Counted from the first letter of the stretch, positions 1 to 64,000 are shown. The stretch is DNA of 64,000 nucleotides from Candidatus Schekmanbacteria bacterium (GCA_016188575.1 JACPHN010000092.1:12676-76675); one strand, 5' to 3'. Notes: generated by a model not told the origin, from the letters alone. Numbers and translations: made by a program.

Positions 1-3
1 CGG

Positions 4-1044
4 GTGAACGCCACGCCGTCGTCGCCGGGCTCCTACGCGCTGGAGCTGCAAGCGGGCGTCGATCTGCCGCTGCCGATGACCGCGGACGGTGTCGATGACG
101 GGCTGCGAGCGCTGGTGTTCGACCATTGGTCCGACGCGATCGCTACCTATCGAGGTCGCCTCGGCGAGGTGCAGCGGCGACGATCGCCGACGCTGGCGTT
201 GCGCGCGGCGCTGGGCGCGGCCGAGCTCGGCAGGGCGCTGGTGGCGGCGCGAGCGGCACGGCTCGCGGCGGCGATCATTGCCGAAGCGGAGGATCGCACC
301 GGGGCAAGCCAAGCTGCCCACCACCCGGAAACTCTGGCGGCGGTGGAGCGGATTGTCCAGGAGAGCTTCGCCGCGGCCCGCGACACCCTGGAGCCGCTGG
401 CGCCGGCGCTCGCGGCCGAGGGAGGGGACGCGGAAACGGCCGGCCTGCTCCGTGCCCTGTCCGAGCTCGCCCGGGCTGGCGCCGCACCTGCCGCGGGCCG
501 GCGGGAAGAAGCCGCCGCCGCGCTTCGCCGACTCGACCAGGCGCTTCCTGATCTCCATTCCGCCGCCACGGCCGCGCGCCTCGTTGCCTGCCACATCGCT
601 GCCCTGGGTGCGGTGCCGGACCGCCAGGCGCGCTGCAGGCAGGCCTGGGATGCGCTCGGAAAGCTAAGTGCCGCGGGTGCCTTTGATGAGCAGCCCCTCT
701 GCCGGCGCGCCCAGGCGCTGCTCGGCGCGCTCCTTGACGCGGAGCTGGACGAAGAGCGTTCCGCGCGCCCGAAGCCGCCGATGCTGCCCGAAGAGACCCG
801 CTTTTGTGCCCCCTTCGACCTCGGCCAGCCGACCTGGGAGGGCGCTCACCCACTCTTGCTGCTCGCGTTCGCGCACCGCCACTTCGCCGGCAAGAGTTGC
901 CAGGCACTCCTACAGGCCGCTCCGTTTCTCGACGCCCTGGATCGGCCCGAGCTCAACGAGCTGTTTTCCCCCTCCCTGCGCAGTCTCTTTAACCGCGTCT
1001 ACGCGGACTGCGGCCGGGGCATCGAACCACCGGTACAAGGATAA
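4..1044 (+). CDS. Alanine-rich helical protein, possibly 5'-truncated by the window edge
   Basis: I do not recognise the family. The 346-residue reading begins at a GTG at base 4, but the frame is still open at base 1, so the gene may start upstream of the window. The protein is rich in Ala, Leu, Arg and Glu and looks almost wholly alpha-helical, without a signal peptide, membrane segment or catalytic motif. Such composition suits a helical-repeat scaffold, which is inference only. It ends 111 bases before the solute-binding protein gene on the same strand; the gap carries a C/G-rich palindromic repeat, so co-transcription is possible but not shown. Confidence 0.6.
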   Translation: MNATPSSPGSYALELQAGVDLPLPMTADGVDDGLRALVFDHWSDAIATYRGRLGEVQRRRSPTLALRAALGAAELGRALVAARAARLAAAIIAEAEDRTGASQAAHHPETLAAVERIVQESFAAARDTLEPLAPALAAEGGDAETAGLLRALSELARAGAAPAAGRREEAAAALRRLDQALPDLHSAATAARLVACHIAALGAVPDRQARCRQAWDALGKLSAAGAFDEQPLCRRAQALLGALLDAELDEERSARPKPPMLPEETRFCAPFDLGQPTWEGAHPLLLLAFAHRHFAGKSCQALLQAAPFLDALDRPELNELFSPSLRSLFNRVYADCGRGIEPPVQG

Positions 1045-1100
1045 ACAAGGATGTGTCGTTTCCCCGGATCGCCCGCCTGGCCATGCCGATGCGATCATGC

Positions 1101-1148
1101 CACCCTCCCTACCTGCCCCCGCCGGCGCGGGGAGGTGACGTGGGGGGG
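1101..1148. repeat. C/G-rich palindromic dispersed repeat, copy 1
   Basis: A C-run arm (CTCCCTACCTGCCCCCG) is followed by a G-run arm (CGGGGAGGTGACGTGGGGGG). It is a looser member of the family seen at 4016, 6539, 6832, 35126, 51639 and 55485. It lies just before the solute-binding protein start, and its GGAGGTG could act as a distant ribosome-binding site. Confidence 0.5.
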
Positions 1149-1155
1149 CCTGGCA

Positions 1156-3006
1156 ATGCACCTCCGAGGATACCTGCGGCCGAACAGCCGGGTAATGCGG
1201 GGACTCCTGAGGGCGGTGTGGCTGGCGCTGGTAGTCGGTGGTGTCGCCTGGGGCGCGGCCGCGGCCCGCGCCGATCCGGGCTTGACGGCCGAGCTGCCGC
1301 GCGGCGGCACGCTGCTCTACTCGTCACTGCTCCCCCTGCGCGCCTACGATCCCTATTCTCGGCCCAATGTCGCCAGCATCCGCCTGAGCACGTTGTTGTT
1401 CGAGAGCCTCGTGGACCATTCCTTTGAGGACCGCAGCGTCGTCGGACGCCTGGCGGAATCGTTCGACGCAACTCCGGATCGCATCACATTCCACCTCAAG
1501 AAGGGAGTGACCTGGCACGACGGTACGCCGCTCTCGGCCGCGGACGTGGCGTTCACCATGGACGTCGTGCGCAGCCCCCAAACGGGCTCCGCGCTTGGGA
1601 CGGCCTACTCCTTCGTCGCCTCCACTGCCGTGGGCAATGACCAGACGATCACCTTCTCCTTCACTCGACCGGTTGTGCAACCCGCCGACTACTTCGTGCC
1701 GCTACGGATTCTTCCCCGCCACCTTTTCGGCACAGTCGTCGACGCGCGGCGGCTGCCGGCGTTGGCCGGGCAGGCCGGAAATGTCGCCTACGCCGGCCTC
1801 ACGCTGCGCGTCGAGCCGCGCGACGAGGCGCGTGCCGTCGCGTTGCTCGAGAAAGGCAGCCGCATCCAGGTCGACGAGGTCAGCGACACCTGGATTCGCG
1901 GCACCATGCAATCGAGCAGCGGCACGAAGTCGGGGTGGCTGCCTCGTTATCGCGCTGTGCTCGATCTCGATTCGCCGATCTGCCTGCGCCCCGTCGGTTC
2001 CGGGCCGTACCAGCTCGAATCCGTGCAGTTCAGCGAGCCGTCCGCAAAACGGTACGAACGCTACCACGGTCGGCCCCACGCCATCGAGCGCGTGGTGCGA
2101 AAACGGACGACGGACAAGGCCACGCTCGCCCAGCATCTCGCTTATGGCACGCTCAACCTCGCGACGGAGCTGCCCTACGATCTCGTCACTGCCGTGGAAG
2201 CGGGAGGTCAGACCCGCACGATCGCCTACCCGAGCCTCGGTTTCGTCGGCCTGATGCACAACAACCGCAACCCCTGGCTGGCGAAGCCGGAAGTGCGCCG
2301 CGCGCTCACCCTGGCATTCGACCGTCAAACCCTCCACGCTCGCTTCTACCACGGGCTCGGCGAGGTGATCTCGGGGCCGTTTTCTCCCTACTCCTACGTC
2401 TGGGAGCGCGACCCGGCGCTGGCGCCGCTGAGCTTCAGCCCTACCGACGCCGCGCTCCTGCTCGATCGCGCCCTGATGACGCGAGCGGCGAACGGCGCGC
2501 GCGTCGGACCGGACGGCAACCCCGTGACGTTCGCGCTGATTGTCAGTGCCGAGCGCTCCACCGAGGACATCTCCGTGTGCGAGGCGTTTGCCGACGCGAT
2601 GAAGGCGATCGGCATCGACGTCCAGGTGACGCGCGAAGAACACGGCAGATTCGCCGAGCGCCTGGTTGCCGGTGATTTCGACATCGCCTTTCAGGACTGG
2701 GTGCTGAGCTACAGCTACTTCGTCAAGCCGCTTTTCTATCCCAATGGAGCGCAAAACTACATCGCCTACAAGAACGAGGCCCTGCGCGCGCTGTGGGACG
2801 AGCTGGAAAATACCACGAGCACCGATGAGATCATCGCCAAGACGCGCGCCATCTGGACCGTGCTGCGGGAAGACTGTCCTTACACGTTTTTGTGGTCGCT
2901 CCCCAAGATCGCTGCCGCCCGCTACCAGGTGCTCGGAATCAGCGGTCACAACATTCACCCCTATTACTTCTTTACGCGCATGGATGAATGGTGGATCCGG
3001 CAGTGA
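1156..3006 (+). CDS. Family 5 (peptide/oligopeptide type) ABC solute-binding protein with inserted SH3-like domain
   Basis: Periplasmic binding protein of the SBP_bac_5 family. The ATG at 1156 gives 616 residues with an N-terminal Arg-containing hydrophobic signal (about residues 14-38, ending AAARAD); ATG 1195 is an alternative. Family landmarks are LRAYDPYSRP near 61, the FHLKKGVTWHDGTPLSAADV block near 112-131, RPVGSGPYQLESV near 278 and the YIAYKNEALRALWDEL region near the end. Between ILPRHLFG (about 185-192) and RPVGSGPY, where relatives have a short linker, sit about 70 extra residues. Around 212-268 these read as a bacterial SH3 domain (LTLRVEP, LEKGSRIQVDEVSDTWI, SGWLPRY). No permease or ATPase gene is nearby. 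The start of the next gene overlaps the stop by four bases. Confidence 0.85.
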   Translation: MHLRGYLRPNSRVMRGLLRAVWLALVVGGVAWGAAAARADPGLTAELPRGGTLLYSSLLPLRAYDPYSRPNVASIRLSTLLFESLVDHSFEDRSVVGRLAESFDATPDRITFHLKKGVTWHDGTPLSAADVAFTMDVVRSPQTGSALGTAYSFVASTAVGNDQTITFSFTRPVVQPADYFVPLRILPRHLFGTVVDARRLPALAGQAGNVAYAGLTLRVEPRDEARAVALLEKGSRIQVDEVSDTWIRGTMQSSSGTKSGWLPRYRAVLDLDSPICLRPVGSGPYQLESVQFSEPSAKRYERYHGRPHAIERVVRKRTTDKATLAQHLAYGTLNLATELPYDLVTAVEAGGQTRTIAYPSLGFVGLMHNNRNPWLAKPEVRRALTLAFDRQTLHARFYHGLGEVISGPFSPYSYVWERDPALAPLSFSPTDAALLLDRALMTRAANGARVGPDGNPVTFALIVSAERSTEDISVCEAFADAMKAIGIDVQVTREEHGRFAERLVAGDFDIAFQDWVLSYSYFVKPLFYPNGAQNYIAYKNEALRALWDELENTTSTDEIIAKTRAIWTVLREDCPYTFLWSLPKIAAARYQVLGISGHNIHPYYFFTRMDEWWIRQ

Positions 3007-5252
3007 CTACCACTGCACGAGGACGATCGCGGAGGACGACTTGCCGCGGTGCGTTCGTGGTCATGGGGATGGCAATCGCGCTCGCCGCCGGCGCCGCGGC
3101 GGCCCAGAGCCTGCCTCCATTCGGCAGCACGCCACCCCCGCCGCCGCGGACAATGTCTGCGCCTGCCGCCGAGCAGACGCGAGCCGGAACGTGTGTGGGA
3201 TTGGCATCGTACCTTCCGGCAACGACCAGTTTCTACATCCAGGTCTCCGGCCTGTCGCGGCTGATTGACAGGCTCCGGGGCAACCCGGCAGTGACACGGT
3301 TCCTTGCTGTCCCGGACGTGGCCGAGCTGGTAGCCGAGATCCGCCGGGAGCATACCGGCGCGCTCGCGGATCCCGAAGTGGGGCCCTGGCTGCGTCTCGT
3401 GGAAGCCGGTGTCGGCGAGCAAATCTCCGTCGGGGTTCCACCGGAAAGCTTCGATCATGTCGATGACCTGGTGCGCGCACTCGTTCTGGACGCCGTGCTC
3501 CGGGGACTGCTGAATCCTGAAACCACGGCCGCGCACTCCGACGGCGCAGCCGCCATCGGCCGCCTGCGCCAGTCCTTCACTGAGGAGGTCAAACGCCTGC
3601 AGCTTCCCGGCTTCACCATGGGATTGCGCGTCACAGATCCGAAGGTGACGGCGTCGCTACTGGAACGACTCGTTCCGGCGCTGTGGGAAGACCTCGAGCG
3701 CGAGCTTGCGGGAACGATGGGGCGCACCGTGGGTCCGCCGCCTCTGGCGTACCTGAGGGTCACGAGCCACGGCGTGCGCGTACACCGCTTCGAAGTCTCG
3801 CCAGGGCGACTCTTGGGCTTCGGCGCAGTGGAGACCACGCATCGGCGGGAGCCGACTGCTGACTTCACGGCGCAGGTGGACAGAGCTGTCGGCGCCCTGC
3901 GGTACCGCCTCGATCTGGCTGTGGTCGGCTCGCACCTCGTCATGGCGGCGAACGCGGACATGACCGTGCCCGAACCGGTGCCGCGGACACCAAATCCATC
4001 GCCGTTTCGCGTAAATTCCCCTCCCGCCGCTTACGGGGGAAGGGTTGGGGAGGGTGGCAAGTTGTCCGAGCGGCTGGCGTCGAGGCACCCTGGATGCCGC
4101 GAAAGCGGTGAACCCCTGCTGCTTTCTTACGTTGACGCGACCCGCGTCCGCAGGCGACCGAGGACAACGGGGCTACTGCGCGAGCTCGCCGGAGCGAGCG
4201 TGCTCGCCGTGCTCGGAGCGCCACCTGTCGTGGCGGAACAGTTGGACCGGGTCGCGAGTCGGCTCGATGCGCTCGCCGTAGCGGGGAGCGATGGGGCGGC
4301 CACCTTCTTCCGTGTCAATCCCGGAATCGAGGTCATGACCACATACTGGCGGGCCAAAGGGATGGCGTCCGCAGTGCCGGGAACGCTTTCCATTCCCAGG
4401 CGGGTTCCGGACGACGCGAGCGGCTACGTCGCAACAAGAAAGGACTTGCAGGCGATTTTTATGGGCGGAGCCGCCGCGCCCGCCGGCGCTCCGCAGCCGT
4501 GGCAGCCCGGAAAGCCCGCGACCGCCGGCCGTGCCGAGAAGCTGCCGGATTCCTGGACAGGGCTGCTCGGACTGCTCGCCGGGACCGCCTGCAGTGAGGC
4601 CGGAGCCGTGCTGGGCGCGGCGCGGGACCTGACAACGCGGCTGCAGGCGGCATCCCCGCGAGGCGTGGGCATCGTCATTCCCCCTGTGGCCTTCGTGTAC
4701 GTCTGCACGGAGCCGGCGCTCATCGCACGCGCTCTGCAGCTCGGGTGGGCGGCGGCGGCTCCGGGTGTCGCCGAGCTCGCGCCCGCCACACCGGCCTCGG
4801 GCGCCGCGGAGTACTTCGAGCTGCGACTGGCCGGCGCTTCGTGGTCGGGGCCGGCGCCGCACGTGGCGGCGGGTTCCGGCATGGTCGTCGCGTCGACCTC
4901 CACCGAGCTGACGCGGAAGATCTTCGCAGCTTCCGCCGGCCGCCTGGCGAGCATCGAGACGCAAGGGCTGCATCGAGCGCTTGCCGGCATGCGAGCGGCT
5001 CAGGCTTCCGAGGTCGTATTCCTCGACGGGAAGCGCGGCGTTGCGTTGGTACAGCGGCTGCTAGAAGACAGCGGGGCCCCGCGCCGAGGTGATCGCGGAA
5101 GCGTTCTCTGGGGCTTCGTCGACCTCCTTGGAACGGTGGAAGCGGTAACCAGCATCACCACTGCCACGGGGGGCGCCACGGAGGAAAGCAAGCTCGTCAT
5201 TTCCTTTGCGGATGCGGCTCCGCGCGGTGCCGCTACGTTGAGGGAACGCTGA
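3003..5252 (+). CDS. Large exported protein of unknown function
   Basis: A GTG at 3003 overlaps the previous TGA (GTGA), which implies translational coupling; an in-frame ATG at 2988 and one at 3063 are alternatives. The protein has about 749 residues with an N-terminal hydrophobic stretch (about 20-35, AIALAAGAAAA) followed by a Pro-rich segment, so it is probably exported. The rest alternates Ala/Leu/Val-rich helices and strands with phrases such as SFYIQVSGLSRL, which recall large DUF3352-type secreted proteins; that likeness is weak. About residues 327-352 come from a palindromic repeat inside the gene (4016-4055), read as an extra Pro/Gly-rich piece. The 3' end overlaps the convergent regulator gene by 20 bases. 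Confidence 0.65.
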   Translation: MTTTARGRSRRTTCRGAFVVMGMAIALAAGAAAAQSLPPFGSTPPPPPRTMSAPAAEQTRAGTCVGLASYLPATTSFYIQVSGLSRLIDRLRGNPAVTRFLAVPDVAELVAEIRREHTGALADPEVGPWLRLVEAGVGEQISVGVPPESFDHVDDLVRALVLDAVLRGLLNPETTAAHSDGAAAIGRLRQSFTEEVKRLQLPGFTMGLRVTDPKVTASLLERLVPALWEDLERELAGTMGRTVGPPPLAYLRVTSHGVRVHRFEVSPGRLLGFGAVETTHRREPTADFTAQVDRAVGALRYRLDLAVVGSHLVMAANADMTVPEPVPRTPNPSPFRVNSPPAAYGGRVGEGGKLSERLASRHPGCRESGEPLLLSYVDATRVRRRPRTTGLLRELAGASVLAVLGAPPVVAEQLDRVASRLDALAVAGSDGAATFFRVNPGIEVMTTYWRAKGMASAVPGTLSIPRRVPDDASGYVATRKDLQAIFMGGAAAPAGAPQPWQPGKPATAGRAEKLPDSWTGLLGLLAGTACSEAGAVLGAARDLTTRLQAASPRGVGIVIPPVAFVYVCTEPALIARALQLGWAAAAPGVAELAPATPASGAAEYFELRLAGASWSGPAPHVAAGSGMVVASTSTELTRKIFAASAGRLASIETQGLHRALAGMRAAQASEVVFLDGKRGVALVQRLLEDSGAPRRGDRGSVLWGFVDLLGTVEAVTSITTATGGATEESKLVISFADAAPRGAATLRER
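4016..4055. repeat. C/G-rich palindromic dispersed repeat, copy 2 (inside a coding region)
   Basis: The C-run arm TTCCCCTCCCG faces CGGGGGAA, followed by GGGTTGGGGAGGG. The element lies wholly inside the large exported protein gene and is read in frame, adding residues such as SPPAAYGGRVGEGG. Confidence 0.7.
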
Positions 5253-6642
5253 TCCCGAGCTGCTTGCACTTCACCGACAGCGATTGGCGAGCGAGCCCGA
5301 GCAAACGTGCGGCGCCGGAGATCGTCCCCGTTCGGCGCAGCGCGTCGGCAATCACCTTGCGAGCAGCCTGCTCCATGTGACGGCGATAGCTCAGAATGAG
5401 CTCGTGCTCGTCCGCCGCTCCGTCGCCGTCACTCCGGAAGCCGAGATGCTGCTGGACCTGGTCGGCGCGGATTTCGCCACCGTCGACCATGATGGCGAGC
5501 CGCCGCACGGCGTTTCGTAGCTCTCTCACGTTCCCCGGCCAGTGGTGGCCGCGCAGCCGCGCCAGAGCGCACGGCGCCCATGACAAGGTCTTGCCGAGCA
5601 GCCCCGCCTCGGTCGAAAGAAAGCGCCACGCTATCGACTCGACATCGTCCGGAAGGTCGCGCAGCGGCGGCAAGCGGAGTGTCACGACATTCAGCCGGAA
5701 AAAGAGGTCCGCTCGAAATTCGCCGTTGTCTATCGCCCTGGTGAGATCGGCGTTGGTGGCAGCGAGGATGCGGATATCGTGAGCTCGCTCTACCTTGCCC
5801 CCGATCCGGCGGCTGCGCCCGTTCTCCAGAACGCGCAGCAACTTGGCCTGCAAGGACAGGGGGCAATTCCCAATCTCGTCGAGAAACAGGGTGCCGCCTT
5901 CGGCCAGCTCCAGCACTCCCGATCGGGAAGTGACGCCGGTGGCGACTCCAGCTTCGATTCCGAAGATTTCCGCCTCCAGCAGGCTGTCCGGAAACGCCGC
6001 GCAGTTCACTGCGACGAATGCTCGGGCGCTGCGTCTGGACGCATCGTGGATCGCGCGCGACAGGATTTCCTTGCCGCTGCCCGTCTCGCCGAGCAGCAGG
6101 ACCGTGGCGTCCGTGGGCGCCACCTTGGCGGCTTCGCGCAACACCCTGGCCATCTGAGGCGTGCGGGTTTCGATGGGGCCGAAGGTGACGACGCCCTGCG
6201 GACGTCTCGCGGACGCTTCTTCGCGAGGTCGCCGGGCGGCGCGATCGGGGCTCGTCTGCAACGTCTCCGAAATCTTCGCGAACCACCCGATCATCTCGCC
6301 GGCATCGCCGGGACCGTCGCTGTGCTCTCTCCCGTGTGGCGGCGTCTCGCCTCCGATCATCAGCGTTGCCACAGTCCCGGTGCTTCCACGAAAGGTGATG
6401 ACCCTCCCGTTGCGAATGCCCAGCGCTTCGCATTCGACACACGAGGGGTGGGAAACGGATGCCCGGGTGGATTCGCAGGGCGAGGCGCGCTCGCTGGTGA
6501 GCGCAAACGCTCCGCCGCGGAGATCCTGGGGCAACTGGTCACCTCCCCCCCGCAAGCGGGGGGGACAGAGGGGATGCGGCGCAGATACATCCTGGGTGCT
6601 GCTTTGGAAATCTCGAATCGGTCGCCTGGCAGGCTCGGACAT
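5233..6642 (-). CDS. NtrC-type AAA+ transcriptional regulator with variant GAFTGA loop (GVATGV)
   Basis: A bacterial enhancer-binding-type regulator of 469 residues. The ATG at 6642 has GGAG eight bases upstream. The AAA+ domain spans about 152-390, with Walker A GETGSGKE (185-192), Walker B TLFLDEIG (251-258) and the R-finger region SEVEFRADLFFRLNV-like (GEFRADLFFRLNV). The loop that contacts sigma-54 reads GVATGV (232-237) instead of GAFTGA. The C-terminus is a Fis-type helix-turn-helix (SGAARLLGLARQSLSVKCKQLGI). The N-terminal 150 residues lack a receiver domain; they include a Cys pair (CVEC) and a piece encoded by a palindromic repeat (about 23-35, CPPRLRGGG). No operon partner is seen: it faces the exported protein gene. 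Confidence 0.85.
   Translation of the reverse strand: MSEPARRPIRDFQSSTQDVSAPHPLCPPRLRGGGDQLPQDLRGGAFALTSERASPCESTRASVSHPSCVECEALGIRNGRVITFRGSTGTVATLMIGGETPPHGREHSDGPGDAGEMIGWFAKISETLQTSPDRAARRPREEASARRPQGVVTFGPIETRTPQMARVLREAAKVAPTDATVLLLGETGSGKEILSRAIHDASRRSARAFVAVNCAAFPDSLLEAEIFGIEAGVATGVTSRSGVLELAEGGTLFLDEIGNCPLSLQAKLLRVLENGRSRRIGGKVERAHDIRILAATNADLTRAIDNGEFRADLFFRLNVVTLRLPPLRDLPDDVESIAWRFLSTEAGLLGKTLSWAPCALARLRGHHWPGNVRELRNAVRRLAIMVDGGEIRADQVQQHLGFRSDGDGAADEHELILSYRRHMEQAARKVIADALRRTGTISGAARLLGLARQSLSVKCKQLGISVPST
6539..6574. repeat. C/G-rich palindromic dispersed repeat, copy 3 (inside the regulator gene)
   Basis: CACCTCCCCCCCGC faces GCGGGGGGGACAGAGGGG with a loop of AA. The same layout with a CGCTCGCG core recurs at 51639. 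It encodes about residues 23-35 of the regulator on the minus strand. Confidence 0.75.
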
Positions 6643-6831
6643 ACTGTTTCTCCGCCGTTGGAGCTTCCCGGATTTCGCGAGACAGTTTACCGCGTTTGGG
6701 AGCACGCGCTCAGGATCATTGTGCGGATTTGCGCAAGGTGTCGCAAGATGCAAGCAGTTGATGCTATTCGGATGCAATTGCTTGCACTGTTTACAGAGGC
6801 GTTTACGCGTAATGACCGCGTGTGATGCCTA

Positions 6832-6872
6832 TTCACCCCCCCTCCCTCGCAAGCGGGGGAAGGATCGGGGTG
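6832..6872. repeat. C/G-rich palindromic dispersed repeat, copy 4, in the 6643-6934 gap
   Basis: CACCCCCCCTCCCTCGC faces GCGGGGGAAGGATCGGGGTG. It occupies the middle of the 292-base intergenic stretch between the regulator start and the kinase stop. The rest of that gap holds an AT-richer upstream region for the regulator (about 6700-6830, with TTGCGC/TTGCAC-like words) but no promoter I can fix. Confidence 0.7.
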
Positions 6873-6934
6873 CTGTCGTCCATGGTCTGAGCGCCACCTA
6901 TTGCGCTCGCAGAACACTCGCATCGCGCAGCGCT

Positions 6935-8875
6935 TCAGTCCGCCCAGTCGAGCTCGACCTCGCGGTCGGCGCGCCCGAGACCGATCTCCAGCCGGCGCCC
7001 CCGATTCTCCCGAAATCGCCCGCGGATCCGGCCTACGAAGGTGTGTTTCCGGTCAAGATCCGTGACCCTCACCACGAGCATCTGGTCTCCCGGAGGCACG
7101 GTGGCGGTGCCCTCGAACTTGACGCGGTAGACGCCCTTGCGGCCGAGCTTGAACAGCGGGCGGCCCACGACTTCTTTTTGCCAGATCGCAAGCTCGCCGG
7201 CGGCGATCTCTACGTGAGCGGCGCGAATCGGTAGCGAGCCTGCGATCAGGAGCCGCGCCGGCTTTGCTTCCGGAGCGGCCACGGCAGTCAGCGCGGCGTC
7301 GTCGAGCGGTTCGCTGCCGGCGGCCGGCGTGGGGGGCGGCGACAGCGCCGCCGGGGAGTTCGGCGCGGCGACGAGCGCGAAGGTCGGCGCGCTTGTCGGA
7401 GCCGGCGCGGTCGCGGTCGAGGCGGGCGGCGCCGCTGCGAATCCGGTCGACACCGAGGCCACGGCGGTCGCACCGGCCAGGGGTTCCGCGCGATCCGGCG
7501 CCTGGCGATACCGGCTCATCCAGAGCGCCCCACACACGAGCGCAATCGCGGCCCCAGTCCCCGCGAGGACGACGCGCCGCGGCCTCCGGCCTCGCCGAAG
7601 CGGAGTCGTGAGCACCACCGCAGGCGGCACCACCGCAGGCGGCACCGCCTCGTCTTCGGGAAGCTCGGGCACCACCAAACCCGTGGCGACGGAGCTACCC
7701 TCCTCCGGGAATGGGAGATCGGGGGGCGCCGGGATCAGCGCGAGGCCTGCGACCGCCGCCGGCGCCGCTGCGGAGACCCCGTGACCGCCACCTGCAGCGC
7801 GCTTGTTCTCCACAGGCGCTCCCTGGAAGTCGGCCGGGGAGGCGGCGTCGCCGAGGCCCTCTTGCGGCACGAGATCTTCTTCTGGAAGCTCGGGCACCAG
7901 GAAACCTGTGGACGCGGAGCCAATCTCGTCTGGCAATGGCAGCGCAGGAGGCGCCGGGGCGAGCTCGGTGCCCGCAGTCCCCGCCGGCGCCGGCGTCAGC
8001 GCCGCCGCCGCGAGCACCACACGGCTACCCGCCGCGCCATCGCTCTCCGCCAGCGCTTCCCGAAAGGCGGCCAGGAACGCGGCGGCGTTCTCGAACCTGT
8101 CTTGCGCCCGCTTCTCCATTGCCCTGCCGAGCACCGCGTCCAACCGCGCGGACAGCGCTGTTGGTTCCAGCTCCAGGTGATGCGGGAGCTCGTGCAGTGT
8201 CCGGTAGGCCATCGAGCTGTCCGTAGCTGCGGCGAAGGGCAAACGACCGGTGAGCATTTCGTAGATCATGACCGCAAGCGAAAAGAGGTCGCTGCGGCGA
8301 TCCAGCGGACGGCCGAGGAGCTGCTCGGGCGACATGTACGGCGGCGATCCGACCGTGAACCCGGTGCGCGTGATCCGCTCGTCCTGCAGGTGTGCGACGC
8401 CGAAGTCGGTGATCTTCACGCGGCCGTCCGCGGTAAGGAAGATGTTGGCCGGTTTGAGGTCGCGATGAATGACGTCGCGATCGTGAGCATGATCGAGCGC
8501 CGCGCAGAGCTGCTCGAGGGTGGCCAGAATTGCCCCAAGGGGACAGGGGCCGCGGCGCTGTAGCACCTGGGCGAGATCTTCGCCTTCGAGAAGCTCCATG
8601 GCGAGATACGGCGTCTGATCTTCCTGGCCGAAGTCGTGAACGACGACGATGCCGGGATGGCTCAGCAGGCCAGCGGCGCGCGCTTCGCGGCGAAACCGCG
8701 CGAGCGCCTCGGCGATCTCCTCGGCGTCGGAGTCCGCGAACAGCCGCACGGCCTTGATGGCGACGTGCCGCCCGATCAGCGGGTCCCACGCGCGGTAGAC
8801 GACGCCCATGCCGCCACGTGCCAGTGTCCCGCGCACTTCGTAGCGACCGAAACACCGAGGCGTCGTGGTCTGCAC
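6935..8875 (-). CDS. Membrane-spanning eukaryote-like Ser/Thr protein kinase
   Basis: Start GTG at 8875, chosen because GAGGG lies seven bases upstream and the kinase fold begins ten residues later. The 646-residue protein has a Hanks kinase domain (about 10-275): Gly loop LARGGMG (18-24), VAIK Lys 41, HRDLKPAN (137-144) and DFG (157-159). A Pro/Ala-rich linker carries two diverged copies of a segment reading PAPPxLPxP, GSxxTG and VPELPE. A single transmembrane helix follows (VVLAGTGAAIALVCGALW), then an extracytoplasmic C-terminal beta-rich domain of about 110 residues (RLLIAGSLPIRAAHVEI to the end) that I do not recognise. The kinase is predicted active. It lies 116 bases downstream of the FGE-like fusion gene, same strand. 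Confidence 0.9.
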   Translation of the reverse strand: MQTTTPRCFGRYEVRGTLARGGMGVVYRAWDPLIGRHVAIKAVRLFADSDAEEIAEALARFRREARAAGLLSHPGIVVVHDFGQEDQTPYLAMELLEGEDLAQVLQRRGPCPLGAILATLEQLCAALDHAHDRDVIHRDLKPANIFLTADGRVKITDFGVAHLQDERITRTGFTVGSPPYMSPEQLLGRPLDRRSDLFSLAVMIYEMLTGRLPFAAATDSSMAYRTLHELPHHLELEPTALSARLDAVLGRAMEKRAQDRFENAAAFLAAFREALAESDGAAGSRVVLAAAALTPAPAGTAGTELAPAPPALPLPDEIGSASTGFLVPELPEEDLVPQEGLGDAASPADFQGAPVENKRAAGGGHGVSAAAPAAVAGLALIPAPPDLPFPEEGSSVATGLVVPELPEDEAVPPAVVPPAVVLTTPLRRGRRPRRVVLAGTGAAIALVCGALWMSRYRQAPDRAEPLAGATAVASVSTGFAAAPPASTATAPAPTSAPTFALVAAPNSPAALSPPPTPAAGSEPLDDAALTAVAAPEAKPARLLIAGSLPIRAAHVEIAAGELAIWQKEVVGRPLFKLGRKGVYRVKFEGTATVPPGDQMLVVRVTDLDRKHTFVGRIRGRFRENRGRRLEIGLGRADREVELDWAD

Positions 8876-8991
8876 CGTTCTGCCCTCGCGCCGATGAAGG
8901 AAACACTCGCCGGCCAGCCTATCGCGTCCGGCGCAGCCGGTCAAGAGCGCGGGCGCCATCTTGCGCCATCCGGCGACGAAACCGGCGCCGC

Positions 8992-11193
8992 CTACTCCTC
9001 GAGACAGCTCAGCTCGCCATCTGCCGTCCAGACATAGAGACACCCGCGACCGGGAGCGACACTGGCGATCGACGCCACCTCCGTGCGCTCGTCCCTCCAA
9101 AGCTCGTCGCCGTCGGGCCGAATGGCGCGCAGCACCGGGTCGCTGAGCACGATGACGTCGGCGGAGCAGAGCCAGACACGCGCGGCGAAGCGGGCGATCT
9201 CGGCGGCGACGCCCGTCTCCCGGACGACGCGATAGAGCCCCCGCCCGGCCGCACCTCCCGATCCCGCGGCGAGACAAAGCGCATAGTCGGGGGCCAGAGC
9301 GATCGGCTCCGGTGCCATGCCGGCATCCGGCGCCGCTTGTTCCGCGCCCACGGGCCCCGCCCACGATTGGGTCGCCATCGCCGCCCTCTTGTCGCCGTCG
9401 AGGTCAAAGAGCCACAGATCTGGAAAGGAGACGGCGACGACGCCGTAGGGATCCAGAAGCGCTCGCGCCGCGCCGGCACCCGGCGAGACGGGAGCAGTCC
9501 AGAGTAGCGATCCGGTCTCGGCGTCGAGGATTTCCAGGCCGGCGCTGGTGGGGAGCGCGACGCGTTTTCCGGAACGTTCGATCAGCGGTACGTCGGCGCC
9601 GTGGCGCGGCGCGAGCTCCTTTTGCCAGAGCTCGCGTGAAGGCGCCCCCGTGCGGCCCATGATGTATGCAGTGAGCACTACGGCAAGCTCGTCTCGATCG
9701 ATCTCCGCGATGAGGATCTTGTCGCCGCCGCAGCGCAGAAACCGCACCCAGCTCGGTGCGCTCCGAGGTTCCTGTGCGAGGGGCCTCTTCAGCATCTCGG
9801 TGCCGCTGTTGAGGCTCGTGGCGTGCAACGTATCGCCGGCAATGGCGAGAATCGTCCACCGCGAAATGGCCAGTGAAGACACGGTATCCTCGTATTCGTG
9901 GCGCCGCAGGATCGCGCCCGACGCCGGGTCGAGGACGACCCATGAACGCTCCGAGCAGGCGATGGGCCGCCCCGAGGAAGCCACGTGCAGCGCTCCCGGA
10001 GCAGTTTCGAGGCGCAGTCGCCAGCGGCAGCGCGGCGACTGCCGCGGCAGCGCTCCCGCAAAGTATCGGCTGCCGCCGCCGTCGCCGGCATGCCGCTCCC
10101 CGGCCCACAGCAGCACCTCGGCCGCGAGCGCGGGCGTCGGCGCCGGCTCGCCTTGCGGCCTGCTGTCGGCGCCCTCGGCGCCACGCGGCGCCTCCGACTC
10201 CGCGGCGCTTTCCGCGCGGCGTGTCGCTGATTCCGCCGCGGGGGCCTCGGCGCCCGCCTGGGCGATCTTCGCGGAGAGCACGGCCCACTTCAGGCCCCGG
10301 CGAATCTCGGCCGCATCGGTCTCCCGCGCCCGCCGCAGCCGGTACTTGCCGGTCTCTCCCTCGCGCAGCACGAGCCGCAGCGCCGCTCTGGGAAATATCG
10401 CCTTGTCGGACGCGTAGCAGGTGAGGTCGGGACCCGAAAACGCTCGGGAGGCTCCCGCCGGTCCCCCGTCGGGCAGCCCCAGGCTGTTCTTTGCGGGTGC
10501 GGTCATCAGGCCGAGGTCGCTCAGGGAGCGAAGGATGACCTTCTCAGGCAATGGAAAATCGTCGCGGGTCAGGTTCCACTCGCGCCCAAAACGCGCCAGT
10601 TGGGTCAGACCGCTGGGCGAAGCCGCGCTCCGGTAGGGGCCAAAGGAGCTCAGAAACACGACGTCGCCGCTGGAGCGCGCCGCGCCGTCGCCGCTGTCCT
10701 CGGGATGCGAAAGCTCGACGCGCTTGAGCTCCAAGCTCGTGAGATCCAGGCTGTCGCCCCAGGGGTAGCGAGAACCATGCGGCCCCCGCGCGGCGATTTC
10801 CCACTCGTAATAGTATGGGATCGAGATCCCCAGGAAATCACAGATCGACGCGGCGAGAAACGGCTCCATTTCGATGACGTACTCATCGTCCAGCCGATCG
10901 GATAACATGTCGTCGGAAATGATACTGCCGACGTCGAACATGCTCTGGAGCTCCGACCAGACGTCGAGGGTCAGCAGCGTCGTCGAAATGTAGTAGTCCG
11001 GTGTCTCGACATCCGCCTCGTCGACGGCATTCAGGTGCTGATAGTCGACGTCCTTGGGAATGACGGCAATGGGGCAGGTGCCTGACCAACCAATGTGATA
11101 GATCCCGCCGGGGATATGCGCGAACGAGATTCCCGCCTTTTCCAGGGCGGCAAGTTTCGCCTTCAAGCTCATTCCGCTCGTACTCACTATCAT
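8992..11193 (-). CDS. FGE/sulfatase-modifying-factor-like domain fused to a PQQ/WD-like beta-propeller
   Basis: A 733-residue fusion without an evident signal peptide; the start is ATG 11193, with ATG 11172 possible. Residues about 20-300 follow the formylglycine-generating enzyme fold: HIPGGIYHIG, YYISTTLLTLDVWSEL, DFLGISIPYYYEWEIAARG with YPWGD, a GLTQLARFGREWNLT block matching GLYDMxGNVWEW, and a C-terminal RAALRLVLREG. The paired catalytic cysteines of true FGE are not apparent, so an enzymatic role is doubtful and a ligand-binding role more likely (inference). After an Ala/Glu-rich linker (about 310-380), the C-terminal half is a beta-propeller of outer-strand repeats (VLDPASGAILRRHEYEDTVSSLAIS and similar). 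FGE-like domains often accompany bacterial Ser/Thr kinases, and a kinase gene lies directly downstream. Confidence 0.75.
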   Translation of the reverse strand: MIVSTSGMSLKAKLAALEKAGISFAHIPGGIYHIGWSGTCPIAVIPKDVDYQHLNAVDEADVETPDYYISTTLLTLDVWSELQSMFDVGSIISDDMLSDRLDDEYVIEMEPFLAASICDFLGISIPYYYEWEIAARGPHGSRYPWGDSLDLTSLELKRVELSHPEDSGDGAARSSGDVVFLSSFGPYRSAASPSGLTQLARFGREWNLTRDDFPLPEKVILRSLSDLGLMTAPAKNSLGLPDGGPAGASRAFSGPDLTCYASDKAIFPRAALRLVLREGETGKYRLRRARETDAAEIRRGLKWAVLSAKIAQAGAEAPAAESATRRAESAAESEAPRGAEGADSRPQGEPAPTPALAAEVLLWAGERHAGDGGGSRYFAGALPRQSPRCRWRLRLETAPGALHVASSGRPIACSERSWVVLDPASGAILRRHEYEDTVSSLAISRWTILAIAGDTLHATSLNSGTEMLKRPLAQEPRSAPSWVRFLRCGGDKILIAEIDRDELAVVLTAYIMGRTGAPSRELWQKELAPRHGADVPLIERSGKRVALPTSAGLEILDAETGSLLWTAPVSPGAGAARALLDPYGVVAVSFPDLWLFDLDGDKRAAMATQSWAGPVGAEQAAPDAGMAPEPIALAPDYALCLAAGSGGAAGRGLYRVVRETGVAAEIARFAARVWLCSADVIVLSDPVLRAIRPDGDELWRDERTEVASIASVAPGRGCLYVWTADGELSCLEE

Positions 11194-11263
11194 GGCGCTC
11201 GCCGGTTGACGCGAGGGCCGTTGGGAACTGTACCGCCAGGAGTCCGGCGGCGACCATCGGTGC

Positions 11264-12358
11264 TCAAGGACCGCGGAGGGCCTCCTTGAGGCGACCCGCG
11301 TAGGCGCTGGAGGCTACGAGAATCTTGTCGCCCGACCGCACGACGACCAGGTCGCGCAGACCCATGAGCACCAGGTGAGGGCCTGGGGTGTCTGCCGTTT
11401 GCGGGGACGACTCGAAAATGACCGTGTCGGCGACGTCGAGCATCCGCGCGGCCCGGGCGCTACCAACCGCGACGTTCCCCGCGCCATCGGTAGCCAGAGC
11501 GCGTTTCAGCGCGGCCCAGTTGCCGATGTCGTCCCATGAGAACTGAGCAGGGATGCAATACGTTCCCGGCGCATGCTCCATGATGCCGAAATCGATCGAA
11601 ATCTTCTCCATGGCGGGGTAGGCGGCGTCAAGCGCGGTGGGAAGTCGCGGCGTGTCGAGCGCCTCGAGGAGGCTCGGAAAGGTGGCGGCGATGCCCGGAA
11701 GAAAGCGGCCGAACAGGCTTCGGAGGCGCTGCACCTGCCAGATGAAGATGCCTGAATTCCACAGACATCCTTGCTCGAGATAGCCGGCCGCAGCCTGCGC
11801 ATCGGGCTTCTCGAGAAACCGGTCGACGGCCAGGATGGTTTCACCGAGAAACTGCTCCCTCGCTGCCCGCGGTAGCAGATAACCGTAGCCGGTATCGGCG
11901 CGGTCCGGCTGGATGCCGAACGTTACGGAAGTCGCGCGTTCGCAGGCGAGCGCCGCCCCGCGCTCGAAATCGCGCCAAAACGCCGAGACATCAGGGATGA
12001 AGTGATCCGCTGCGACGAGCGCAACGGCGGCATCGGGTCCACCGCGTTTTTCGGCGAGCGCGCAGGCCAGGGCAAGCGCGGCGGCGGTGTCGCGGCCGTG
12101 GGGTTCGATCAGCAGGTTCGCGGCGGGAAGTGACGGTAGCTGCGCCCGGGTGATCTGAGCGTGGCTGGCGCCAACAACGACCAGGACTTGTTCCGCCGCA
12201 AGGACGTGTCGCAGGCGATCGAATGTCTGCTGGATGAGGGTCCGGCCATCGGCGAAGATATCCATGAACGGCTTGGGCCGCTCGTCGGTGGAGACGGGCC
12301 AGAAGCGCTCGCCCTTGCCACCGGCCAGGATCGCGGCGTAGAGCTTGGGGGCGTTCAC
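11264..12358 (-). CDS. manC: Mannose-1-phosphate guanylyltransferase
   Basis: Makes GDP-mannose from mannose 1-phosphate and GTP for surface polysaccharide or glycan synthesis, in the cytoplasm. The 364-residue protein begins with the nucleotidyltransferase signature AAILAGGKGERFWPVS followed by PKPF, where most relatives have PKQF. It retains the VALVAADHFI block (about 113-122), the FLEKP motif (about 182-186), NSGIFIW (about 203-209) and FSWDDIGNW (about 274-282). Only the pyrophosphorylase half is present; the isomerase-like cupin is a separate gene just upstream. The start is a GTG that overlaps the cupin stop (GTGA), so the two are translated together from the minus-strand promoter near 12780. 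Confidence 0.92.
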   Translation of the reverse strand: MNAPKLYAAILAGGKGERFWPVSTDERPKPFMDIFADGRTLIQQTFDRLRHVLAAEQVLVVVGASHAQITRAQLPSLPAANLLIEPHGRDTAAALALACALAEKRGGPDAAVALVAADHFIPDVSAFWRDFERGAALACERATSVTFGIQPDRADTGYGYLLPRAAREQFLGETILAVDRFLEKPDAQAAAGYLEQGCLWNSGIFIWQVQRLRSLFGRFLPGIAATFPSLLEALDTPRLPTALDAAYPAMEKISIDFGIMEHAPGTYCIPAQFSWDDIGNWAALKRALATDGAGNVAVGSARAARMLDVADTVIFESSPQTADTPGPHLVLMGLRDLVVVRSGDKILVASSAYAGRLKEALRGP

Positions 12359-12720
12359 GCCGGCGCTCCGTGGCGGCGGTAGTCGTCTTCGTAGCGGATA
12401 ATGTCGGTCTCCTCGAAAGACTCGCCGATCTGCACTTCCATGATGACCACCGGCTCGGCGCCGTGGTTGGCGACGCGATGTCGCATACCGGCGGGGACGA
12501 ACACGCTTTCGCCGTATCCAAGCTCACACGTCTGGCCATCGAGGTGAATGGTCGGCCGCCCGGACACCACGACCCAGTGCTCGCTGCGGTGCCGGTGAGA
12601 CTGCAGGCTGAGGCGCTGACCCGGTTGCACGCAAAGGCGTTTCACCTTGTAACAGGGCTCATCCAGGAGCACCTCGAAGGTGCCCCATGGTCGGGTTTCA
12701 AAAGCGAAGCGCGGCGTCAT
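12355..12720 (-). CDS. Cupin, mannose-6-phosphate isomerase type II-like
   Basis: A 121-residue single-domain cupin from ATG 12720 (an ATG at 12795 is in frame but would lie on the promoter). It matches the C-terminal half of bifunctional ManC/AlgA enzymes: [36 protein letters not shown] (cupin motif 1 with the metal-binding His-His-Glu set), [20 protein letters not shown] (motif 2) and [20 protein letters not shown]. It likely interconverts fructose 6-phosphate and mannose 6-phosphate or assists it. It is first in a two-gene unit with manC, to which it is coupled by GTGA. Confidence 0.85.
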
Positions 12721-12766
12721 GGCGGCAGATTGCTCGTGAGGATTCGCGGCGAAAAACGACTGCACT

Positions 12767-12795
12767 ATGCTACTCCCATGGTGTTGTCTTGACAA
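12767..12795 (-). promoter_or_regulatory. Predicted sigma-70-type promoter for the cupin-manC unit
   Basis: On the minus strand TTGTCA (12795-12790) and TAGCAT (12772-12767) are separated by 17 bases, giving a start near 12760 and a leader of about 40 bases before the cupin ATG. The overlapping plus-strand TTGACA (12789-12794) may serve the divergent Nudix gene, but its -10 element is poor. Confidence 0.45.
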
Positions 12796-12875
12796 GGTGG
12801 GGACGCCGGCAGTACGTCTGCGATACCACTGTCACTCATCGACTTCCCCGCGCCCATCGGCGCTGGTGCGTGCGG

Positions 12876-13295
12876 ATGACCGCATCGCGGATTTATAGAA
12901 ACCCGGTACCTACCGTCGACATCATCGTCCGCCTTCCGGACGAACGCGTCGTGCTCATCAGGCGTCGCAATCCGCCCCACGGTTGGGCGCTGCCCGGCGG
13001 CTTCGTCGACTACGGAGAAAGCCTCGAACAGGCGGCCGTGCGCGAGGCGCGGGAAGAAACATCGCTGGACGTGCGGCTTGTGGGTCAGCTCCATACCTAC
13101 TCAGATCCGCAGCGAGATCCGCGGCAGCACACGATCTCTACCGTATTTGTGGCGGTGGCGGAGGGCGAACCGGTGGCTCGGGACGATGCGGGCGAAGTCG
13201 GCGTCTTCTCTGCAGGCGAGCTTCCCAGGCCGCTGTGCTTCGATCACGAGCGCATTCTTCAGGACTACTTCAGCGGCCGTCATGCCGTCGATTGA
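12876..13295 (+). CDS. Nudix hydrolase
   Basis: A 139-residue hydrolase acting on nucleoside diphosphate-linked substrates. The Nudix box is complete: [18 protein letters not shown] followed by REETSL, with the catalytic Glu cluster. The N-terminal [11 protein letters not shown] strand and [14 protein letters not shown] lead resemble the small ADP-ribose/8-oxo-dGTP type, but the substrate cannot be read from sequence. The ATG at 12876 was chosen because homology begins there; upstream codons look non-coding. The gene ends nine bases before yicC and so probably shares its transcript, although it also lies divergently beside the manC unit. Confidence 0.9.
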
Positions 13296-13304
13296 GAGGG
13301 TTTC

Positions 13305-14228
13305 ATGCCGGCACCGCGCAGCATGACCGGGTTTGGCGCCGCGGCGCGGGAAAATGACCGCTGCCGCGTCAGCGTGGAAATCAAGACGATCAACCATCGC
13401 TACCTCGATACCGCGTGGCGCTTGCCAAAGCAATGGCCGGACCTCGAAGCGGTGGTTCGGGCCGAAATCGAGGCACGGATGCAGCGCGGGCGTATCGAAG
13501 TCTCCGTGGCGGCGGACGCCGTCGGTAGCCCGGGCGTGGTCGTTACCGTAAACGAACCGCTCGCCCGCCAGTTTGCCGCGGCGATCAAGCACCTTTCGGA
13601 TGGGCTCGGCCTGCGGCAAGATTTCTCCGTTGAGGCGCTGCTGCGCTACCCCGACATCCTCGCCGTGACTGCCGTGGAAGCGCCGGCGGAGACAGCCGGC
13701 GTGGTGCGAGAGCTGGTCCGCGCGGCGACGGCGGAAGCCGCCGAGCAGACCGTGGCAATGAGGCGTCAGGAGGGCGAGCGGCTCGCGGAGGACCTGCGCG
13801 GCCGCCTCGCTCGCATCCGGCAACTCGTCGTGCAGGCCGAGGGCCACGCGGGAGAGGTAGTCCAGAAATACGCGGAACGTCTGCGCAAACGCCTCGGGCG
13901 CCTTCTCGATGCCGTGGGCACCACCGCGGAGGCGCTGGGTGAAGAGGCCTCCGGACGCCTGGAAATGGAAGTCGCCGTGATCGCTGACCGCTGCGACATC
14001 ACCGAGGAGCTCACGCGCGCGCGCGCGCACCTGGACACGCTCGGAGAGCTTCTCGACGTTCCGGAGGGGACCGCCGTCGGCCGCCGGATGGACTTTCTTT
14101 GCCAGGAGCTGCACCGCGAGCTGACGACCATGTCCAACAAGGGCGGCAGCACCGAGATTTCCGCGGTCGGCGTTGAAGCGCGAGCGGAGCTCGAAAAGAT
14201 CCGGGAGCAGATTCAAAACCTGGAGTGA
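13305..14228 (+). CDS. yicC: YicC family endoribonuclease
   Basis: A 307-residue YicC protein. The N-terminal signature SMTGFG followed by VEIKTINHRYLD (residues about 7-35) and the C-terminal DUF1732 block (MDFLCQELHRELTTMSNKG, ending EKIREQIQNLE) are both present, and the length is near the usual 290. E. coli YicC is an endoribonuclease linked to RNA turnover and stationary-phase growth. In many bacteria it precedes gmk, as here. GAGAGGG lies about eight bases before the ATG. Confidence 0.93.
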   Translation: MPAPRSMTGFGAAARENDRCRVSVEIKTINHRYLDTAWRLPKQWPDLEAVVRAEIEARMQRGRIEVSVAADAVGSPGVVVTVNEPLARQFAAAIKHLSDGLGLRQDFSVEALLRYPDILAVTAVEAPAETAGVVRELVRAATAEAAEQTVAMRRQEGERLAEDLRGRLARIRQLVVQAEGHAGEVVQKYAERLRKRLGRLLDAVGTTAEALGEEASGRLEMEVAVIADRCDITEELTRARAHLDTLGELLDVPEGTAVGRRMDFLCQELHRELTTMSNKGGSTEISAVGVEARAELEKIREQIQNLE

Positions 14229-14354
14229 GCGACCGCGGACGCCGGACGCACCGCCGCCGGGGGTTTACAATCCGGAGATCGCGCAGTACGATCCCGAGTG
14301 CCTCCAGAGAGCGGTTTTCATTTCATCGGTTCCGACGTTCGGGGACGGCCTGCG

Positions 14355-14996
14355 GTGGAAAAGAGACGAGGGTTTCTGTTGGTGTTGTCGGCGCCTTCCG
14401 GGGCGGGCAAGACGTCGCTTACGAAACGGCTTCTGAGCATCTGCCCGGAAATGCGCTACTCCATCTCGTACTCGACGCGCCCGCGCCGCGACCACGAGAT
14501 CAACGGGGTCGACTACCACTTCGTCTCGAAGGAGTCCTTCATGGAGCGAGTGGCGGCCGGCCAGTTCGTCGAATGGGCGGAGGTGCATGGGAATCTCTAC
14601 GGGACCGCGCGCCTGTTTCTCGAGCAAGCGGTCGCGGGCGGACACGACTGCATTCTCGACATCGACGTTCAGGGCGCAGCGCAGATCCGCACAGAAATGA
14701 AAAAGGACGGGGTGTTTGTCTTCGTGCTGCCGCCGAGCTGGGCCGTGCTCAACGAGCGGCTGCGCCGCCGCGGCAGCGATTCGCCGGCGGAGATCGAACG
14801 TCGGCTCGACGGTGCGCGGCGCGAGGTCGAGCGCTACGGCGAATACGACTACGTCATCATTAACGACGACCTGGATCACGCGACGCGAATCCTGCACGCC
14901 ATCATCACTGCGGAACGGGCGCGAGCGTGGCGATTCGAGCGGAGCCCCGCCAGGGAGATGTTCGGGGCGGAAGCGGCCGCCGCCGGCATGCCATGA
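14355..14996 (+). CDS. gmk: Guanylate kinase
   Basis: Phosphorylates GMP to GDP with ATP. Walker A SAPSGAGKT lies at residues 12-20, followed by the GMP-binding SYSTRPRRDHEINGVDYHFVSK-type block (about 38-60), FVEWAEVHGNLYG, and DIDVQGAAQIR. The GTG at 14355 has GGGGA nine bases upstream and gives 213 residues, the usual length; an in-frame GTG at 14298 would add 19 residues outside the family. The small remA/rpoZ-type genes often found in this neighbourhood are absent. The stop overlaps the coaBC start (ATGA). Confidence 0.95.
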   Translation: MEKRRGFLLVLSAPSGAGKTSLTKRLLSICPEMRYSISYSTRPRRDHEINGVDYHFVSKESFMERVAAGQFVEWAEVHGNLYGTARLFLEQAVAGGHDCILDIDVQGAAQIRTEMKKDGVFVFVLPPSWAVLNERLRRRGSDSPAEIERRLDGARREVERYGEYDYVIINDDLDHATRILHAIITAERARAWRFERSPAREMFGAEAAAAGMP

Positions 14997-16246
14997 CCGC
15001 CGCGCCGCAGGCTGGGGCGGCATCTGCGCGCGCCTGCAGTCTCGCCGGGCGGCACGTGGTGCTCGGCGTAACCGGGAGCATCGCCGCGTACAAGGCGGCC
15101 GAGTTGCTGAGGATGCTCACCAGGAACGGCGCCGAAGCGCAGCCGGTCATGACTCAGGGCGCCACGCACTTTCTGGGGCCACTGACGCTGGCAACGCTGG
15201 CGGGCCGCGAGACCTTCGTCGAGATGTTTGCTCGGGATGACGCCGATATTCGGCACATCGCCCTGGCGCGCTGGGCGGACATCGCGGTCGTGGCACCTGC
15301 GACCGCCGACTTCCTCGGCAAGTACCGCAGCGGCATCGTCGACGACGTGCTGCTCAACCTGCTGCTCGCGCTTCCGAGTCAGCGCGTCCCGGTGGTGGTG
15401 GCGCCAGCGATGAACGACGAAATGTTCGCGCACCCCGCGGTCCAGGAAAACCTCGAGACGCTCGCGCGCCGCGGTGTGTTCGTGGTCCCTCCGGAGCACG
15501 GCGAGCTGGCGTGCAAGACGATCGGCCCCGGCCGGCTCGCCGACCTCGCCCGCATCGTGCAGCACTGCGAGCGGGCGCTGTGCGCAGCCAGCAGCGCCGC
15601 CGATTTCCGCGGCCGGCGCGTGGTGGTTACCGCCGGCCCGACCCGCCAGTACCTCGATCCGGTGCGCTTCCTTTCCAATCCCTCGACCGGGAGGATGGGA
15701 GCCGCGGTGGCGCGCGCGGCGTGGACGCGCGGCGCCGACGTTTCGGTCGTCGCCGGGCCCATGGACCGGGCCCTGCTTCCCGCTGACGTCGCCACCGTGT
15801 TCGTCGAGTCGGTTCAGGACATGCTTGAGGCGGTGCGCGCCGCCATGTCCGCGGACGCGATGCTGGTAATGACGGCCGCGGTGGGCGACTTCGCACCGCC
15901 GCGCGCGCCCGAGAAGATCAAAAAGACCGGCCAGGTGCGGACTCTGGAGCTGCTGCCGACCCCCGACATTCTCACTGCCGTGCGCGCCCAACACCCGCGG
16001 GCGACGCTCGCCGGCTTTGCCGCCGAAACCAGCGACGTTTGTGCCCGTGCGCGCGAAAAGCTCGTCAGGAAGAAACTGGATGTCATCGTCGGCAATCGCG
16101 TGGGGGTCGCGGATAGTGGATTTGCCGGCCCCACGACCGACGCCGTGCTCATCGATCGGACCGGATGGGAACAGGACGTGGGTGCGGTGGAAAAGACGGC
16201 GCTGGCACACCTCATTCTGGACCGCCTGCGGGAGCTCGCGCCGTGA
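14993..16246 (+). CDS. coaBC: Bifunctional phosphopantothenoylcysteine decarboxylase / phosphopantothenate-cysteine ligase
   Basis: Carries out two steps of coenzyme A synthesis. The ATG at 14993 overlaps the gmk stop. The CoaC flavodoxin-like half shows GVTGSIAAYKAAELL (25-39), the active His region RHIALARWAD (87-96) and PAMNDEMF (138-145; relatives usually have W in place of F). The CoaB half shows VVVTAGPTRQYLDPVRFLSNPSTGRMG and the KIKK motif (PEKIKKTG) that binds the acyl intermediate, then FAAETSD. The 417-residue length is typical. It belongs to the yicC-gmk-coaBC-udg-priA run. Confidence 0.95.
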   Translation: MTAAPQAGAASARACSLAGRHVVLGVTGSIAAYKAAELLRMLTRNGAEAQPVMTQGATHFLGPLTLATLAGRETFVEMFARDDADIRHIALARWADIAVVAPATADFLGKYRSGIVDDVLLNLLLALPSQRVPVVVAPAMNDEMFAHPAVQENLETLARRGVFVVPPEHGELACKTIGPGRLADLARIVQHCERALCAASSAADFRGRRVVVTAGPTRQYLDPVRFLSNPSTGRMGAAVARAAWTRGADVSVVAGPMDRALLPADVATVFVESVQDMLEAVRAAMSADAMLVMTAAVGDFAPPRAPEKIKKTGQVRTLELLPTPDILTAVRAQHPRATLAGFAAETSDVCARAREKLVRKKLDVIVGNRVGVADSGFAGPTTDAVLIDRTGWEQDVGAVEKTALAHLILDRLRELAP

Positions 16247-16277
16247 AGCGGGCAAGCGCGGCGCGGCGACGCGGCCT

Positions 16278-17213
16278 GTGAGCCCGCCGCCGGACAGCGA
16301 GGACGACGCCACGCGGGCACCGGCACCTACGCTCGGGCAAGTGGCGGCAGAGCTGCTGCGCCTCGAGCTGTCGCGCGGAGCACTGTGGGTGCAGCGACCG
16401 ACCGCTGCGGAGACACCGGCCGCGGGCGCGCCGGGCGTGAGAGGTCGCGGCGGGACCCCGGATCACCTCACCGGGCGGCGACAGGTGGCCGCGAGGCCGT
16501 CGCGAGACGTGCCCCCACGGCACCTGCCGCCGCGCCCGCAAGCCGCAACGGAGGGAATCAATGAGGATCCCGCCGCGCAAGCGCTTGCGGTCATCGCCGC
16601 GGAAGCGGCAGCGTGCACGGCCTGCCCACTTTTCCGGACGCGCCGGAACAACGTTCCCGGTGAAGGTAGCGCGCACGCCACGCTGATGTTTGTCGGGGAA
16701 GGGCCGGGCGCTGAAGAAGACCGCCTGGGGCGCCCCTTCGTCGGCGTCGCCGGTGAGCTCCTCACGCGAATCATCGGCGCCATGAACCTGCGACGCGAGG
16801 AGGTGTTTATCGCCAACGCGGTGAAGTGCCGGCCGCCGCAAAACCGCACACCAACCCCTGCGGAGACGCTGGCGTGCCGCGCTTTTCTCATTCGCCAGAT
16901 TCGCGCGATCCGACCGAAGGTCATCTGCGCGCTCGGACGCCCCGCCGCCAATACGCTGTTGCAGGATACCGCTCCCATCTCCGCGATCCGGGGCCGGTTC
17001 TTCGAGATCGCGGTTACTGCCGACCTCAGCCTGCTCAAGGGCGCGCCGGTCGCTGCCAACGCCGCGGTCGAGCTTCCCGCCGAGGGCGAGCCGCTGCGCC
17101 TGCTGGTGCTCCCCACGTTTCATCCCGCCTACCTGTTGCGAAACCCGGCCGACAAGCGCCTGGTCTGGGAGGACGTACAGAAGATCGTGGCGCTCTTGCA
17201 GAAAGCGCAATGA
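16278..17213 (+). CDS. Family 4 uracil-DNA glycosylase (4Fe-4S)
   Basis: Removes uracil from DNA. Motif A GEGPGAEED is at 140-148, motif B is LPTFHPAYLLRNP near the C-terminus, and four cysteines in the family positions (Cys 113, 116, 184, 200) should hold the 4Fe-4S cluster. The GTG at 16278 gives 311 residues with a low-complexity N-terminal 90 residues; that tail begins with a helix (QVAAELLRLELSRGALWV) that recurs in deltaproteobacterial relatives, so I keep it, though the ribosome-binding site is weak. It lies 31 bases after coaBC and overlaps priA by ATGA. Confidence 0.92.
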   Translation: MSPPPDSEDDATRAPAPTLGQVAAELLRLELSRGALWVQRPTAAETPAAGAPGVRGRGGTPDHLTGRRQVAARPSRDVPPRHLPPRPQAATEGINEDPAAQALAVIAAEAAACTACPLFRTRRNNVPGEGSAHATLMFVGEGPGAEEDRLGRPFVGVAGELLTRIIGAMNLRREEVFIANAVKCRPPQNRTPTPAETLACRAFLIRQIRAIRPKVICALGRPAANTLLQDTAPISAIRGRFFEIAVTADLSLLKGAPVAANAAVELPAEGEPLRLLVLPTFHPAYLLRNPADKRLVWEDVQKIVALLQKAQ

Positions 17214-19531
17214 CGACCGCACCCCTCGTCGAGGTGGTCGTTCCGGGGCGCGTCGCCAAGACGTACACGTATCGCGTCGCCGCCGCGGATGCCGGCCGCC
17301 TTGCGGAAGATCTGTGGGGGTGGCGGGTGCTCGTCCCGTTTGGACGCAAGCAGGCTACCGGCTACGTGTGCGGCCTGGCGGCCGCCGCGCCGCCAGGCGA
17401 GATCAAGGAAATCGAGCGCTTTCTGGACCCGGAACCGGTGCTCACCAAGGACCTGTGGGAGCTGGTGCGCTGGGTCAGTTTGTACTACGCGTGTTCTCTG
17501 GGCATCGCGCTGCGGGCCGCGCTGCCGGGCCCGCTGCACCGCGGGGAGGCGGGCTGCGATCCGCGCCTCACGCTGGTCTCGGTGGCGCGGCTCGCGGCTC
17601 GATCGGCCGCCGCCGACGCGGCGCCGGGTGCCGGCGAGGTCGGCAAGCTGACGCGCGCCCCACAGCAACAGCGGCTTTTCGAGATGATTCGGAGCTCGGG
17701 CGGCGCGGGTCTGGACCTGGCGCCGGCAGCGTCGCGAGAAGCGTGGATTGGCCGCGCTCTTCGCGAGCTCGTCAAACGGGAGCTGGTGCGCGTGGACACC
17801 GTGAAGCGCCGGCCAGCCGCGGACCAGGCGACCGCGGGCGTGCGCGGAGACCGCACCGCGACGGGAATTCCGGAGCTCGGGGAGGATCAGGGTCGGGCGC
17901 TGGCGGCGATCATCGCGCGCCTGGAAAGCGTGGAGCGCGACGCGCCGGAGCGCCGCCTATTCCTGCTGCAGGGGGTGACGGGAAGCGGCAAGACGGAGGT
18001 GTTCATGCGCGCGATGGCAGTATGCCGGCAGCTTGGCCGGCAGGCCATCGTGCTCGTTCCCGAAATTTCCCTGACGCCGGCTCTGGAGGCCGTTTTCGCG
18101 ACGCGATTCCCTGGTGACGTGGCGATCGTGCACTCGCGGCTGACCGAACGGCAGCGCGTCGCCTCGTGGTGGCGCATCCGGCGCGGCGAGGCCGGCGTGG
18201 TGCTCGGGCCGCGCTCGGCAATCTTCGCCCCCGCGCCCAATGTCGGTCTGATCGTCGTGGACGAGGAGCACGACAGCTCGTACAAGCAGGATGCCGCCCA
18301 GCCCTACTACCATGCCCGCGATCTCGCTGCAGTCCGCGCCCGCGTCAGCGGCGCCGTGACCGTCCTGGTGACGGCGACGCCGGCACTCGAGACGACGGCG
18401 GCGAGCCGGCGCGAAGAGCTGACCACCGTGGTGTTGCCCTGCCGCGTTTCGGCGCGGCCGCTGCCGGCCGTATCGCTGATCGACCTGCGAAAGAAGGCGG
18501 AAACGCCGATGGCAACCGCCCACCTCTCACAGCCGCTGCGGGCGGCCATCGCGCAGCGACTGGAATGCGGTGAGCAGACGATCGTGCTCGCCAATCGCCG
18601 TGGCTACTCGCCGTTTGTGCGGTGCACGAGCTGTGGGCTGGTGCCGCAGTGCGGTGATTGCGACGTGTCGCTCACCTACCATCGCGGGGAGAGCCTCCTG
18701 CGGTGCCACTATTGCGGCTTCAGCAAGGCCATAATGGAGCACTGCCCGGCCTGCGAGCACGGACAGCTCAAGACTCCGGGCGTGGCCATCGAGAAGATCG
18801 CGCAGGAGCTCCGCGGGCTGTTTCCGGAGGCGCGCATCGAGCGCATGGACAGCGACACCGTGCGCGGCGGTGTTGGACACGACGAGGTCCTGGCGCGGCT
18901 AGCCGCAGGGGATATCCAGGTGCTCGTGGGCACCCAGATGGTCGCCAAGGGGCATCACTATCCCGAGGTGACGCTGGTCGGCGTGACCCTGGCCGACCTC
19001 GGTCTGTATCTGCCTGACTATCGCGCTGCCGAGCGGACATTTCAGCTCTTGACCCAGGTCGCGGGACGCGCAGGCCGCGGCGAGAAGCCGGGGGAGGTCC
19101 TGATTCAAACCTGCCATCCGGAGCATTACGTCATCAGTCTGGCGCAGGCACAGAACCACGCGGCGTTTGCCGATCGGGAGCTGGCGCTGCGCGAGCGCCT
19201 GCGGCTGCCTCCGTATCGCCGCCTGGCGCTACTGACCGTGCGCGGCAGGCGGCTGGAGGAGGTATCGGAGCTGGCTTACGAGGTCGCCGGAATCCTCGGG
19301 GAGCTGGCGGTGCGCGCGCCGGACCGGGAGCGGGGCTTCACGGTGTCCGGGCCTTTTCCGGCGCCGCTCGGTCGGTTACGCGGCCTGTATCGCCTGCATA
19401 TCCTCGTGCGGGCGCAGTGGAAGACGGCGCTCGGACCACGAATCGGGCGCGTGTTGCGCGACCACAAGATGGATCGGCCGAGCAGTCGGGGTCAGGTGCT
19501 GGTGGACGTCGACCCCGTGAGTGTCTTGTAA
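17210..19531 (+). CDS. priA: Primosomal replication-restart helicase
   Basis: A 3'-5' superfamily 2 helicase that reloads the replisome at stalled forks. The ATG at 17210 overlaps the udg stop and gives 773 residues. The N-terminal 3'BD domain (VEVVVPGRVAKTYTYRV) is followed by Walker A GVTGSGKTE, the DEEH box (VVDEEHDSSYKQ), the zinc-binding insertion with paired cysteines (CTSCGLVPQCGDC, CHYCG, CPACEHG) and motif V/VI (GTQMVAKGHHYPEV, QVAGRAGRG). All key motifs are intact. It is the last gene of the run and is followed by a strong hairpin. Confidence 0.95.
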   Translation: MTTAPLVEVVVPGRVAKTYTYRVAAADAGRLAEDLWGWRVLVPFGRKQATGYVCGLAAAAPPGEIKEIERFLDPEPVLTKDLWELVRWVSLYYACSLGIALRAALPGPLHRGEAGCDPRLTLVSVARLAARSAAADAAPGAGEVGKLTRAPQQQRLFEMIRSSGGAGLDLAPAASREAWIGRALRELVKRELVRVDTVKRRPAADQATAGVRGDRTATGIPELGEDQGRALAAIIARLESVERDAPERRLFLLQGVTGSGKTEVFMRAMAVCRQLGRQAIVLVPEISLTPALEAVFATRFPGDVAIVHSRLTERQRVASWWRIRRGEAGVVLGPRSAIFAPAPNVGLIVVDEEHDSSYKQDAAQPYYHARDLAAVRARVSGAVTVLVTATPALETTAASRREELTTVVLPCRVSARPLPAVSLIDLRKKAETPMATAHLSQPLRAAIAQRLECGEQTIVLANRRGYSPFVRCTSCGLVPQCGDCDVSLTYHRGESLLRCHYCGFSKAIMEHCPACEHGQLKTPGVAIEKIAQELRGLFPEARIERMDSDTVRGGVGHDEVLARLAAGDIQVLVGTQMVAKGHHYPEVTLVGVTLADLGLYLPDYRAAERTFQLLTQVAGRAGRGEKPGEVLIQTCHPEHYVISLAQAQNHAAFADRELALRERLRLPPYRRLALLTVRGRRLEEVSELAYEVAGILGELAVRAPDRERGFTVSGPFPAPLGRLRGLYRLHILVRAQWKTALGPRIGRVLRDHKMDRPSSRGQVLVDVDPVSVL

Positions 19532-19551
19532 GGGACGGCGGCGCCGGAGTG

Positions 19552-19587
19552 GCGGCCCGAGCTGCCGGGGATGGCGGCTCGGGCCGC
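19552..19587. terminator. Strong hairpin between convergent genes, likely bidirectional terminator
   Basis: The arms GCGGCCCGAGCTGCC and GGCGGCTCGGGCCGC pair over 15 positions with one G-T wobble around a six-base loop. It lies 20 bases after the priA stop and 38 bases past the stop of the convergent RTX-like gene. There is no clear T-run, as is common in high-GC genomes. Confidence 0.6.
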
Positions 19588-19625
19588 GGAGCTGGCGGCC
19601 GCGCGGAGCGCGGCAATCGCGGTGA

Positions 19626-20321
19626 CTATGGGCACATTACGGTCGTGTCCGCGCCGTCTACGGCGAAGGTGTCCACGCCGAAGCCGCAGTGCACGAGGTC
19701 GGCGGTGCCGCCGTCATTGGCGCGGAGCTCGTCCTTGCCGAAGCCACCCTGGAGCGTGTCCTCGCCGCCCCGCCCGTCAATGAGATCGTCGCCGCCGGAA
19801 CCTCGGAGCGTATCGGCGCTGTCGGATCCGATCAGAGTGTCGTGGTCGATGCCGCCGTCGAAGGTCAGCGCGAAGGTGCTCGCCGGGTCGGATTCCAGGA
19901 CGTCGTCGCCGGAGCCGCCGAGCGCGATGACAGCGGCATCGTCGCTCTTCGGGAAGGTGCTGTCCGTCCAGAGCAGGACGTCGTCGAGATCGCCGAGATC
20001 GGCATGGACTTCGAGGTCGCGGAAGATCGACTGGCACACGACGACGTTGGGATTGCCGAAGGGATGGACGCAGCCGCCCGGAATCGGGCCGCCAATGACG
20101 GCAGCGGGGTCATCGAAGCGCACGATCCAGTTGTTGATGGTACCAGAAGCCGTGATCTGGATGTCGTTGGCTTCTCCGGGGTTGGCGATGAATTCGATGG
20201 CTTCCTTGGAGGGGGTGAGAGCAAAGCGGTTGAGCTGTCCGGCGGCAGCGAAGGGGACAGAGGTGGAGAGGAGGAGTCCGGAGGCGAGGACGAGGCGAGC
20301 GGTTTTCTTGAGGATGGACAT
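19626..20321 (-). CDS. Secreted RTX-like calcium-binding repeat protein
   Basis: A 231-residue protein from ATG 20321 with a clear signal peptide (Lys pair, then LVLASGLLLSTSVPFAAAG). After an N-terminal beta domain of about 80 residues, the second half carries hemolysin-type nonapeptide repeats: GGSGDDVLE, GGIDHDTLIGS, DSADTLRGSGGDDLIDG, GRGGEDTLQGG and GFGKDELRAN. Such repeats form a Ca2+-filled beta roll. No lipase, protease or T1SS gene is adjacent, and the Sec-type signal argues against type I export. It is divergent from the radical SAM gene. Two Cys pairs may form disulfides. Confidence 0.75.
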   Translation of the reverse strand: MSILKKTARLVLASGLLLSTSVPFAAAGQLNRFALTPSKEAIEFIANPGEANDIQITASGTINNWIVRFDDPAAVIGGPIPGGCVHPFGNPNVVVCQSIFRDLEVHADLGDLDDVLLWTDSTFPKSDDAAVIALGGSGDDVLESDPASTFALTFDGGIDHDTLIGSDSADTLRGSGGDDLIDGRGGEDTLQGGFGKDELRANDGGTADLVHCGFGVDTFAVDGADTTVMCP

Positions 20322-20585
20322 GGATGTTACTTTCGGTTGTGAGTTGTCGGTGGTGACTGGTTGCGGCGAAGTGCCGCGCTGGTGAACTGATGAGCAATTT
20401 CCGGGCCAAAGCTCGTCGGTGCGTGCGAGGGGCGGCCTGGGTGCTCGGATGAGGCGCGGGCAGGCACCAGCTCCACTTCGGCGCGGTTGGTGGAGGAGGG
20501 CCACAGGATCCCATCGGGTGCGCGGTCGGGGGAAAGTGAGGGGTGGGGGGCGGGATTAGGCGGTATCTACCGCGTTTATGGCTAT

Positions 20586-20614
20586 TTGCGCCTCGCCCCG
20601 CCACGCGATACACT
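20586..20614 (+). promoter_or_regulatory. Possible promoter for the radical SAM gene
   Basis: TTGCGC (20586-20591) and TACACT (20609-20614) with a 17-base spacer lie 32 bases before the GTG start. The remaining 20322-20585 part of this 325-base divergent gap is GC-rich with G-runs, and I see no other feature in it. Confidence 0.35.
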
Positions 20615-20646
20615 CCCCACCTCAGGTTCTCACCGGAGGAAGCACA

Positions 20647-22002
20647 GTGCCGACGCTTGCCCTGATCTATCCGCTCTACACCAACGAAAAGCTCGACCGC
20701 AACGCGCGGACGATTTACCCTCTTGGACTCGCCTACCTCGCCGCCTACGCCCCCGAGGACTGGAACGTCACCGTCATTGACGAACAGTTCACGGCCGTCA
20801 ACTACGACATGGCGGTCGACCTCATCGGCATCACCACGACCACCCTGACCGCGACACGGTCCTACGCGATCGCCGACGAGTTCCGCAAGCGCGGCAAGAA
20901 AGTCATCCTCGGCGGCGTCCACGCCTCCACGTGCCCCGACGAAGCCCTCCAGTACGCGGACTCCGTATGCATCGGCGACGGCGAGCACGTCATCGCGAAC
21001 ATGCTGCAGGATTACGCCCGCGGTGAGCTGAAAGAGCGGTATTCCGCACCGCCTCAACCGCTCGATGGCCTGCGGCCACCGCGCCACGACCTCTTTCCGG
21101 CCAAGTACACCTTCCTGCCCGTGTCGACGAGCCGCGGCTGCCCATTCAACTGCACCTTCTGCTGCATCAACGAATTCTACATGGGCCGCTACCGCCTCCG
21201 CCCCGTCGAGGAAGTCATCGCCGAGCTGAAGTCGCTGCCGCGCGGCTACGATATCGTCTTCTTCACCGACGGCAACATGTTCGGCTATTCCAAGAAAGAT
21301 GCCAAGCGCTTCAAGGAGCTCTGCCGGCGCATGGCCGAGGAGCGAAAGCTCGGAACGCTCCCGTTCAAGTATTTTACCTGCTACGGATCGATCAACGCGC
21401 TGGCGGATGACGAGGCGCTCGACCTCGCGGTGGCTTCCGGCTGCGTCGCGATGTTGGTCGGCTTCGAGTCCATCAACCCCGAGTCGCTCAAGTCCATGAA
21501 CAAGGTCTTGAACCTCAAGTACGGAGTCGATTCCTACTTCGAGCTCGTGCTCAACGCCCAGAAACGCGGCCTGCTGGTGGTCGGGGAGATGATCGTCGGC
21601 AGCGATGGCGACGACCAGAAGGCGCTGGACGACACGCGCACGTTCCTCGACAAGATCAACTTCGACATCCTCCGGTTGCAGATCCTGCAGCCGCTGCCGG
21701 GCACCAAGCTGTTCGGCGCCTTGAAGGAGGAAGGGCGACTCCATCTCAAGGACTTCCCGCGCGACTGGGACCGCCTCCGCGACGGCTTTCTCGTGGGCGT
21801 GTCCTTCGATCTCAAGCAGCTCGAGGCGACTTCGCTGCAGCGCTGGGTAAAGGATACCGGCATGGCCTTCTATGCCTACCCGCGAATTGCCGTCCGCGCC
21901 ATGAAGACCCTGCGGCACAGTTGGAGCCCGCGGCTCGCGGCCACCCTTGTCAAGATGAACCTGCGTTCGCGCCGCACCTACGCAAACCTGGAAATCGCCT
22001 GA
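20647..22002 (+). CDS. B12-binding-domain radical SAM protein
   Basis: The GTG at 20647 has GGAGGA six bases upstream. The 451-residue enzyme has an N-terminal cobalamin-binding-like Rossmann domain (PLGLAYLAAYAPEDWNVTVIDEQF, then VILGGVHAST and IGDGEH) and a radical SAM core with the CPFNCTFC cluster motif (Cys 165, 169, 172), expected to hold 4Fe-4S and SAM. It lacks the usual DxHxxG B12 motif, so cobalamin use is uncertain. The layout is like BchE/HpnJ-type enzymes that modify lipids or tetrapyrroles. A UbiA-like prenyltransferase gene follows 107 bases downstream, which suggests a shared lipid or isoprenoid pathway (inference). Confidence 0.85.
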   Translation: MPTLALIYPLYTNEKLDRNARTIYPLGLAYLAAYAPEDWNVTVIDEQFTAVNYDMAVDLIGITTTTLTATRSYAIADEFRKRGKKVILGGVHASTCPDEALQYADSVCIGDGEHVIANMLQDYARGELKERYSAPPQPLDGLRPPRHDLFPAKYTFLPVSTSRGCPFNCTFCCINEFYMGRYRLRPVEEVIAELKSLPRGYDIVFFTDGNMFGYSKKDAKRFKELCRRMAEERKLGTLPFKYFTCYGSINALADDEALDLAVASGCVAMLVGFESINPESLKSMNKVLNLKYGVDSYFELVLNAQKRGLLVVGEMIVGSDGDDQKALDDTRTFLDKINFDILRLQILQPLPGTKLFGALKEEGRLHLKDFPRDWDRLRDGFLVGVSFDLKQLEATSLQRWVKDTGMAFYAYPRIAVRAMKTLRHSWSPRLAATLVKMNLRSRRTYANLEIA

Positions 22003-22109
22003 GGCACATTGAGCAACAAGGATGCCGGCCTTCAGGTCGAGGTTTCGGGCCGGCTGATGACCGGATCGACGTCTACCTGCTCGCCCGACGGCGAGGCTGA
22101 AGGAGGACA

Positions 22110-23048
22110 GTGGCGCGCACGACTCTTGGTGTACTGAAGGCCTACTACGCGTACTCGCGGCAGCGGTTTCCGCTTTCCGGAGCGCTGCTCTATGCGGGTT
22201 CGCTGTTCAGCGCCGCGTACTGCTTCGCCGGGCTGCTTGGGCAGTCGGAGCCGGCTGCGGTTGCGCCCTGGCTCCTGGGGGTCTTCGTCAGCTTCGCATC
22301 GCTCCTCAGGCTGCGCATCGTCGACGAGCACAAGGATAGCGCCAAGGATCGCCTTGCCTATCCCGATCGCCTGCTGAGCCGGGGCGAGGTCACGCTTTCA
22401 GGGCTGCGGCGGATCTATGCCGCCTGCATCGTCGCTGAGGCGGCGATCAGCGCGTCCCGGGGCACCGCCGTCCTCGCGGCGTGGCTGGTGTTGCTCGGCT
22501 ACTCGTTGCTGATGTCCGCGGAATTTTTTGCGCCGCGCGTGCTCAACAGGAGTATGGGCCTCTACCTGGTGACACACCAGCTCCTGGTCCCGGTGACGGC
22601 GCTGTACGGCGTGGTCTTCCGCGGCGGCGCCTGGGATCGGGCCACCAGCGAGCCGGCGATGCTCGCGCTCTTCCTCTTTACGGCGATCTGCAGCACCATC
22701 ACCTACGAAATCGCGCGCAAGACGTGGCATCCGGAGCGCGAGCGGGAGGGCGCCGACTCGTACACGAAAAGCTGGGGACACGGCGCCACGGTGGCGGCAA
22801 ATGCGGCCTTCGCGGCCGGGGCGCTGGCTGGCTTCGGGGCGCTGTTCTCCCGGTACGCGGCGCACCCAGCCCACCCTACAGTGGCGCTCGCGCTGTTCCT
22901 CGGGGTCGCGATCACCGCAATCCGCTTCTACCGGCAGCCGACTGCCGCGCGTTCGAGCGCGGTGGCGGGCGCCGGAGCCGCCTTTCTGGTGGGCCAGCTT
23001 GCCAACGCGGCGATCGCCTTTGCCCTTTCCTCCGCCGCCGCGGGATGA
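22110..23048 (+). CDS. UbiA superfamily prenyltransferase-like membrane protein
   Basis: A 312-residue polytopic membrane protein with about eight hydrophobic helices. The two Asp-rich UbiA regions are recognisable but altered: RIVDEHKDSAKD then LLSRG after the second helix (Asn of NxxxD replaced by Arg), and YEIARKTWHPE then GADSYTKSWG in the second half. UbiA enzymes transfer prenyl groups to aromatic or lipid acceptors in the inner membrane. AGGAGG lies only three bases before the GTG start. It follows the radical SAM gene on the same strand, probably in one transcript. Confidence 0.75.
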   Translation: MARTTLGVLKAYYAYSRQRFPLSGALLYAGSLFSAAYCFAGLLGQSEPAAVAPWLLGVFVSFASLLRLRIVDEHKDSAKDRLAYPDRLLSRGEVTLSGLRRIYAACIVAEAAISASRGTAVLAAWLVLLGYSLLMSAEFFAPRVLNRSMGLYLVTHQLLVPVTALYGVVFRGGAWDRATSEPAMLALFLFTAICSTITYEIARKTWHPEREREGADSYTKSWGHGATVAANAAFAAGALAGFGALFSRYAAHPAHPTVALALFLGVAITAIRFYRQPTAARSSAVAGAGAAFLVGQLANAAIAFALSSAAAG

Positions 23049-23072
23049 TGCACCCGGCGCGCCGCCGGCCGG

Positions 23073-23696
23073 CTACCGGGCAACCAGCCCTCCTACCCTG
23101 GCCAGCCACGCTGCGATGCGGTCCGCGGCGCCATCGACGTCACTGTCCGTCACGTCCAGCTCCAGCACGGGCAGCGGCGACCGCGCCGCGAGCTCCCGAA
23201 AAACGTCCTGCTCGCGCCGAAAACGGTCGAGGTCGTCGTATTGCGAGGCGTTTCCAGACACGCGCAGGCGCATGTCGCGGGCCGCTGCGAAAGAGCTCGG
23301 CTGCCGCGTGCAGAGCACGACGTGGAACCCCAGGTTCACGAGGCGCTCCTCGAGCCACCCGAAGTCGTACTCGCGGCCGCAATGCAGACGCTGATGAACG
23401 CACGTCGACAGGTGAAAGCGATCGACAATCCAGGAGTAGTACCGCAGCAGCTCGAACAGCCGCATCCAGGTTGCGTAGGTCTCCATCGCCTGGCCTTCCT
23501 CTTCCTTTGCAAAGTTGATCAGGCCGCGGCCCCACGGAAAGTTTGTAAACCCGCACCATTCCGCGGAGACCACTGGAGAGTGGTAGCGATAACGGCGCGG
23601 ACCGACGATCGCGGGGTGTTCGTTGAGGCGAAACGCGATCTCGGTCTTGAATGTCAGGCGGGTGCCTTCGAGGATGATCTTCGGGCAGAGTTTCAT
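23073..23696 (-). CDS. Thymidylate-kinase-like P-loop protein with unusual Walker A
   Basis: A 207-residue protein from ATG 23696. The opening IILEGTRLTFKTEIAF occupies the place of the P-loop (a thymidylate-kinase EGxDGSGKT), but only the final K-T is kept. The DRFHLST motif (about 93-99) matches the DR(Y/F) substrate motif of dTMP and deoxynucleoside kinases, and a variable Arg-rich LID-like region follows (RDMRLRVSG). It may phosphorylate a small molecule or only bind a nucleotide; the substrate cannot be read. It is divergent from the Tricorn gene and convergent with the UbiA-like gene, so it stands alone. Confidence 0.65.
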   Translation of the reverse strand: MKLCPKIILEGTRLTFKTEIAFRLNEHPAIVGPRRYRYHSPVVSAEWCGFTNFPWGRGLINFAKEEEGQAMETYATWMRLFELLRYYSWIVDRFHLSTCVHQRLHCGREYDFGWLEERLVNLGFHVVLCTRQPSSFAAARDMRLRVSGNASQYDDLDRFRREQDVFRELAARSPLPVLELDVTDSDVDGAADRIAAWLARVGGLVAR

Positions 23697-23801
23697 GTCT
23701 GGTTTCCAGAGGCTCGCGGCGCCGGATCGCGGACCCCGGCGCGCTGGCGCCGACGGGCGGCAGCCGGGTCGATCGCCGCAGTATAGCGCGACCCTTCTCC
23801 A

Positions 23802-23831
23802 TAGACAGCAGCAGCCAGTCGCCTGTATACT
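23802..23831 (+). promoter_or_regulatory. Predicted promoter for the Tricorn gene
   Basis: TAGACA (23802-23807) and TATACT (23826-23831) with an 18-base spacer lie 52 bases upstream of the Tricorn ATG. A second TATACT on the minus strand (23785-23780) may belong to the divergent P-loop gene. Confidence 0.5.
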
Positions 23832-23883
23832 CGGCGGCCCCAAGGAACCACGGCCACTTCTCCCGCTGAGGCTTCGACCCGCC

Positions 23884-26800
23884 ATGTGCCACCGCATTCC
23901 ACACCCCGCTCGTCTACTGCTCGCCATCCTTTCGCCGGCGCTCTGGGTCGCGGTCGCGGCCGCGGCGGAACCGCCCTACCTCCGCTACCCGGATCTCCAT
24001 GGCAACCGTCTGGTGCTCAACACCGGCGGAGACCTCTGGATCACCGATCTCGAGCCCGGCGCCACGGCGCGGCGCCTGACCTCCCACGCGGGCGACGAGG
24101 TTTACCCGTGCTTTTCCCCCGACGGCGCGACCATCGCCTTCAGCGGCAGCTACGACGGCAACGTCGACGTCTACGTCGTCGGCGCGGACGGCGGTGAACC
24201 GCGTCGCCTCACCTGGCATCCGAGCCCCGATGGCGTGGTCGGCTGGCTCCCCGACGGCCGTGTGCTCTTTCGCTCCCGCCGCGAAGAACCTCACGGGTCG
24301 TTTGAGCTGTTTGCAATTGCCGCAAGCGGCGGCGACCCCGAGCGCCTGCCGATCGGCTGGGCGGCGCGACTCGCCGCCGATCCCGAGTCTGGGCTCTGGG
24401 CGTTTACGCGGCTCACCCGCGAGCGCAACACCTGGAAGCGGTATCGGGGCGGTACCAACGAAAACATCTGGGTGGGCCACCCGGACCGCGGTGATTTTCG
24501 GCAGATCACGAGCTTCGACGGGATCGACGCGTTTCCCATGTGGCACGCGGGCAGGATCTGGTTTTTGAACGACCGAGGCGGCAGTGCCAACCTCTGGTCC
24601 ATGGATCCTACCGGCGGCGACGCCGTGCGCCACACTCAGCACGAGGAATGGGATGTGCGCTACCCCAACATGAGCCCCGATGGACGAATCGTGTACATGT
24701 TGGGAGGCGACATCTGGCTCTACTCGCCAGAATCCGGCGACAGCCGCAAGCTCGCCGTTGACATCCCCGACGATCGCATCCTCGTGCGCCGGCGCTACCC
24801 CGATCCCGACCGCTTCGTGACCTCATTCGCCGTCAGCCCCGACGGCGATCGCCTGCTCCTGGAAGTGCGCGGTGACCTTTTTTCCGTGCCCGCCAAGAAA
24901 GGGGTGACCCTGCCGCTCACGAGCACGAGCGGGGCACGGGAGCGCGGCGCCTCATACGACGCGAAGGGCGAGCGCGCGGTCTACATCACCGATCAGACCG
25001 GCGAGGAGGCAATCGCCATCCGCGATGCCTTCGGCCGTGGCGAGCCGACAGTGGTCAAGGCTGCAGCGCAGAGCGGCTGGCACTTCCCGCCGCGGTGGTC
25101 GCCCGACGCCAGGCACCTCGCTTTTTCGGACCAGACGCAAACCCTGTACATCGTCCCCTCCGCCGGCGGCGCGGCGACCACCGTGGATCATAGTGAGCAG
25201 GCGGAGATCCGCGACTACGCGTGGAGCCCGGACGGCCGGTGGCTGGCCTACTCCAAACTCGATCGGCGGAGCTTCAGCGCCGTCTACATTTTCGACACTC
25301 GGGACGGCAAGCGCCACCGGATAACCGGCGAAGCGACGAGCGACGCTGCGCCGGAGTGGGATCCGAAGGGCCGTTACCTCTATTTTCTCGGCGACCGGAC
25401 GATCAATCCCCTGCTCGGTGAGCGCGACTTCGAGGAGATCGACGTGCACACCACGCGTCCCTATCTGCTGTTGCTGCGTCGCGACGTGCCCAACCCGCTG
25501 ACGCCGCGCCGAGGACTTCCCGGCGAAGGTGACAAGGACGAGGCGGACGACGAAAACAAGGAAGGCAGTGCCGGCTCAGGCAAGCGGGACAAGGCGTCGA
25601 AGGCGGAACCGACGCCGGCGCCGCCGGCGCCAGTCGACATCGAGCTCGACGGCCTGGCGAGTCGCGTCGTGGAGCTTCCAGTGGACCCTGGGAAATACCA
25701 GAGCCTGGCGGCCAACTCCAAACGCCTCTTCTTTTTGTCGGTGCCAGTACACGGCATCGCGGACGATAATGACCTGCCCCGCGGTGAGATCAAACCGGAG
25801 CGGACGCTGCTGGCCTTTACGCTGGACGAGCCGGAGAAGGGTGCGGTGACCGTGGCCGGCGGCATCGCTGATTTCAGGCTCGCGAGCAACGGCAAGAAGC
25901 TCGTCACCATGGGCAAGCGTGGGGTCTTCCACGTGGTGGAGGCGGACAAGGATGGCGCCGCGGGCGGTGGCAAGGGCGGCAGCAAGGGCGGCGGCAAGGG
26001 CAGCGACGACGACGACAGCGTCGATCTTGGCAATGTCGTGCTGGAGGTCGAGCCGCGCGCCGAATGGCGGCAGATGTTCCAGGAGGCCTGGCGGCACATG
26101 CGCGATTTCCACTGGGAACCGACGCTCGGCGGCCTCGACTGGCAGGCCATGCGCGCGCAATATGGCAACTTGCTGCCGCGGATCAGCAACCGCGACGAGC
26201 TCGGCGATCTGATCGGTGAGCTCATCGGCGAGCTCGCGACGTCGCACACCTACGTGTGGGGTGGCGACAGCGGCGTGGAGCCCCACGAGGTCACCACCGG
26301 CCTGCTGGGCGCCGAGCTGCGGCGCGAAGGAGGCTACTACCGAGTGGCGCGAATTCTACGCGGCGACCCTGCGGACCGCGTGCGATCTCCGCTGGACGAG
26401 CCGGGGTCGCAGGTGGCAGAGGGCGAGTACCTGCTCGCTGTGAACAACCGCCCGTTCGCGGCGGGCACGTCCTACTTGGCGGCGCTAGCGAATCTCGCAA
26501 AGCACCCAACGCTGCTCTCCGTGAGCTCGCGCCCGTCGCTGGAGGGCGCACGCACGGTGGTCGTTGTCCCCGTTGCCGACGACGGTCCGCTCCGCTACGC
26601 CGACTGGGTGCGGCGGAATCGCGAATACGTGGGCGAGCGCTCCCACGGCAAGTACGGCTACGTGCACATTCCTGACATGGGCGCCGATGGGCTGGTGGCG
26701 TTCGAAACGTGGTTCTATCCACAGCTCGACAAGGAAGGGCTGGTCGTCGACGCGCGTTGGAACGGCGGCGGTTTCGTCTCGCAGCTCGTCCTGGCGCGCC

Positions 26801-27276
26801 TGCAGCGGCGGGTTGTCAGCTTTGGCCGGTCGCGAGGAGGTGAGCAGTGGACCTATCCTTATCGCGCTCTCAACGGCCCCTTCGTCGTGCTGGCGGACGA
26901 GCACGCCGGCTCCGATGGCGATATCTTCCCGAAGGCGGTCCAGCTCCTGGGCCTGGCGCCGGTGATCGGCACGCGAACGTGGGGCGGAGTCATCGGGATT
27001 CGCGCTGACAAGCCTTTGGTGGACGGCGGAATGCTGACGCAACCCGAATACGCGAGCTGGTACCCGGACGGGGGGTGGATCGTGGAAAACCAGGGAGTAA
27101 AGCCCGACGTCGAGGTCGTGAACCTTCCTCAGGACGTCGCGCGCGGCGTCGACGCCCAGCTCGACCGGGGCATCGCCGAGCTCGATCGCCTGCGCGAGCA
27201 GCACCCACCACTGCGTCCGGCGTTCGGACCGGAGCCCATCAAGACCCGGGAGACGTTCCGCGGCGAGCTGAAATAG
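23884..27276 (+). CDS. Exported Tricorn-type protease (S41)
   Basis: The ATG at 23884 begins a signal peptide (LLLAILSPALWVAVAAAAE), giving 1130 residues, slightly longer than the roughly 1070 of archaeal Tricorn. The order is a six- then seven-bladed propeller (TolB/WD-like strands such as SPDGATIAFSGSYDGNVDVYVV), a Tricorn C1 domain, a PDZ domain (about EVTTGLLGAELRREGGYYRVARI) and a C2 catalytic domain. Catalytic elements are visible: Ser-His in ATSHTYVWG, nucleophile Ser in DEHAGSDGD, and the distal Glu in the region before the C-terminus. An acidic/Lys-rich linker (GDKDEADDENKEGSAGSGK) and a Gly/Lys-rich one (KGGSKGGGKGSDDDDS) are insertions. It should degrade peptides in the periplasm or outside the cell. 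Confidence 0.92.
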   Translation: MCHRIPHPARLLLAILSPALWVAVAAAAEPPYLRYPDLHGNRLVLNTGGDLWITDLEPGATARRLTSHAGDEVYPCFSPDGATIAFSGSYDGNVDVYVVGADGGEPRRLTWHPSPDGVVGWLPDGRVLFRSRREEPHGSFELFAIAASGGDPERLPIGWAARLAADPESGLWAFTRLTRERNTWKRYRGGTNENIWVGHPDRGDFRQITSFDGIDAFPMWHAGRIWFLNDRGGSANLWSMDPTGGDAVRHTQHEEWDVRYPNMSPDGRIVYMLGGDIWLYSPESGDSRKLAVDIPDDRILVRRRYPDPDRFVTSFAVSPDGDRLLLEVRGDLFSVPAKKGVTLPLTSTSGARERGASYDAKGERAVYITDQTGEEAIAIRDAFGRGEPTVVKAAAQSGWHFPPRWSPDARHLAFSDQTQTLYIVPSAGGAATTVDHSEQAEIRDYAWSPDGRWLAYSKLDRRSFSAVYIFDTRDGKRHRITGEATSDAAPEWDPKGRYLYFLGDRTINPLLGERDFEEIDVHTTRPYLLLLRRDVPNPLTPRRGLPGEGDKDEADDENKEGSAGSGKRDKASKAEPTPAPPAPVDIELDGLASRVVELPVDPGKYQSLAANSKRLFFLSVPVHGIADDNDLPRGEIKPERTLLAFTLDEPEKGAVTVAGGIADFRLASNGKKLVTMGKRGVFHVVEADKDGAAGGGKGGSKGGGKGSDDDDSVDLGNVVLEVEPRAEWRQMFQEAWRHMRDFHWEPTLGGLDWQAMRAQYGNLLPRISNRDELGDLIGELIGELATSHTYVWGGDSGVEPHEVTTGLLGAELRREGGYYRVARILRGDPADRVRSPLDEPGSQVAEGEYLLAVNNRPFAAGTSYLAALANLAKHPTLLSVSSRPSLEGARTVVVVPVADDGPLRYADWVRRNREYVGERSHGKYGYVHIPDMGADGLVAFETWFYPQLDKEGLVVDARWNGGGFVSQLVLARLQRRVVSFGRSRGGEQWTYPYRALNGPFVVLADEHAGSDGDIFPKAVQLLGLAPVIGTRTWGGVIGIRADKPLVDGGMLTQPEYASWYPDGGWIVENQGVKPDVEVVNLPQDVARGVDAQLDRGIAELDRLREQHPPLRPAFGPEPIKTRETFRGELK

Positions 27277-27292
27277 AAGCTCTGGAGCTTCT
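27275..27292 (+). terminator. Hairpin overlapping the Tricorn stop codon
   Basis: AGAAGCTC and GAGCTTCT form a perfect 8-bp stem with a two-base loop, starting within the stop codon. The T-run is missing. A weak promoter for the next gene follows (GTGACC 27295-27300, TACACT 27319-27324, spacer 18), so the hairpin plausibly separates two transcripts. Confidence 0.4.
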
Positions 27293-27342
27293 GCGTGACC
27301 TCGAGCGCAAAGAGATGATACACTGCGCATGAGGGGTCTTCC

Positions 27343-30300
27343 ATGGCTTTCAGCACGTACGATCAGGAACTGGACGCGTTTGCGGATCAACGGTCGCCCG
27401 TGCCGGGTCTGCCGTACCATAGTGCGCATCGCCGGGCCACTCTCCCGGTCGCGATCGATGGATACCGGATAACGCGCGAGCTTGGCCGGGGCGGCGCCTG
27501 TGTGGTGTATTTGGTGAAGGATGATGTGGGCAATCCGTTCGCCTTGAAGATCCCGTACCCGGCGGCGAAGAAGCCTCGCACGATTGGCCGGCTCCTCGAA
27601 CGTGAAGTGAGGCTCCAGCAAGCGCTGGATCATCCCGGCATCGCGAAAATCGTGCTCGTGGGCGCGGTTGGCGAGCTCCCGTACCTGCTGCTCGAATACG
27701 CGGATGGTGGCGACCTGGCGCACCTGTGGGAGCATCGCAAGGCGATGCGCACGACGGGGGAACGGATCATCGAGGCGCTGAAGCTGCTCGACCAGGTCGC
27801 GGGCGCGATCGCATACGCCCACGAGCACGGCGTCCTCCACCGCGACATCAAGGCGCGAAACATCCTGGTAGTGGGCGGCGAGCTCAAGGTGAGCGACTTC
27901 GGTCTTGCGGTGGCGATGGCTGGAGACGAGGTGATGCACTCACGCACGGCGACGCGAGACAGGATGGGCACGCTCGGGTACATGGCGCCGGAGCTGGAGA
28001 TCAGCGCCAAGAACGCGACGGTGGCATCGGACGTGTATGCGCTGGGGGCGATGGTGTACTGGATGGTGACAGATGTGGTGCCATGGGCGGACGACCCGGA
28101 CTGGTCGCACCGCCCGCTGCTGAGCACGCTGCTGGGTGAGCACGCGGAGTCGCGCGTGCACGCAGTGGTCGAGGAGACTTTCCTGGGGTGGATCGCGGAG
28201 AAACCCCAACGTCGACCGGCCAGCGTGGCGGTCATGCGGGAGCAGATCGCGACGCTGTTGCGTCTCGGGACAGCGGGTGTGCTGCGGAGCAACTCGGCGT
28301 CGGCGTCGATGCTGGCGGAACCGGTCGCGACGCCGGAAATGCCGATCGTCGCGGCCAGGTCCGAACGCCAGGTCCAGGTGAGAACAGACCCGCGGGTGAT
28401 CCTGGTGCCGGAGCTCGTGGCACACCGTGGTCGGATCGGGCCGGTAGCGGTGGAATCGTTCATTGGGCAGGGCGGCTTCGGGCAAGTGTTCCGCGGACAG
28501 TGGCAGGGCCAGCAAGTTGCGGTCAAGCTCGTGCCCGAGACCGACGACCGCGCCGCCGCACGGTTCCGTGACGAGATGCGCACGCTGTCGAGCTTCCAGC
28601 ACCCCAACATCGTCCGCATGCTCGACGTCGTCCACGACCCCGACCTCGGCGCCGTCGGACTCGTCATGGAGTATCTGCCGCACACCCTCACGGATTGGTT
28701 ACAAAACGCCTCCGCTTCGTTCGACGAGCGCGTTGAAATGGTCTGTCGGATCGCCAGTGGCCTGGACTATCTTCATTCCGCGGGCATGTTTCACTTCGAT
28801 CTGAAGCCGGACAACATCCTCGTGCGAGAGGACGGGAGTCCGGCCATTGCCGACTTTGGTCTTGCCGCACGAGCCAGGGATGCTGCGCGGCATGGTGGAA
28901 CCGTTACTTACATGGCGCCTGAGATGCTGGCACGGGTGCGGTCTGACTTGGCCGAGCGTTATCCGGACTTGGCCACGGCGCCGCTCGATGAACGCGCGGA
29001 TCTGTTCGGGCTCGGCGCGATCGCCTTTGAGATCTTCACAGGGCGCACGCCCTTCGTCGCCGACGATTGGGCGATGCGCTTCGCGTGGCGCGCGGATCTG
29101 GAAGCCGCCATCGGTGTACCGTTCGATGTGCAGCCCACGATTTTCCGCCTCTTGTCCTCCCAGCCGAGCGCACGACCGCGCAGTGCCGTCGAGGTCGTGG
29201 CGGCCTTGCGACCTGATGAACCGTATCCGACCCAGGCCGAAGCCCTGCGTCGGTGTCATCGCCCACCGCGCACCGACACGGCGGATGCTTGGCTGCGCAC
29301 GCTTGCTTCCGATGTCGCGACGACCGTCGCGCCCGCGACCGTGCTGTTGCAGGGGCCGCGTTGGAGCGGCCGAACCCGGCTCTTGAGTGACCTTGTCGAC
29401 CTGCTGCGCCTGGAACATGGCCTGTCCGCGGTTTGGGTTGACAGCGACATCGAGGGCGCGTCGATTCTCGCCGTCGATGATTTCGATTGCCTGGAGCCAG
29501 CGCGGCTCGATGCCCTGGCGAGCCATCGCGGCGTGTTGCTGGGGGCGATAGCACATGATCCGGACGTCTCGCGTCTTGAGACCCACGGGAGCACCGTGCG
29601 CATCATACCGTTGCCCGCGTTCGACACGCGTGATGCCGCAGGCTTGCTCAGCGCGCTCTTGGGGCGAGTCGAGATGCTGGAGCAAACCGCCGCGCATCTC
29701 GTACGCGAGTCGGGAAGCCGCCCCGGCCTGTTCATGAGCCTACTACGTGGACTGATAAAAATCGGCGCCGTGACGCTGACGCCTACACCGTCCTGGAACG
29801 TCGATCTTGACCGTCTCGATGAAGCGACCGCGCGCCAGGCTAGCATGGTCGAGGCGCATCGGCAGTTGTTGGCAAATGTCGATGCCGACGGGCTGCGTTT
29901 GTTGGGCTACCTGGCCTGCGCAAACGCGTCCATTGCGGTTGGTGTGCTGGCCAGGCTGCTTGCAAGGTCCGAGGGCGAGGTGCGCGAGCTCGCCAGGCAA
30001 CAGCAGGCATGGGTGTCGGAGCCTCAGCATGGTGCGCTGGCACTTTACAATGGTTTTGTCCGGCTCCTGCTTCGACAGACGGCGCCAGCCGGGGTCTCGA
30101 TGCGGGCGTTTGCGATGGAAATCGAGCCCACGAACCCGCACGAGGCCTGGCGGATCTGGCTTCGCGATACGGACGACCTGGCGCGAACGCAGGCGGGACG
30201 ACTCGGGGCGCTTCTGGTCCAAGACGATTGGAACGTCCCCGAGCTGTCACCCTATGCCACGCGAGATCTCGTGGAGCGCATGGAGGCCAACGCCTTGTGG

Positions 30301-31749
30301 TTGAGCAACCGCGATCGCGCCCTGGGCCTCGTGCAACTTGCCTGTGCCGTGCGCCGCATCGTGGGCATGAAAGCGCGCGGCGTGGCGACCATGTTGGCGC
30401 CGGCAGTGGAAATCGCAGCCGGGCTCGGTGATCCTGAGCTCGAAGCTGCGGTGATGGCCGCTCGGGCTCTGTGCGAGGAAGAAACGCCGGCAGCGGAGCG
30501 GATCGCCTGTGCGTTGCGCTGTCAGCAGCTCGCGGAGACATGCGGCCAAGCGAACCTGCGTTTTCTTGGCCAGCTTGCTGAAGGCAAGGTGCGTTGTTAC
30601 CACACGGCCGATGCGGATGCGGCGGAAGCGGCATTCCAGGCGCGCTGGCTGGCGTTTGGGGAGGTGTGGAGGCTGCCGCCGGGCATTCTGTACGAGCTCT
30701 TTGTCTTTGCTTCCCGTCACGTGCTTGCCGGTGCGATCCTCGTGCACGTACAGCAGTGCTGTGCCAACCAGGCGGCAAGCGCTTCACGGCCATATCTGAG
30801 ACTTGCGCTTCTCGAGCTCGAAGCTGCCGTTGCTCGTGCGCGCTTGCAGTTTGCCCCAGCGAGCGAGAAATACGCGCTCATTTCGGCAGAGTCCCTGCGG
30901 CTGCGCATGATGGCCGCGTGGCCGATCGCATCCAACGCTGCCTCTGGCATGGCGGCGTTTACAGGAAACATGAGCACGGCCCTGCGACATGCCAATGCGG
31001 TGATGCGCAGCGGCATCGACCTGGGACGGCGGCGGGCATCCCACTTGATGCAGCTCGCTGAATTTCACCGGCTTTGTGGACGGTATTCCCAGGCGCTCGC
31101 TTTTGTGAACGCGGCCGTGGCGGCTGCGGACCCCCGTTTCCGAGCCAACCACCTGGCGGTGCGGTGTTTGCTGCTCACCGATCTTGGCATGGATACTCGC
31201 GAGGAGCTCGCGGACGTGCTCGCGCAAGCGCAGACCGAGGATAACCGTTGCCTGGTCCGTTTCGCACTGGCCCGCGCGTGGTTGGCCCAAGGGCAAACCA
31301 GGGAAGCCGATGAGTGGGGACGGCAGTGCGTTGAAAGCAAGGTGGGTCCTGGTTCCGATTTACGGCATACAGCTCACACGGTAGCGGCGCGCGCGGCAGC
31401 GCGGTGTTACCTCGAAACAGCGGATGGCCTACACCGGCGGCGCGCGCTCGCGTACTTGAACGAAGTGCCCCGCGATTGCCATCGCTGGACGCCGGTTCGC
31501 TTGCTCGTTGAAGCGCGCGTCGCCGACACCTCAGCCGAAAGCACTGCATTCGCGAGAGAAGCCCTCGATGTTGCCTTGCGCACGGGGATGTACGCCTTCG
31601 CCCTCGAAGCTATCGCTCTGTTGCAGGAAAGTGCGACAGCATGCGAATATGACGGCTTGGTCGATCGCTTATTGCAATTGTGTTTAGAAGGTCTCAGTGA
31701 TACAATGAAGCAAAGTTTCATGAACCACTGGAGAAACTTATGCGTTTGA
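27343..31749 (+). CDS. Tandem-kinase signalling ATPase: Ser/Thr kinase, second kinase, NTPase module, helical repeats
   Basis: 1468 residues; ATG with GAGGGG six bases upstream. Kinase domain 1 (about 40-300) is intact: Gly loop ELGRGGACVV, Lys 69, HRDIKARN (166-173), DFG (185-187). Kinase domain 2 (about 366-620) has Lys 395 and DFG (504-506), but the catalytic loop reads HFDLKPDN (484-491), Arg of HRD being Phe. Next comes a P-loop-like segment GPRWSGRT (671-678; Arg in place of the usual Lys) and a Walker B-like ILAVDDFD, then about 700 residues of alpha-helical, TPR-like repeats. There is no membrane helix, so it is cytoplasmic. PknK/STAND-type proteins share kinase-NTPase-TPR order; a second kinase is unusual. 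It overlaps the next gene by 10 bases. Confidence 0.9.
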   Translation: MAFSTYDQELDAFADQRSPVPGLPYHSAHRRATLPVAIDGYRITRELGRGGACVVYLVKDDVGNPFALKIPYPAAKKPRTIGRLLEREVRLQQALDHPGIAKIVLVGAVGELPYLLLEYADGGDLAHLWEHRKAMRTTGERIIEALKLLDQVAGAIAYAHEHGVLHRDIKARNILVVGGELKVSDFGLAVAMAGDEVMHSRTATRDRMGTLGYMAPELEISAKNATVASDVYALGAMVYWMVTDVVPWADDPDWSHRPLLSTLLGEHAESRVHAVVEETFLGWIAEKPQRRPASVAVMREQIATLLRLGTAGVLRSNSASASMLAEPVATPEMPIVAARSERQVQVRTDPRVILVPELVAHRGRIGPVAVESFIGQGGFGQVFRGQWQGQQVAVKLVPETDDRAAARFRDEMRTLSSFQHPNIVRMLDVVHDPDLGAVGLVMEYLPHTLTDWLQNASASFDERVEMVCRIASGLDYLHSAGMFHFDLKPDNILVREDGSPAIADFGLAARARDAARHGGTVTYMAPEMLARVRSDLAERYPDLATAPLDERADLFGLGAIAFEIFTGRTPFVADDWAMRFAWRADLEAAIGVPFDVQPTIFRLLSSQPSARPRSAVEVVAALRPDEPYPTQAEALRRCHRPPRTDTADAWLRTLASDVATTVAPATVLLQGPRWSGRTRLLSDLVDLLRLEHGLSAVWVDSDIEGASILAVDDFDCLEPARLDALASHRGVLLGAIAHDPDVSRLETHGSTVRIIPLPAFDTRDAAGLLSALLGRVEMLEQTAAHLVRESGSRPGLFMSLLRGLIKIGAVTLTPTPSWNVDLDRLDEATARQASMVEAHRQLLANVDADGLRLLGYLACANASIAVGVLARLLARSEGEVRELARQQQAWVSEPQHGALALYNGFVRLLLRQTAPAGVSMRAFAMEIEPTNPHEAWRIWLRDTDDLARTQAGRLGALLVQDDWNVPELSPYATRDLVERMEANALWLSNRDRALGLVQLACAVRRIVGMKARGVATMLAPAVEIAAGLGDPELEAAVMAARALCEEETPAAERIACALRCQQLAETCGQANLRFLGQLAEGKVRCYHTADADAAEAAFQARWLAFGEVWRLPPGILYELFVFASRHVLAGAILVHVQQCCANQAASASRPYLRLALLELEAAVARARLQFAPASEKYALISAESLRLRMMAAWPIASNAASGMAAFTGNMSTALRHANAVMRSGIDLGRRRASHLMQLAEFHRLCGRYSQALAFVNAAVAAADPRFRANHLAVRCLLLTDLGMDTREELADVLAQAQTEDNRCLVRFALARAWLAQGQTREADEWGRQCVESKVGPGSDLRHTAHTVAARAAARCYLETADGLHRRRALAYLNEVPRDCHRWTPVRLLVEARVADTSAESTAFAREALDVALRTGMYAFALEAIALLQESATACEYDGLVDRLLQLCLEGLSDTMKQSFMNHWRNLCV

Positions 31750-33140
31750 AGTGGACCATTCTATACGCGCTCGTGCTGTTGTCCGCCGGCAGAGCCAATG
31801 CCACCGGCTCGGTGACCGCCGAGGCCGATCAACTTCTCGGTATTGCTCAGTTGCGCGCCGAAACCGGTCTGACCGGCAAAGGCGTAAAGGTGGCGGTCAT
31901 TGGTCCAGGCATCACGGATTGGCAAGAACGCGTTGCGAGCGGCGATCTTCCATCGGATCTTTGGCTGATCGATGACTACGCGGGAACGGATTACCGAACG
32001 CTTGGCGTCATCGAGACCATTCACGACCTGGCGCCGGAGGCCACGTTGATGTTCGGTGCTCTGGTAAATGCACTCGGGGCGGTTCCCCAAGCTCTGGCTG
32101 CGGGCGCCGACATCATTGTTGCGACGGATGATGTGCCATTCTTGTCCGTTTTCGAGGACGAACCGCGTAACAAAGCATTTCAGGACGCTGCGCAGGGAGG
32201 CACTTTGGTGATCGCGCCGGCGGGGAACTTCGGCGTTGGCCACTACCGGGGCACGTTCAAGGATGCTGGCGACAATCATCACGACTTCGGAAGTGGAGTA
32301 ACACGCATTCCGATCACAGTGCCGGCGCTGCGCGAGCCCGTCATTAACCTTAACTGGGCTGAAGACGTTTACACCAACGCGTTCAGCAATTACGTCTTAC
32401 GCGTCTATACAGCTACTGGCGAGTGGATTGGGGATTACGGAGGTGCCGGGGCTTTTGCCAGCGTAGCTGTTCAGTATGCCGATCAAACTAACGATTACGG
32501 CTTGCTGCTGAGTGTCTGGCGAGAGCCTGGTGCGCCGGACTTGCCATTTGATTTGTTTGTCCAAGGCTGGCCGTGGCCAGTTTCAGCAGATCCACCGCAA
32601 CTGGATGCGTTGTACCAAGTCGCACGCGGTTCAATTGCTGGCATTGGTGCGTTGCCGGAGGTGTTTACCGTAGGCGCTCTCGATCAAACAAAGGTTATCG
32701 ATGTACCCAACAATATATATGCCATACGGGATTATTCGAGCCATGGACCTGCCGAAGTGTTATTGGCGTCACCTGTGAATCGACAGAAACCAGATCTCAT
32801 GGCTCCTGACTGCCAAACGGGTTACGGCGGAACGCCTTGGTGCGGCGCTGCGATTAGCGCAGGTGTCGTTGGTGGCGTCGCAGCGCTTCTCCAGCAAAAG
32901 TACCATTTCGAGCGCACGATCGACATGAAGCAGCAGCTCACGAGTACCGCAGACGATCTCGGCGCGACGGGATACGACTACGAAACGGGGTACGGGCAAA
33001 TTAATCCAAGAGCTGCGCTCACGGATCCGCTGGTACCAGTTCGGCCAGTTGCTTTATTTGTTCTTCTGGTATTATTCGTCGTACTATTTCCTCACGTTAA
33101 ACCCAAATTTTTCGTATCTGATATCAAGCAGCTCATTTGA
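31740..33140 (+). CDS. Catalytically dead subtilisin-fold protein with C-terminal membrane anchor
   Basis: 466 residues with a signal peptide (WTILYALVLLSAGRANA) and a C-terminal hydrophobic segment (about 436-450). The S8 scaffold is clear: KGVKVAVI (47-54), HDLAPEA (95-101), APAGNFG with the oxyanion Asn 163, PDLMAPD (351-357), GGVAALLQQ (378-386) and the closing GYGQINPRAAL. All three triad residues are replaced: Asp by Gly 55 (VAVIGPG), His by Arg 86 (nine residues before HDLAP), and Ser by Ala 371 (GAAISAG in place of GTSxAAP). It is therefore probably a binding or receptor protein on the cell surface. The start overlaps the tandem-kinase gene; the base composition is visibly more AT-rich. 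Confidence 0.85.
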   Translation: MRLKWTILYALVLLSAGRANATGSVTAEADQLLGIAQLRAETGLTGKGVKVAVIGPGITDWQERVASGDLPSDLWLIDDYAGTDYRTLGVIETIHDLAPEATLMFGALVNALGAVPQALAAGADIIVATDDVPFLSVFEDEPRNKAFQDAAQGGTLVIAPAGNFGVGHYRGTFKDAGDNHHDFGSGVTRIPITVPALREPVINLNWAEDVYTNAFSNYVLRVYTATGEWIGDYGGAGAFASVAVQYADQTNDYGLLLSVWREPGAPDLPFDLFVQGWPWPVSADPPQLDALYQVARGSIAGIGALPEVFTVGALDQTKVIDVPNNIYAIRDYSSHGPAEVLLASPVNRQKPDLMAPDCQTGYGGTPWCGAAISAGVVGGVAALLQQKYHFERTIDMKQQLTSTADDLGATGYDYETGYGQINPRAALTDPLVPVRPVALFVLLVLFVVLFPHVKPKFFVSDIKQLI

Positions 33141-34055
33141 TATCAGGGTGACGCGCTGTTGGATATTAAGGTCAGTACCAATACATGCCGCTGTTATTGG
33201 ATTGCCATACTGGTCCAGTTTAGGACAATCGGGATATGGGTCGTTTTCCCATTCCGTGCATGACCGTACAGTCCACCCGGCGACAGATTTACCCGTTGTT
33301 TGCCATGTAAACGTGAGTTGGTCCCACAGCTTTGGATTCACAGGATCGATGTGGAAAACGTGGTAGTTGGCGTGAAGCTGCCCGCATTGCGTTTGCGTTT
33401 CATCGCTGCACATTTGGTCCGGATTGTCGTACGGTCCTTCAAATGGTAACTTTACCGTATAGCCGCTCGATCCAAGAAAATTCTCGAAGCCGAACGGTGT
33501 CGTCACGTTTGGATATTCCGGGCTGCTGAAGCTAGAAGCCCTGTACGCGAGCATGCGATATCGTGCATTCGAAATCCCAGGCCTCAGGACCACGTCGATT
33601 GTAAGAGAAGATTGGCTAGCACGCCGCACCGCGAACCCTAGTTTTGCGGCGTACGTGTGGTTGAAAACCCACTTGATTCCGTCCCAAGCATCGCACGAAT
33701 GATCTGCTGTAACTTTCCCCGCGATCACAAAGTAAGGCTTTGTGCTACTATACTGCGTACCTGTTAGCTTTACATACCCGAAGTTGTCCGTAGTATAGGC
33801 TCCCTTGTAGGACGCGTGATCGTACACGAGCACTGGGCAGCCGACGCAGGCTTGGCTTCCATCCACCACCCGAACAGTTGCGATCGAGGAAACGGCCATC
33901 GTGGAAACGTCGGTCGTCCGGCTGGCCTGGGTGGCCATGTTCTGTTCGACCTTGGTCCGCCGAGCCAAATGCTCCCACTTCCCAGGCACCAACGCGTCTG
34001 CCTGTCCCGCTGTCCATGCCATGAACAGCGCTACCATTGCCGCCAACTTCTTCAC
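33084..34055 (-). CDS. Secreted protein with Ig-like (carboxypeptidase-regulatory-like) domain, unknown function
   Basis: A GTG at 34055 with GGAGG seven bases upstream gives 323 residues with a signal peptide (VKKLAAMVALFMAWTAGQADA). Residues about 58-105 (SIATVRVVDGSQACVGCPVLVYD then TTDNFGYVKLTG) look like a carboxypeptidase regulatory-like beta sandwich with a CVGC pair. The rest is beta-rich, with paired cysteines and a His-containing segment (HANYHVFHIDP); I recognise no enzyme family. The start overlaps the upstream gene (GTGA). Its last 57 bases overlap the 3' end of the dead subtilase gene on the other strand. AT content is higher than in the surrounding DNA. Confidence 0.7.
   Translation of the reverse strand: MKKLAAMVALFMAWTAGQADALVPGKWEHLARRTKVEQNMATQASRTTDVSTMAVSSIATVRVVDGSQACVGCPVLVYDHASYKGAYTTDNFGYVKLTGTQYSSTKPYFVIAGKVTADHSCDAWDGIKWVFNHTYAAKLGFAVRRASQSSLTIDVVLRPGISNARYRMLAYRASSFSSPEYPNVTTPFGFENFLGSSGYTVKLPFEGPYDNPDQMCSDETQTQCGQLHANYHVFHIDPVNPKLWDQLTFTWQTTGKSVAGWTVRSCTEWENDPYPDCPKLDQYGNPITAACIGTDLNIQQRVTLISNELLDIRYEKFGFNVRK
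33118..33146. terminator. Perfect inverted repeat at the convergent overlap
   Basis: CTGATATCAA and TTGATATCAG are perfect 10-base arms around a nine-base loop. The element covers the stop codon of the dead subtilase gene and lies within the last codons of the opposing gene. It is AT-rich and lacks a T-run; it could act as a bidirectional terminator or a protein-binding palindrome. Confidence 0.4.
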
Positions 34056-34858
34056 TTGCCATCCTCCGTTGTGATGCGACGTGCCAGGGCGATGAGGTCT
34101 GCCGCTCTGGCGGGTTCGATCCGCCCCAAGAACTGGGCGGCGTTGATGATGATCCCCGGATCCTCTGGAGACGCTTGCAAATGCGTCTCCCAAATGGCGA
34201 TTGCCTGCTCATAGTCCTGCACGCCGTCACTTTCGATCAGCGAGGCGAAGCTCGTACCCGCGATAGGCAACTGTGGGAAGCGCTCGAACAATTCCAATAT
34301 ATGCGCGTTTCGGCGCGTCCATCGCGGCATTTCGCTGTCCGCGTGGGCGGCGTAATAACCGAGAGCGCGAATGCGTGGAGCAGGATCGTCTGGTTTGGCG
34401 CCGATCGCGGCTTCTTCGGCGCGGAACGTCGCGGCGTCCATCCGGGCGCCTTCGCTGGCGATGGCCTCGAAGCGTTCGCGCTCGTCGCGCTGCAGCTCGT
34501 ACGCCGCAAGCAAGACTTGTTCGAGGATCGCGGCATCGCGCTGCCGCTCGTTGTGAGCACGGATGTTCGGGTCTTCCTCGATGGCATCAGGCGCGGCCAC
34601 CGGATGGTCTGTACTGCGCGTGGCTGGATGTGCTGGTGCCACGGATGTCGCCGGAGCCAGGGCGCGGCTCTCGAGGCCAGTCTTCAGTTGGCGTGCGGGG
34701 CTCTCGGGGAGCTCCGCGGATGCGCGGACCGACTGGAGGCGCTGAGGTTGGGCATCCGGGACTGCCTGGATCCCGTGGGGGGCCATCCAGTGGATCGCTC
34801 CGAGGATGACGGCGATGGCGGTGGTGAGGCTGGCGATGGCAAGGCGTGGGTATGACAT
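34052..34858 (-). CDS. Membrane-anchored helical (TPR-like) protein
   Basis: 268 residues from ATG 34858 (ribosome-binding site weak). One N-terminal transmembrane segment (LAIASLTTAIAVILGAIHWMA) is followed by a low-complexity spacer and an alpha-helical domain; the C-terminal part resembles a TPR hairpin (DYEQAIAIWETHLQASPEDPGIIINAAQFL). The topology suggests a periplasmic helical scaffold tethered to the inner membrane. The gene is coupled by GTGA to the secreted Ig-like protein, so the two are likely partners. I do not recognise the family. Confidence 0.65.
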   Translation of the reverse strand: MSYPRLAIASLTTAIAVILGAIHWMAPHGIQAVPDAQPQRLQSVRASAELPESPARQLKTGLESRALAPATSVAPAHPATRSTDHPVAAPDAIEEDPNIRAHNERQRDAAILEQVLLAAYELQRDERERFEAIASEGARMDAATFRAEEAAIGAKPDDPAPRIRALGYYAAHADSEMPRWTRRNAHILELFERFPQLPIAGTSFASLIESDGVQDYEQAIAIWETHLQASPEDPGIIINAAQFLGRIEPARAADLIALARRITTEDGK

Positions 34859-35080
34859 GCTGGTGTCAAGATGCAAGAATCATGCCCTTGTTATCATCCC
34901 AATCCATGCCTCTATTGCGCGGCTGTCTTCCAAGTATGGCAACCGCCACGTGTGATGTCAAGGTTACACCTGGACACGGATGTCCCATATCTTGGTCTAT
35001 CCATCCAAGAACGGCGCCGGGGCCTAGCGCGGACCGAATCGCGGCCCGGCGTTTTCCCCGGCACCAGAAAAGTCCAGGAA

Positions 35081-35119
35081 GAAACTCACGTTGCGAGGTC
35101 GTCCGTTTCATCCGGCGCG
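35081..35119. repeat. 39-bp inverted long repeat, left copy
   Basis: This 39-base word matches the reverse complement of 51704-51742 at 37 of 39 positions (differences at the 9th and 14th bases). Its core includes GAGGTCGTCCGTTTCATCCG. It lies in the 310-base gap 34859-35168, next to a palindromic C/G element; the rest of the gap shows no convincing ORF. Confidence 0.85.
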
Positions 35120-35125
35120 GGGTGC

Positions 35126-35153
35126 GACCTCCCCTCGGTCCCAAGGAGAGGTC
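35126..35153. repeat. C/G-rich palindromic dispersed repeat, copy 5
   Basis: GACCTCCCCT faces AGGAGAGGTC with one mismatch around TCGGTCCCAA-type loop bases. It directly follows the 39-bp repeat, as copy 6 does at 51.6 kb. Confidence 0.6.
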
Positions 35154-35168
35154 GCTAATCAGGCGCGC

Positions 35169-38100
35169 CTATTCCTGGCGCTTCCGGACCCGCTTCAGCC
35201 CTGCTCCAAGACCGGCCAACAGCATCAACAGGCCGGCGCCGCCGCTGACGGGGACCCGCGTCGCACCGCCTGCCGCCACGACGATGCGGCTCTCTCCCTG
35301 CGCTTGCTCATTCCATGCGGCGTACACCGTGCCGACCGTGTCGATGGCCATGTCCGGCAGCAGGTTGGCGGCCTCCGCCCTCCTGCTTACCCGGCTGCTC
35401 GAGCCAAAGCTCTGCCCGGCGTCGAGGCTGACCGCTGCGTCTATCGCCACCTGACCTTCACCCGACACGCTGCTCCAGGCCACATAAATGTGCCCGTTGC
35501 GACCCGCCAGCGAGGGGTGTCCGGTGCCCGTGGTGCCCTGCCCGAGCGTCAGCCGCGGCCAAAAGCTCGCGCCGCCATCGGTGCTGCGCCGGTAATTCAC
35601 ACCAGTCGAGCCGGCGCCGGCCGCGGCTGCCCAGGCGACATGCACCTGGCCGAGGCGATCGACGAGGACCGCAGGAGCCGTCGTGTCGACCGCCCAATCC
35701 GCCGCGAATGTGTCCGTCTCCTCGCTGATCCGGACGTTCGCCTCGAAGCTCAGGCCGAAATCGCGGCTGACAGCGGCGTGCACGTCTCCCCCACCGAATC
35801 GCTCATCTTGCCAGGCGACGAAGATGGCGCCGTCCGGAGCGACGTCGATCGCCGGGAACTTCTGCCGCACGCCGCCGATCCCGTCGTCGTTGAGACGCAC
35901 GTTCGCCTCAAAGCTGCTGCCACCGTCGCGGCTACGGGCGAAGTAGATATCGGGGTCCCCGTAACGGTAGTCGTGCCAGGCGACCAGTGGCCATCCGGAC
36001 GGGCTCACCACCACTGCCGGAGATGCCTGCCAGACGGCGGCCGTCCCCGTGTCGTCGACGCGCGTGGAATCGTCGAAAGCGACCGCCCCCGGCACGAGGC
36101 GGGCGGCGTAGATGTCCGGATTGCCGGATCGCTGGTCTTGCCAGACGACGTGCACGGTCCCGTCGGGAGACACGGCGATATCCGGTTGGAGCTGATCTTC
36201 GCCACTGCCGGCAGCGTCGTCGACGGGGATTCCGGCGGCGAAGGTCAGGCCGTGATCCAGACTGCGGGCGTAGTAGACGCGCGCGGGGGCGGCTCGCCGG
36301 TCCTCCCAGACGATGTGCACAATGCCGTCGCCGCCGACCGCGACGGCGGACCGGTTCGGAGCGTCTCCAAGCCCCGCCTCCCCGGTCACCTCGGTGGCAT
36401 CGCCGAATCCCGCATCGCCGCCGCTCTGGCCATCCGATGCGATGTGGATCTGCGCCGTCTCGATCACGCCCAGGTCCCAGCCGACGAGATCGCAAACGTG
36501 CAGCAACCAGATGCCGCTCGCGGGCTCGTCATTGAAGTCGTCCAGGCCACCCGGGCCGCTCGGTACGAGCGTCAAATCGAAATTCCCGGCGACGTCGCCG
36601 CCGTCTTGCCAACTGAGATCCCACAGGCGCACGGTGGTCTGGCGGGGCGAGATGAGATCGACGGTCAGATCGGAAGTGAAGGGGTGGCGGATGACGACGT
36701 CGAGATTGAGGTCGGTCACCCGACCGCTGGCGTCGACCGGCAGCGCACAGTAGGCGCCGTTCGCTGACCCATCGGGGATCTCCACCGCAGCTTCGCCGCA
36801 GATCGGCATGTCGGCGGCCACGCTGAAATGAACGGCAGGGCTCGCCTCCCCGGTTCCACATCCATTGATCGCGAAAACTCTGAAGTAGTAGGAGCCTGCT
36901 TCCAGCGAGTCGACGGTCAGATCGGGGTTGGCGACCTCATGATCGCGCACGATTTGCTGGAATCCGGAATCTCCGGCGATCTGCAGTCGATATGAGGTGG
37001 CATTGCTGACGCTGTACCAGGCGAAAAACGCGGGCACGGGTAAGAGGATGGCACCATCTTGGGGATCGTAGGGTGTGGGGGTTTCGGTGATCGGCGCGCT
37101 GACAACCACGGGAATCGTGCCGTCGATGGCGAAATTTCCCGCGACCGTCTTGATGCCGGCGCTGTAGGCGCCTGGTTCGGCACCATCATCGATGGTAAGC
37201 GGCAGATCCGCCGTCCCGGGGACGCTGACAGTAACGGGTCCCTGGCCGCCGCCGGTGACGACTCCGCTGCCGGGCCGCAGCGCGACCGTGGCGTTCCCGG
37301 AATAGCCGTTGAGCGTGGATACGACCACGTGGGCCACGGACGATTCTCCAGGGCATGCGGCGACCTCGGCCTGCGCGACCGCCTTGACCGCGGGCCGGGT
37401 GGTGCCGGTCAACGTGAGCTCGAGCTCGTCGATGACGCCATCATCCGCGGCTTCCGTGTCGAGCGCCGAAAACCACCACAGGCCGCGGGAGCTCTGGCCA
37501 ATGAAATCGTCCATCTCTCCAGGTCCGTCAACCGCCAACGTGTCGTCAAAGCTGCCCACCATCGCAGTCGACGTGTGGTTGTGCAGAATCACGGCATCCT
37601 GGTCCGGATCGGGTGCGGCGAGCGAGAGCTCGAGGTCGGAGGGCCAGTCATGCTCGATTGCCACGGCGAGCTCGACGTCCGTGACCGCGTAGTCGGCCTC
37701 GACCTCGAAGGAGCACGTGGCAGGGCCGCCCGGTGTGTCCGGAATCGCCAGGGGCAGCACGGGACAAGCGATGACCGTCCGGGCGGCCGTCTCGAAGGGT
37801 TGCGCGTCCGAGCTTTCCCCGTCGCCACAGGAGTTACGGCCACCAACGCGCCAGTAGTAGATCTTCTCGCCGTCGAGGGCGGGCAGGCGTAGCGAGGTCG
37901 CCGCGGTGAGCTCGTCCAGGACGATGTCCGAGAGCTCGGCGTCCCGGGCAAGCTGGACGCGGTACAGATCCGCGGATTCGAGCGCGCTCCAGAAGAGCTC
38001 GCTTCTCGGAGGAACGGCGATCTGTCCGGCAAACGGGACCAGCAAGGAGGTTCCGGCCAGTTTTTCGTCGACGCGCACCGACACCGAGACGAAGCGCTGA

Positions 38101-40796
38101 AGCTCACCCGAAGTCCCGCGGATCGTCAGCTCGTGGGGCCCGACCGGCGCACCAGCGGCAATGCTCAGGGCCATCACGGTGTTCGCCGGCGGCGATACCG
38201 CGGCCGCGAGATCTACGGTCATAAAGGATGGGAGATCGACGACTTCCAGCGCCACGGTCTCGTCGAATCCACTGATTTGGCCCACCGTCAGCGCGAACGC
38301 GAGCTCGCCGGAGCCGCAGATGAGCCGCTGGTCATCGTCGGCCGCAAGGTAGAAACCGGGTGCCTGGCTGACATTATAAGCGACCAGCGCAAAGTCTTGA
38401 TCGGTGGCGTCGGCGTTTTGCGGGACGCCGTCGCCGGCGATGGCGGCCGCGACGACGCGAATCCGCACGCCGCCCATGACGCCGGCGGGGAGGTAGACGG
38501 CCTCGAAGTTGTTCGCGCGATCGCTGTCGCCGCCGGGGGAGCTCCAGGGCCCCGCAAAGTGGTTGCCGCGGTAGAGCTCACCATCGACGAAGACCTCGAG
38601 ATCGAGATCGTTCACTTGCGGGTCGGCATAGGCGGCCCCCGGCGCGTCCGTCCAGGTCAGCACAATGCGGGTCGGGCGATCGTTCTCGGCGGTCCCACCG
38701 AAGACCTCCCAGGAGCCGCCGGTCTCCCCGAGCGTGACGCTCTGGTCGACGACGATGCGCGCGGCTTCGTCGAAGGCGGCACCGAGGTCGGGTAGCCCGA
38801 GGCCCTGGTTGTTGCTCGGGAGGTCATCGGTGGCGTCGACACCGGAAATCGACCGCGTGTGCGCCAGCAAGTAGGCCTTGACCGCCGCCGGGCTCGGGTC
38901 GGCACCTCCCGTGTGGTGCGTGCGCAGCCAGTAGTGCAGCAGCGAGGATGCGCCGGCAACCGCCGGCGTCGAGTGACTGGTGCCGGAGGACAGGGCGAGC
39001 TCGGATTGACCCGCGGGAAAGTAGGCGTCACACACGGAGTACCCGGTATAGGCGGGAGCGGTGCTGGCAGTGCCCTGGATGTGCGTGCCCGGCGCAACGA
39101 TTTCGGGCTTCACCCGGTCGCCACCGGCCGGGCCACGGCTGGAGAAGTGGATGATGTCCTGCAGATTATCCGCCCCCTCGGTGCCGACACCGCAGCCGTC
39201 GACAAAGCCGGGTCGCGGATTTTCGGAGGCGCCCACGGAGATGACGTTTTTCGCCGTCGCGGGGCTGCCGACGGTCGCCGGCCCTGGACCCGAGTTTCCC
39301 GCGGCGAAGACAAACAACATCTGCTGATTGCCGGCGGAATCCGGCAAGGCGTCGCGTGCCCCTGCATCATACGCCTGGGCAATGGCGTCGTACTCGCCAT
39401 AGGCATCGGCGCCCCAGCTATTGGAGCTGATGCGCGCGCCGTTGGCGTAGACCGCAGCGATCAACGCGGCATCACTGCCGTCGCCACAGCTCCCGGTATT
39501 CCAGGAGCCCAAGTCGCCGAAAACTCGGGTCCCAGCAAGCCGGGTGAAGGGGTTCACGCCGAGAGCGCGCGCAAAGCCGTTGTCGTCCTGAAAGGGGGCC
39601 CCACTGCGCTCGTCGTAGCCGCCCACGATGCTCGCGTTGATGTGACCGTGGCCATCGAGCCCGTGCGGCCCGTCTCCCGTGCAGTCCCCGAGATAGGCAA
39701 CGCGCGTCGCCCATGCGGCGTTTCCGCCTTCGTGCAGCGTCGGATCACCGGTGTCGAGCGTGCCGTCGCCGATACCATCGTCGACCACGTCCACGATCGG
39801 GTAGTCGGCAGGATTCGCGCTCACGCCGTGATCGCGCAACCAGTCGAGGTAGCCGGGGCCGGCGGGCGATGCCGCGCCGGCAGTGAAGTTGCCGGCCACG
39901 ACCTGGTCCTGAATTTCGTCCAGCCTGCGCCGCGGCGCGGCCCGGTCGACCCAGACGACATCGGGAACGGCGAGCAGCTCGGTCAGGCTGGAGGCCGCGA
40001 GGCGAATCGTCGCATTCTCGTACTGTTGGACTCGCCACCAGCGCTGCAGATAGGTCGCGCCGGCGCGACGCAGCAGGCGCGAGAGCACCCCGCGGTCGCT
40101 GCCCGCGTAACGCTGGACGTTCAGCGTCAGCGCGGCGCCAGCGCCGGACTTTTCGCGCGCCTCGCCCACCAAGGCCGCGGCCGCCTTGTAGAACGGGTGG
40201 TATGCGCCCACGTATTGCAGCGGCGAGCGGTCCTGGTGAAAAAGGTCGACGAGCTTCGCGAGCGCACCAGGTGGTGCCCAGACGAGGTAGCCGTTGGCCG
40301 GAAAGGGTTGGATGAGAGCAATGCCGCAATCGCGCAGTGCCTGGAGCCAGCGGTCTTGCGGGGGGCCGACGAGCTGCACGAGATAAAGTCCCGCGGTCGC
40401 GGTGTGGGGCGCGGTGAGGGCGGGCGGAATGGGCGGAAAGGAGCTCGTGGGAGCCGTTTCGAGGGTCGCCGCGTGCAGGTGCAGGACATCGAGCTCGCCG
40501 GGCGCTGAGAGCCGAGGCGCGCGGCTCGGGTCGGCTGCCGCGGCGGCGGTCTCGATCAGGTCGAAGGCGCCGTAGTGGGCAAGCACGGCGAAATCGGCCG
40601 TGTCGGAGGCGTTGGAGAGCGCGGGAACAAGCGCCCGCTCGCCGTGCGCGGGCCGGCGCAGGCCCGCTGTCGGCAGCTCCGGATTCGCGGCCGCGGCCGC
40701 CAGATCGGCAACCGCGAGCGCCAATATCCCCGCCATGGTCATGACGCGCGGTGCAACCGCGCGACGTCGAGGTATCTGTCCAGAATGGGTAGACAT
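35169..40796 (-). CDS. Giant cell-surface subtilisin-family protease with P-domains and BNR propeller
   Basis: About 1875 residues. AAGGAG lies upstream of two adjacent ATGs; the one at 40796 has the better spacing. A signal peptide (VMTMAGILALAVADLAAAAA) leads into a propeptide ending PDVVWVDR, then an S8 domain (about 300-690) with intact Asp 340 (VDVVDDG), His 384 (DGHGH, lacking the usual THVAG), oxyanion Asn 502 and Ser 608 (SSGTSHSTPAVAG). Then come Ig/fn3-like domains, two proprotein-convertase P-like domains (each with VEIPD/LAIPD and a GxW(L/W)(L/F) core), and a sialidase-type BNR propeller with repeated HVVWQDQRSGNPDIYAAR phrases. A C-terminal hydrophobic helix plus KRVRKRQE resembles a sorting tail. 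It probably acts on extracellular protein. Confidence 0.92.
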   Translation of the reverse strand: MSTHSGQIPRRRAVAPRVMTMAGILALAVADLAAAAANPELPTAGLRRPAHGERALVPALSNASDTADFAVLAHYGAFDLIETAAAAADPSRAPRLSAPGELDVLHLHAATLETAPTSSFPPIPPALTAPHTATAGLYLVQLVGPPQDRWLQALRDCGIALIQPFPANGYLVWAPPGALAKLVDLFHQDRSPLQYVGAYHPFYKAAAALVGEAREKSGAGAALTLNVQRYAGSDRGVLSRLLRRAGATYLQRWWRVQQYENATIRLAASSLTELLAVPDVVWVDRAAPRRRLDEIQDQVVAGNFTAGAASPAGPGYLDWLRDHGVSANPADYPIVDVVDDGIGDGTLDTGDPTLHEGGNAAWATRVAYLGDCTGDGPHGLDGHGHINASIVGGYDERSGAPFQDDNGFARALGVNPFTRLAGTRVFGDLGSWNTGSCGDGSDAALIAAVYANGARISSNSWGADAYGEYDAIAQAYDAGARDALPDSAGNQQMLFVFAAGNSGPGPATVGSPATAKNVISVGASENPRPGFVDGCGVGTEGADNLQDIIHFSSRGPAGGDRVKPEIVAPGTHIQGTASTAPAYTGYSVCDAYFPAGQSELALSSGTSHSTPAVAGASSLLHYWLRTHHTGGADPSPAAVKAYLLAHTRSISGVDATDDLPSNNQGLGLPDLGAAFDEAARIVVDQSVTLGETGGSWEVFGGTAENDRPTRIVLTWTDAPGAAYADPQVNDLDLEVFVDGELYRGNHFAGPWSSPGGDSDRANNFEAVYLPAGVMGGVRIRVVAAAIAGDGVPQNADATDQDFALVAYNVSQAPGFYLAADDDQRLICGSGELAFALTVGQISGFDETVALEVVDLPSFMTVDLAAAVSPPANTVMALSIAAGAPVGPHELTIRGTSGELQRFVSVSVRVDEKLAGTSLLVPFAGQIAVPPRSELFWSALESADLYRVQLARDAELSDIVLDELTAATSLRLPALDGEKIYYWRVGGRNSCGDGESSDAQPFETAARTVIACPVLPLAIPDTPGGPATCSFEVEADYAVTDVELAVAIEHDWPSDLELSLAAPDPDQDAVILHNHTSTAMVGSFDDTLAVDGPGEMDDFIGQSSRGLWWFSALDTEAADDGVIDELELTLTGTTRPAVKAVAQAEVAACPGESSVAHVVVSTLNGYSGNATVALRPGSGVVTGGGQGPVTVSVPGTADLPLTIDDGAEPGAYSAGIKTVAGNFAIDGTIPVVVSAPITETPTPYDPQDGAILLPVPAFFAWYSVSNATSYRLQIAGDSGFQQIVRDHEVANPDLTVDSLEAGSYYFRVFAINGCGTGEASPAVHFSVAADMPICGEAAVEIPDGSANGAYCALPVDASGRVTDLNLDVVIRHPFTSDLTVDLISPRQTTVRLWDLSWQDGGDVAGNFDLTLVPSGPGGLDDFNDEPASGIWLLHVCDLVGWDLGVIETAQIHIASDGQSGGDAGFGDATEVTGEAGLGDAPNRSAVAVGGDGIVHIVWEDRRAAPARVYYARSLDHGLTFAAGIPVDDAAGSGEDQLQPDIAVSPDGTVHVVWQDQRSGNPDIYAARLVPGAVAFDDSTRVDDTGTAAVWQASPAVVVSPSGWPLVAWHDYRYGDPDIYFARSRDGGSSFEANVRLNDDGIGGVRQKFPAIDVAPDGAIFVAWQDERFGGGDVHAAVSRDFGLSFEANVRISEETDTFAADWAVDTTAPAVLVDRLGQVHVAWAAAAGAGSTGVNYRRSTDGGASFWPRLTLGQGTTGTGHPSLAGRNGHIYVAWSSVSGEGQVAIDAAVSLDAGQSFGSSSRVSRRAEAANLLPDMAIDTVGTVYAAWNEQAQGESRIVVAAGGATRVPVSGGAGLLMLLAGLGAGLKRVRKRQE

Positions 40797-40988
40797 CATG
40801 GTGACTCCTTTTGTACCGAGCCGCGCACCCCTTATCCGGCGCGGTTGCCATCACCATGGCAAGAACCGCGCCAGGCAAGAGACCTTCAATCGACGGCAAA
40901 GAAGTGCTCCACGAAGCGATCGAAAGGCAACGCGAGGCGACCGGCGTCACCCTCGCGAGTGGCGGGCACGCCGGTCACGTGTGGGCAT

Positions 40989-41411
40989 TCACGCGCGGAT
41001 GGCCCGCCCCACGACCCCCCGCGGCCGGCTGCTGGCGGATGTAGCCGGGCGCGCAGCCCGCGCCCTCCAACAATCCTCCGCCAACCGGCCGGTCGCCTCC
41101 TCGGCGCTTTCGTGTCGCGGCTTGGTCTCCACCATTCGAGCATCCAGGTCCAGGCGCAATACCTCCGTAAGGGCCGCCTCGCACTCGGCGATGAGATGCT
41201 GCTGGTCGCTCCATTCGGCCAGGCTCAGGTCAACCTCCCATACATTTCCTGGACGATCACATGCCTTGAGCCACCGGCCCAAAGCAATCGATGCGATGAC
41301 TGAGCTGTAATCTGAGGTTCCGCCTTCACCAGCGCCGTCTCGACCCGGCCCTGCATGGTTACGGAGACAACCAATCGTGTGGTTTTCATCACCTGTCGAC
41401 AAGCTGAGCAA
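40989..41411 (-). CDS. Small hypothetical protein, possibly frameshifted
   Basis: The last 100 codons (from about GRWLKACDRPGNVWEVDLSL) have the strong GC-third-position pattern of real genes here and read as an amphipathic helical protein (HLIAECEAALTEVLRLDLDARMV). The first 40 codons in this frame look non-coding, while another minus frame starting at ATG 41389 (MKTTRLVVSVTMQGRVETAL) looks better, so an intact gene may have been broken by a frameshift near 41310. The 40797-40988 stretch upstream of the protease gene contains a possible short plus-strand ORF (40856-41044) that I cannot support. Confidence 0.4.
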   Translation of the reverse strand: MLSLSTGDENHTIGCLRNHAGPGRDGAGEGGTSDYSSVIASIALGRWLKACDRPGNVWEVDLSLAEWSDQQHLIAECEAALTEVLRLDLDARMVETKPRHESAEEATGRLAEDCWRARAARPATSASSRPRGVVGRAIRA

Positions 41412-41676
41412 TACGGCATTGAATGCCGCCGAAGCAGGAGACTATAGCAAGGCCGAGCAGCTCTGCCAGCGCCCCCTGCGCGAGCACCCCGAAGCTCTGG
41501 ATGGTCACGAACGTCTGGCGATGCTGCGCGAAGCCCAAGGCCGTTACGATGAGGCCGCGGCGGCATACGCGGCCGCCCTGGAAACCGTCCGCACCCACCC
41601 CGACGACTACGATCGCAACACCAAATGGCTCCTGGAAACCAGCCGCAAGCAGGCGTTGGCCATGGCGAAACGATAG
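41377..41676 (+). CDS. Small TPR-like protein
   Basis: 99 residues from GTG 41377 (or a later TTG at 41419). Two helical hairpins fit the TPR pattern: AAEAGDYSKAEQLCQRPLR with HPEALDGHERLAMLREAQ, and GRYDEAAAAYAAALE. There is no signal peptide. It overlaps the minus-strand ORF at its start. It could be the remnant of a longer protein. The 41677-41873 gap after it holds nothing I can identify. Confidence 0.5.
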   Translation: MWFSSPVDKLSNTALNAAEAGDYSKAEQLCQRPLREHPEALDGHERLAMLREAQGRYDEAAAAYAAALETVRTHPDDYDRNTKWLLETSRKQALAMAKR

Positions 41677-41873
41677 CCTCGGGGCACAACACCTACCCTA
41701 CGCCGGGCCCGCCCGGCGCGGAACGTGAGCACCCAAGCGCTGCTCGGCACCATTCAGAGTGGGCAGGGACACGATGGGAATGCTCTCCAAGGTCTCCCCT
41801 GCCATCTCGGCATGCCACGTGCCTCACCGTTCGCGAAAAACATCCGGGCCAGCTCATCCCGTGGAGGTGCTCG

Positions 41874-42212
41874 ATGCCCGCCGAAGTCCCGAAGCTTCAC
41901 CATGAAAATCTCGATTGCTACCAGACCGCCCTCTCGCTGCTGGCTCTCGCCACCCGCCTCCTGAAGGACTTGCCACGGAGACAGGGCGAGCTCGGTGACC
42001 AGCTTCGCCGGGCAACCATCTCAATCCCGCCGGGCATCGCAGAAGGCCACGCCAAGCGGAGTCCCCGCGATCGATCGCGTTCGTACGACAGCGCACGAGG
42101 GTCGGCTACCGAATCCGGGGCAATCCTCGATGCGGCCAGGATCCTCGGAGCTCTTGATGAGGAAAGGTACGCCGAAGGCAAGACAATGCTGCACAGACTC
42201 GTTTGCTGGTGA
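41874..42212 (+). CDS. Four-helix bundle protein (23S rRNA intervening-sequence/S23 type)
   Basis: 112 residues; the ATG at 41874 has GGAGG seven bases upstream. The family pattern is clear: an early helix (ENLDCYQTALSLLALATRLLKDLP), then the signature DQLRRATISIPPGIAEGHAK (QxRRAxxSIPxNIAEG), the S-x3-R-S/Y-D-S-A-R-G-S helix and a closing AARILGALDEERYAEGK. Relatives are found inside rRNA intervening sequences, but also as free-standing genes in mobile or accessory regions. No rRNA is nearby, so it is of the free-standing kind. Function is unknown. Confidence 0.8.
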   Translation: MPAEVPKLHHENLDCYQTALSLLALATRLLKDLPRRQGELGDQLRRATISIPPGIAEGHAKRSPRDRSRSYDSARGSATESGAILDAARILGALDEERYAEGKTMLHRLVCW

Positions 42213-42322
42213 AGATGAGCACACCATGAGGTCGAGCCATCGGGCACCCACACGACCACGCCGAGGGCGACGGCCAGGGCTACGGGAGGAGCTCCGGGGC
42301 GGCCGGGAACATCGCTCAACGC

Positions 42323-43516
42323 CTACTGGGATAGGCTCTTATTGACGGGCTCGAACGCCCTATGATGAACGTCCTCGTCCCGACGCCCACGAGCTTCTAC
42401 GCTCCACATACGTCCGTATGGCCTCTCGGCCCTCGGTGGTGCCACACGTTTCATCCGTCGGGGCGAAGCTGGATTCATGAAGGATCTATTGGTCGATTTC
42501 TCTTTCGTGGCCGTAACAGGCACGGTCAACCATGCTTGCGGTTTGGCGAGCCACATTCCTCGCATGAGCCACGACAATACCTGAGGCCGCTCCGCGAACA
42601 ACCGGCGCACGAGCTCCGGTCCGTCGACGTCAGGCAGGACAGGGGCGGCGATCATGAGGTCGACAGGGGTTGACAGCGACGTGGCGTGAGCGAGCGCGGA
42701 CGCCCCCTCGGCGACTTCCGCCACGTCGAAGCCACGCCGGCGCAGAAGCTGTGCGAGAGAAACGTGGGTGTCGAGTTGATGGTCGACGAGCAGAATCCTC
42801 GGGCGGCTACCGCTCACTTCCAAGGGTCTGGTCCTTGCCGGCACCTCGTCGCGTTGCTCGGCAAGCGGAAAGAGCACCTCGAACGTCGTGCCACAGCCCG
42901 GGACGCTGTCGACGGGAATGGCGGCGCCGTACTGCCGGGCGATGCCGAGAACGATAGATAACTCGAGACCTGTGCCCTTGCCCTCCTCCTTGGTCGTGAA
43001 GAAGGGCTCGAAGATTATCTCTTGGGTCGCTTCGTCCATGCCGACGCCCGTGTCGGTGATCTCGAGCACGACGTAGGCGCCAGGTGGCAGAGCCGTCCCA
43101 ACGCGCTTGTCAACGTTCTTGCGGCGGGCGGCTATGGTCACTGCTCCGCCATTGGGCATCGCGTTGGCGGCGTTGATCGCCGGATTCATCAGGACCTGTT
43201 GAAGCTGAGTCGGGTCGACCTCTACAGAAGCGCCGGCGGACTCGAGAATGCTCCGCACCGTGATCCGTTCACCCAGCAGCCGTTCGAGGAGCCGAGACGT
43301 ATCCTGGAGCAAGGGGTCTACCGGAATGACCTTGGGCTCCTCTGGCCGGCGGCGGCGAAAGGCCAGGAGCTGCCGGACCAATCCCGCCGCGCTCTGCAGC
43401 GCGTCGTTCACCGCGTGCCGATAAAGACGCGCAGGGTGGCCCGCCGGAAGCTCGTCGTCAATCAGACCGAAGAGGATGGAGATGGTATGCTACGCATTGT
43501 TGAAGTCGCGGATCAC
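42323..43516 (-). pseudogene. Decayed hybrid sensor histidine kinase/response regulator
   Basis: The open part (42323-43411) still shows an N box (NPAINAANAMPNGG), G1 DTGVGMDEATQEIIFEPFFTTKE, a G2 loop altered to GKGTGLELS, and a receiver domain. The reading frame upstream contains the H box, but His is Arg (VIRDFNNA, 43493-43516) and an in-frame TAG follows at 43490-43492. The receiver has LVDHQ for the acidic pair (usually VDDE) and Ala where the phosphoacceptor Asp belongs (IAAPVLPDVDG). Sensor domains upstream are missing. With His, stop and Asp lesions together, phosphotransfer is impossible. Confidence 0.85.
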
Positions 43517-43731
43517 CGACCGCCCCTGTTCAAACCCGGCCGCCCGAGGCGGTGATGCCGAGAGGTGTGCGCATCCGCGCACCCGCCTATACTGGACAAT
43601 TGGGTTGCCTGCCTCCGGGGCAGCCAGGACGAGCGCCCCGCAGCATCTCGACGGCGCGATCGAGGTTGCCGGAGGCCGCCGCCGTCGGTTGAGACGGTTG
43701 CCGGGACAGGCTACAGGAGAATGGAGGTGCC

Positions 43732-43914
43732 ATGAACTTAGAGACGCTGATTCTCGGAGTTGTCGCCTTGCTCGGAATGGTGCTGGTGGTGTCGACGATC
43801 CGCAGCATTCTGCGGACGACGTGGTCGCTGCTCGGCGTGTTGGTTCGCGTAGCCCTGCTTGTTGTGCTCATCTGGGCCGGCCTGGCCATGCTGGGAAGTG
43901 CCCCGCACTGGTGA
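43732..43914 (+). CDS. Small two-helix membrane protein
   Basis: 60 residues; ATG 43732 with GGAGG close upstream (four-base spacing). Two hydrophobic helices (about 5-25 and 33-53) are separated by STIRSILRTTW. No family is recognised. It lies between the histidine kinase pseudogene and the transposase remnant, and its last 47 bases overlap the open tail of the latter. It resembles small inner-membrane proteins, without further evidence. Confidence 0.5.
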   Translation: MNLETLILGVVALLGMVLVVSTIRSILRTTWSLLGVLVRVALLVVLIWAGLAMLGSAPHW

Positions 43915-44911
43915 TTGCCTGCAGGCCGACGACAATTTGTGCGCGGGCGAGCCGATGGGGCGAGCTCCCTGGACGGTGATTCGCTTCGCCTTCCTTCTCA
44001 TCGCGCTGAGCGCTTGGTCGGATGCCTGCGACGGACCGGCCCACGGCGGTAGCGGGCTCAGTCTCATTCACGTGGCAACACACGAAATGCCCGTAGGCAC
44101 GCACCGGCCAGAGATCCTGGCGCTCGAAAACGGCCAACTGATGGTCATCGTCGTACAACCGACGGATGCCGTCGATGGCATCGACGAATGTCAAGTCCCG
44201 TAGCTCATCGCAGCAAGCGTAGAAGAGGGGGTCGATGGTACGGTGATCTCGGCGATGGCGGGATTCGAGTGCCAGCATGATGTAGCGGATACACACGATT
44301 GTAGTGTGAGCGCAGAGCATGTCGTAGGAGCGCCCTTGGAGCTCCTTTGAGAGCTTTAGATATATTTTGCACATCTTGAAGAAAACCCCGAATTCCCAGC
44401 GTTCTCCATAGAATCGGACGACTTCTCCTTCGGAAAGGTTCGCGTCAGTGCTGAGCAGAGCGAGCCAGCTTCGCTTCTTGGTGCGTTGTCGGACGAAGAC
44501 GATCTTCGTAGGGGAGGATCCGGCAAGTGGATGGCAACAGAAGGTAACGATAGCTGACGCAAGGATCTTGGCTCGGCCGCGCCGCTTCCGCAGGGTGGCG
44601 TAGAGACGTTCGAGGTTGTACATCTGGTCCCCATGTCAATAGATGATATGTTGGTGGTTCTTGAGTCTGGTGATGACTTTGATGCCAGCCGCGCCCAGGT
44701 CTGTCACCATTTGTGGCATGGAGAACCACCTGTCGACGAGCAAGTAGCGCGCCCGAATCCCGAAGGTGAAAGCTTGGCGGATAAGATCAGCGAGACGTCG
44801 ACCGCGGGGCACATGCTCTCGTGTCACCGCATTGCGCCAATGGTTCGCGCATCGATGGTGGGGTTGGCCTCATGGTGTCGGTTGGCGGGGTCGGATGAGC
44901 TGAGCAGAGCG
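43868..44911 (-). mobile_element. IS4-type insertion sequence remnant with broken transposase
   Basis: Minus-strand fragments of one DDE transposase: ANPTIDARTIGAMR in one frame (about 44824-44911), then after a frameshift near 44830 VPRGRRLADLIRQAFTFGIRARYLLVDRWFS (44636-44827) with the first part of the RNase H core, then after an in-frame TGA (44636-44638) the remainder (44623 down), including KIVFVRQRTKKRSWLALLSTD and the YGERWEFGVFFKMCK block that carries the catalytic Glu. The last hundred codons to 43868 do not look like transposase. No terminal inverted repeats could be fixed. The 44912-45107 stretch holds nothing recognisable. Confidence 0.75.
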
Positions 44912-45107
44912 TCGGCATCAGTGCCTGGCGGCTCCGGCGAAAATGACCCGCCCGTCAATCGCCAACCTGCCCGAAACTGTGCTCGGTCACAGGCTCGGGC
45001 CGGCCTCGAAAGCCAGCCAGGACGATGCACCTCACATCGCCGAGAACTTCCGCGGCGCCTTCGAGTCCCTCTGGCGTCACGAAACGCTCTTCTGCGGGTC
45101 AATGTTA

Positions 45108-47012
45108 CTAATTTTCCCCGAACCAGAAGGTGCCGCCAATCCGGAGCCGCGGCTGCGGCGACAGAACAACGGAGACGCCTCCGCATTGAATGCGGTCGAT
45201 GCTCCCGTCGAGAACGCAGGGGGCGGTCCAGCCCGCCGCTGTCGCCGCCCGCTCCCACAGCCCGTCGATGTCGTGGGAGACCAAAGCCTGCTGCAGTGCG
45301 GCATGCTCCCCGCCGGCGGCCCGGCGCTCCCCGGGATTCCCAGGCCTCGCACCTGTCGGAGCCGTTCCGAAACGACCCGAGATCGTCAGGAGCTCTTGCC
45401 GAGCAGCCTGCGCAAGCGCCCCGAGAGCGCCCAGGCAGCCGACATACCGCCGCAGGAGAGCTTCATTTCCCCCCGCGATCTGTACGGCCGCGCGCACCGT
45501 CGCGGCCTCCCCGAGCGCCTTCGCCCTGCCCACGTCCACCCAACCATCGCTCCCCACTGGGGAAAGGCCCAGATCGGCCGGCAACAGCGGCCAGGGGAGA
45601 CCTTTGCACGCGTTCACCCGCCCCGCGGCACGCAGCTCGTTTAGCGGCATGTCGAAATCGATATCCGGTGGCGAGTCCGCCGCCGGCTGGCCATCGCTGT
45701 GCCCGGGCGGGACTGAGGCAGCCGTGCTCGGTGGGGAGGGGAGCGGCGAAGGGGGCAATCGATCGGCGGTGGAGTTGTCGGTTCGCGGGATCGGCAGGCT
45801 GAAGCCATGACCACCGAGGAGTACCGCGACCGCGGCGCCGGCGACTGTGAGCGCCACGAGCGGAGCGAGCCACGCAGCTCGCCGCCTTCGCGGCTCCGCG
45901 TTCGCGGACCGGGGTGCGCTGCTCGCGTGCGGCGTCGCCCCCGGCTCGGGCGCCGGCGCCTCGGCGTCTGCCGTTTCATCGCTCGAGTCAGTGCGATGCT
46001 CGAGCATCTGCAGCACCGCCGCAATGTTTCTTGGGCGATCGTTCGGGTTGCGCTGCAGACATGCGAGAATAGCTTGTTGCCAGTGGTGCGGCGTCTCGGA
46101 CCGAAAGGTCCGGGGCGGACGCGCTGCCCCGGCGAGCCGATTCCGGATCAGCTCGCGCGGCCTCGTTCCCGCGAAGGGCAGGCGGCCGGTGATGAGCTCG
46201 CAAAGAACCAGGCCGAAGGCGTAAATATCGGAAGCGGTGGTCGCTGGCTCACCCAGGAGCTGCTCAGGCGCCATATACAGCGGGGTCCCTACGATCGCGT
46301 CACCCCTGGAGGCAAGCGAGCCGCCGCGGCCGACCGCGACCCGGGCGAGACCGAAGTCGGTGATAACCGCCCGGCGATTTGCTCCATTGCGCCCGGATAG
46401 CATCACGTTTGCTGGCTTCAGGTCACGATGGATCACCCCCGCGGCGTGGGCTTCCGCCAGCCCCATACCGATTTGCCGCGCCATGTCCAGGGCCTCGTCG
46501 ACGGGCACGGGGCCCTCCCCGGCGAGGTGCTCTTTCAGACTCTGCCCCTCGATGAGCTCCATTGTGATGAAGAGGATTTCGCCGCTCCCGCTCTCGTTGC
46601 GGTGCACTCCCAGGTCGTGGACGCGACACACGTTTCGGTGAGTTACCCGCCGGGCCAGCAGAAGCTCTTTCTTCAACCGTCGAACCGCCTCGCGGTCCGC
46701 AAACCGCTCGCGGTGGAGGCACTTGAGCGCCAGCACCTCCCCGAGCCGTTCATCTTTGGCCGCGTAGACCTCTCCCATTCCGCCTTGTGCGATGAAGTGG
46801 TCGATACGGTAACGACTGCCGATGAGCGCTCCCGCCGCGAAGGTGGAACGAGCATTGTTCGCCAGCGGCGGCGCCAGCGACGGGGCGCTCGACAAGGAAC
46901 CCGTGACCGCGCTCGCTTCGTTCGCAGCTTCGGGGCGAAGCGCCTGCCGCGGCTCGCCCCCCTCTACTCCGTCTGCTGGGCCCGAATGGTCCGCTATTTG
47001 ACCAGCACGCAT
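45108..47012 (-). CDS. Membrane-spanning eukaryote-like Ser/Thr protein kinase
   Basis: About 634 residues from ATG 47012, which overlaps the stop of the upstream gene by 19 bases. A 60-residue Ala-rich N-terminal tail precedes the kinase domain (about 67-340): Gly loop IAQGGMGEVY, Lys 97, HRDLKPAN (195-202), DFG (219-221) and SDIYAFG. A Pro/Ala linker, one transmembrane helix (AAWLAPLVALTVAGAAVAVLLGG) and an extracytoplasmic C-terminal domain of about 200 residues follow; the latter has spaced cysteines (CKG, CLG, CVLD, CGG) and ends FWFGEN. The kinase looks active. It is last in a four-gene minus-strand operon, and probably reads signals through its external domain (inference). Confidence 0.9.
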   Translation of the reverse strand: MRAGQIADHSGPADGVEGGEPRQALRPEAANEASAVTGSLSSAPSLAPPLANNARSTFAAGALIGSRYRIDHFIAQGGMGEVYAAKDERLGEVLALKCLHRERFADREAVRRLKKELLLARRVTHRNVCRVHDLGVHRNESGSGEILFITMELIEGQSLKEHLAGEGPVPVDEALDMARQIGMGLAEAHAAGVIHRDLKPANVMLSGRNGANRRAVITDFGLARVAVGRGGSLASRGDAIVGTPLYMAPEQLLGEPATTASDIYAFGLVLCELITGRLPFAGTRPRELIRNRLAGAARPPRTFRSETPHHWQQAILACLQRNPNDRPRNIAAVLQMLEHRTDSSDETADAEAPAPEPGATPHASSAPRSANAEPRRRRAAWLAPLVALTVAGAAVAVLLGGHGFSLPIPRTDNSTADRLPPSPLPSPPSTAASVPPGHSDGQPAADSPPDIDFDMPLNELRAAGRVNACKGLPWPLLPADLGLSPVGSDGWVDVGRAKALGEAATVRAAVQIAGGNEALLRRYVGCLGALGALAQAARQELLTISGRFGTAPTGARPGNPGERRAAGGEHAALQQALVSHDIDGLWERAATAAGWTAPCVLDGSIDRIQCGGVSVVLSPQPRLRIGGTFWFGEN

Positions 47013-47725
47013 TCGTTGACGCCCAACTGGCTGCCCAAAACCTCGCCATAAACGCCGCGGACTGTCAACGGCTGGCCGTTCTCCAACTGGTAGAGATCTT
47101 CGTCCTGGTCGGGGCTCAGGGAGCAGCGAAGCACCTGCTGGCTCTGCTGTCCGCCGACTCGCGAGTCGGCCAGCACCAGGGCTTTTTCGTGAACCTCCTG
47201 CAGCGCACCAGAAAACTGTAGCACTGCGCCCTCGTATTTCTTCTCGGCCACGAACTCGTTCTTGCGGTGCTCGTCGAAGAAGTCCCGCAGTGTGATTTCG
47301 TAGTCGGCCGTCTCGTAGCGAGCTGTTCTGCAGCGTTCGAAACAGACCACCTCGCAACGACTCAGCGAGATTTTCTCGGTGTGGGTCTCGTCGGTTGCCA
47401 TGACGATGCCGGAAACCAGGACGGTCTTGCCGTCGGCCAGTTTGGCGTCGTTCAGCATGCCGCCGTCCGAGAGTTTGCAGGCCACGGCGCTGTTCAAATA
47501 CACAATGTCGAGCCAGGCCTCCTTGGCGCGACCGGTGATCTTGCCCACCACGTGGTATCTCCGAAACGGATTGAAGTTGCCTTGGTCCGCTTCCTTGAAG
47601 GCGCCGAGCATCTTTCCGGCGATGAACGGAGCGTCCTGGTCGCCCGGGTCGGCGAAGGATGGCGTGATCCCGAGCGCGCTCGAAAGGATCAGTAACATCG
47701 AAACAACAAAACGCGGCTGGCGCAT
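46994..47725 (-). CDS. Exported protein with two tRNA_anti-like OB-fold domains
   Basis: 243 residues with a signal peptide (FVVSMLLILSSALGITPSFA). Two similar halves, about 50-130 and 160-243, each resemble the OB-fold tRNA_anti-like domain: the second reads KKYEGAVLQFSGALQEV, LENGQPLTVRGVYGEVLGSQLG and ends with the typical ECVLVK. Cysteine pairs (CEVVCFERC) lie between them. Such domains occur in secreted or lipoprotein ligand-binding proteins. It lies 16 bases downstream of the 462-residue protein gene and overlaps the kinase gene, so it belongs to the operon. Confidence 0.75.
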   Translation of the reverse strand: MRQPRFVVSMLLILSSALGITPSFADPGDQDAPFIAGKMLGAFKEADQGNFNPFRRYHVVGKITGRAKEAWLDIVYLNSAVACKLSDGGMLNDAKLADGKTVLVSGIVMATDETHTEKISLSRCEVVCFERCRTARYETADYEITLRDFFDEHRKNEFVAEKKYEGAVLQFSGALQEVHEKALVLADSRVGGQQSQQVLRCSLSPDQDEDLYQLENGQPLTVRGVYGEVLGSQLGVNECVLVK

Positions 47726-47741
47726 CGTAGGGTCTCCTGGG

Positions 47742-49130
47742 CTAGTGGCGCTGGGAAGCAGAATCGAAATACCGAGAGATGAGATGCCTGAGCAGCGGGA
47801 GATTTCCGTCGCGGGCGGCTCGGTTCAGCGCGCACAGCGCCCGCGCCTTATCGTCCGCCGAGTCGGCGCTCGCCGCGTTGGCCGCGAACCAGATGAAGAA
47901 CGGCGCTTCGTGTCCAAATGACACCTGGCCACCGGTTCGCGCGTTGGCTAGCTCCTGACCGATCGCCACCGGAATCCGGACGGAGTCGATCTCGCCGTCA
48001 GGGGCAATGCTCACGTAGGCGTCGGGACCCAGGCGCAGCAGCCGGGAAGCGCCGGCCTGCTCGGCGGTCCAACTGCAAGTGGCGGTATCCTCGAGCAGTC
48101 GGTCGAGCTCGAGCTGGAACGGGGCAGGAAGAGCCATGAGCGGCTTCCGTGGCGGCTGGGCAGTCGCGTTGGCGGCCGCCGCAGCTTCGCTCTTCAGGCG
48201 CGCCGCCATGGCGCCCGTGCAGAGCCCCGCGTCTCTCGCATCCGGTAAGGCGCACACCTCCTTCACCGCCGCGCCATCGCGCGCTTGCAGCGCCCCGTAG
48301 TACGCGGCTTCCGCGAACCGAAGCCGCTGATGGCGCGTCGGCGCGGTCAGCGCCGTCCGGGCCGCGACGAGCTCGGGCGGTGGTGCCGCGCCGCCGTGAG
48401 TGTTCGATAGCAGCGGCGCGATTGCGGCAAGCGCGGCTCGGTAGGCCAAGGCGTCATGGTAGATGGCGCAGCGCGACTCGCTCGCGCCGTTGCGGCACCC
48501 TGCCGGCATCCGCCCCGCGACTCGACCCGTGTCGGAAACGGCCTGCTCGACCATGCAACCGATGGCCGCCGCCCCCTCCCGAAAGTGGCAAGGGGAACGG
48601 CGAAGCACTTCTTGGCGGGCTGCACCTCCGGGAGCTCCCCGCGCCGACGGCTGTCGGGGCAGGCGCACGCCACCTTGATTGGCTTCGTCCAGGAGCCGCG
48701 CCGACCAGTAGTAGACCTTCGCCCGAAACACCAGGAAATCGTCGCTTTCTTCCACGGGTTCGGATGCGATCCTGGCGCCGAACATCTCCCTTGCCGTGCT
48801 TGCCCAGAGCCCCTCGCCGCCAGGCCAGTGGCGCGTGAGGATGCCATCGGCGGCGGAATGCGCCTCGGTGAGCTCGCCCTTTCCCAGATGCGCCCGCACG
48901 GCTTCCAGCCTGGCCTTGGTCCCAAGAATCGCGCGATCTGCCGAGTAGAGACTCGAGACGTTGATCAGATCGCGGAGGATCGGCATCGCCTCGTCGAAAC
49001 GGCCGGTATCGACGAGCTCGGTGGCGTGGCTCAAGGCTGCACGTTCCTCGGCGTTGCGGTCCTCCTCCTCCTCGACGGCGGCGATCGCAGAGGGCAGGTC
49101 GAGAGATAGCACCCGAGCCCGATCGCCCAT
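47742..49130 (-). CDS. Hypothetical helical protein with TPR-like start
   Basis: 462 residues from ATG 49130; the first 100 bases overlap the upstream gene's 3' end (GTG 49112 is an alternative). The N-terminal part is TPR-like (TELVDTGRFDEAMPILRDLINV, then GELTEAHSAADGIL). The middle contains spaced Cys residues and an Ala-rich helical stretch, and the C-terminus a short beta-rich part (VSIAPDGEIDSVRIPVAIGQEL) and a helical end (RAARDGNLPLLRHLISRYF). No signal peptide is evident with this start. I do not recognise the family. It sits between the PPC-domain protein and the OB-fold protein. Confidence 0.6.
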   Translation of the reverse strand: MGDRARVLSLDLPSAIAAVEEEEDRNAEERAALSHATELVDTGRFDEAMPILRDLINVSSLYSADRAILGTKARLEAVRAHLGKGELTEAHSAADGILTRHWPGGEGLWASTAREMFGARIASEPVEESDDFLVFRAKVYYWSARLLDEANQGGVRLPRQPSARGAPGGAARQEVLRRSPCHFREGAAAIGCMVEQAVSDTGRVAGRMPAGCRNGASESRCAIYHDALAYRAALAAIAPLLSNTHGGAAPPPELVAARTALTAPTRHQRLRFAEAAYYGALQARDGAAVKEVCALPDARDAGLCTGAMAARLKSEAAAAANATAQPPRKPLMALPAPFQLELDRLLEDTATCSWTAEQAGASRLLRLGPDAYVSIAPDGEIDSVRIPVAIGQELANARTGGQVSFGHEAPFFIWFAANAASADSADDKARALCALNRAARDGNLPLLRHLISRYFDSASQRH

Positions 49131-51403
49131 CCCGTGAGCCAGGCGGCAAGCAACGGAGTCATCGCGGGCACCGCAGTGATCGGCGCCGTCTCACTGGCGA
49201 CCGCCGTAACGACATTCGAGATCTCGGCGACGTTCAGCCGCTCGTCCATGGATCGAACCCCGAAGTAGTAGCGGGTTCCTGGCTCCAGCCCACTGACCAG
49301 GAGCTGCTCGGCGGTCCCTCCGGGCCGCGGCGCCGGAGCGCGGACCATGACGGCGTGGTCGTACCAGTACTCCTCCGACAGTGTCGACGTGCGATAGCGG
49401 ACATCGTATTCCCGGGCTCCCTGGGGCGCGGTCCACTCCAGGACGACATACCCGCCACCTGCATCTGCGCGTGCGGCGCCGATGACCTCCTTGGCGGCGC
49501 TCTTCGCGCGCAAATCCGTCACTCGAGGCGGCGGCGTCTGGTCCGTGCCGGGGCCGAAGATGCGGAGCTCGTAGGTGCCTACGCTCGGACAGCATGCATA
49601 GTCGGAGGGAGACACCTTGACATAGTAGCGCTGCTTGCCCGGCGGGGTTGGCACGAAGGTCGCTTGACGATGGACGAGACCTTCTCCGCCCGTCGGATTG
49701 TCGAGCTCGAGGACCTCGCTTGTCGAGGCCGGCGCCACCCAGACGACCTCGAAGGAGGCGTCGACGCCGGCGGAGCGCAGGATCGCGATGTCGTATCGTT
49801 CTCCCTGATCGGCGTCGAAGCTGTAGTAGTGCTCATCTCCATCGGTCGCGATCACGCCCGGCACCAGCGTTCCATCGGTCTCGACGGGGGTGGCCGCCAG
49901 GAAGACGTCGTCGTCGATCGGATCCGCTGCCCCCTCCTCACGCACGCGCAGCTCGTACAACCCCACTTTGGGAGAGCCGTAGCCAGAAGCCAGCTTCACG
50001 TAGATCCACCCAGGGTCGTTCAACCGGACGCTCGCGCGCCGGCCAACGTAACCTTCGCTGACCTGGCCGAGCGGGGTCGGCTCGCCATTTTCCAGGTCCG
50101 CTTCGCGGTAGAGAGCGCCGGTAAAGTAGTAGTAGTCGAGTTTCACGTCGCTGCCGGTGGGCCGGAGCAAGTCCACGACGTAGCGCTTGCCGCCCTCCGC
50201 TGCAAAGCGATACCAATCGACATCGCCCGGATAGTCTATGGCTCGCTGCAGGGGAAAGTCCGAAGGGGCGACCACGTTTGCCCCCTCGTAGCTCTCGCTG
50301 TCGTCGTCGGGAACGGCCTCGGCCGCGATGGTGACTTCCGTGGTCTCGCCGGATCGTACGGTCGCGCCGCGGAAGCCGGTGGCGCCGATGGAGCTATGCT
50401 CGGCGATGAGGTCGTAGGTCCCGGCTGGCAGGTCGAGAGCGAATCGCCCTTCGCCATCGGTGAATGCCTCGTGGCCCGAGCGCGCCGTACGCACGCGGAC
50501 GCCGGCCGCGGAACCCTGGTCGACCTGCACCTGTCCGGCGAGGCGGCCGGTCGGGGCTACCGCCGAACCGGCAAAGGAGATCTCATAGCTGGCGGTCGCC
50601 TGCGATGAGACCAAGCTGAGCAGGTAGCCGCCCGCGAACGGCGCGGTAAAGTCGATCGTCGCCTCGTAGGCCGCGCCGGACCTCCACATCGACTTTCTCG
50701 CGATCTCGTATCCCGAAGGATACGCCAGGGAGAGGTCCGGGGAGGACGCCGTTCCGGTGAGCTTCGCGGTGGCGACCAGCCGCTGGCCAGCCGCGAGATC
50801 GATGCGGTAGCCGGCGCGGACATTGGGCGGCGAGGCGAATTCGCCGCGGATCGCTCCGTCTGCCAGACGCACTGGCTGGGCCGCAACCAGCAGGCCGCCG
50901 GTCTCCCCGCCGCCGTTGGTCAGCGGACCGGATGCGCTGCCCAGGCGCGTGCGAAAATAGTAGCTATCGGCCGCCGACCCAGATCGATAGACTCTCACGA
51001 AGCAAGTGGCCGTGCGGTGAGCTCGATAGGCGATGCGGTTGCGGACGCCGTTATCCATATACGATTGAGCTCGCGCACGGCCGAGGTAGGTCGTGCCACC
51101 GTCCTGAGCATCGGCGTATAGCTCCAGCTCGAGGTTAACCTCCGGTGCATTGTAAAGCTCGAACAGATACACTTCACCTTCATCGAGCTCCACCTTGATC
51201 CAATCTTCGTCGTCGGCAGAGTCCAAGTCGTGGAACTGCTCGGTGCCAAACTGATACACGTTTGTGGTCGTGCTCCAGTCGTCGTCGCCCTGATCTTCAA
51301 ACTCATCCTCCGCCGGCGCGGCTCCGACCAAGCACGACAGTACGAGCGCGGTCGGGATGAAGAGACGAAAGAGCGCGTGTTGCAGGCGTGCTGTTTTCCT
51401 CAA
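49031..51403 (-). CDS. Secreted multidomain surface protein: PPC-like domains, carboxypeptidase-regulatory-like and fn3
   Basis: The TTG at 51403 has GGAGG six bases upstream, better than the TTG at 51430; it gives about 790 residues. A signal peptide (FIPTALVLSCLVGAAPAE) is followed by beta-rich domains with pre-peptidase C-terminal (PPC) hallmarks (DLDSADDEDWIKVELDEGEVYLFEL; DYPGDVDWYRFAAEGGKRYVVDL; DGDEHYYSFDADQGERYDI), a carboxypeptidase-regulatory-like domain (AGQVQVDQGSAAGVRV then GRFALDLPAGTYDLIAEH), an fn3 domain (PPPRVTDLRA to RYYFGVRSMDE) and a C-terminal hydrophobic helix (TPLLAAWLTGWAIGLGCYL). It is first in the four-gene operon with the kinase last. Confidence 0.8.
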   Translation of the reverse strand: MRKTARLQHALFRLFIPTALVLSCLVGAAPAEDEFEDQGDDDWSTTTNVYQFGTEQFHDLDSADDEDWIKVELDEGEVYLFELYNAPEVNLELELYADAQDGGTTYLGRARAQSYMDNGVRNRIAYRAHRTATCFVRVYRSGSAADSYYFRTRLGSASGPLTNGGGETGGLLVAAQPVRLADGAIRGEFASPPNVRAGYRIDLAAGQRLVATAKLTGTASSPDLSLAYPSGYEIARKSMWRSGAAYEATIDFTAPFAGGYLLSLVSSQATASYEISFAGSAVAPTGRLAGQVQVDQGSAAGVRVRTARSGHEAFTDGEGRFALDLPAGTYDLIAEHSSIGATGFRGATVRSGETTEVTIAAEAVPDDDSESYEGANVVAPSDFPLQRAIDYPGDVDWYRFAAEGGKRYVVDLLRPTGSDVKLDYYYFTGALYREADLENGEPTPLGQVSEGYVGRRASVRLNDPGWIYVKLASGYGSPKVGLYELRVREEGAADPIDDDVFLAATPVETDGTLVPGVIATDGDEHYYSFDADQGERYDIAILRSAGVDASFEVVWVAPASTSEVLELDNPTGGEGLVHRQATFVPTPPGKQRYYVKVSPSDYACCPSVGTYELRIFGPGTDQTPPPRVTDLRAKSAAKEVIGAARADAGGGYVVLEWTAPQGAREYDVRYRTSTLSEEYWYDHAVMVRAPAPRPGGTAEQLLVSGLEPGTRYYFGVRSMDERLNVAEISNVVTAVASETAPITAVPAMTPLLAAWLTGWAIGLGCYLSTCPLRSPPSRRRRTATPRNVQP

Positions 51404-51481
51404 TGTCGCCCTCCATGAATTACGGTCCAACGAGCTTCCCGGCCGAGCGTGGCGCGGGGCGTAGGGGGTCTTGCAAAGATT

Positions 51482-51513
51482 GCGCCTGCGACGGAAGTCG
51501 TCGCAGGGTGCGC
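51482..51513. other. Hairpin in the 51404-51898 divergent gap
   Basis: CTGCGAC and GTCGCAG form a perfect 7-bp stem with a seven-base loop, extended by GCGC/GCGC after a three-base bulge. It lies upstream of the PPC-protein operon. This 495-base gap also holds a palindromic C/G element, the right 39-bp repeat and a TATGAT (51853-51858) that may be the -10 box of the clpC-like gene. Confidence 0.45.
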
Positions 51514-51638
51514 CCCAAGGCGTTCACGAAGCGCTTCTGATGGCGACACGGAGTGGGCATCGCCCCGGCAAGACGCACCTTTGTCCCTGATTGGCCAGGG
51601 ATTCCCTGACTCCGGGCTCGATCCTTCACCGCGCTTGT

Positions 51639-51675
51639 TCACCTCCCTCCGCTCGCGGGGGAGACAGCGGGGCGA
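51639..51675. repeat. C/G-rich palindromic dispersed repeat, copy 6
   Basis: TCACCTCCCTCCGC faces GCGGGGGAGACAGCGGGG around TC. Its layout matches copy 3 (6539) closely. It lies 28 bases from the right 39-bp repeat. Confidence 0.7.
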
Positions 51676-51703
51676 GATCAGTTTTCCACCGGCTCCGCCG
51701 ACT

Positions 51704-51742
51704 CGCGCCGGATGAAACGGACGACCTCACAACTTGAGTTTC
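51704..51742. repeat. 39-bp inverted long repeat, right copy
   Basis: Reverse complement of 35081-35119 with two mismatches. It lies about 160 bases upstream of the clpC-like start and, like its partner, next to a C/G palindromic element. Confidence 0.85.
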
Positions 51743-51898
51743 CTGTTGGCCTGCGGTCGAACACGCGGTGATTCAGGTACGAATGCCTTCTCCGTCACCC
51801 CAGCCCCGCCCTCGGCCCGTTTGTGCCCATACCCAATCCGGGGTAGTCGCGGTATGATGCCTGTCGCTACCCGTTCTCACTCTCCGGGCGGTGCGACC

Positions 51899-54352
51899 AT
51901 GATTCAAAAATACCTGCGGATGGCCACCCAGAAGGTGCTTCAGTCGTTGGACAGCGCGATGGCGGAGGCCGCGGGGCTGCGCCGCCAGGCGCTGACCTCC
52001 GAGTTCGTGCTGTTGGCGCTGTTGTCAAGTGACGAATGCGAGGCGCTGCAAGTGCTTGGCGAGCTTGTCCAGGATCTCAAGGCGATGCGCGCCGAGATCG
52101 TGGAGAAGGTGTACCAGGGGCTGGAGAACGTGCGGCCTGCGCAGGTTACGCAAATCGTGCTGACGCAGGAGATCGCCGACATTCTGCGCGTCGCGGAAGA
52201 GGAAGCGCACGCGCTCGGGGACGATTTCATCGGCACGGGTGCTCTCTTTCTTGGGCTGCTCGACGAACGCAGCGGCAGGGCCGCGGCGTTGCTGCGCGAG
52301 GCGGGGATTAGCGGGCAGCAGTTTCGGGAGGTGCTGCGGGGAATTCGCGGCGGTCGCCGGCTCACCACGCGTGACGCCGAAACCAAGCATGACGTGCTCA
52401 AGGAGTACACGACCGACCTCACCGACCTGGCGCGCCGCGGCGCGCTCGATCCCGTAATCGGGCGCGATCAGGAAATCGAACGGGTCATTCAGACGCTTTC
52501 ACGGCGCAAGAAGAATAACCCCGTCTTGATCGGTGAACCCGGGGTAGGCAAGACGGTGATTGTGGAAGGGCTCGCGCAGCGCATTTCCGACGCCGACGTC
52601 CCCGACACGATCCTCAACAAGCGGGTGCTGACGCTCAACATGGGGGAGATTGTCGCCGGCGCCAAGATGCGCGGGGAGTTCGAGGAGCGCCTGAAATCGG
52701 TGCGAGATGAGGTCATCGCCGCGGAAGGCCGGGTGATCCTGTTCATCGACGAGCTTCACACGGTAGTCGGTGCCGGCGCCGGCGCCGGCGGTTTGGACGC
52801 ACCGAGCTTGCTGATGTCGGCGCTGGCCTCGGGCGCACTCCAGGTCGTGGCGGCCGACACTCTGGACGAGTACCGCCGCTTTGTCGAAGCGAACAAGGCA
52901 CTCGAGCGGCGGTTTCAACCCATTCACGTGGCCGAGCCGAGCGTCTCCGAGGCCGTGCGCATACTCGCGGGCCTGCGCCCTCGCTATGAGGCACACCACC
53001 AGGTCCAGTATACCGATGCGGCCCTGGATGCCGCCGCACAGCTCGCCGAGCGCTACATCACCGATCGGTGCCTGCCCGACAAGGCCGTCGATCTCATCGA
53101 TGAAGCAGGCGCCCGCAAGCACCTCGCCCTGACCGCCATGCCCAAGGACCTCAAGGAGCTCGAACGCCGCCGTCGTTCCCTGAGCCACGACAAGGCGGCC
53201 GCATTTGACCGCCAAGAATTCGAGTCCGCCGCCCATCTGCAGTCCGAGATTCTCAAGGTCGACCAGCAGGTCGACAGCGAACGGCGGACCTGGCAAGAGC
53301 ACCTCGACGCGCAGGAGAAGGCCGTTCAGAAGGAGGATATCGCGGACGTCGTGGCGCGGTGGACGGGAATTCCGATTGCCCGCATGGTCGCCTCCGAGGC
53401 GGAGAAACTGGCGCACCTCGAAGAGAACCTCCACAAACGCATCATCGCCCAGGACGAAGCCGTTTCCGCCGTCGCCGACGCCATCCGCCGCAACCGCGCG
53501 GGCATCGGCGCCGCTCATCGACCCATCGGCTCGTTTCTCTTCCTCGGTCCCACGGGAGTGGGCAAGACCGAGCTCGCCAAGGCGCTGGCCGAGGCCCTGC
53601 TCGCCGATGAGTCCCGCATCGTCCGCCTGGACATGTCGGAGTACATGGAACGACATGAAGTATCCAAGATGATCGGCGCGCCTCCGGGCTACATCGGTTA
53701 CGGAGAAGGAGGGCAGCTCACCGAAAAGGTTCGCCGCAACCCGTATACGGTCGTGCTCTTCGACGAAATCGAAAAGGCGCATCCCGACGTGTTCAACATG
53801 CTGTTGCAGATTCTCGAGGACGGTCGCCTCACGGACGCACAGGGGCGCGTGGTCTCCTTTCAGAACACCATCCTCATCGGCACCTCCAATCTGGGCACGC
53901 AACATCTTTCCCCGGACAAGCAGCCGATGGGTTTCGCCCGCACTGGCGGCACGAGCTACAAAGAAGCTCGCGAGCTCGTGCTGCACGAGGTGAAGCGCTT
54001 TTTCAAGCCGGAGTTTCTTAATCGACTCGACGAGATCATGGTATTTCACCACCTCTCGCCCGAGCACGTTCTACAGATTGCGGGTCTGTTTATCCGTGCC
54101 CTGGAGCGTAATCTCGCCGAAAAAGGAATCGCGCTCACGGTCGCATCGGCGGTGGTGGAAAAGCTCGCGCAGGATGGCTTCGATGCCACTTATGGAGCAC
54201 GGCCGCTGCGGCGCGAAATGCAGCGGCAGCTCGAGAATCCCCTCGCGATGATGGTGATGCGCGGCGAGCTCGGCGAAGGCGATGCCGCGAATGCCGTCGT
54301 CGACGACGACGGCGTGATCGCTGTCCGCGTGCGCCACAAGGACACCCCTTGA
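51899..54352 (+). CDS. clpC: ClpC/ClpA-type AAA+ unfoldase
   Basis: 817 residues from ATG 51899; upstream in-frame codons look non-coding. A Clp-N double repeat (about 1-145) is followed by D1 with Walker A GEPGVGKT, Walker [14 protein letters not shown], and a short middle region with a UVR-like helix ([22 protein letters not shown]), not the long coiled M domain of ClpB. D2 has [19 protein letters not shown] and [22 protein letters not shown] tripeptide region after the sensor strand is in the place of the ClpP-binding (L/I/V)GF loop, so it probably feeds ClpP, which is not in this window. One change stands out: [11 protein letters not shown] in place of GATTLDEYRK. The stop overlaps the next start (TTGA). 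Confidence 0.88.
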
Positions 54353-55395
54353 GCGCCGCGGCAAAGAAGGCAGAGCCGCCACGCGCACGCGTGGGCCGCG
54401 GTACGCGGGCACTTTCGCGGGCGCTGGCAACCGCGCTGGCGATGGCAAGCGTGGCGCTTGCGGGTGCGGCCACCGCCGGCAGCGAGAGCTCCAAGTCGCT
54501 GCCGTCCACCCACTTTGTTTTCTTCAATCCTGCCTCCGCCGCCCTCCCACCGAGCGACATCTTCAGCGGCCTGGCGGAATACTCATCCCATCTCGGCGAC
54601 ATCGGTCTGGTGCGCCTCACGCCCCACTACTTCAAACGCGCCAGAGATCTCGAGCAGTACCTGGCGAAGTGGCACGAGAGCGGCGAGATGCCGTGGTTCG
54701 GCTCGATGTCCATTCACTACCTGCTCCAGCGCGGCTTTCGCTGGGGATACCGGCCGCTGACCTGCGCCCTCGTGGATGGGGCCACCGCCTACACAAATAC
54801 GCTCGTCGTGCGTCGCGACTCTCCCTTCCACTCCCTCGAGGACGTGCGCAACCACCGCGTCGCGCTCACCGGAGTCGGCGTGGATGTGCTGCAGATGTTC
54901 AATGTCCTGCTGTTTGCAAACCGCCTGGACATGCGCACCTATTTCAGCGAGGTCGTCGAAACGGACAGCGCCGTCTCGACGGTCATGGCGGTGATGTACA
55001 AGCAGGCTGACGTCGCCATTATCATCAGGTCCATCTTCCAGCGTCTCCTGAAGCACTCGCCGTTCGTCTGGCGCTGGGTCCGGGAAATACACGACACGCC
55101 ACCGCTTCCGTACAGCGGCCACGTCGTTTGGCAGGGCGCACCGCCGGAGCTTGTCGAGCGCTTTCGCAAGAACATGGTGCAAGACCTCGGCACCACGCCT
55201 GCCGGTCGCAAGGTGCTCGACCTCTTTCATCTCGACGGCTTCGTGCCGTGCGACTGGCAGGTCTACGACGATGTCGCCGCCGAGCAACTTCGCGCTGCTG
55301 GCGTCGCGCTGCCGCCCGCCGGCGAGCGGGAGCACGCCATTCGCGAGGCACTGTCGGTACGGCCGGTGCTCGATTCGCTCCCCGAAGTCGAGTGA
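54349..55395 (+). CDS. PhnD-like periplasmic binding protein
   Basis: 348 residues if the TTG overlapping the clpC stop is used (GTG 54391 is an alternative). A hydrophobic signal (ALATALAMASVALAGAATAG) precedes a two-lobed binding-protein fold of the phosphate/phosphonate-binding PhnD group: FHSLEDVRNHRVALTGVGVDVLQMFN, ADVAIIIRSIFQRLLK and FRKNMVQDLGTTPAGRKVLD. No permease or ATPase gene is close, so it may be an orphan sensor subunit, not a transport component. Coupling to an unfoldase gene is unusual. A perfect inverted repeat follows the stop. Confidence 0.8.
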   Translation: MSAAAKKAEPPRARVGRGTRALSRALATALAMASVALAGAATAGSESSKSLPSTHFVFFNPASAALPPSDIFSGLAEYSSHLGDIGLVRLTPHYFKRARDLEQYLAKWHESGEMPWFGSMSIHYLLQRGFRWGYRPLTCALVDGATAYTNTLVVRRDSPFHSLEDVRNHRVALTGVGVDVLQMFNVLLFANRLDMRTYFSEVVETDSAVSTVMAVMYKQADVAIIIRSIFQRLLKHSPFVWRWVREIHDTPPLPYSGHVVWQGAPPELVERFRKNMVQDLGTTPAGRKVLDLFHLDGFVPCDWQVYDDVAAEQLRAAGVALPPAGEREHAIREALSVRPVLDSLPEVE

Positions 55396-55407
55396 CCGGG
55401 CGCTGCT

Positions 55408-55444
55408 CACCGGCGGCCCGCGCTCCCTGAGCTCACCGCCGGTG
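55408..55444. terminator. Inverted repeat after the PhnD-like gene
   Basis: CACCGGCGG and CCGCCGGTG are perfect nine-base arms around a 19-base loop, 13 bases past the stop. No T-run follows; it may terminate the clpC transcript. Confidence 0.45.
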
Positions 55445-55484
55445 CGCCTGCGAGCTGTGCGGAACGCGCATCACGAAGGCTCCC

Positions 55485-55525
55485 GACCTCACCTCTTCCC
55501 GCCAGCGGAGGAGGGACGAAGGGGC
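55485..55525. repeat. C/G-rich palindromic dispersed repeat, copy 7
   Basis: CACCTCTTCCCGCC faces GCGGAGGAGGGACGAAGGGGCG. It lies in the 282-base gap 55396-55677. The remainder of the gap has a GGTAGATGGTAAGAACG stretch, and I can assign nothing else. Confidence 0.55.
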
Positions 55526-55677
55526 GCTGTCGCGCCGACGTCGAACAGGTGCTGGATTCAGGCCTCGCAGCGGTGTTGTGGTCACCGCGGCTTGATGGTA
55601 GATGGTAAGAACGTGTTAGCGGTGGGGCGGAGGTCGTCCCTGGATCATGAGGGCTGTAGGCAGTCGGAGAACCTGAG

Positions 55678-56067
55678 ATGTCCGTGTTCCGGAATACGCG
55701 TGGCGCTTTCGTAATGACTCTTCTCGCCACGGGGTATCTTGCCGCGCTGCTCGCGTGCGCCAACAACCCCGTGCGGGAAGCCGATGACCTCATCGAAGCC
55801 GGAAAGCTGGATGAGGCGCTGGCGATGCTGCAAACCTATTATCAGGCCCATCCTGACGATTTCGGGGTAAACCTGCACCTCGGCAAAGTCTGGTTGAAGA
55901 AGGCGGAGGAGCTGGAGCCGACTCTCACCACCGCCTACGATCCCGAATATCAAAAACGACTGGCCAACGCGATGAAGTTTTACAAGGCGGCGCAGGACAA
56001 GAGCTACAGCACCGACCGCGAGCTCCTCATCGGCATGATCGCGATGAAGGCGAGCCCCGAGGATTGA
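55678..56067 (+). CDS. Lipoprotein with TPR-like repeats
   Basis: 129 residues; ATG with GGAG upstream. A lipobox ends LAALLAC near residue 27, so the mature protein is a membrane lipoprotein starting at Cys. A TPR-like helical pair follows (ADDLIEAGKLDEALAMLQTYYQAHPDDFGVNLHLGKVWLKKAEELE). It lies 38 bases before the kinase ATG on the same strand and probably shares its transcript; it might bring periplasmic information to the kinase circuit (inference). Confidence 0.8.
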   Translation: MSVFRNTRGAFVMTLLATGYLAALLACANNPVREADDLIEAGKLDEALAMLQTYYQAHPDDFGVNLHLGKVWLKKAEELEPTLTTAYDPEYQKRLANAMKFYKAAQDKSYSTDRELLIGMIAMKASPED

Positions 56068-56105
56068 GCAGCCGGCGCTTCTGACCAATACTGGTTGACG
56101 AGTTG

Positions 56106-59100
56106 ATGACCGAGATTCCCGCAAGGATTGGCCCATACGCTGTGATCGCGCCGCTGGGACGAGGCGGCATGGGTGTCGTCTATCGCTGCGTTCACCGCGA
56201 TTCTGGTGAAGAGGCGGCCGTAAAGACCGTCATGGTCCCGCATGCCTCCTTGCTGCAGAGCATTCGCCGCGAAATCCTGGCGCTGGCGCAGATCCGGCAT
56301 CCGGGCATCGTGCCGATTCTGGACCACGGCGTCGAAGGCGGGCTCCCTTGGTACGCCATGAAGCTTGTCGATGGGCGGCCGCTGTGGGAGTATCTCAACA
56401 GTGCCGAGACGCCGGGACCGTGGAGCACCTCCACGGCGGCACTCGCGGGTCAGTGCACGCTTTCCCGCACGCTCCCCGTGGGCTTCGTCGCCGCGGACAC
56501 CGGCATGGGCGGCGATGAGGTCGCCAGGGATGAGAGTGAGCCTCGACCAGAGCTGACGGCGACGTATTTGAGCCGGGTCGTGACGGTTGCGTATCGGCTC
56601 TGCGTAACGCTTACGTTTCTCCACGGCGAAGGGATGGTGCACAAGGACCTCAAGCCTTCCAACATCTTGCTCCCGGCCGACGGCATGCCGGTGCTCGTGG
56701 ACTTTGGCCTGACAGCCCGTTTCGGCGGCATCACGAGCCGAGACTCCGTGGACAGCGTCAGCCTGGCGCTCGGCACTCCCAACTACGTTGCGCCCGAGCA
56801 GATTCGCGGTGACGTCGTTGATGCGCGTGCGGACCTGTACGGGCTGGGGTGCATGCTGTACGAGCTGCTGACGGGTACTCCGCCATTTTCGGGCGTCAAT
56901 CTTCGTGAAGTGCTGCGCGGCCACCTGCGGGCGACGCCAGTGCCCCCGAGTCACGTAGTTTCTGGTATCCCCCAGCCACTCGAGGCGATAATCTTGCGGC
57001 TGTTGGCAAAATACCCGGCCGAGCGCCCGGGCTACGCGAGCGACGTGGCGGCGATCCTGGCGGAGGTGGGGGCGGAGCAGTCGTTCCCGCAAGCGCTGCC
57101 AGTCGCGCGCACCTACCTCTACCGGCCGGCGTTGCGGGGACGGGAGGAGGAGGTCGGTAGGCTTTCCAACGCCTTGCGGGCGCTGGAGGTCGGACGCGGC
57201 GGCATGATGCTGCTCAGCGGCGAAGCGGGTGTGGGCAAGACCCGTCTGGCTACCGAATTCGCCATGATGATCGGCAGGCGCAACGCGTGGATCCTGGCGG
57301 CCGATTGCGGTGAGTCGCCGGGGCGGCCGCTGGGGTCGCTGGCTCGCCCGCTACAGGCGATCGCCGACTGGTGCCGCGAACGCGGTGCGGCAGAGACGCT
57401 GCGCGTCTTCGGCGGAGCGCGCAAGGTCCTGGCGGCGTATGAGCCCTCGCTGCGCCTGCTGGCGGCGATCTCGGCATCGGAGGAGCCCGCCGAGCTGCCG
57501 CCGGAAGCCGCTCGGCTTCGCCTTTTTCGCTGTCTGGAGGAGGTCTTCGGGCTGCTCGCCGAAGATTGCATGCTGGTCCTGATTCTGGACGATCTCCACA
57601 TTGCCGACGAGCTGACCTTGGATTGGCTGGCCTACCTGGCGAGGTCCGGTCGGCTTGGAGATACCGGGACCCTGATCGTGGCCACCTACCGCACCGAAGA
57701 GTCGTCACCGGCACTCGCGCGTCTGGTGCGCAGCGAGGCGGTGGTCGTGCTACCCGTCGCGCGCCTGAGCGCGGAGTCCCTGGGGGCGATGATCGCGGAC
57801 ATGCTCGCCTGGCCGGCGCTGCCGGGTTGGCTCGTCGACTTCCTGTCGACACACACCGAGGGCAACCCGTTTTTCGCCGCGGAGTACGTGCGCGCGGCGG
57901 TTCAGGATGGTCATTTGCGGCGCGATACCGGAACCGCCTGGCGGGTGGTTGGTGATGCCGGCAGTCGCTCCAGCTCGCCTCTTCAACCGCTGGCGCTGCC
58001 GGGGACCTTACGAGAGCTGATCATTCGCCGGCTCGGCCGCCTCTCGCCGCCTGCGCTCCACCTCGCCTCCTGCGCATCGGTGATCGGCCGGACGGTCGAG
58101 GAGTCCCTACTGGAATCGGTCGCAGCGCTCTCCGGCGCACTTCTTGCCGCGGCGCTCAACGAGCTTGTCGCGCAACAAGTTCTTGCGGAGGATGAGAATG
58201 GGTCGCTGCGCTTCGCTCACGACAAGCTGCGCGAGGTCGCGTACGACGCGATCGCGCCGGCCGACAAAGAGGAGCTGCACCGCCGCGCGGCTGCCGGGAT
58301 CGAGTCGCTCTTCGGCGCCGAAAGCGACACCTATATCGTCGCGCGCGGCCATCATTGGGAGCACGCCGGGGAGTGCGAAAAGGCCATGGCCTGCTACCTG
58401 GAGGGAGCACGTGTGGCCGTGCGCCGGTATTCCTACGAGCAGGCCGAACGTCTGTATGAGGCGTACCTGCGGCTGTCCGCCGGGCCGTCGGTCACCCGGA
58501 TCTGGGCACGAACCGAGCTCGCCACCGACGTTCTGACGGTCCGCGGTCGCACTGCGGACGCGTTTTCCCAGCACCGGCAGGCACTCGCCGAGGCCCGTGA
58601 TCTCGGTCACCGCGTCGCTCTGGAACGCGTGCTCCGTCAACTCGGGGTGCTTCATCAGGTCGTCGGTCAACTCGACGAGGCGCTGCGGTCGCTGGCGGAG
58701 GCGATCCAGATCGCCCGCGAGCTTGGAGACGTCCAGGCCGAGGCGCTCGGGCTCGGGAATCTGGCCATCACCGAGATGGATCTCGGTCGGCTCGAGCGGG
58801 CCAACGAGCTGTACGAGCTCGCCATCGCCATTCACCGGTCGCGCGGTGATCGCCTGTGGCAGGGGCGGTGTCTGAACAATCTCGCCAACCTGCGGCTGCG
58901 TCAGGGGCGGTCAGACGAAGCCGCCGCATGCTATCACGAGGCGCGCCGCTTGATCGCCGACCTTGGATTGATGCGGAATGAGGCGATCATTACCGGCAAC
59001 CTGGGCAGCCTCGAATACTTGCGTGGCAACCTCGACGCCGCATGCGCGCTTTACGAGCAGGCGCTCGCCCTGCATTGCCGGGTAGGCGACCGGTTAGGCG

Positions 59101-59738
59101 AAGGGCTGGCGCGCCTCAATCTGGTCTCCTACAAGCTGCGGATGGGCGATCCGGAGGCCGCCAGGAAACTCGGCGAGGAAGCGCTCAGCGTCTTCCGCGA
59201 GGCCGGCGAGCGGCGGCTCGAAGCCGTGACGCTAGGACTTTCGGCGCAACGGGAAAGACTGGCTCAGGGATGTCTTTCCCGCGCCGCGGCGCTCAACAAT
59301 GCTGCAGTGCACTCATTGCGCGAGCTCGATGCCGTGCTGGACCTCGCGTTTCGGCACTGCGAGCAGGGGCACATCGCCCTGGCTGCGGAGGGGATCGACG
59401 TGACGGCGCTGGCTAGTGCCGAGCAAACCGCGGATGCGCTTGGCCTTGGCCCGGCAAGCGAGCTGCGGCAGGAAATCGAGAAGCTTCGCCGCGCCCAGGC
59501 AGGGGCCGCCGCCGGCGATTGGCACCGGCTGTTTCGCGGCCAACTCGTTGCGGACATTCCCTTGGGACTGCGCGAATGGCTCGCAGCCTCGGGCCAACTC
59601 CCGGCTCCTGCGGCGGGCCCCGTGCCGGTGCTGGCGACCGCACCTGCTCCCCCGGCTTCAGGAGCAGAGGGGCAGGTGCGACCCGACCACGGGGCCGCCG
59701 GACCGCTCAACTGCCTTGTCGCGGACGCGGGGCGATGA
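56106..59738 (+). CDS. PknK-like Ser/Thr kinase with AAA-type ATPase and TPR domains
   Basis: 1210 residues from ATG 56106. Kinase domain about 8-330: Gly loop LGRGGMGVVY, Lys 40, catalytic loop HKDLKPSN (179-186; Lys in place of Arg of HRD), DFG (199-201). An extra segment (about 101-150) is inserted before the catalytic loop. An AAA_16-type NTPase follows with Walker A GEAGVGKT (372-379) and Walker B VLILDD (491-496), then about ten TPR hairpins (for example ALAEARDLGHRVALERVLRQLG) and a Pro/Ala tail. This is the order of PknK-type kinases. There is no membrane helix. The stop overlaps the start of an AAA+ regulator gene (ATGA), so that regulator is a likely phosphorylation target. Confidence 0.93.
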   Translation: MTEIPARIGPYAVIAPLGRGGMGVVYRCVHRDSGEEAAVKTVMVPHASLLQSIRREILALAQIRHPGIVPILDHGVEGGLPWYAMKLVDGRPLWEYLNSAETPGPWSTSTAALAGQCTLSRTLPVGFVAADTGMGGDEVARDESEPRPELTATYLSRVVTVAYRLCVTLTFLHGEGMVHKDLKPSNILLPADGMPVLVDFGLTARFGGITSRDSVDSVSLALGTPNYVAPEQIRGDVVDARADLYGLGCMLYELLTGTPPFSGVNLREVLRGHLRATPVPPSHVVSGIPQPLEAIILRLLAKYPAERPGYASDVAAILAEVGAEQSFPQALPVARTYLYRPALRGREEEVGRLSNALRALEVGRGGMMLLSGEAGVGKTRLATEFAMMIGRRNAWILAADCGESPGRPLGSLARPLQAIADWCRERGAAETLRVFGGARKVLAAYEPSLRLLAAISASEEPAELPPEAARLRLFRCLEEVFGLLAEDCMLVLILDDLHIADELTLDWLAYLARSGRLGDTGTLIVATYRTEESSPALARLVRSEAVVVLPVARLSAESLGAMIADMLAWPALPGWLVDFLSTHTEGNPFFAAEYVRAAVQDGHLRRDTGTAWRVVGDAGSRSSSPLQPLALPGTLRELIIRRLGRLSPPALHLASCASVIGRTVEESLLESVAALSGALLAAALNELVAQQVLAEDENGSLRFAHDKLREVAYDAIAPADKEELHRRAAAGIESLFGAESDTYIVARGHHWEHAGECEKAMACYLEGARVAVRRYSYEQAERLYEAYLRLSAGPSVTRIWARTELATDVLTVRGRTADAFSQHRQALAEARDLGHRVALERVLRQLGVLHQVVGQLDEALRSLAEAIQIARELGDVQAEALGLGNLAITEMDLGRLERANELYELAIAIHRSRGDRLWQGRCLNNLANLRLRQGRSDEAAACYHEARRLIADLGLMRNEAIITGNLGSLEYLRGNLDAACALYEQALALHCRVGDRLGEGLARLNLVSYKLRMGDPEAARKLGEEALSVFREAGERRLEAVTLGLSAQRERLAQGCLSRAAALNNAAVHSLRELDAVLDLAFRHCEQGHIALAAEGIDVTALASAEQTADALGLGPASELRQEIEKLRRAQAGAAAGDWHRLFRGQLVADIPLGLREWLAASGQLPAPAAGPVPVLATAPAPPASGAEGQVRPDHGAAGPLNCLVADAGR

Positions 59739-61369
59739 GCGCCCTCGACACCACGCGGCTGTGGTCCTTCCTGCGCCAGGTGCTGGCGCGCGTGACGCAG
59801 TCCTGCGAGTTCAGCCGGATGCTCGATGAGGCGGTCGACGGCCTGGTGGAGCTGTTCGATGCGGACCGCGGGCTGATCATTCACGTCGACGCCAGCGGCG
59901 CACAGACCGCCATCCAGGCGCGCAGCCGTGGCCGCAACCTGCGCGCCCACGAACGCGCGGAAATTAGCAAGACGATCGTGGACCGCGTCCTGCGAACCCG
60001 TGAGCTGCAGGTCTTCGACATCGGCTCCGTCCACGCGGACGGCGAGGTGGAGACGCGCAGCCTTGTAAGCTTCGGCATCTTGTACGCGGTGGCGGCGCCG
60101 ATCGTGCGCGTGACCTGGCTCGGCGAAGATGCCGCGCGCGGGCGTGCCACTCCCGGGCTGCGGGGCGTGATTTATCTGGACTATCGGCGACCCGACGTAG
60201 AAGTCGGCGCGCTTCACCTGGAAGCGTTTCGCACGGTTTCCGAAATGCTCGCTCTGCTGCTGGAGAGCTCCGAAGAGATTTCCGCCACGCGGCGCAATCT
60301 GGGTGAAGCCCTGGAGCGCCTGGACCTCGCGACGGCACCGACTCTGCAGCAGCTTCTGGCTCCCGGCGGCATGGCTCATCTGCGCGACGAAGTGCTTTCG
60401 TTTGCGCGGTCGGATGTCCCCATGCTTATTCAGGGTGAGACTGGCGTCGGCAAGACGTTGATGGCCAAGGCGATTGCCAAGGCCAGTCATCGGCCGACGC
60501 CCTTCGTGCGCGTCGACCTTGGTCAGGGCACCAACCCGGATCTTGCCCGCGTGCTGCTCTTTGGCAGCCGCAAGGGCGCGTTCACTGATGCGGGTTATCA
60601 TCGGGGCAAGGTGGAAGAGGCGGACGGTGGCACCTTGTTCATGGATGAAGTGGCAAACTTGCCATTGCCGGCGCAACAGCTTCTGCTGGTGTTTCTCGAG
60701 GATGGGTACTACGAGCCGGTTGGGGGCAAGATGCAGCGCTCGACGGTTCGCGTCATCGGCGCCACCAATCGCGACCTGGCGCTGGCGGTGCGCGAGGGCA
60801 GCTTCAGAAAGGACCTGTACTATCGCCTGGCGAAGGTGGTGGTAGAGCTGCCGCCGCTTCGGCGCCGGCGCGACGATCTGATCGACCTGGCAGGAATGTG
60901 CCTGCGCCGCCAGGATGGCTCGCGGCAATGGCGGATGTCTCCGGAGTTTCAGCGCACGCTGCTCGACCCCACGTTGAGTTGGGACGGCAACGTCAGGCAG
61001 CTCGAGGATGTGCTCGAAAAGGCCCGGCTGCGCGCCCTGGCGCGGGATTCGCGCGCCAACGTCCTGGACCTGGCGCACTTGCGGCGCGAAGATCTCGGGC
61101 CCCTGGCGGTGCCAGCCGCGGTGGCGGCCACACCGGCCCTGCCGCCCGCTCCCCCGGACGGCGAGGAAAGCGGTCTCGTCTATCGCCGGCTGGAAGCCGA
61201 ACGCGACGCCCTGGATCGCCTCGAACGCAAGACCATCGAAGATGCACTCGCGGAGCTCCCCGGCAATGTATCCAGGGTGGCGCGGAAGCTTGGCATTCCG
61301 CGCCACCGCCTGATCAGCCGCATCCGCACTTTGGGCATCACGCTTGACGTCAAGTTCGAGCGGGCGTGA
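59735..61369 (+). CDS. GAF-domain AAA+ enhancer-binding regulator with GAFTDA loop
   Basis: 544 residues from ATG 59735. A GAF sensor domain spans about 25-180 (FDADRGLIIHVDASGAQ to GVIYLDYR). The AAA+ domain (about 205-440) has Walker A GETGVGKT (234-241), Walker B TLFMDEVA (300-307) and RKDLYYRLAKV. The sigma-54-contact loop reads GAFTDA (281-286), Gly being Asp. The C-terminus is a Fis-type helix-turn-helix (TIEDALAELPGNVSRVARKLGI). It is coupled to the PknK-like gene, so its activity is likely set by that kinase. Whether it works with sigma-54 is uncertain because of the Gly-to-Asp change. Confidence 0.9.
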   Translation: MSALDTTRLWSFLRQVLARVTQSCEFSRMLDEAVDGLVELFDADRGLIIHVDASGAQTAIQARSRGRNLRAHERAEISKTIVDRVLRTRELQVFDIGSVHADGEVETRSLVSFGILYAVAAPIVRVTWLGEDAARGRATPGLRGVIYLDYRRPDVEVGALHLEAFRTVSEMLALLLESSEEISATRRNLGEALERLDLATAPTLQQLLAPGGMAHLRDEVLSFARSDVPMLIQGETGVGKTLMAKAIAKASHRPTPFVRVDLGQGTNPDLARVLLFGSRKGAFTDAGYHRGKVEEADGGTLFMDEVANLPLPAQQLLLVFLEDGYYEPVGGKMQRSTVRVIGATNRDLALAVREGSFRKDLYYRLAKVVVELPPLRRRRDDLIDLAGMCLRRQDGSRQWRMSPEFQRTLLDPTLSWDGNVRQLEDVLEKARLRALARDSRANVLDLAHLRREDLGPLAVPAAVAATPALPPAPPDGEESGLVYRRLEAERDALDRLERKTIEDALAELPGNVSRVARKLGIPRHRLISRIRTLGITLDVKFERA

Positions 61370-61397
61370 GCTCGACGCCTCGCAGGTTACCACGGGC

Positions 61398-61898
61398 ATG
61401 ATGAGATCAACTGCTGTAACGAAAAACGTGCAGAAGGCGGGCCGGCCGCCGAAGTTCGATGAGCCGCGCCGGCCGGTTACCGTGACGCTGCCGGAGCGCA
61501 CGATCCAGCAACTGGCGCGCGTGCACCCGGACCGCGCCCGCGCGATTGCGCTGCTGGCGGAAAACGCCGCCGGTGCACCGGAGCGCGCCGCGCACGGCGT
61601 CGAGCTCGTGAGGTTTGCGCCCGATAGCGCCCTGATCCTGGTCGGGAAGAGCCCCACGCTCGCGGGAATCGACGGTCTGCGGCTGGTGGAGGTGATACCC
61701 GATCGCTACTTGTTGGTCGTTCCTTCGGGGGCGTCGGCGGAATCGCTGGAGCTGGCTTTACACGATGCGCTGAACGAGCTCCCGGCGGACGCGGATCCTG
61801 GCGAGCGCGCGATTCTGGAGGAGCTTGCGAGGCTGATGGGACACGGGCGGCGCCAGTCTGCCATGAGCAAGGGAGAGCTCTTGATTATCGCCTTGTAG
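61398..61898 (+). CDS. Small protein with ribbon-helix-helix-like start
   Basis: 166 residues from ATG 61398 (an adjacent ATG and a GTG-region earlier are alternatives; ribosome-binding site weak). Residues about 14-50 (GRPPKFDEPRRPVTVTLPERTIQQLARV) resemble a ribbon-helix-helix DNA-binding unit, preceded by a basic stretch. The remainder alternates beta strands and helices (VELVRFAPDSALILVGK, YLLVVPSGASAESLELALHDAL), an alpha/beta effector-like domain I do not recognise. It lies 28 bases after the AAA+ regulator gene and closes the kinase-regulator unit; a role as a downstream DNA-binding protein is inference. Confidence 0.6.
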   Translation: MMRSTAVTKNVQKAGRPPKFDEPRRPVTVTLPERTIQQLARVHPDRARAIALLAENAAGAPERAAHGVELVRFAPDSALILVGKSPTLAGIDGLRLVEVIPDRYLLVVPSGASAESLELALHDALNELPADADPGERAILEELARLMGHGRRQSAMSKGELLIIAL

Positions 61899-61925
61899 CG
61901 CCGCACCCTGGGGTCGCACAATCGC

Positions 61926-63410
61926 TCAGGAAACCAGGAGACCGGGAATCGCTCGCGCCTTGCGCCGCGTTTCCTCCACAATCGCTTCGACCCTCGACCG
62001 GTGCGCCGGAGAGTAGACGAAGGTGATGGTTTCGACTTCGACTGCCGTCGTGATGTCGGCGGCTCCGCTCTGGCCGTCGAGCACGCGGAGAACTTCCTGA
62101 CACGTCTGCAAGCGCTCCGTCGGTCGTTTGGCGGTGGCGCCAATGACCAGTGCGTTGAGGTCTTCCGGGACCAGGGGATTGTACTGGCGCGGCTCGGGCA
62201 TAGGCTGGTTCAGATGGCAGTCGAGCATCTCGTGCACGTCGGTCACCGCGAACGGGTGCCGCCCTACCAACGCCTCAAAGAGCAGCACTCCCATGGCATA
62301 AATGTCCGCGCGCGCATCTACTTTTTCGCCTGCGATAACTTCCGGAGCCACGTAGCGGGGTGTGCCGAAGTTGTGTCCTCGGGAGTGCGTCTGTGCGAGC
62401 TCACCGGCCGCCGGTGACGAGCCCTGTCCAGTATCGAGGGCGCGCGCGAGCGATCCCGCTTCCGCGGCGATGCCGAAATCCGTCAGCCGCACATTATCGC
62501 GCTCGTCGGTCAGGACGTTGGAAGGTTTCACGTCGCGATGCACGATGCCATGGCTGTGCGCGTGGTCCAGTGCGCCGGCGAGTTGCCGGATCATTCGTCG
62601 CGCCCGGTCAGGGGACAGCGGTCCGCCGCACAGGATCGATTCCAGGCTGGGCCCGGTCACCATTTCCATGACGATGAAGATGGTCGCATAGGCTTCTTCG
62701 CAATCATGCAGTTGAACGATATTGGGATGCCGCAACGCCGCCAGCCGCCGCGCCTCGTCGAGAAACCGTTCGCGGAAGTCGCTGACATGCACCAGGGAGT
62801 GGGGCAGCATCTTGAGGGCGACATCCTTGCGCAGCAGCGGGTGCCTCGCCTCATAAACCACTCCCATGCTGCCGCGGCCAATCTGCTTGACCAGCTCATA
62901 CTTCCCCACTCGCTGCAGCCCGGGTCCACTCGCCAGGCGGTCTCCCAGAATGCTGGTCAGGAAAGCGCCGGCCTTGGGATACTCGCGGATCGCCTCAAAC
63001 AGAGGTTCACGCGGGATACACAGCACCGTGCACTCCGTGAAGGCGACAACATCCGCGGTTCGCGGTAGCCCGGTGAGCACGGCGATTTCGCCGAAACACT
63101 CGCCACGGCGCAGTATCGCGCGAAAAACCGGGCGCCCTCCGCCATCCAGCACCGGCACTTCCACCATCCCGTCGACGACGATGAACATGCTCGTGCCCGG
63201 CTCACCCTTGCGAACGATCGCCGTGCCTCGGGGGTAGCCGGTTACGTGGACGGCGCGCACGAGGTGTTCGATCGCTTGCTCGGACAGGGATGAGAACGCC
63301 TCGAGCCCCGCAAGAAAACTCGCGATGTGGCTGCGGCGTCCGCCGCGGAACAGCGAGCTCAGAGCGCGCGACGACGCGCTCCACATGCTTTCCTTCCCAA
63401 CCTCCACCAT
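61926..63410 (-). CDS. Ser/Thr kinase with N-terminal cyclic-nucleotide-binding domain
   Basis: 494 residues; ATG 63410 with GAGGGA eight bases upstream. A cNMP-binding domain (about 38-145) has a full phosphate-binding cassette: GECFGEIAVLTGLPRTADVVA, with the conserved Glu and Arg that grip the cyclic phosphate. The kinase domain follows (about 170-435): Gly loop IGRGSMGVVY, Lys 200, HRDVKPSN (291-298), DFG (311-313). A short C-terminal alpha/beta piece (ETITFVYSPAHRSRVEAIVEE) ends the protein. There is no membrane helix. It is convergent with the RHH-like gene (27 bases between stops). The kinase is predicted active and gated by cAMP or cGMP. Confidence 0.93.
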   Translation of the reverse strand: MVEVGKESMWSASSRALSSLFRGGRRSHIASFLAGLEAFSSLSEQAIEHLVRAVHVTGYPRGTAIVRKGEPGTSMFIVVDGMVEVPVLDGGGRPVFRAILRRGECFGEIAVLTGLPRTADVVAFTECTVLCIPREPLFEAIREYPKAGAFLTSILGDRLASGPGLQRVGKYELVKQIGRGSMGVVYEARHPLLRKDVALKMLPHSLVHVSDFRERFLDEARRLAALRHPNIVQLHDCEEAYATIFIVMEMVTGPSLESILCGGPLSPDRARRMIRQLAGALDHAHSHGIVHRDVKPSNVLTDERDNVRLTDFGIAAEAGSLARALDTGQGSSPAAGELAQTHSRGHNFGTPRYVAPEVIAGEKVDARADIYAMGVLLFEALVGRHPFAVTDVHEMLDCHLNQPMPEPRQYNPLVPEDLNALVIGATAKRPTERLQTCQEVLRVLDGQSGAADITTAVEVETITFVYSPAHRSRVEAIVEETRRKARAIPGLLVS

Positions 63411-63589
63411 GGCCGGCGTCCCTCAGGTTGTCCGCGATCAGCGCGAACGCCTTTTCCTCTACTATACGCAGCGGCCGCGCGTCAAGCGAGCGCTGCCACC
63501 GTATCTGTCATGGCCTTTCTCAATAGCACCGCAGCGATGCGCGCGGACGATCAGAGCGGAGCCGCCGCGCACTTGTCCCCGGCGCCGCG

Positions 63590-64000
63590 ATAACGAGCTG
63601 GAGTGACTCCAGGATCGCCGTTACCGTTCCCGCGACCGCCTTCGGCGCGCCCGCCTGTTACCGCCCGATCCGCCTGCGCGTGGTAACCTCCGACGCGGCG
63701 ACCGCAGTTTCCCCGGATACCTCGATATCCGTCATGCCCGCGGGCGCCCCGAGCATCCAGGCGCTGTCGCTCTCGCCCAACCCCGCCACCGTGGGGCAGT
63801 ACGTCGACCTCTCCATCACCGGCCTCGGTTTCGGCGGCTGCCCCGGCCAGGTGCAGGTCGTCTCGCCGGCCGGCACGCTGCAGGCTTCCGTCTGGAGCTG
63901 GTCGAGTAGCGCCGTCGCGGCTCGCGTTCCCGCTGCGTCGCTGGTCACGGAGCCGGCGAAGGACGTGTCGCTGCGGCTGCTCGTGTCCGATCTGGCCGGC
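63590..64000 (+). pseudogene. 3'-open fragment of an IPT/TIG-type surface protein
   Basis: In the frame starting near 63590, AITSWSDSRIAVTVP matches the end of an IPT/TIG immunoglobulin-like domain, followed by Ser/Val-rich strands and a second IPT-like start (SLSPNPATVGQYVDLSITGLGFGG). The frame meets a stop at 63524 and has no good start codon or ribosome-binding site before 63680, so the first part is missing: a truncated or frameshifted gene, or a fragment whose intact end lies beyond the window. The 63411-63589 stretch upstream has no recognisable gene. Confidence 0.5.

Follow-up and report, generated by a model that had tools for sequence, protein, structure and literature searches.

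The window analysed here, a stretch of 64,000 nucleotides from Candidatus Schekmanbacteria bacterium (GCA_016188575.1 JACPHN010000092.1:12676-76675), encodes a protein that has the S8 (subtilisin) fold yet is no S8 peptidase. The three positions of the catalytic triad are replaced (Table 1), and the protein belongs to a family of eight paralogues in which the active site is lost while the fold is kept. With a probability of roughly 0.55, this pseudo-S8 would be a non-catalytic binding protein of the cell envelope, linked to the kinase encoded directly upstream and having the product of a convergent gene, X, as its probable partner. An earlier note on this DNA had described a surface binding protein derived from a protease; its origin from a protease, its lack of catalysis, its export and its retention in eight paralogues are borne out, while the binding of a ligand and the sensor pair with the kinase that it had considered plausible are presumed.

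Table 1. Features of the pseudo-S8 locus, in window positions
Feature	Position	Strand	Basis
Partner tandem protein kinase, P-loop ATPase-like region, TPR half, 1468 aa	27343..31749	+	sequence, Pfam
Pseudo-subtilisin (S8 fold, triad replaced), 466 aa, ATG start	31740..33140	+	sequence, Pfam, alignment, model
Signal peptide, residues 1-22, ...RANA/TGS	31740..31805	+	sequence and model; cleavage site inferred
Gly55-Pro56 at the Asp32 site; Gly55 = GGT 31902-31904	31902..31907	+	DNA, alignment
Arg86 at the His64 site, codon CGA	31995..31997	+	DNA, alignment
Asn163, equivalent of oxyanion Asn155, codon AAC	32226..32228	+	DNA, alignment
Inserted beta-sandwich domain, about residues 168-285	32241..32594	+	model; limits approximate
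Ala371 at the catalytic Ser (Ser221) site, codon GCG	32850..32852	+	DNA, alignment
C-terminal tail: Val-Pro, hydrophobic helix, charged end	33033..33137	+	alignment, hydropathy; anchor or sorting-type signal
Gene X, convergent, predicted exported protein	33084..34055	-	ORF runs to 34193; likely start VKKLAAM at 34055

A subtilisin fold with a replaced triad

The pseudo-S8 reading frame is preceded by a plausible ribosome-binding site, and its start overlaps the stop of the kinase gene by 10 bases, which confirms an overlap with a tandem-kinase gene noted before. The signal peptide leads directly into the subtilase domain, and neither the sequence nor the model has space for a propeptide of the I9 type. 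Against Pfam PF00082 the window copy scores an E value of 4.8e-6 and 26.5 bits (cut-off 21.8) over its C-terminal half only. Membership of S8 is weak by sequence alone and clear by predicted structure. An alignment of just the eight paralogues gave a poor AlphaFold model (pLDDT 67), which was replaced by an AlphaFold2 model on an alignment of 56 sequences (mean pLDDT 90, pTM 0.88). VIA-align superposes the latter on subtilisin over 248 residues, with a Z of 32.9 and 2.1 A. A beta-sandwich domain of about 120 residues, related to the C-terminal beta domain of Tk-SP, is inserted between the oxyanion Asn163 and the Ser site, Ala371.

The triad sites were mapped from an alignment anchored by four relatives of the DHS type, together with the location of secondary-structure elements in the model. 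Relatives aligned in this way carry Asp at position 55, His at 86 (the four DHS-type proteins) and Ser at 371 (77/77 covering that site). The earlier note had claimed a well-kept S8 scaffold in which Gly55, Arg86 and Ala371 occupy the Asp, His and Ser sites. The confident subtilisin fold agrees with the first part, and alignment and predicted model uphold the second, with the substituted positions falling on the triad sites; the alternative of an intact triad in another part of the protein is not borne out. The oxyanion Asn163, also claimed, is present in the window copy but is an exception within the family, which has Asp at this site in six paralogues and Gly in one. Membership of S53 (sedolisin) was considered and rejected: the window copy has neither the Glu nor the Ser, and carries Asn rather than the sedolisin Asp at the oxyanion site.

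An eight-member family and its ancestry

In the genome that includes the window, 9.2 Mb in 275 contigs, there are seven further full-length homologues that are 31-43% identical to the window copy, and a truncated ninth at the end of a contig (C252). The full-length paralogues are named by contig (P98, P207, P153, P85, P110, P253 and P224), and the window copy is called W. All eight form one clade with a support of 100 in a tree calculated with the catalytic columns masked. The Asp32 site is Gly or Ala in 8/8, and the H64 site is His in 0/8, being Arg86 in W, Glu only in P85 and L, I or V in the others. The Ser site reads A, S, S, S, A, W, S, A (one-letter residue codes) across the family, so that P98, P207, P153 and P253 keep the Ser and 4/8 lack it. 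Some or all members might keep an unorthodox hydrolase or transpeptidase activity that uses other residues, given these four Ser residues and the Asp at the Asn155 site in 6/8, which loosely recalls the sedolisin Asp. This is very improbable: the general base is absent except in P85, which retains the Glu and has lost the Ser, Ala takes the place of the Ser in the window copy, and the Pro and His that follow the catalytic Ser in relatives (GTSAAAPH) are lost in 8/8.

A scan of GTDB contigs with the window protein as a single query gave no matches, whereas an alignment-based scan of these contigs found at least 429 relatives, of which 80, from archaea and many bacterial phyla, were kept. These are mostly Glu-type S8 proteins with the motifs ISDGV ... 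DEGTAMLEIIHDIAPGA ... GTSAAAPH, which resemble what CDD calls S53-like S8. Their homology to the window copy spans the whole domain and takes in the inserted beta domain as well as the HYxG and HDF motifs. They differ in retaining Asp, Glu, Asn and Ser, and many of them are larger. At the D32 site a Ser is followed by Asp (65/80) or Asn (10/80). The H64 site holds Glu in 75/80 and His in 4/80, always together with Asp32; Asn155 is present in 80/80 and Ser221 in every relative that covers the site. Because Glu is nearly uniform at the H64 site, the ancestor of the window protein was most likely a Glu-type S8, an assignment that hinges on a tree root placed by midpoint only. The set replaced would thus probably have been (S)D/E/S rather than D/H/S. 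The claimed replacement at the His site holds in that Arg86 occupies it, but the change there was probably from Glu to Arg.

Conservation was compared over the 76 columns conserved in at least 85% of the 80 kept relatives, with the active-site zone taken as the positions within 5 residues of the four catalytic positions. The paralogues have lost 15/20 of the conserved columns in this zone and 11/56 elsewhere (Fisher p 1.6e-5). Many scaffold positions conserved in the relatives are retained in 8/8, and about 60 columns are invariant across the eight. The dN/dS ratio (NG86) is about 0.13-0.36 in six paralogue pairs, the W-P98 pair being saturated; with dS >1 these values are rough, though well below 1. 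The clade is under purifying selection. As the eight form one clade, the losses gather around the catalytic sites and dN/dS lies below 1, the sequences indicate that the loss of catalysis is old, common to the clade and tolerated under selection for the fold.

These observations bear on whether the window copy is simply a decayed protease pseudogene, as might be suggested by the GC3 of the pseudo-S8 gene, which is below that of the kinase gene (0.58 and 0.74 at the window locus). Such an explanation is barely credible in view of the eight full-length frames, the low dN/dS, the invariant columns and the clade-wide loss of the active site, and a single decayed gene is ruled out by the existence of the paralogue family. 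The homologue search proposed in the earlier note showed that all eight paralogues, every one of them immediately downstream of a kinase gene, keep the loss of Asp and His. The alternative it had raised, a decayed copy among close homologues with a normal triad, does not hold: the loss is common to the nearest homologues, and identity to the window protein is only about 25-34% in relatives with the full catalytic set. The family is known from a single draft genome in 275 contigs. Full-length members occur in 0/7 other genomes of the phylum, and distant members (E <= 1e-40) in four other genomes among 386 sampled across the domain; among the matches listed in the GTDB contig scan, none is a close orthologue from outside this genome.

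A cassette of kinase, pseudo-S8 and X

Both kinase domains of the partner protein retain their catalytic motifs (HRDIKARN/DFG and HFDLKPDN/DFG), and its Walker A Lys is replaced by Arg (GPRWSGRT), a change found in 5/8 partners. A kinase/ATPase/TPR gene lies directly 5' of the pseudo-S8 gene at 8/8 loci, and the latter starts within a few codons of the kinase end, usually inside it. None of 20 other TPR kinases sampled in the genome is followed by a pseudo-S8 (0/20), and one of these 20 precedes an S8 with intact motifs. Kinases beside the relatives elsewhere were considered as a parallel arrangement and rejected, since they occur in the flanks of 3/80 kept relatives and were judged to be there by chance in kinase-rich genomes.

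The 5' part of the kinase gene comes in two modules. Type A is found in W and P98, which are 91% identical in kinase 1; type B is found in P153, P207, P253, P224, P110 and C252, with 87-93% DNA identity. Type B occurs in six places in the genome and nowhere else, namely on five contigs with a full-length family member and on a sixth (C252) with the truncated one. Several contigs end within this module, as expected where an assembly breaks at near-identical repeats; of the seven loci other than W, five are on contigs interrupted within the shared 5' module of the kinase. The 5' similarity ends near the N-lobe of kinase 2, beyond which the TPR half and the pseudo-S8 diverge together: their identity matrices are correlated with an r of 0.95 (exact Mantel 2/40320). 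P98 is a mosaic that joins a W-type kinase 1 to a P153-type kinase 2, TPR half and pseudo-S8 (80/64/63%), which indicates that the TPR half and the pseudo-S8 move as a unit. Co-divergence of the two can also reflect linkage alone.

Gene X, whose product has no Pfam match, has homologues in the same convergent position at P98, P207, P153 and P85 (E 3e-19 for the last). The convergent genes for exported proteins at P110, P253 and P224 fall into a second X group of weak similarity (hhalign E 7e-4), and homology between the two groups is marginal. The groups match the pseudo-S8 subclades (P110/P253/P224 versus the rest). With X from one or other group beside every pseudo-S8 gene, the layout of kinase, pseudo-S8 and convergent X is found at 8/8 loci, and the three genes form a mosaic, diversifying cassette. 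X has been found only beside members of this family, and this exclusive association, together with the matching subfamilies, would also be expected if the pseudo-S8 were an escort, decoy or inhibitor of X or of an active S8 (such as the 1876-aa S8 at 35169-40799), whose dead cleft would hold the target while the kinase formed a separate regulatory layer. In those parts of the other loci that were read, an active S8 does not recur as a neighbour, and a role of this kind is improbable.

The C-terminal tail bears on how the pseudo-S8 is displayed. A Val-Pro pair precedes the C-terminal helix in 8/8 paralogues and is followed by a hydrophobic segment (residues 431-449 in the window copy, mean hydropathy 2.73) and, in most copies, by basic residues. 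This invariant Val-Pro resembles that of C-terminal sorting signals. A comparable VP/helix/basic tail closes the neighbouring S8 of 1876 aa, and an exosortase homologue is encoded in the genome, so the pseudo-S8 tail may act in sorting and be removed instead of anchoring the protein permanently. The pseudo-S8 tails are not matched by the IPTL-CTERM model (PF18203), which has one weak match elsewhere in the genome. Cleavage of the tail would remove any direct link between the pseudo-S8 and the kinase. The signal peptide and the hydrophobic C-terminal segment proposed in the earlier note are therefore both present, but its permanent membrane anchor is open to this other interpretation.

In the main rival explanation, the pseudo-S8 and X would be the output of the system: diversified surface or matrix proteins under the control of a co-transcribed kinase that senses inside the cell. 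The subtilisin fold would then serve only for adhesion or as a structural scaffold, and a C-terminal sorting tail of the VP type would deliver it. A kinase without a membrane segment, the sorting-like tail and the export of both X and the pseudo-S8 all fit this arrangement. It is nevertheless unlikely, although of some weight: regulated cargo alone leaves the joint divergence and recombination of the TPR half and the pseudo-S8 unexplained, as well as the concentration of losses in the substrate site.

Proposed role and comparison with known systems

The favoured reading, a kinase-linked envelope binding protein, supposes that the active site was remodelled once, beyond the triad, in the ancestor of the eight-member family and has since been maintained by purifying selection. 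A peptide or protein would be recognised outside the cell by a surface made up of the former substrate cleft together with the inserted beta domain, as in germinant sensing by CspA/CspC, the best structural matches, from which this role is drawn by analogy. The protein would be held at the envelope by its Val-Pro/helix/charged tail and co-expressed with the cytosolic tandem kinase/ATPase/TPR protein, which would carry the signal. X would be a probable extracellular partner, acting as ligand, co-receptor or regulator. Against a binding or sensing role stands the fact that the kinase is soluble and that the pseudo-S8 would expose at most a short, non-conserved cytosolic tail. Against coupling to the kinase, two kinase genes look incomplete while their pseudo-S8 genes are intact: that of P85 is without the kinase-2 N-lobe and that of P110 is split by a frame change in the assembly.

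A tentative extension, with the odds well against it, is that the loci make up a diversifying repertoire, in which eight dead-protease ectodomains each have their own X, the 5' half of the kinase is homogenised by recombination, and the TPR half, ectodomain and X are kept as a matched set. If true, this is what would be expected of receptors for the recognition of self and non-self, prey or symbionts. The matched sets of ectodomain, kinase and X provide a natural series for the evolution of specificity and coupling, and the contrast with the Glu-type S8 relatives lists the positions at which an active site has been dismantled while the fold was kept.

In its combination of Hanks kinase, P-loop ATPase-like and TPR parts, the partner gene resembles kinases of the PknK/AfsK/TOMM type. 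It differs from these in its two kinase domains and in the Lys-to-Arg change in Walker A, and it reaches no NCBIfam cut-off. Searches of the literature for bacterial pairs of a kinase and a pseudo-subtilase found no papers. The mycosins (MycP) of type VII secretion likewise have a signal peptide ahead of the subtilase domain and a membrane helix at the C-terminus, and the NCBIfam mycosin model TIGR03921 matches 8/8 paralogues weakly. Identity as a mycosin was rejected, the score being 59.3 bits against a cut-off of 278.75; mycosins carry a D/H/S triad.

The closest known structures are those of the Csp proteins. The best Foldseek matches are the CspA and CspC:CspA structures of Clostridioides difficile (9pr9, 9pr8) and Clostridium perfringens CspB, with E values of about 1e-17; all have a beta insertion within the subtilase domain. 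CspC and CspA, both S8 pseudoproteases, carry a jelly-roll insertion, lack proteolysis and have been proposed to transduce germinant signals (PMC12880746, PMC6636752). Like them, the window protein has a subtilisin core and a replaced triad. Its beta insertion may correspond to the Csp jelly roll, which sits in a seemingly comparable interval, but the rmsd over the whole chain is about 7 A. By contrast, the window protein has no prodomain, it has a signal peptide and the C-terminal VP/helix tail, and it has lost all of the Asp, His/Glu and Ser. CspA and CspC are paired with an active Csp protease, whereas the pseudo-S8 proteins are paired with kinases. The NCBIfam CspC model reaches a best E of 1.6e-4 among the eight paralogues and does not match the window copy. 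Since identity to Csp is only about 15%, the loss of catalysis was probably independent. In the literature searched, signalling bacterial subtilisin pseudoproteases are known mainly from CspA/CspC of C. difficile; an independent case in an unrelated phylum, in eight copies and tied to a kinase and to X, would suggest that the subtilisin cleft has been reused repeatedly for recognition. The pseudo-S8 perhaps works like a Csp pseudoprotease, but it is not one.

Kinase genes paired with the pseudo-S8 proteins

In five of the eight paired kinases, encoded directly 5' of the pseudo-S8 genes in the window and at the paralogous loci, the Walker A lysine is replaced by arginine (e.g., GPRWSGRT). This replacement suggests that the ATPase module, which adjoins intact kinase domains, is degenerate. 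In the assembly, the P110 partner kinase is divided over two frames and that of P85 is devoid of the kinase-2 N-lobe; both pseudo-S8 genes are intact. At a contig end, a ninth copy consists of a kinase/TPR gene followed by a pseudo-S8 whose homology ends after GAGVTL, before a stop, and is either a truncated gene or a misassembly.

Coordinates of the features discussed
Feature	Location	Strand	Domains
Paired kinase	window 27343-31749	+	
S8 protease, 1876 aa	window 35169-40799	-	P-domains, fn3
23S rRNA-intervening-sequence (four-helix) protein	window 41625-42212	+	PF05635
P110 partner kinase	L013 7255-11883		
P85 partner kinase	L012 13056-16308		
Ninth copy	L016 (G000:C252:1-3890)		

S8 proteins with catalytic motifs

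The large S8 protease of the window carries apparently intact triad motifs (VVDDG, DGHGH, and GTSHSTP), and its C-terminus, a VP/helix/basic tail, resembles the pseudo-S8 tails. The 9.2-Mb source genome (G000) yields 169 kinase matches, many with the kinase-ATPase-TPR layout; its phylum is represented by just seven other genomes in the comparison. At L187 (G000:C219) another TPR kinase precedes an exported S8 in which the DTG, HGTH, and GTS motifs are all intact, a putative active counterpart of the kinase/pseudo-S8 pairing.

Active-site types among S8 relatives

The 80 S8 relatives (L033-L112) display two sets of triad sites, Asp32/His64 (four sequences) versus Ser32-Asp33/Glu64 (most), in which both positions change jointly. 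The chemistry of the latter, Glu-type subtilisin group resembles that of sedolisins.
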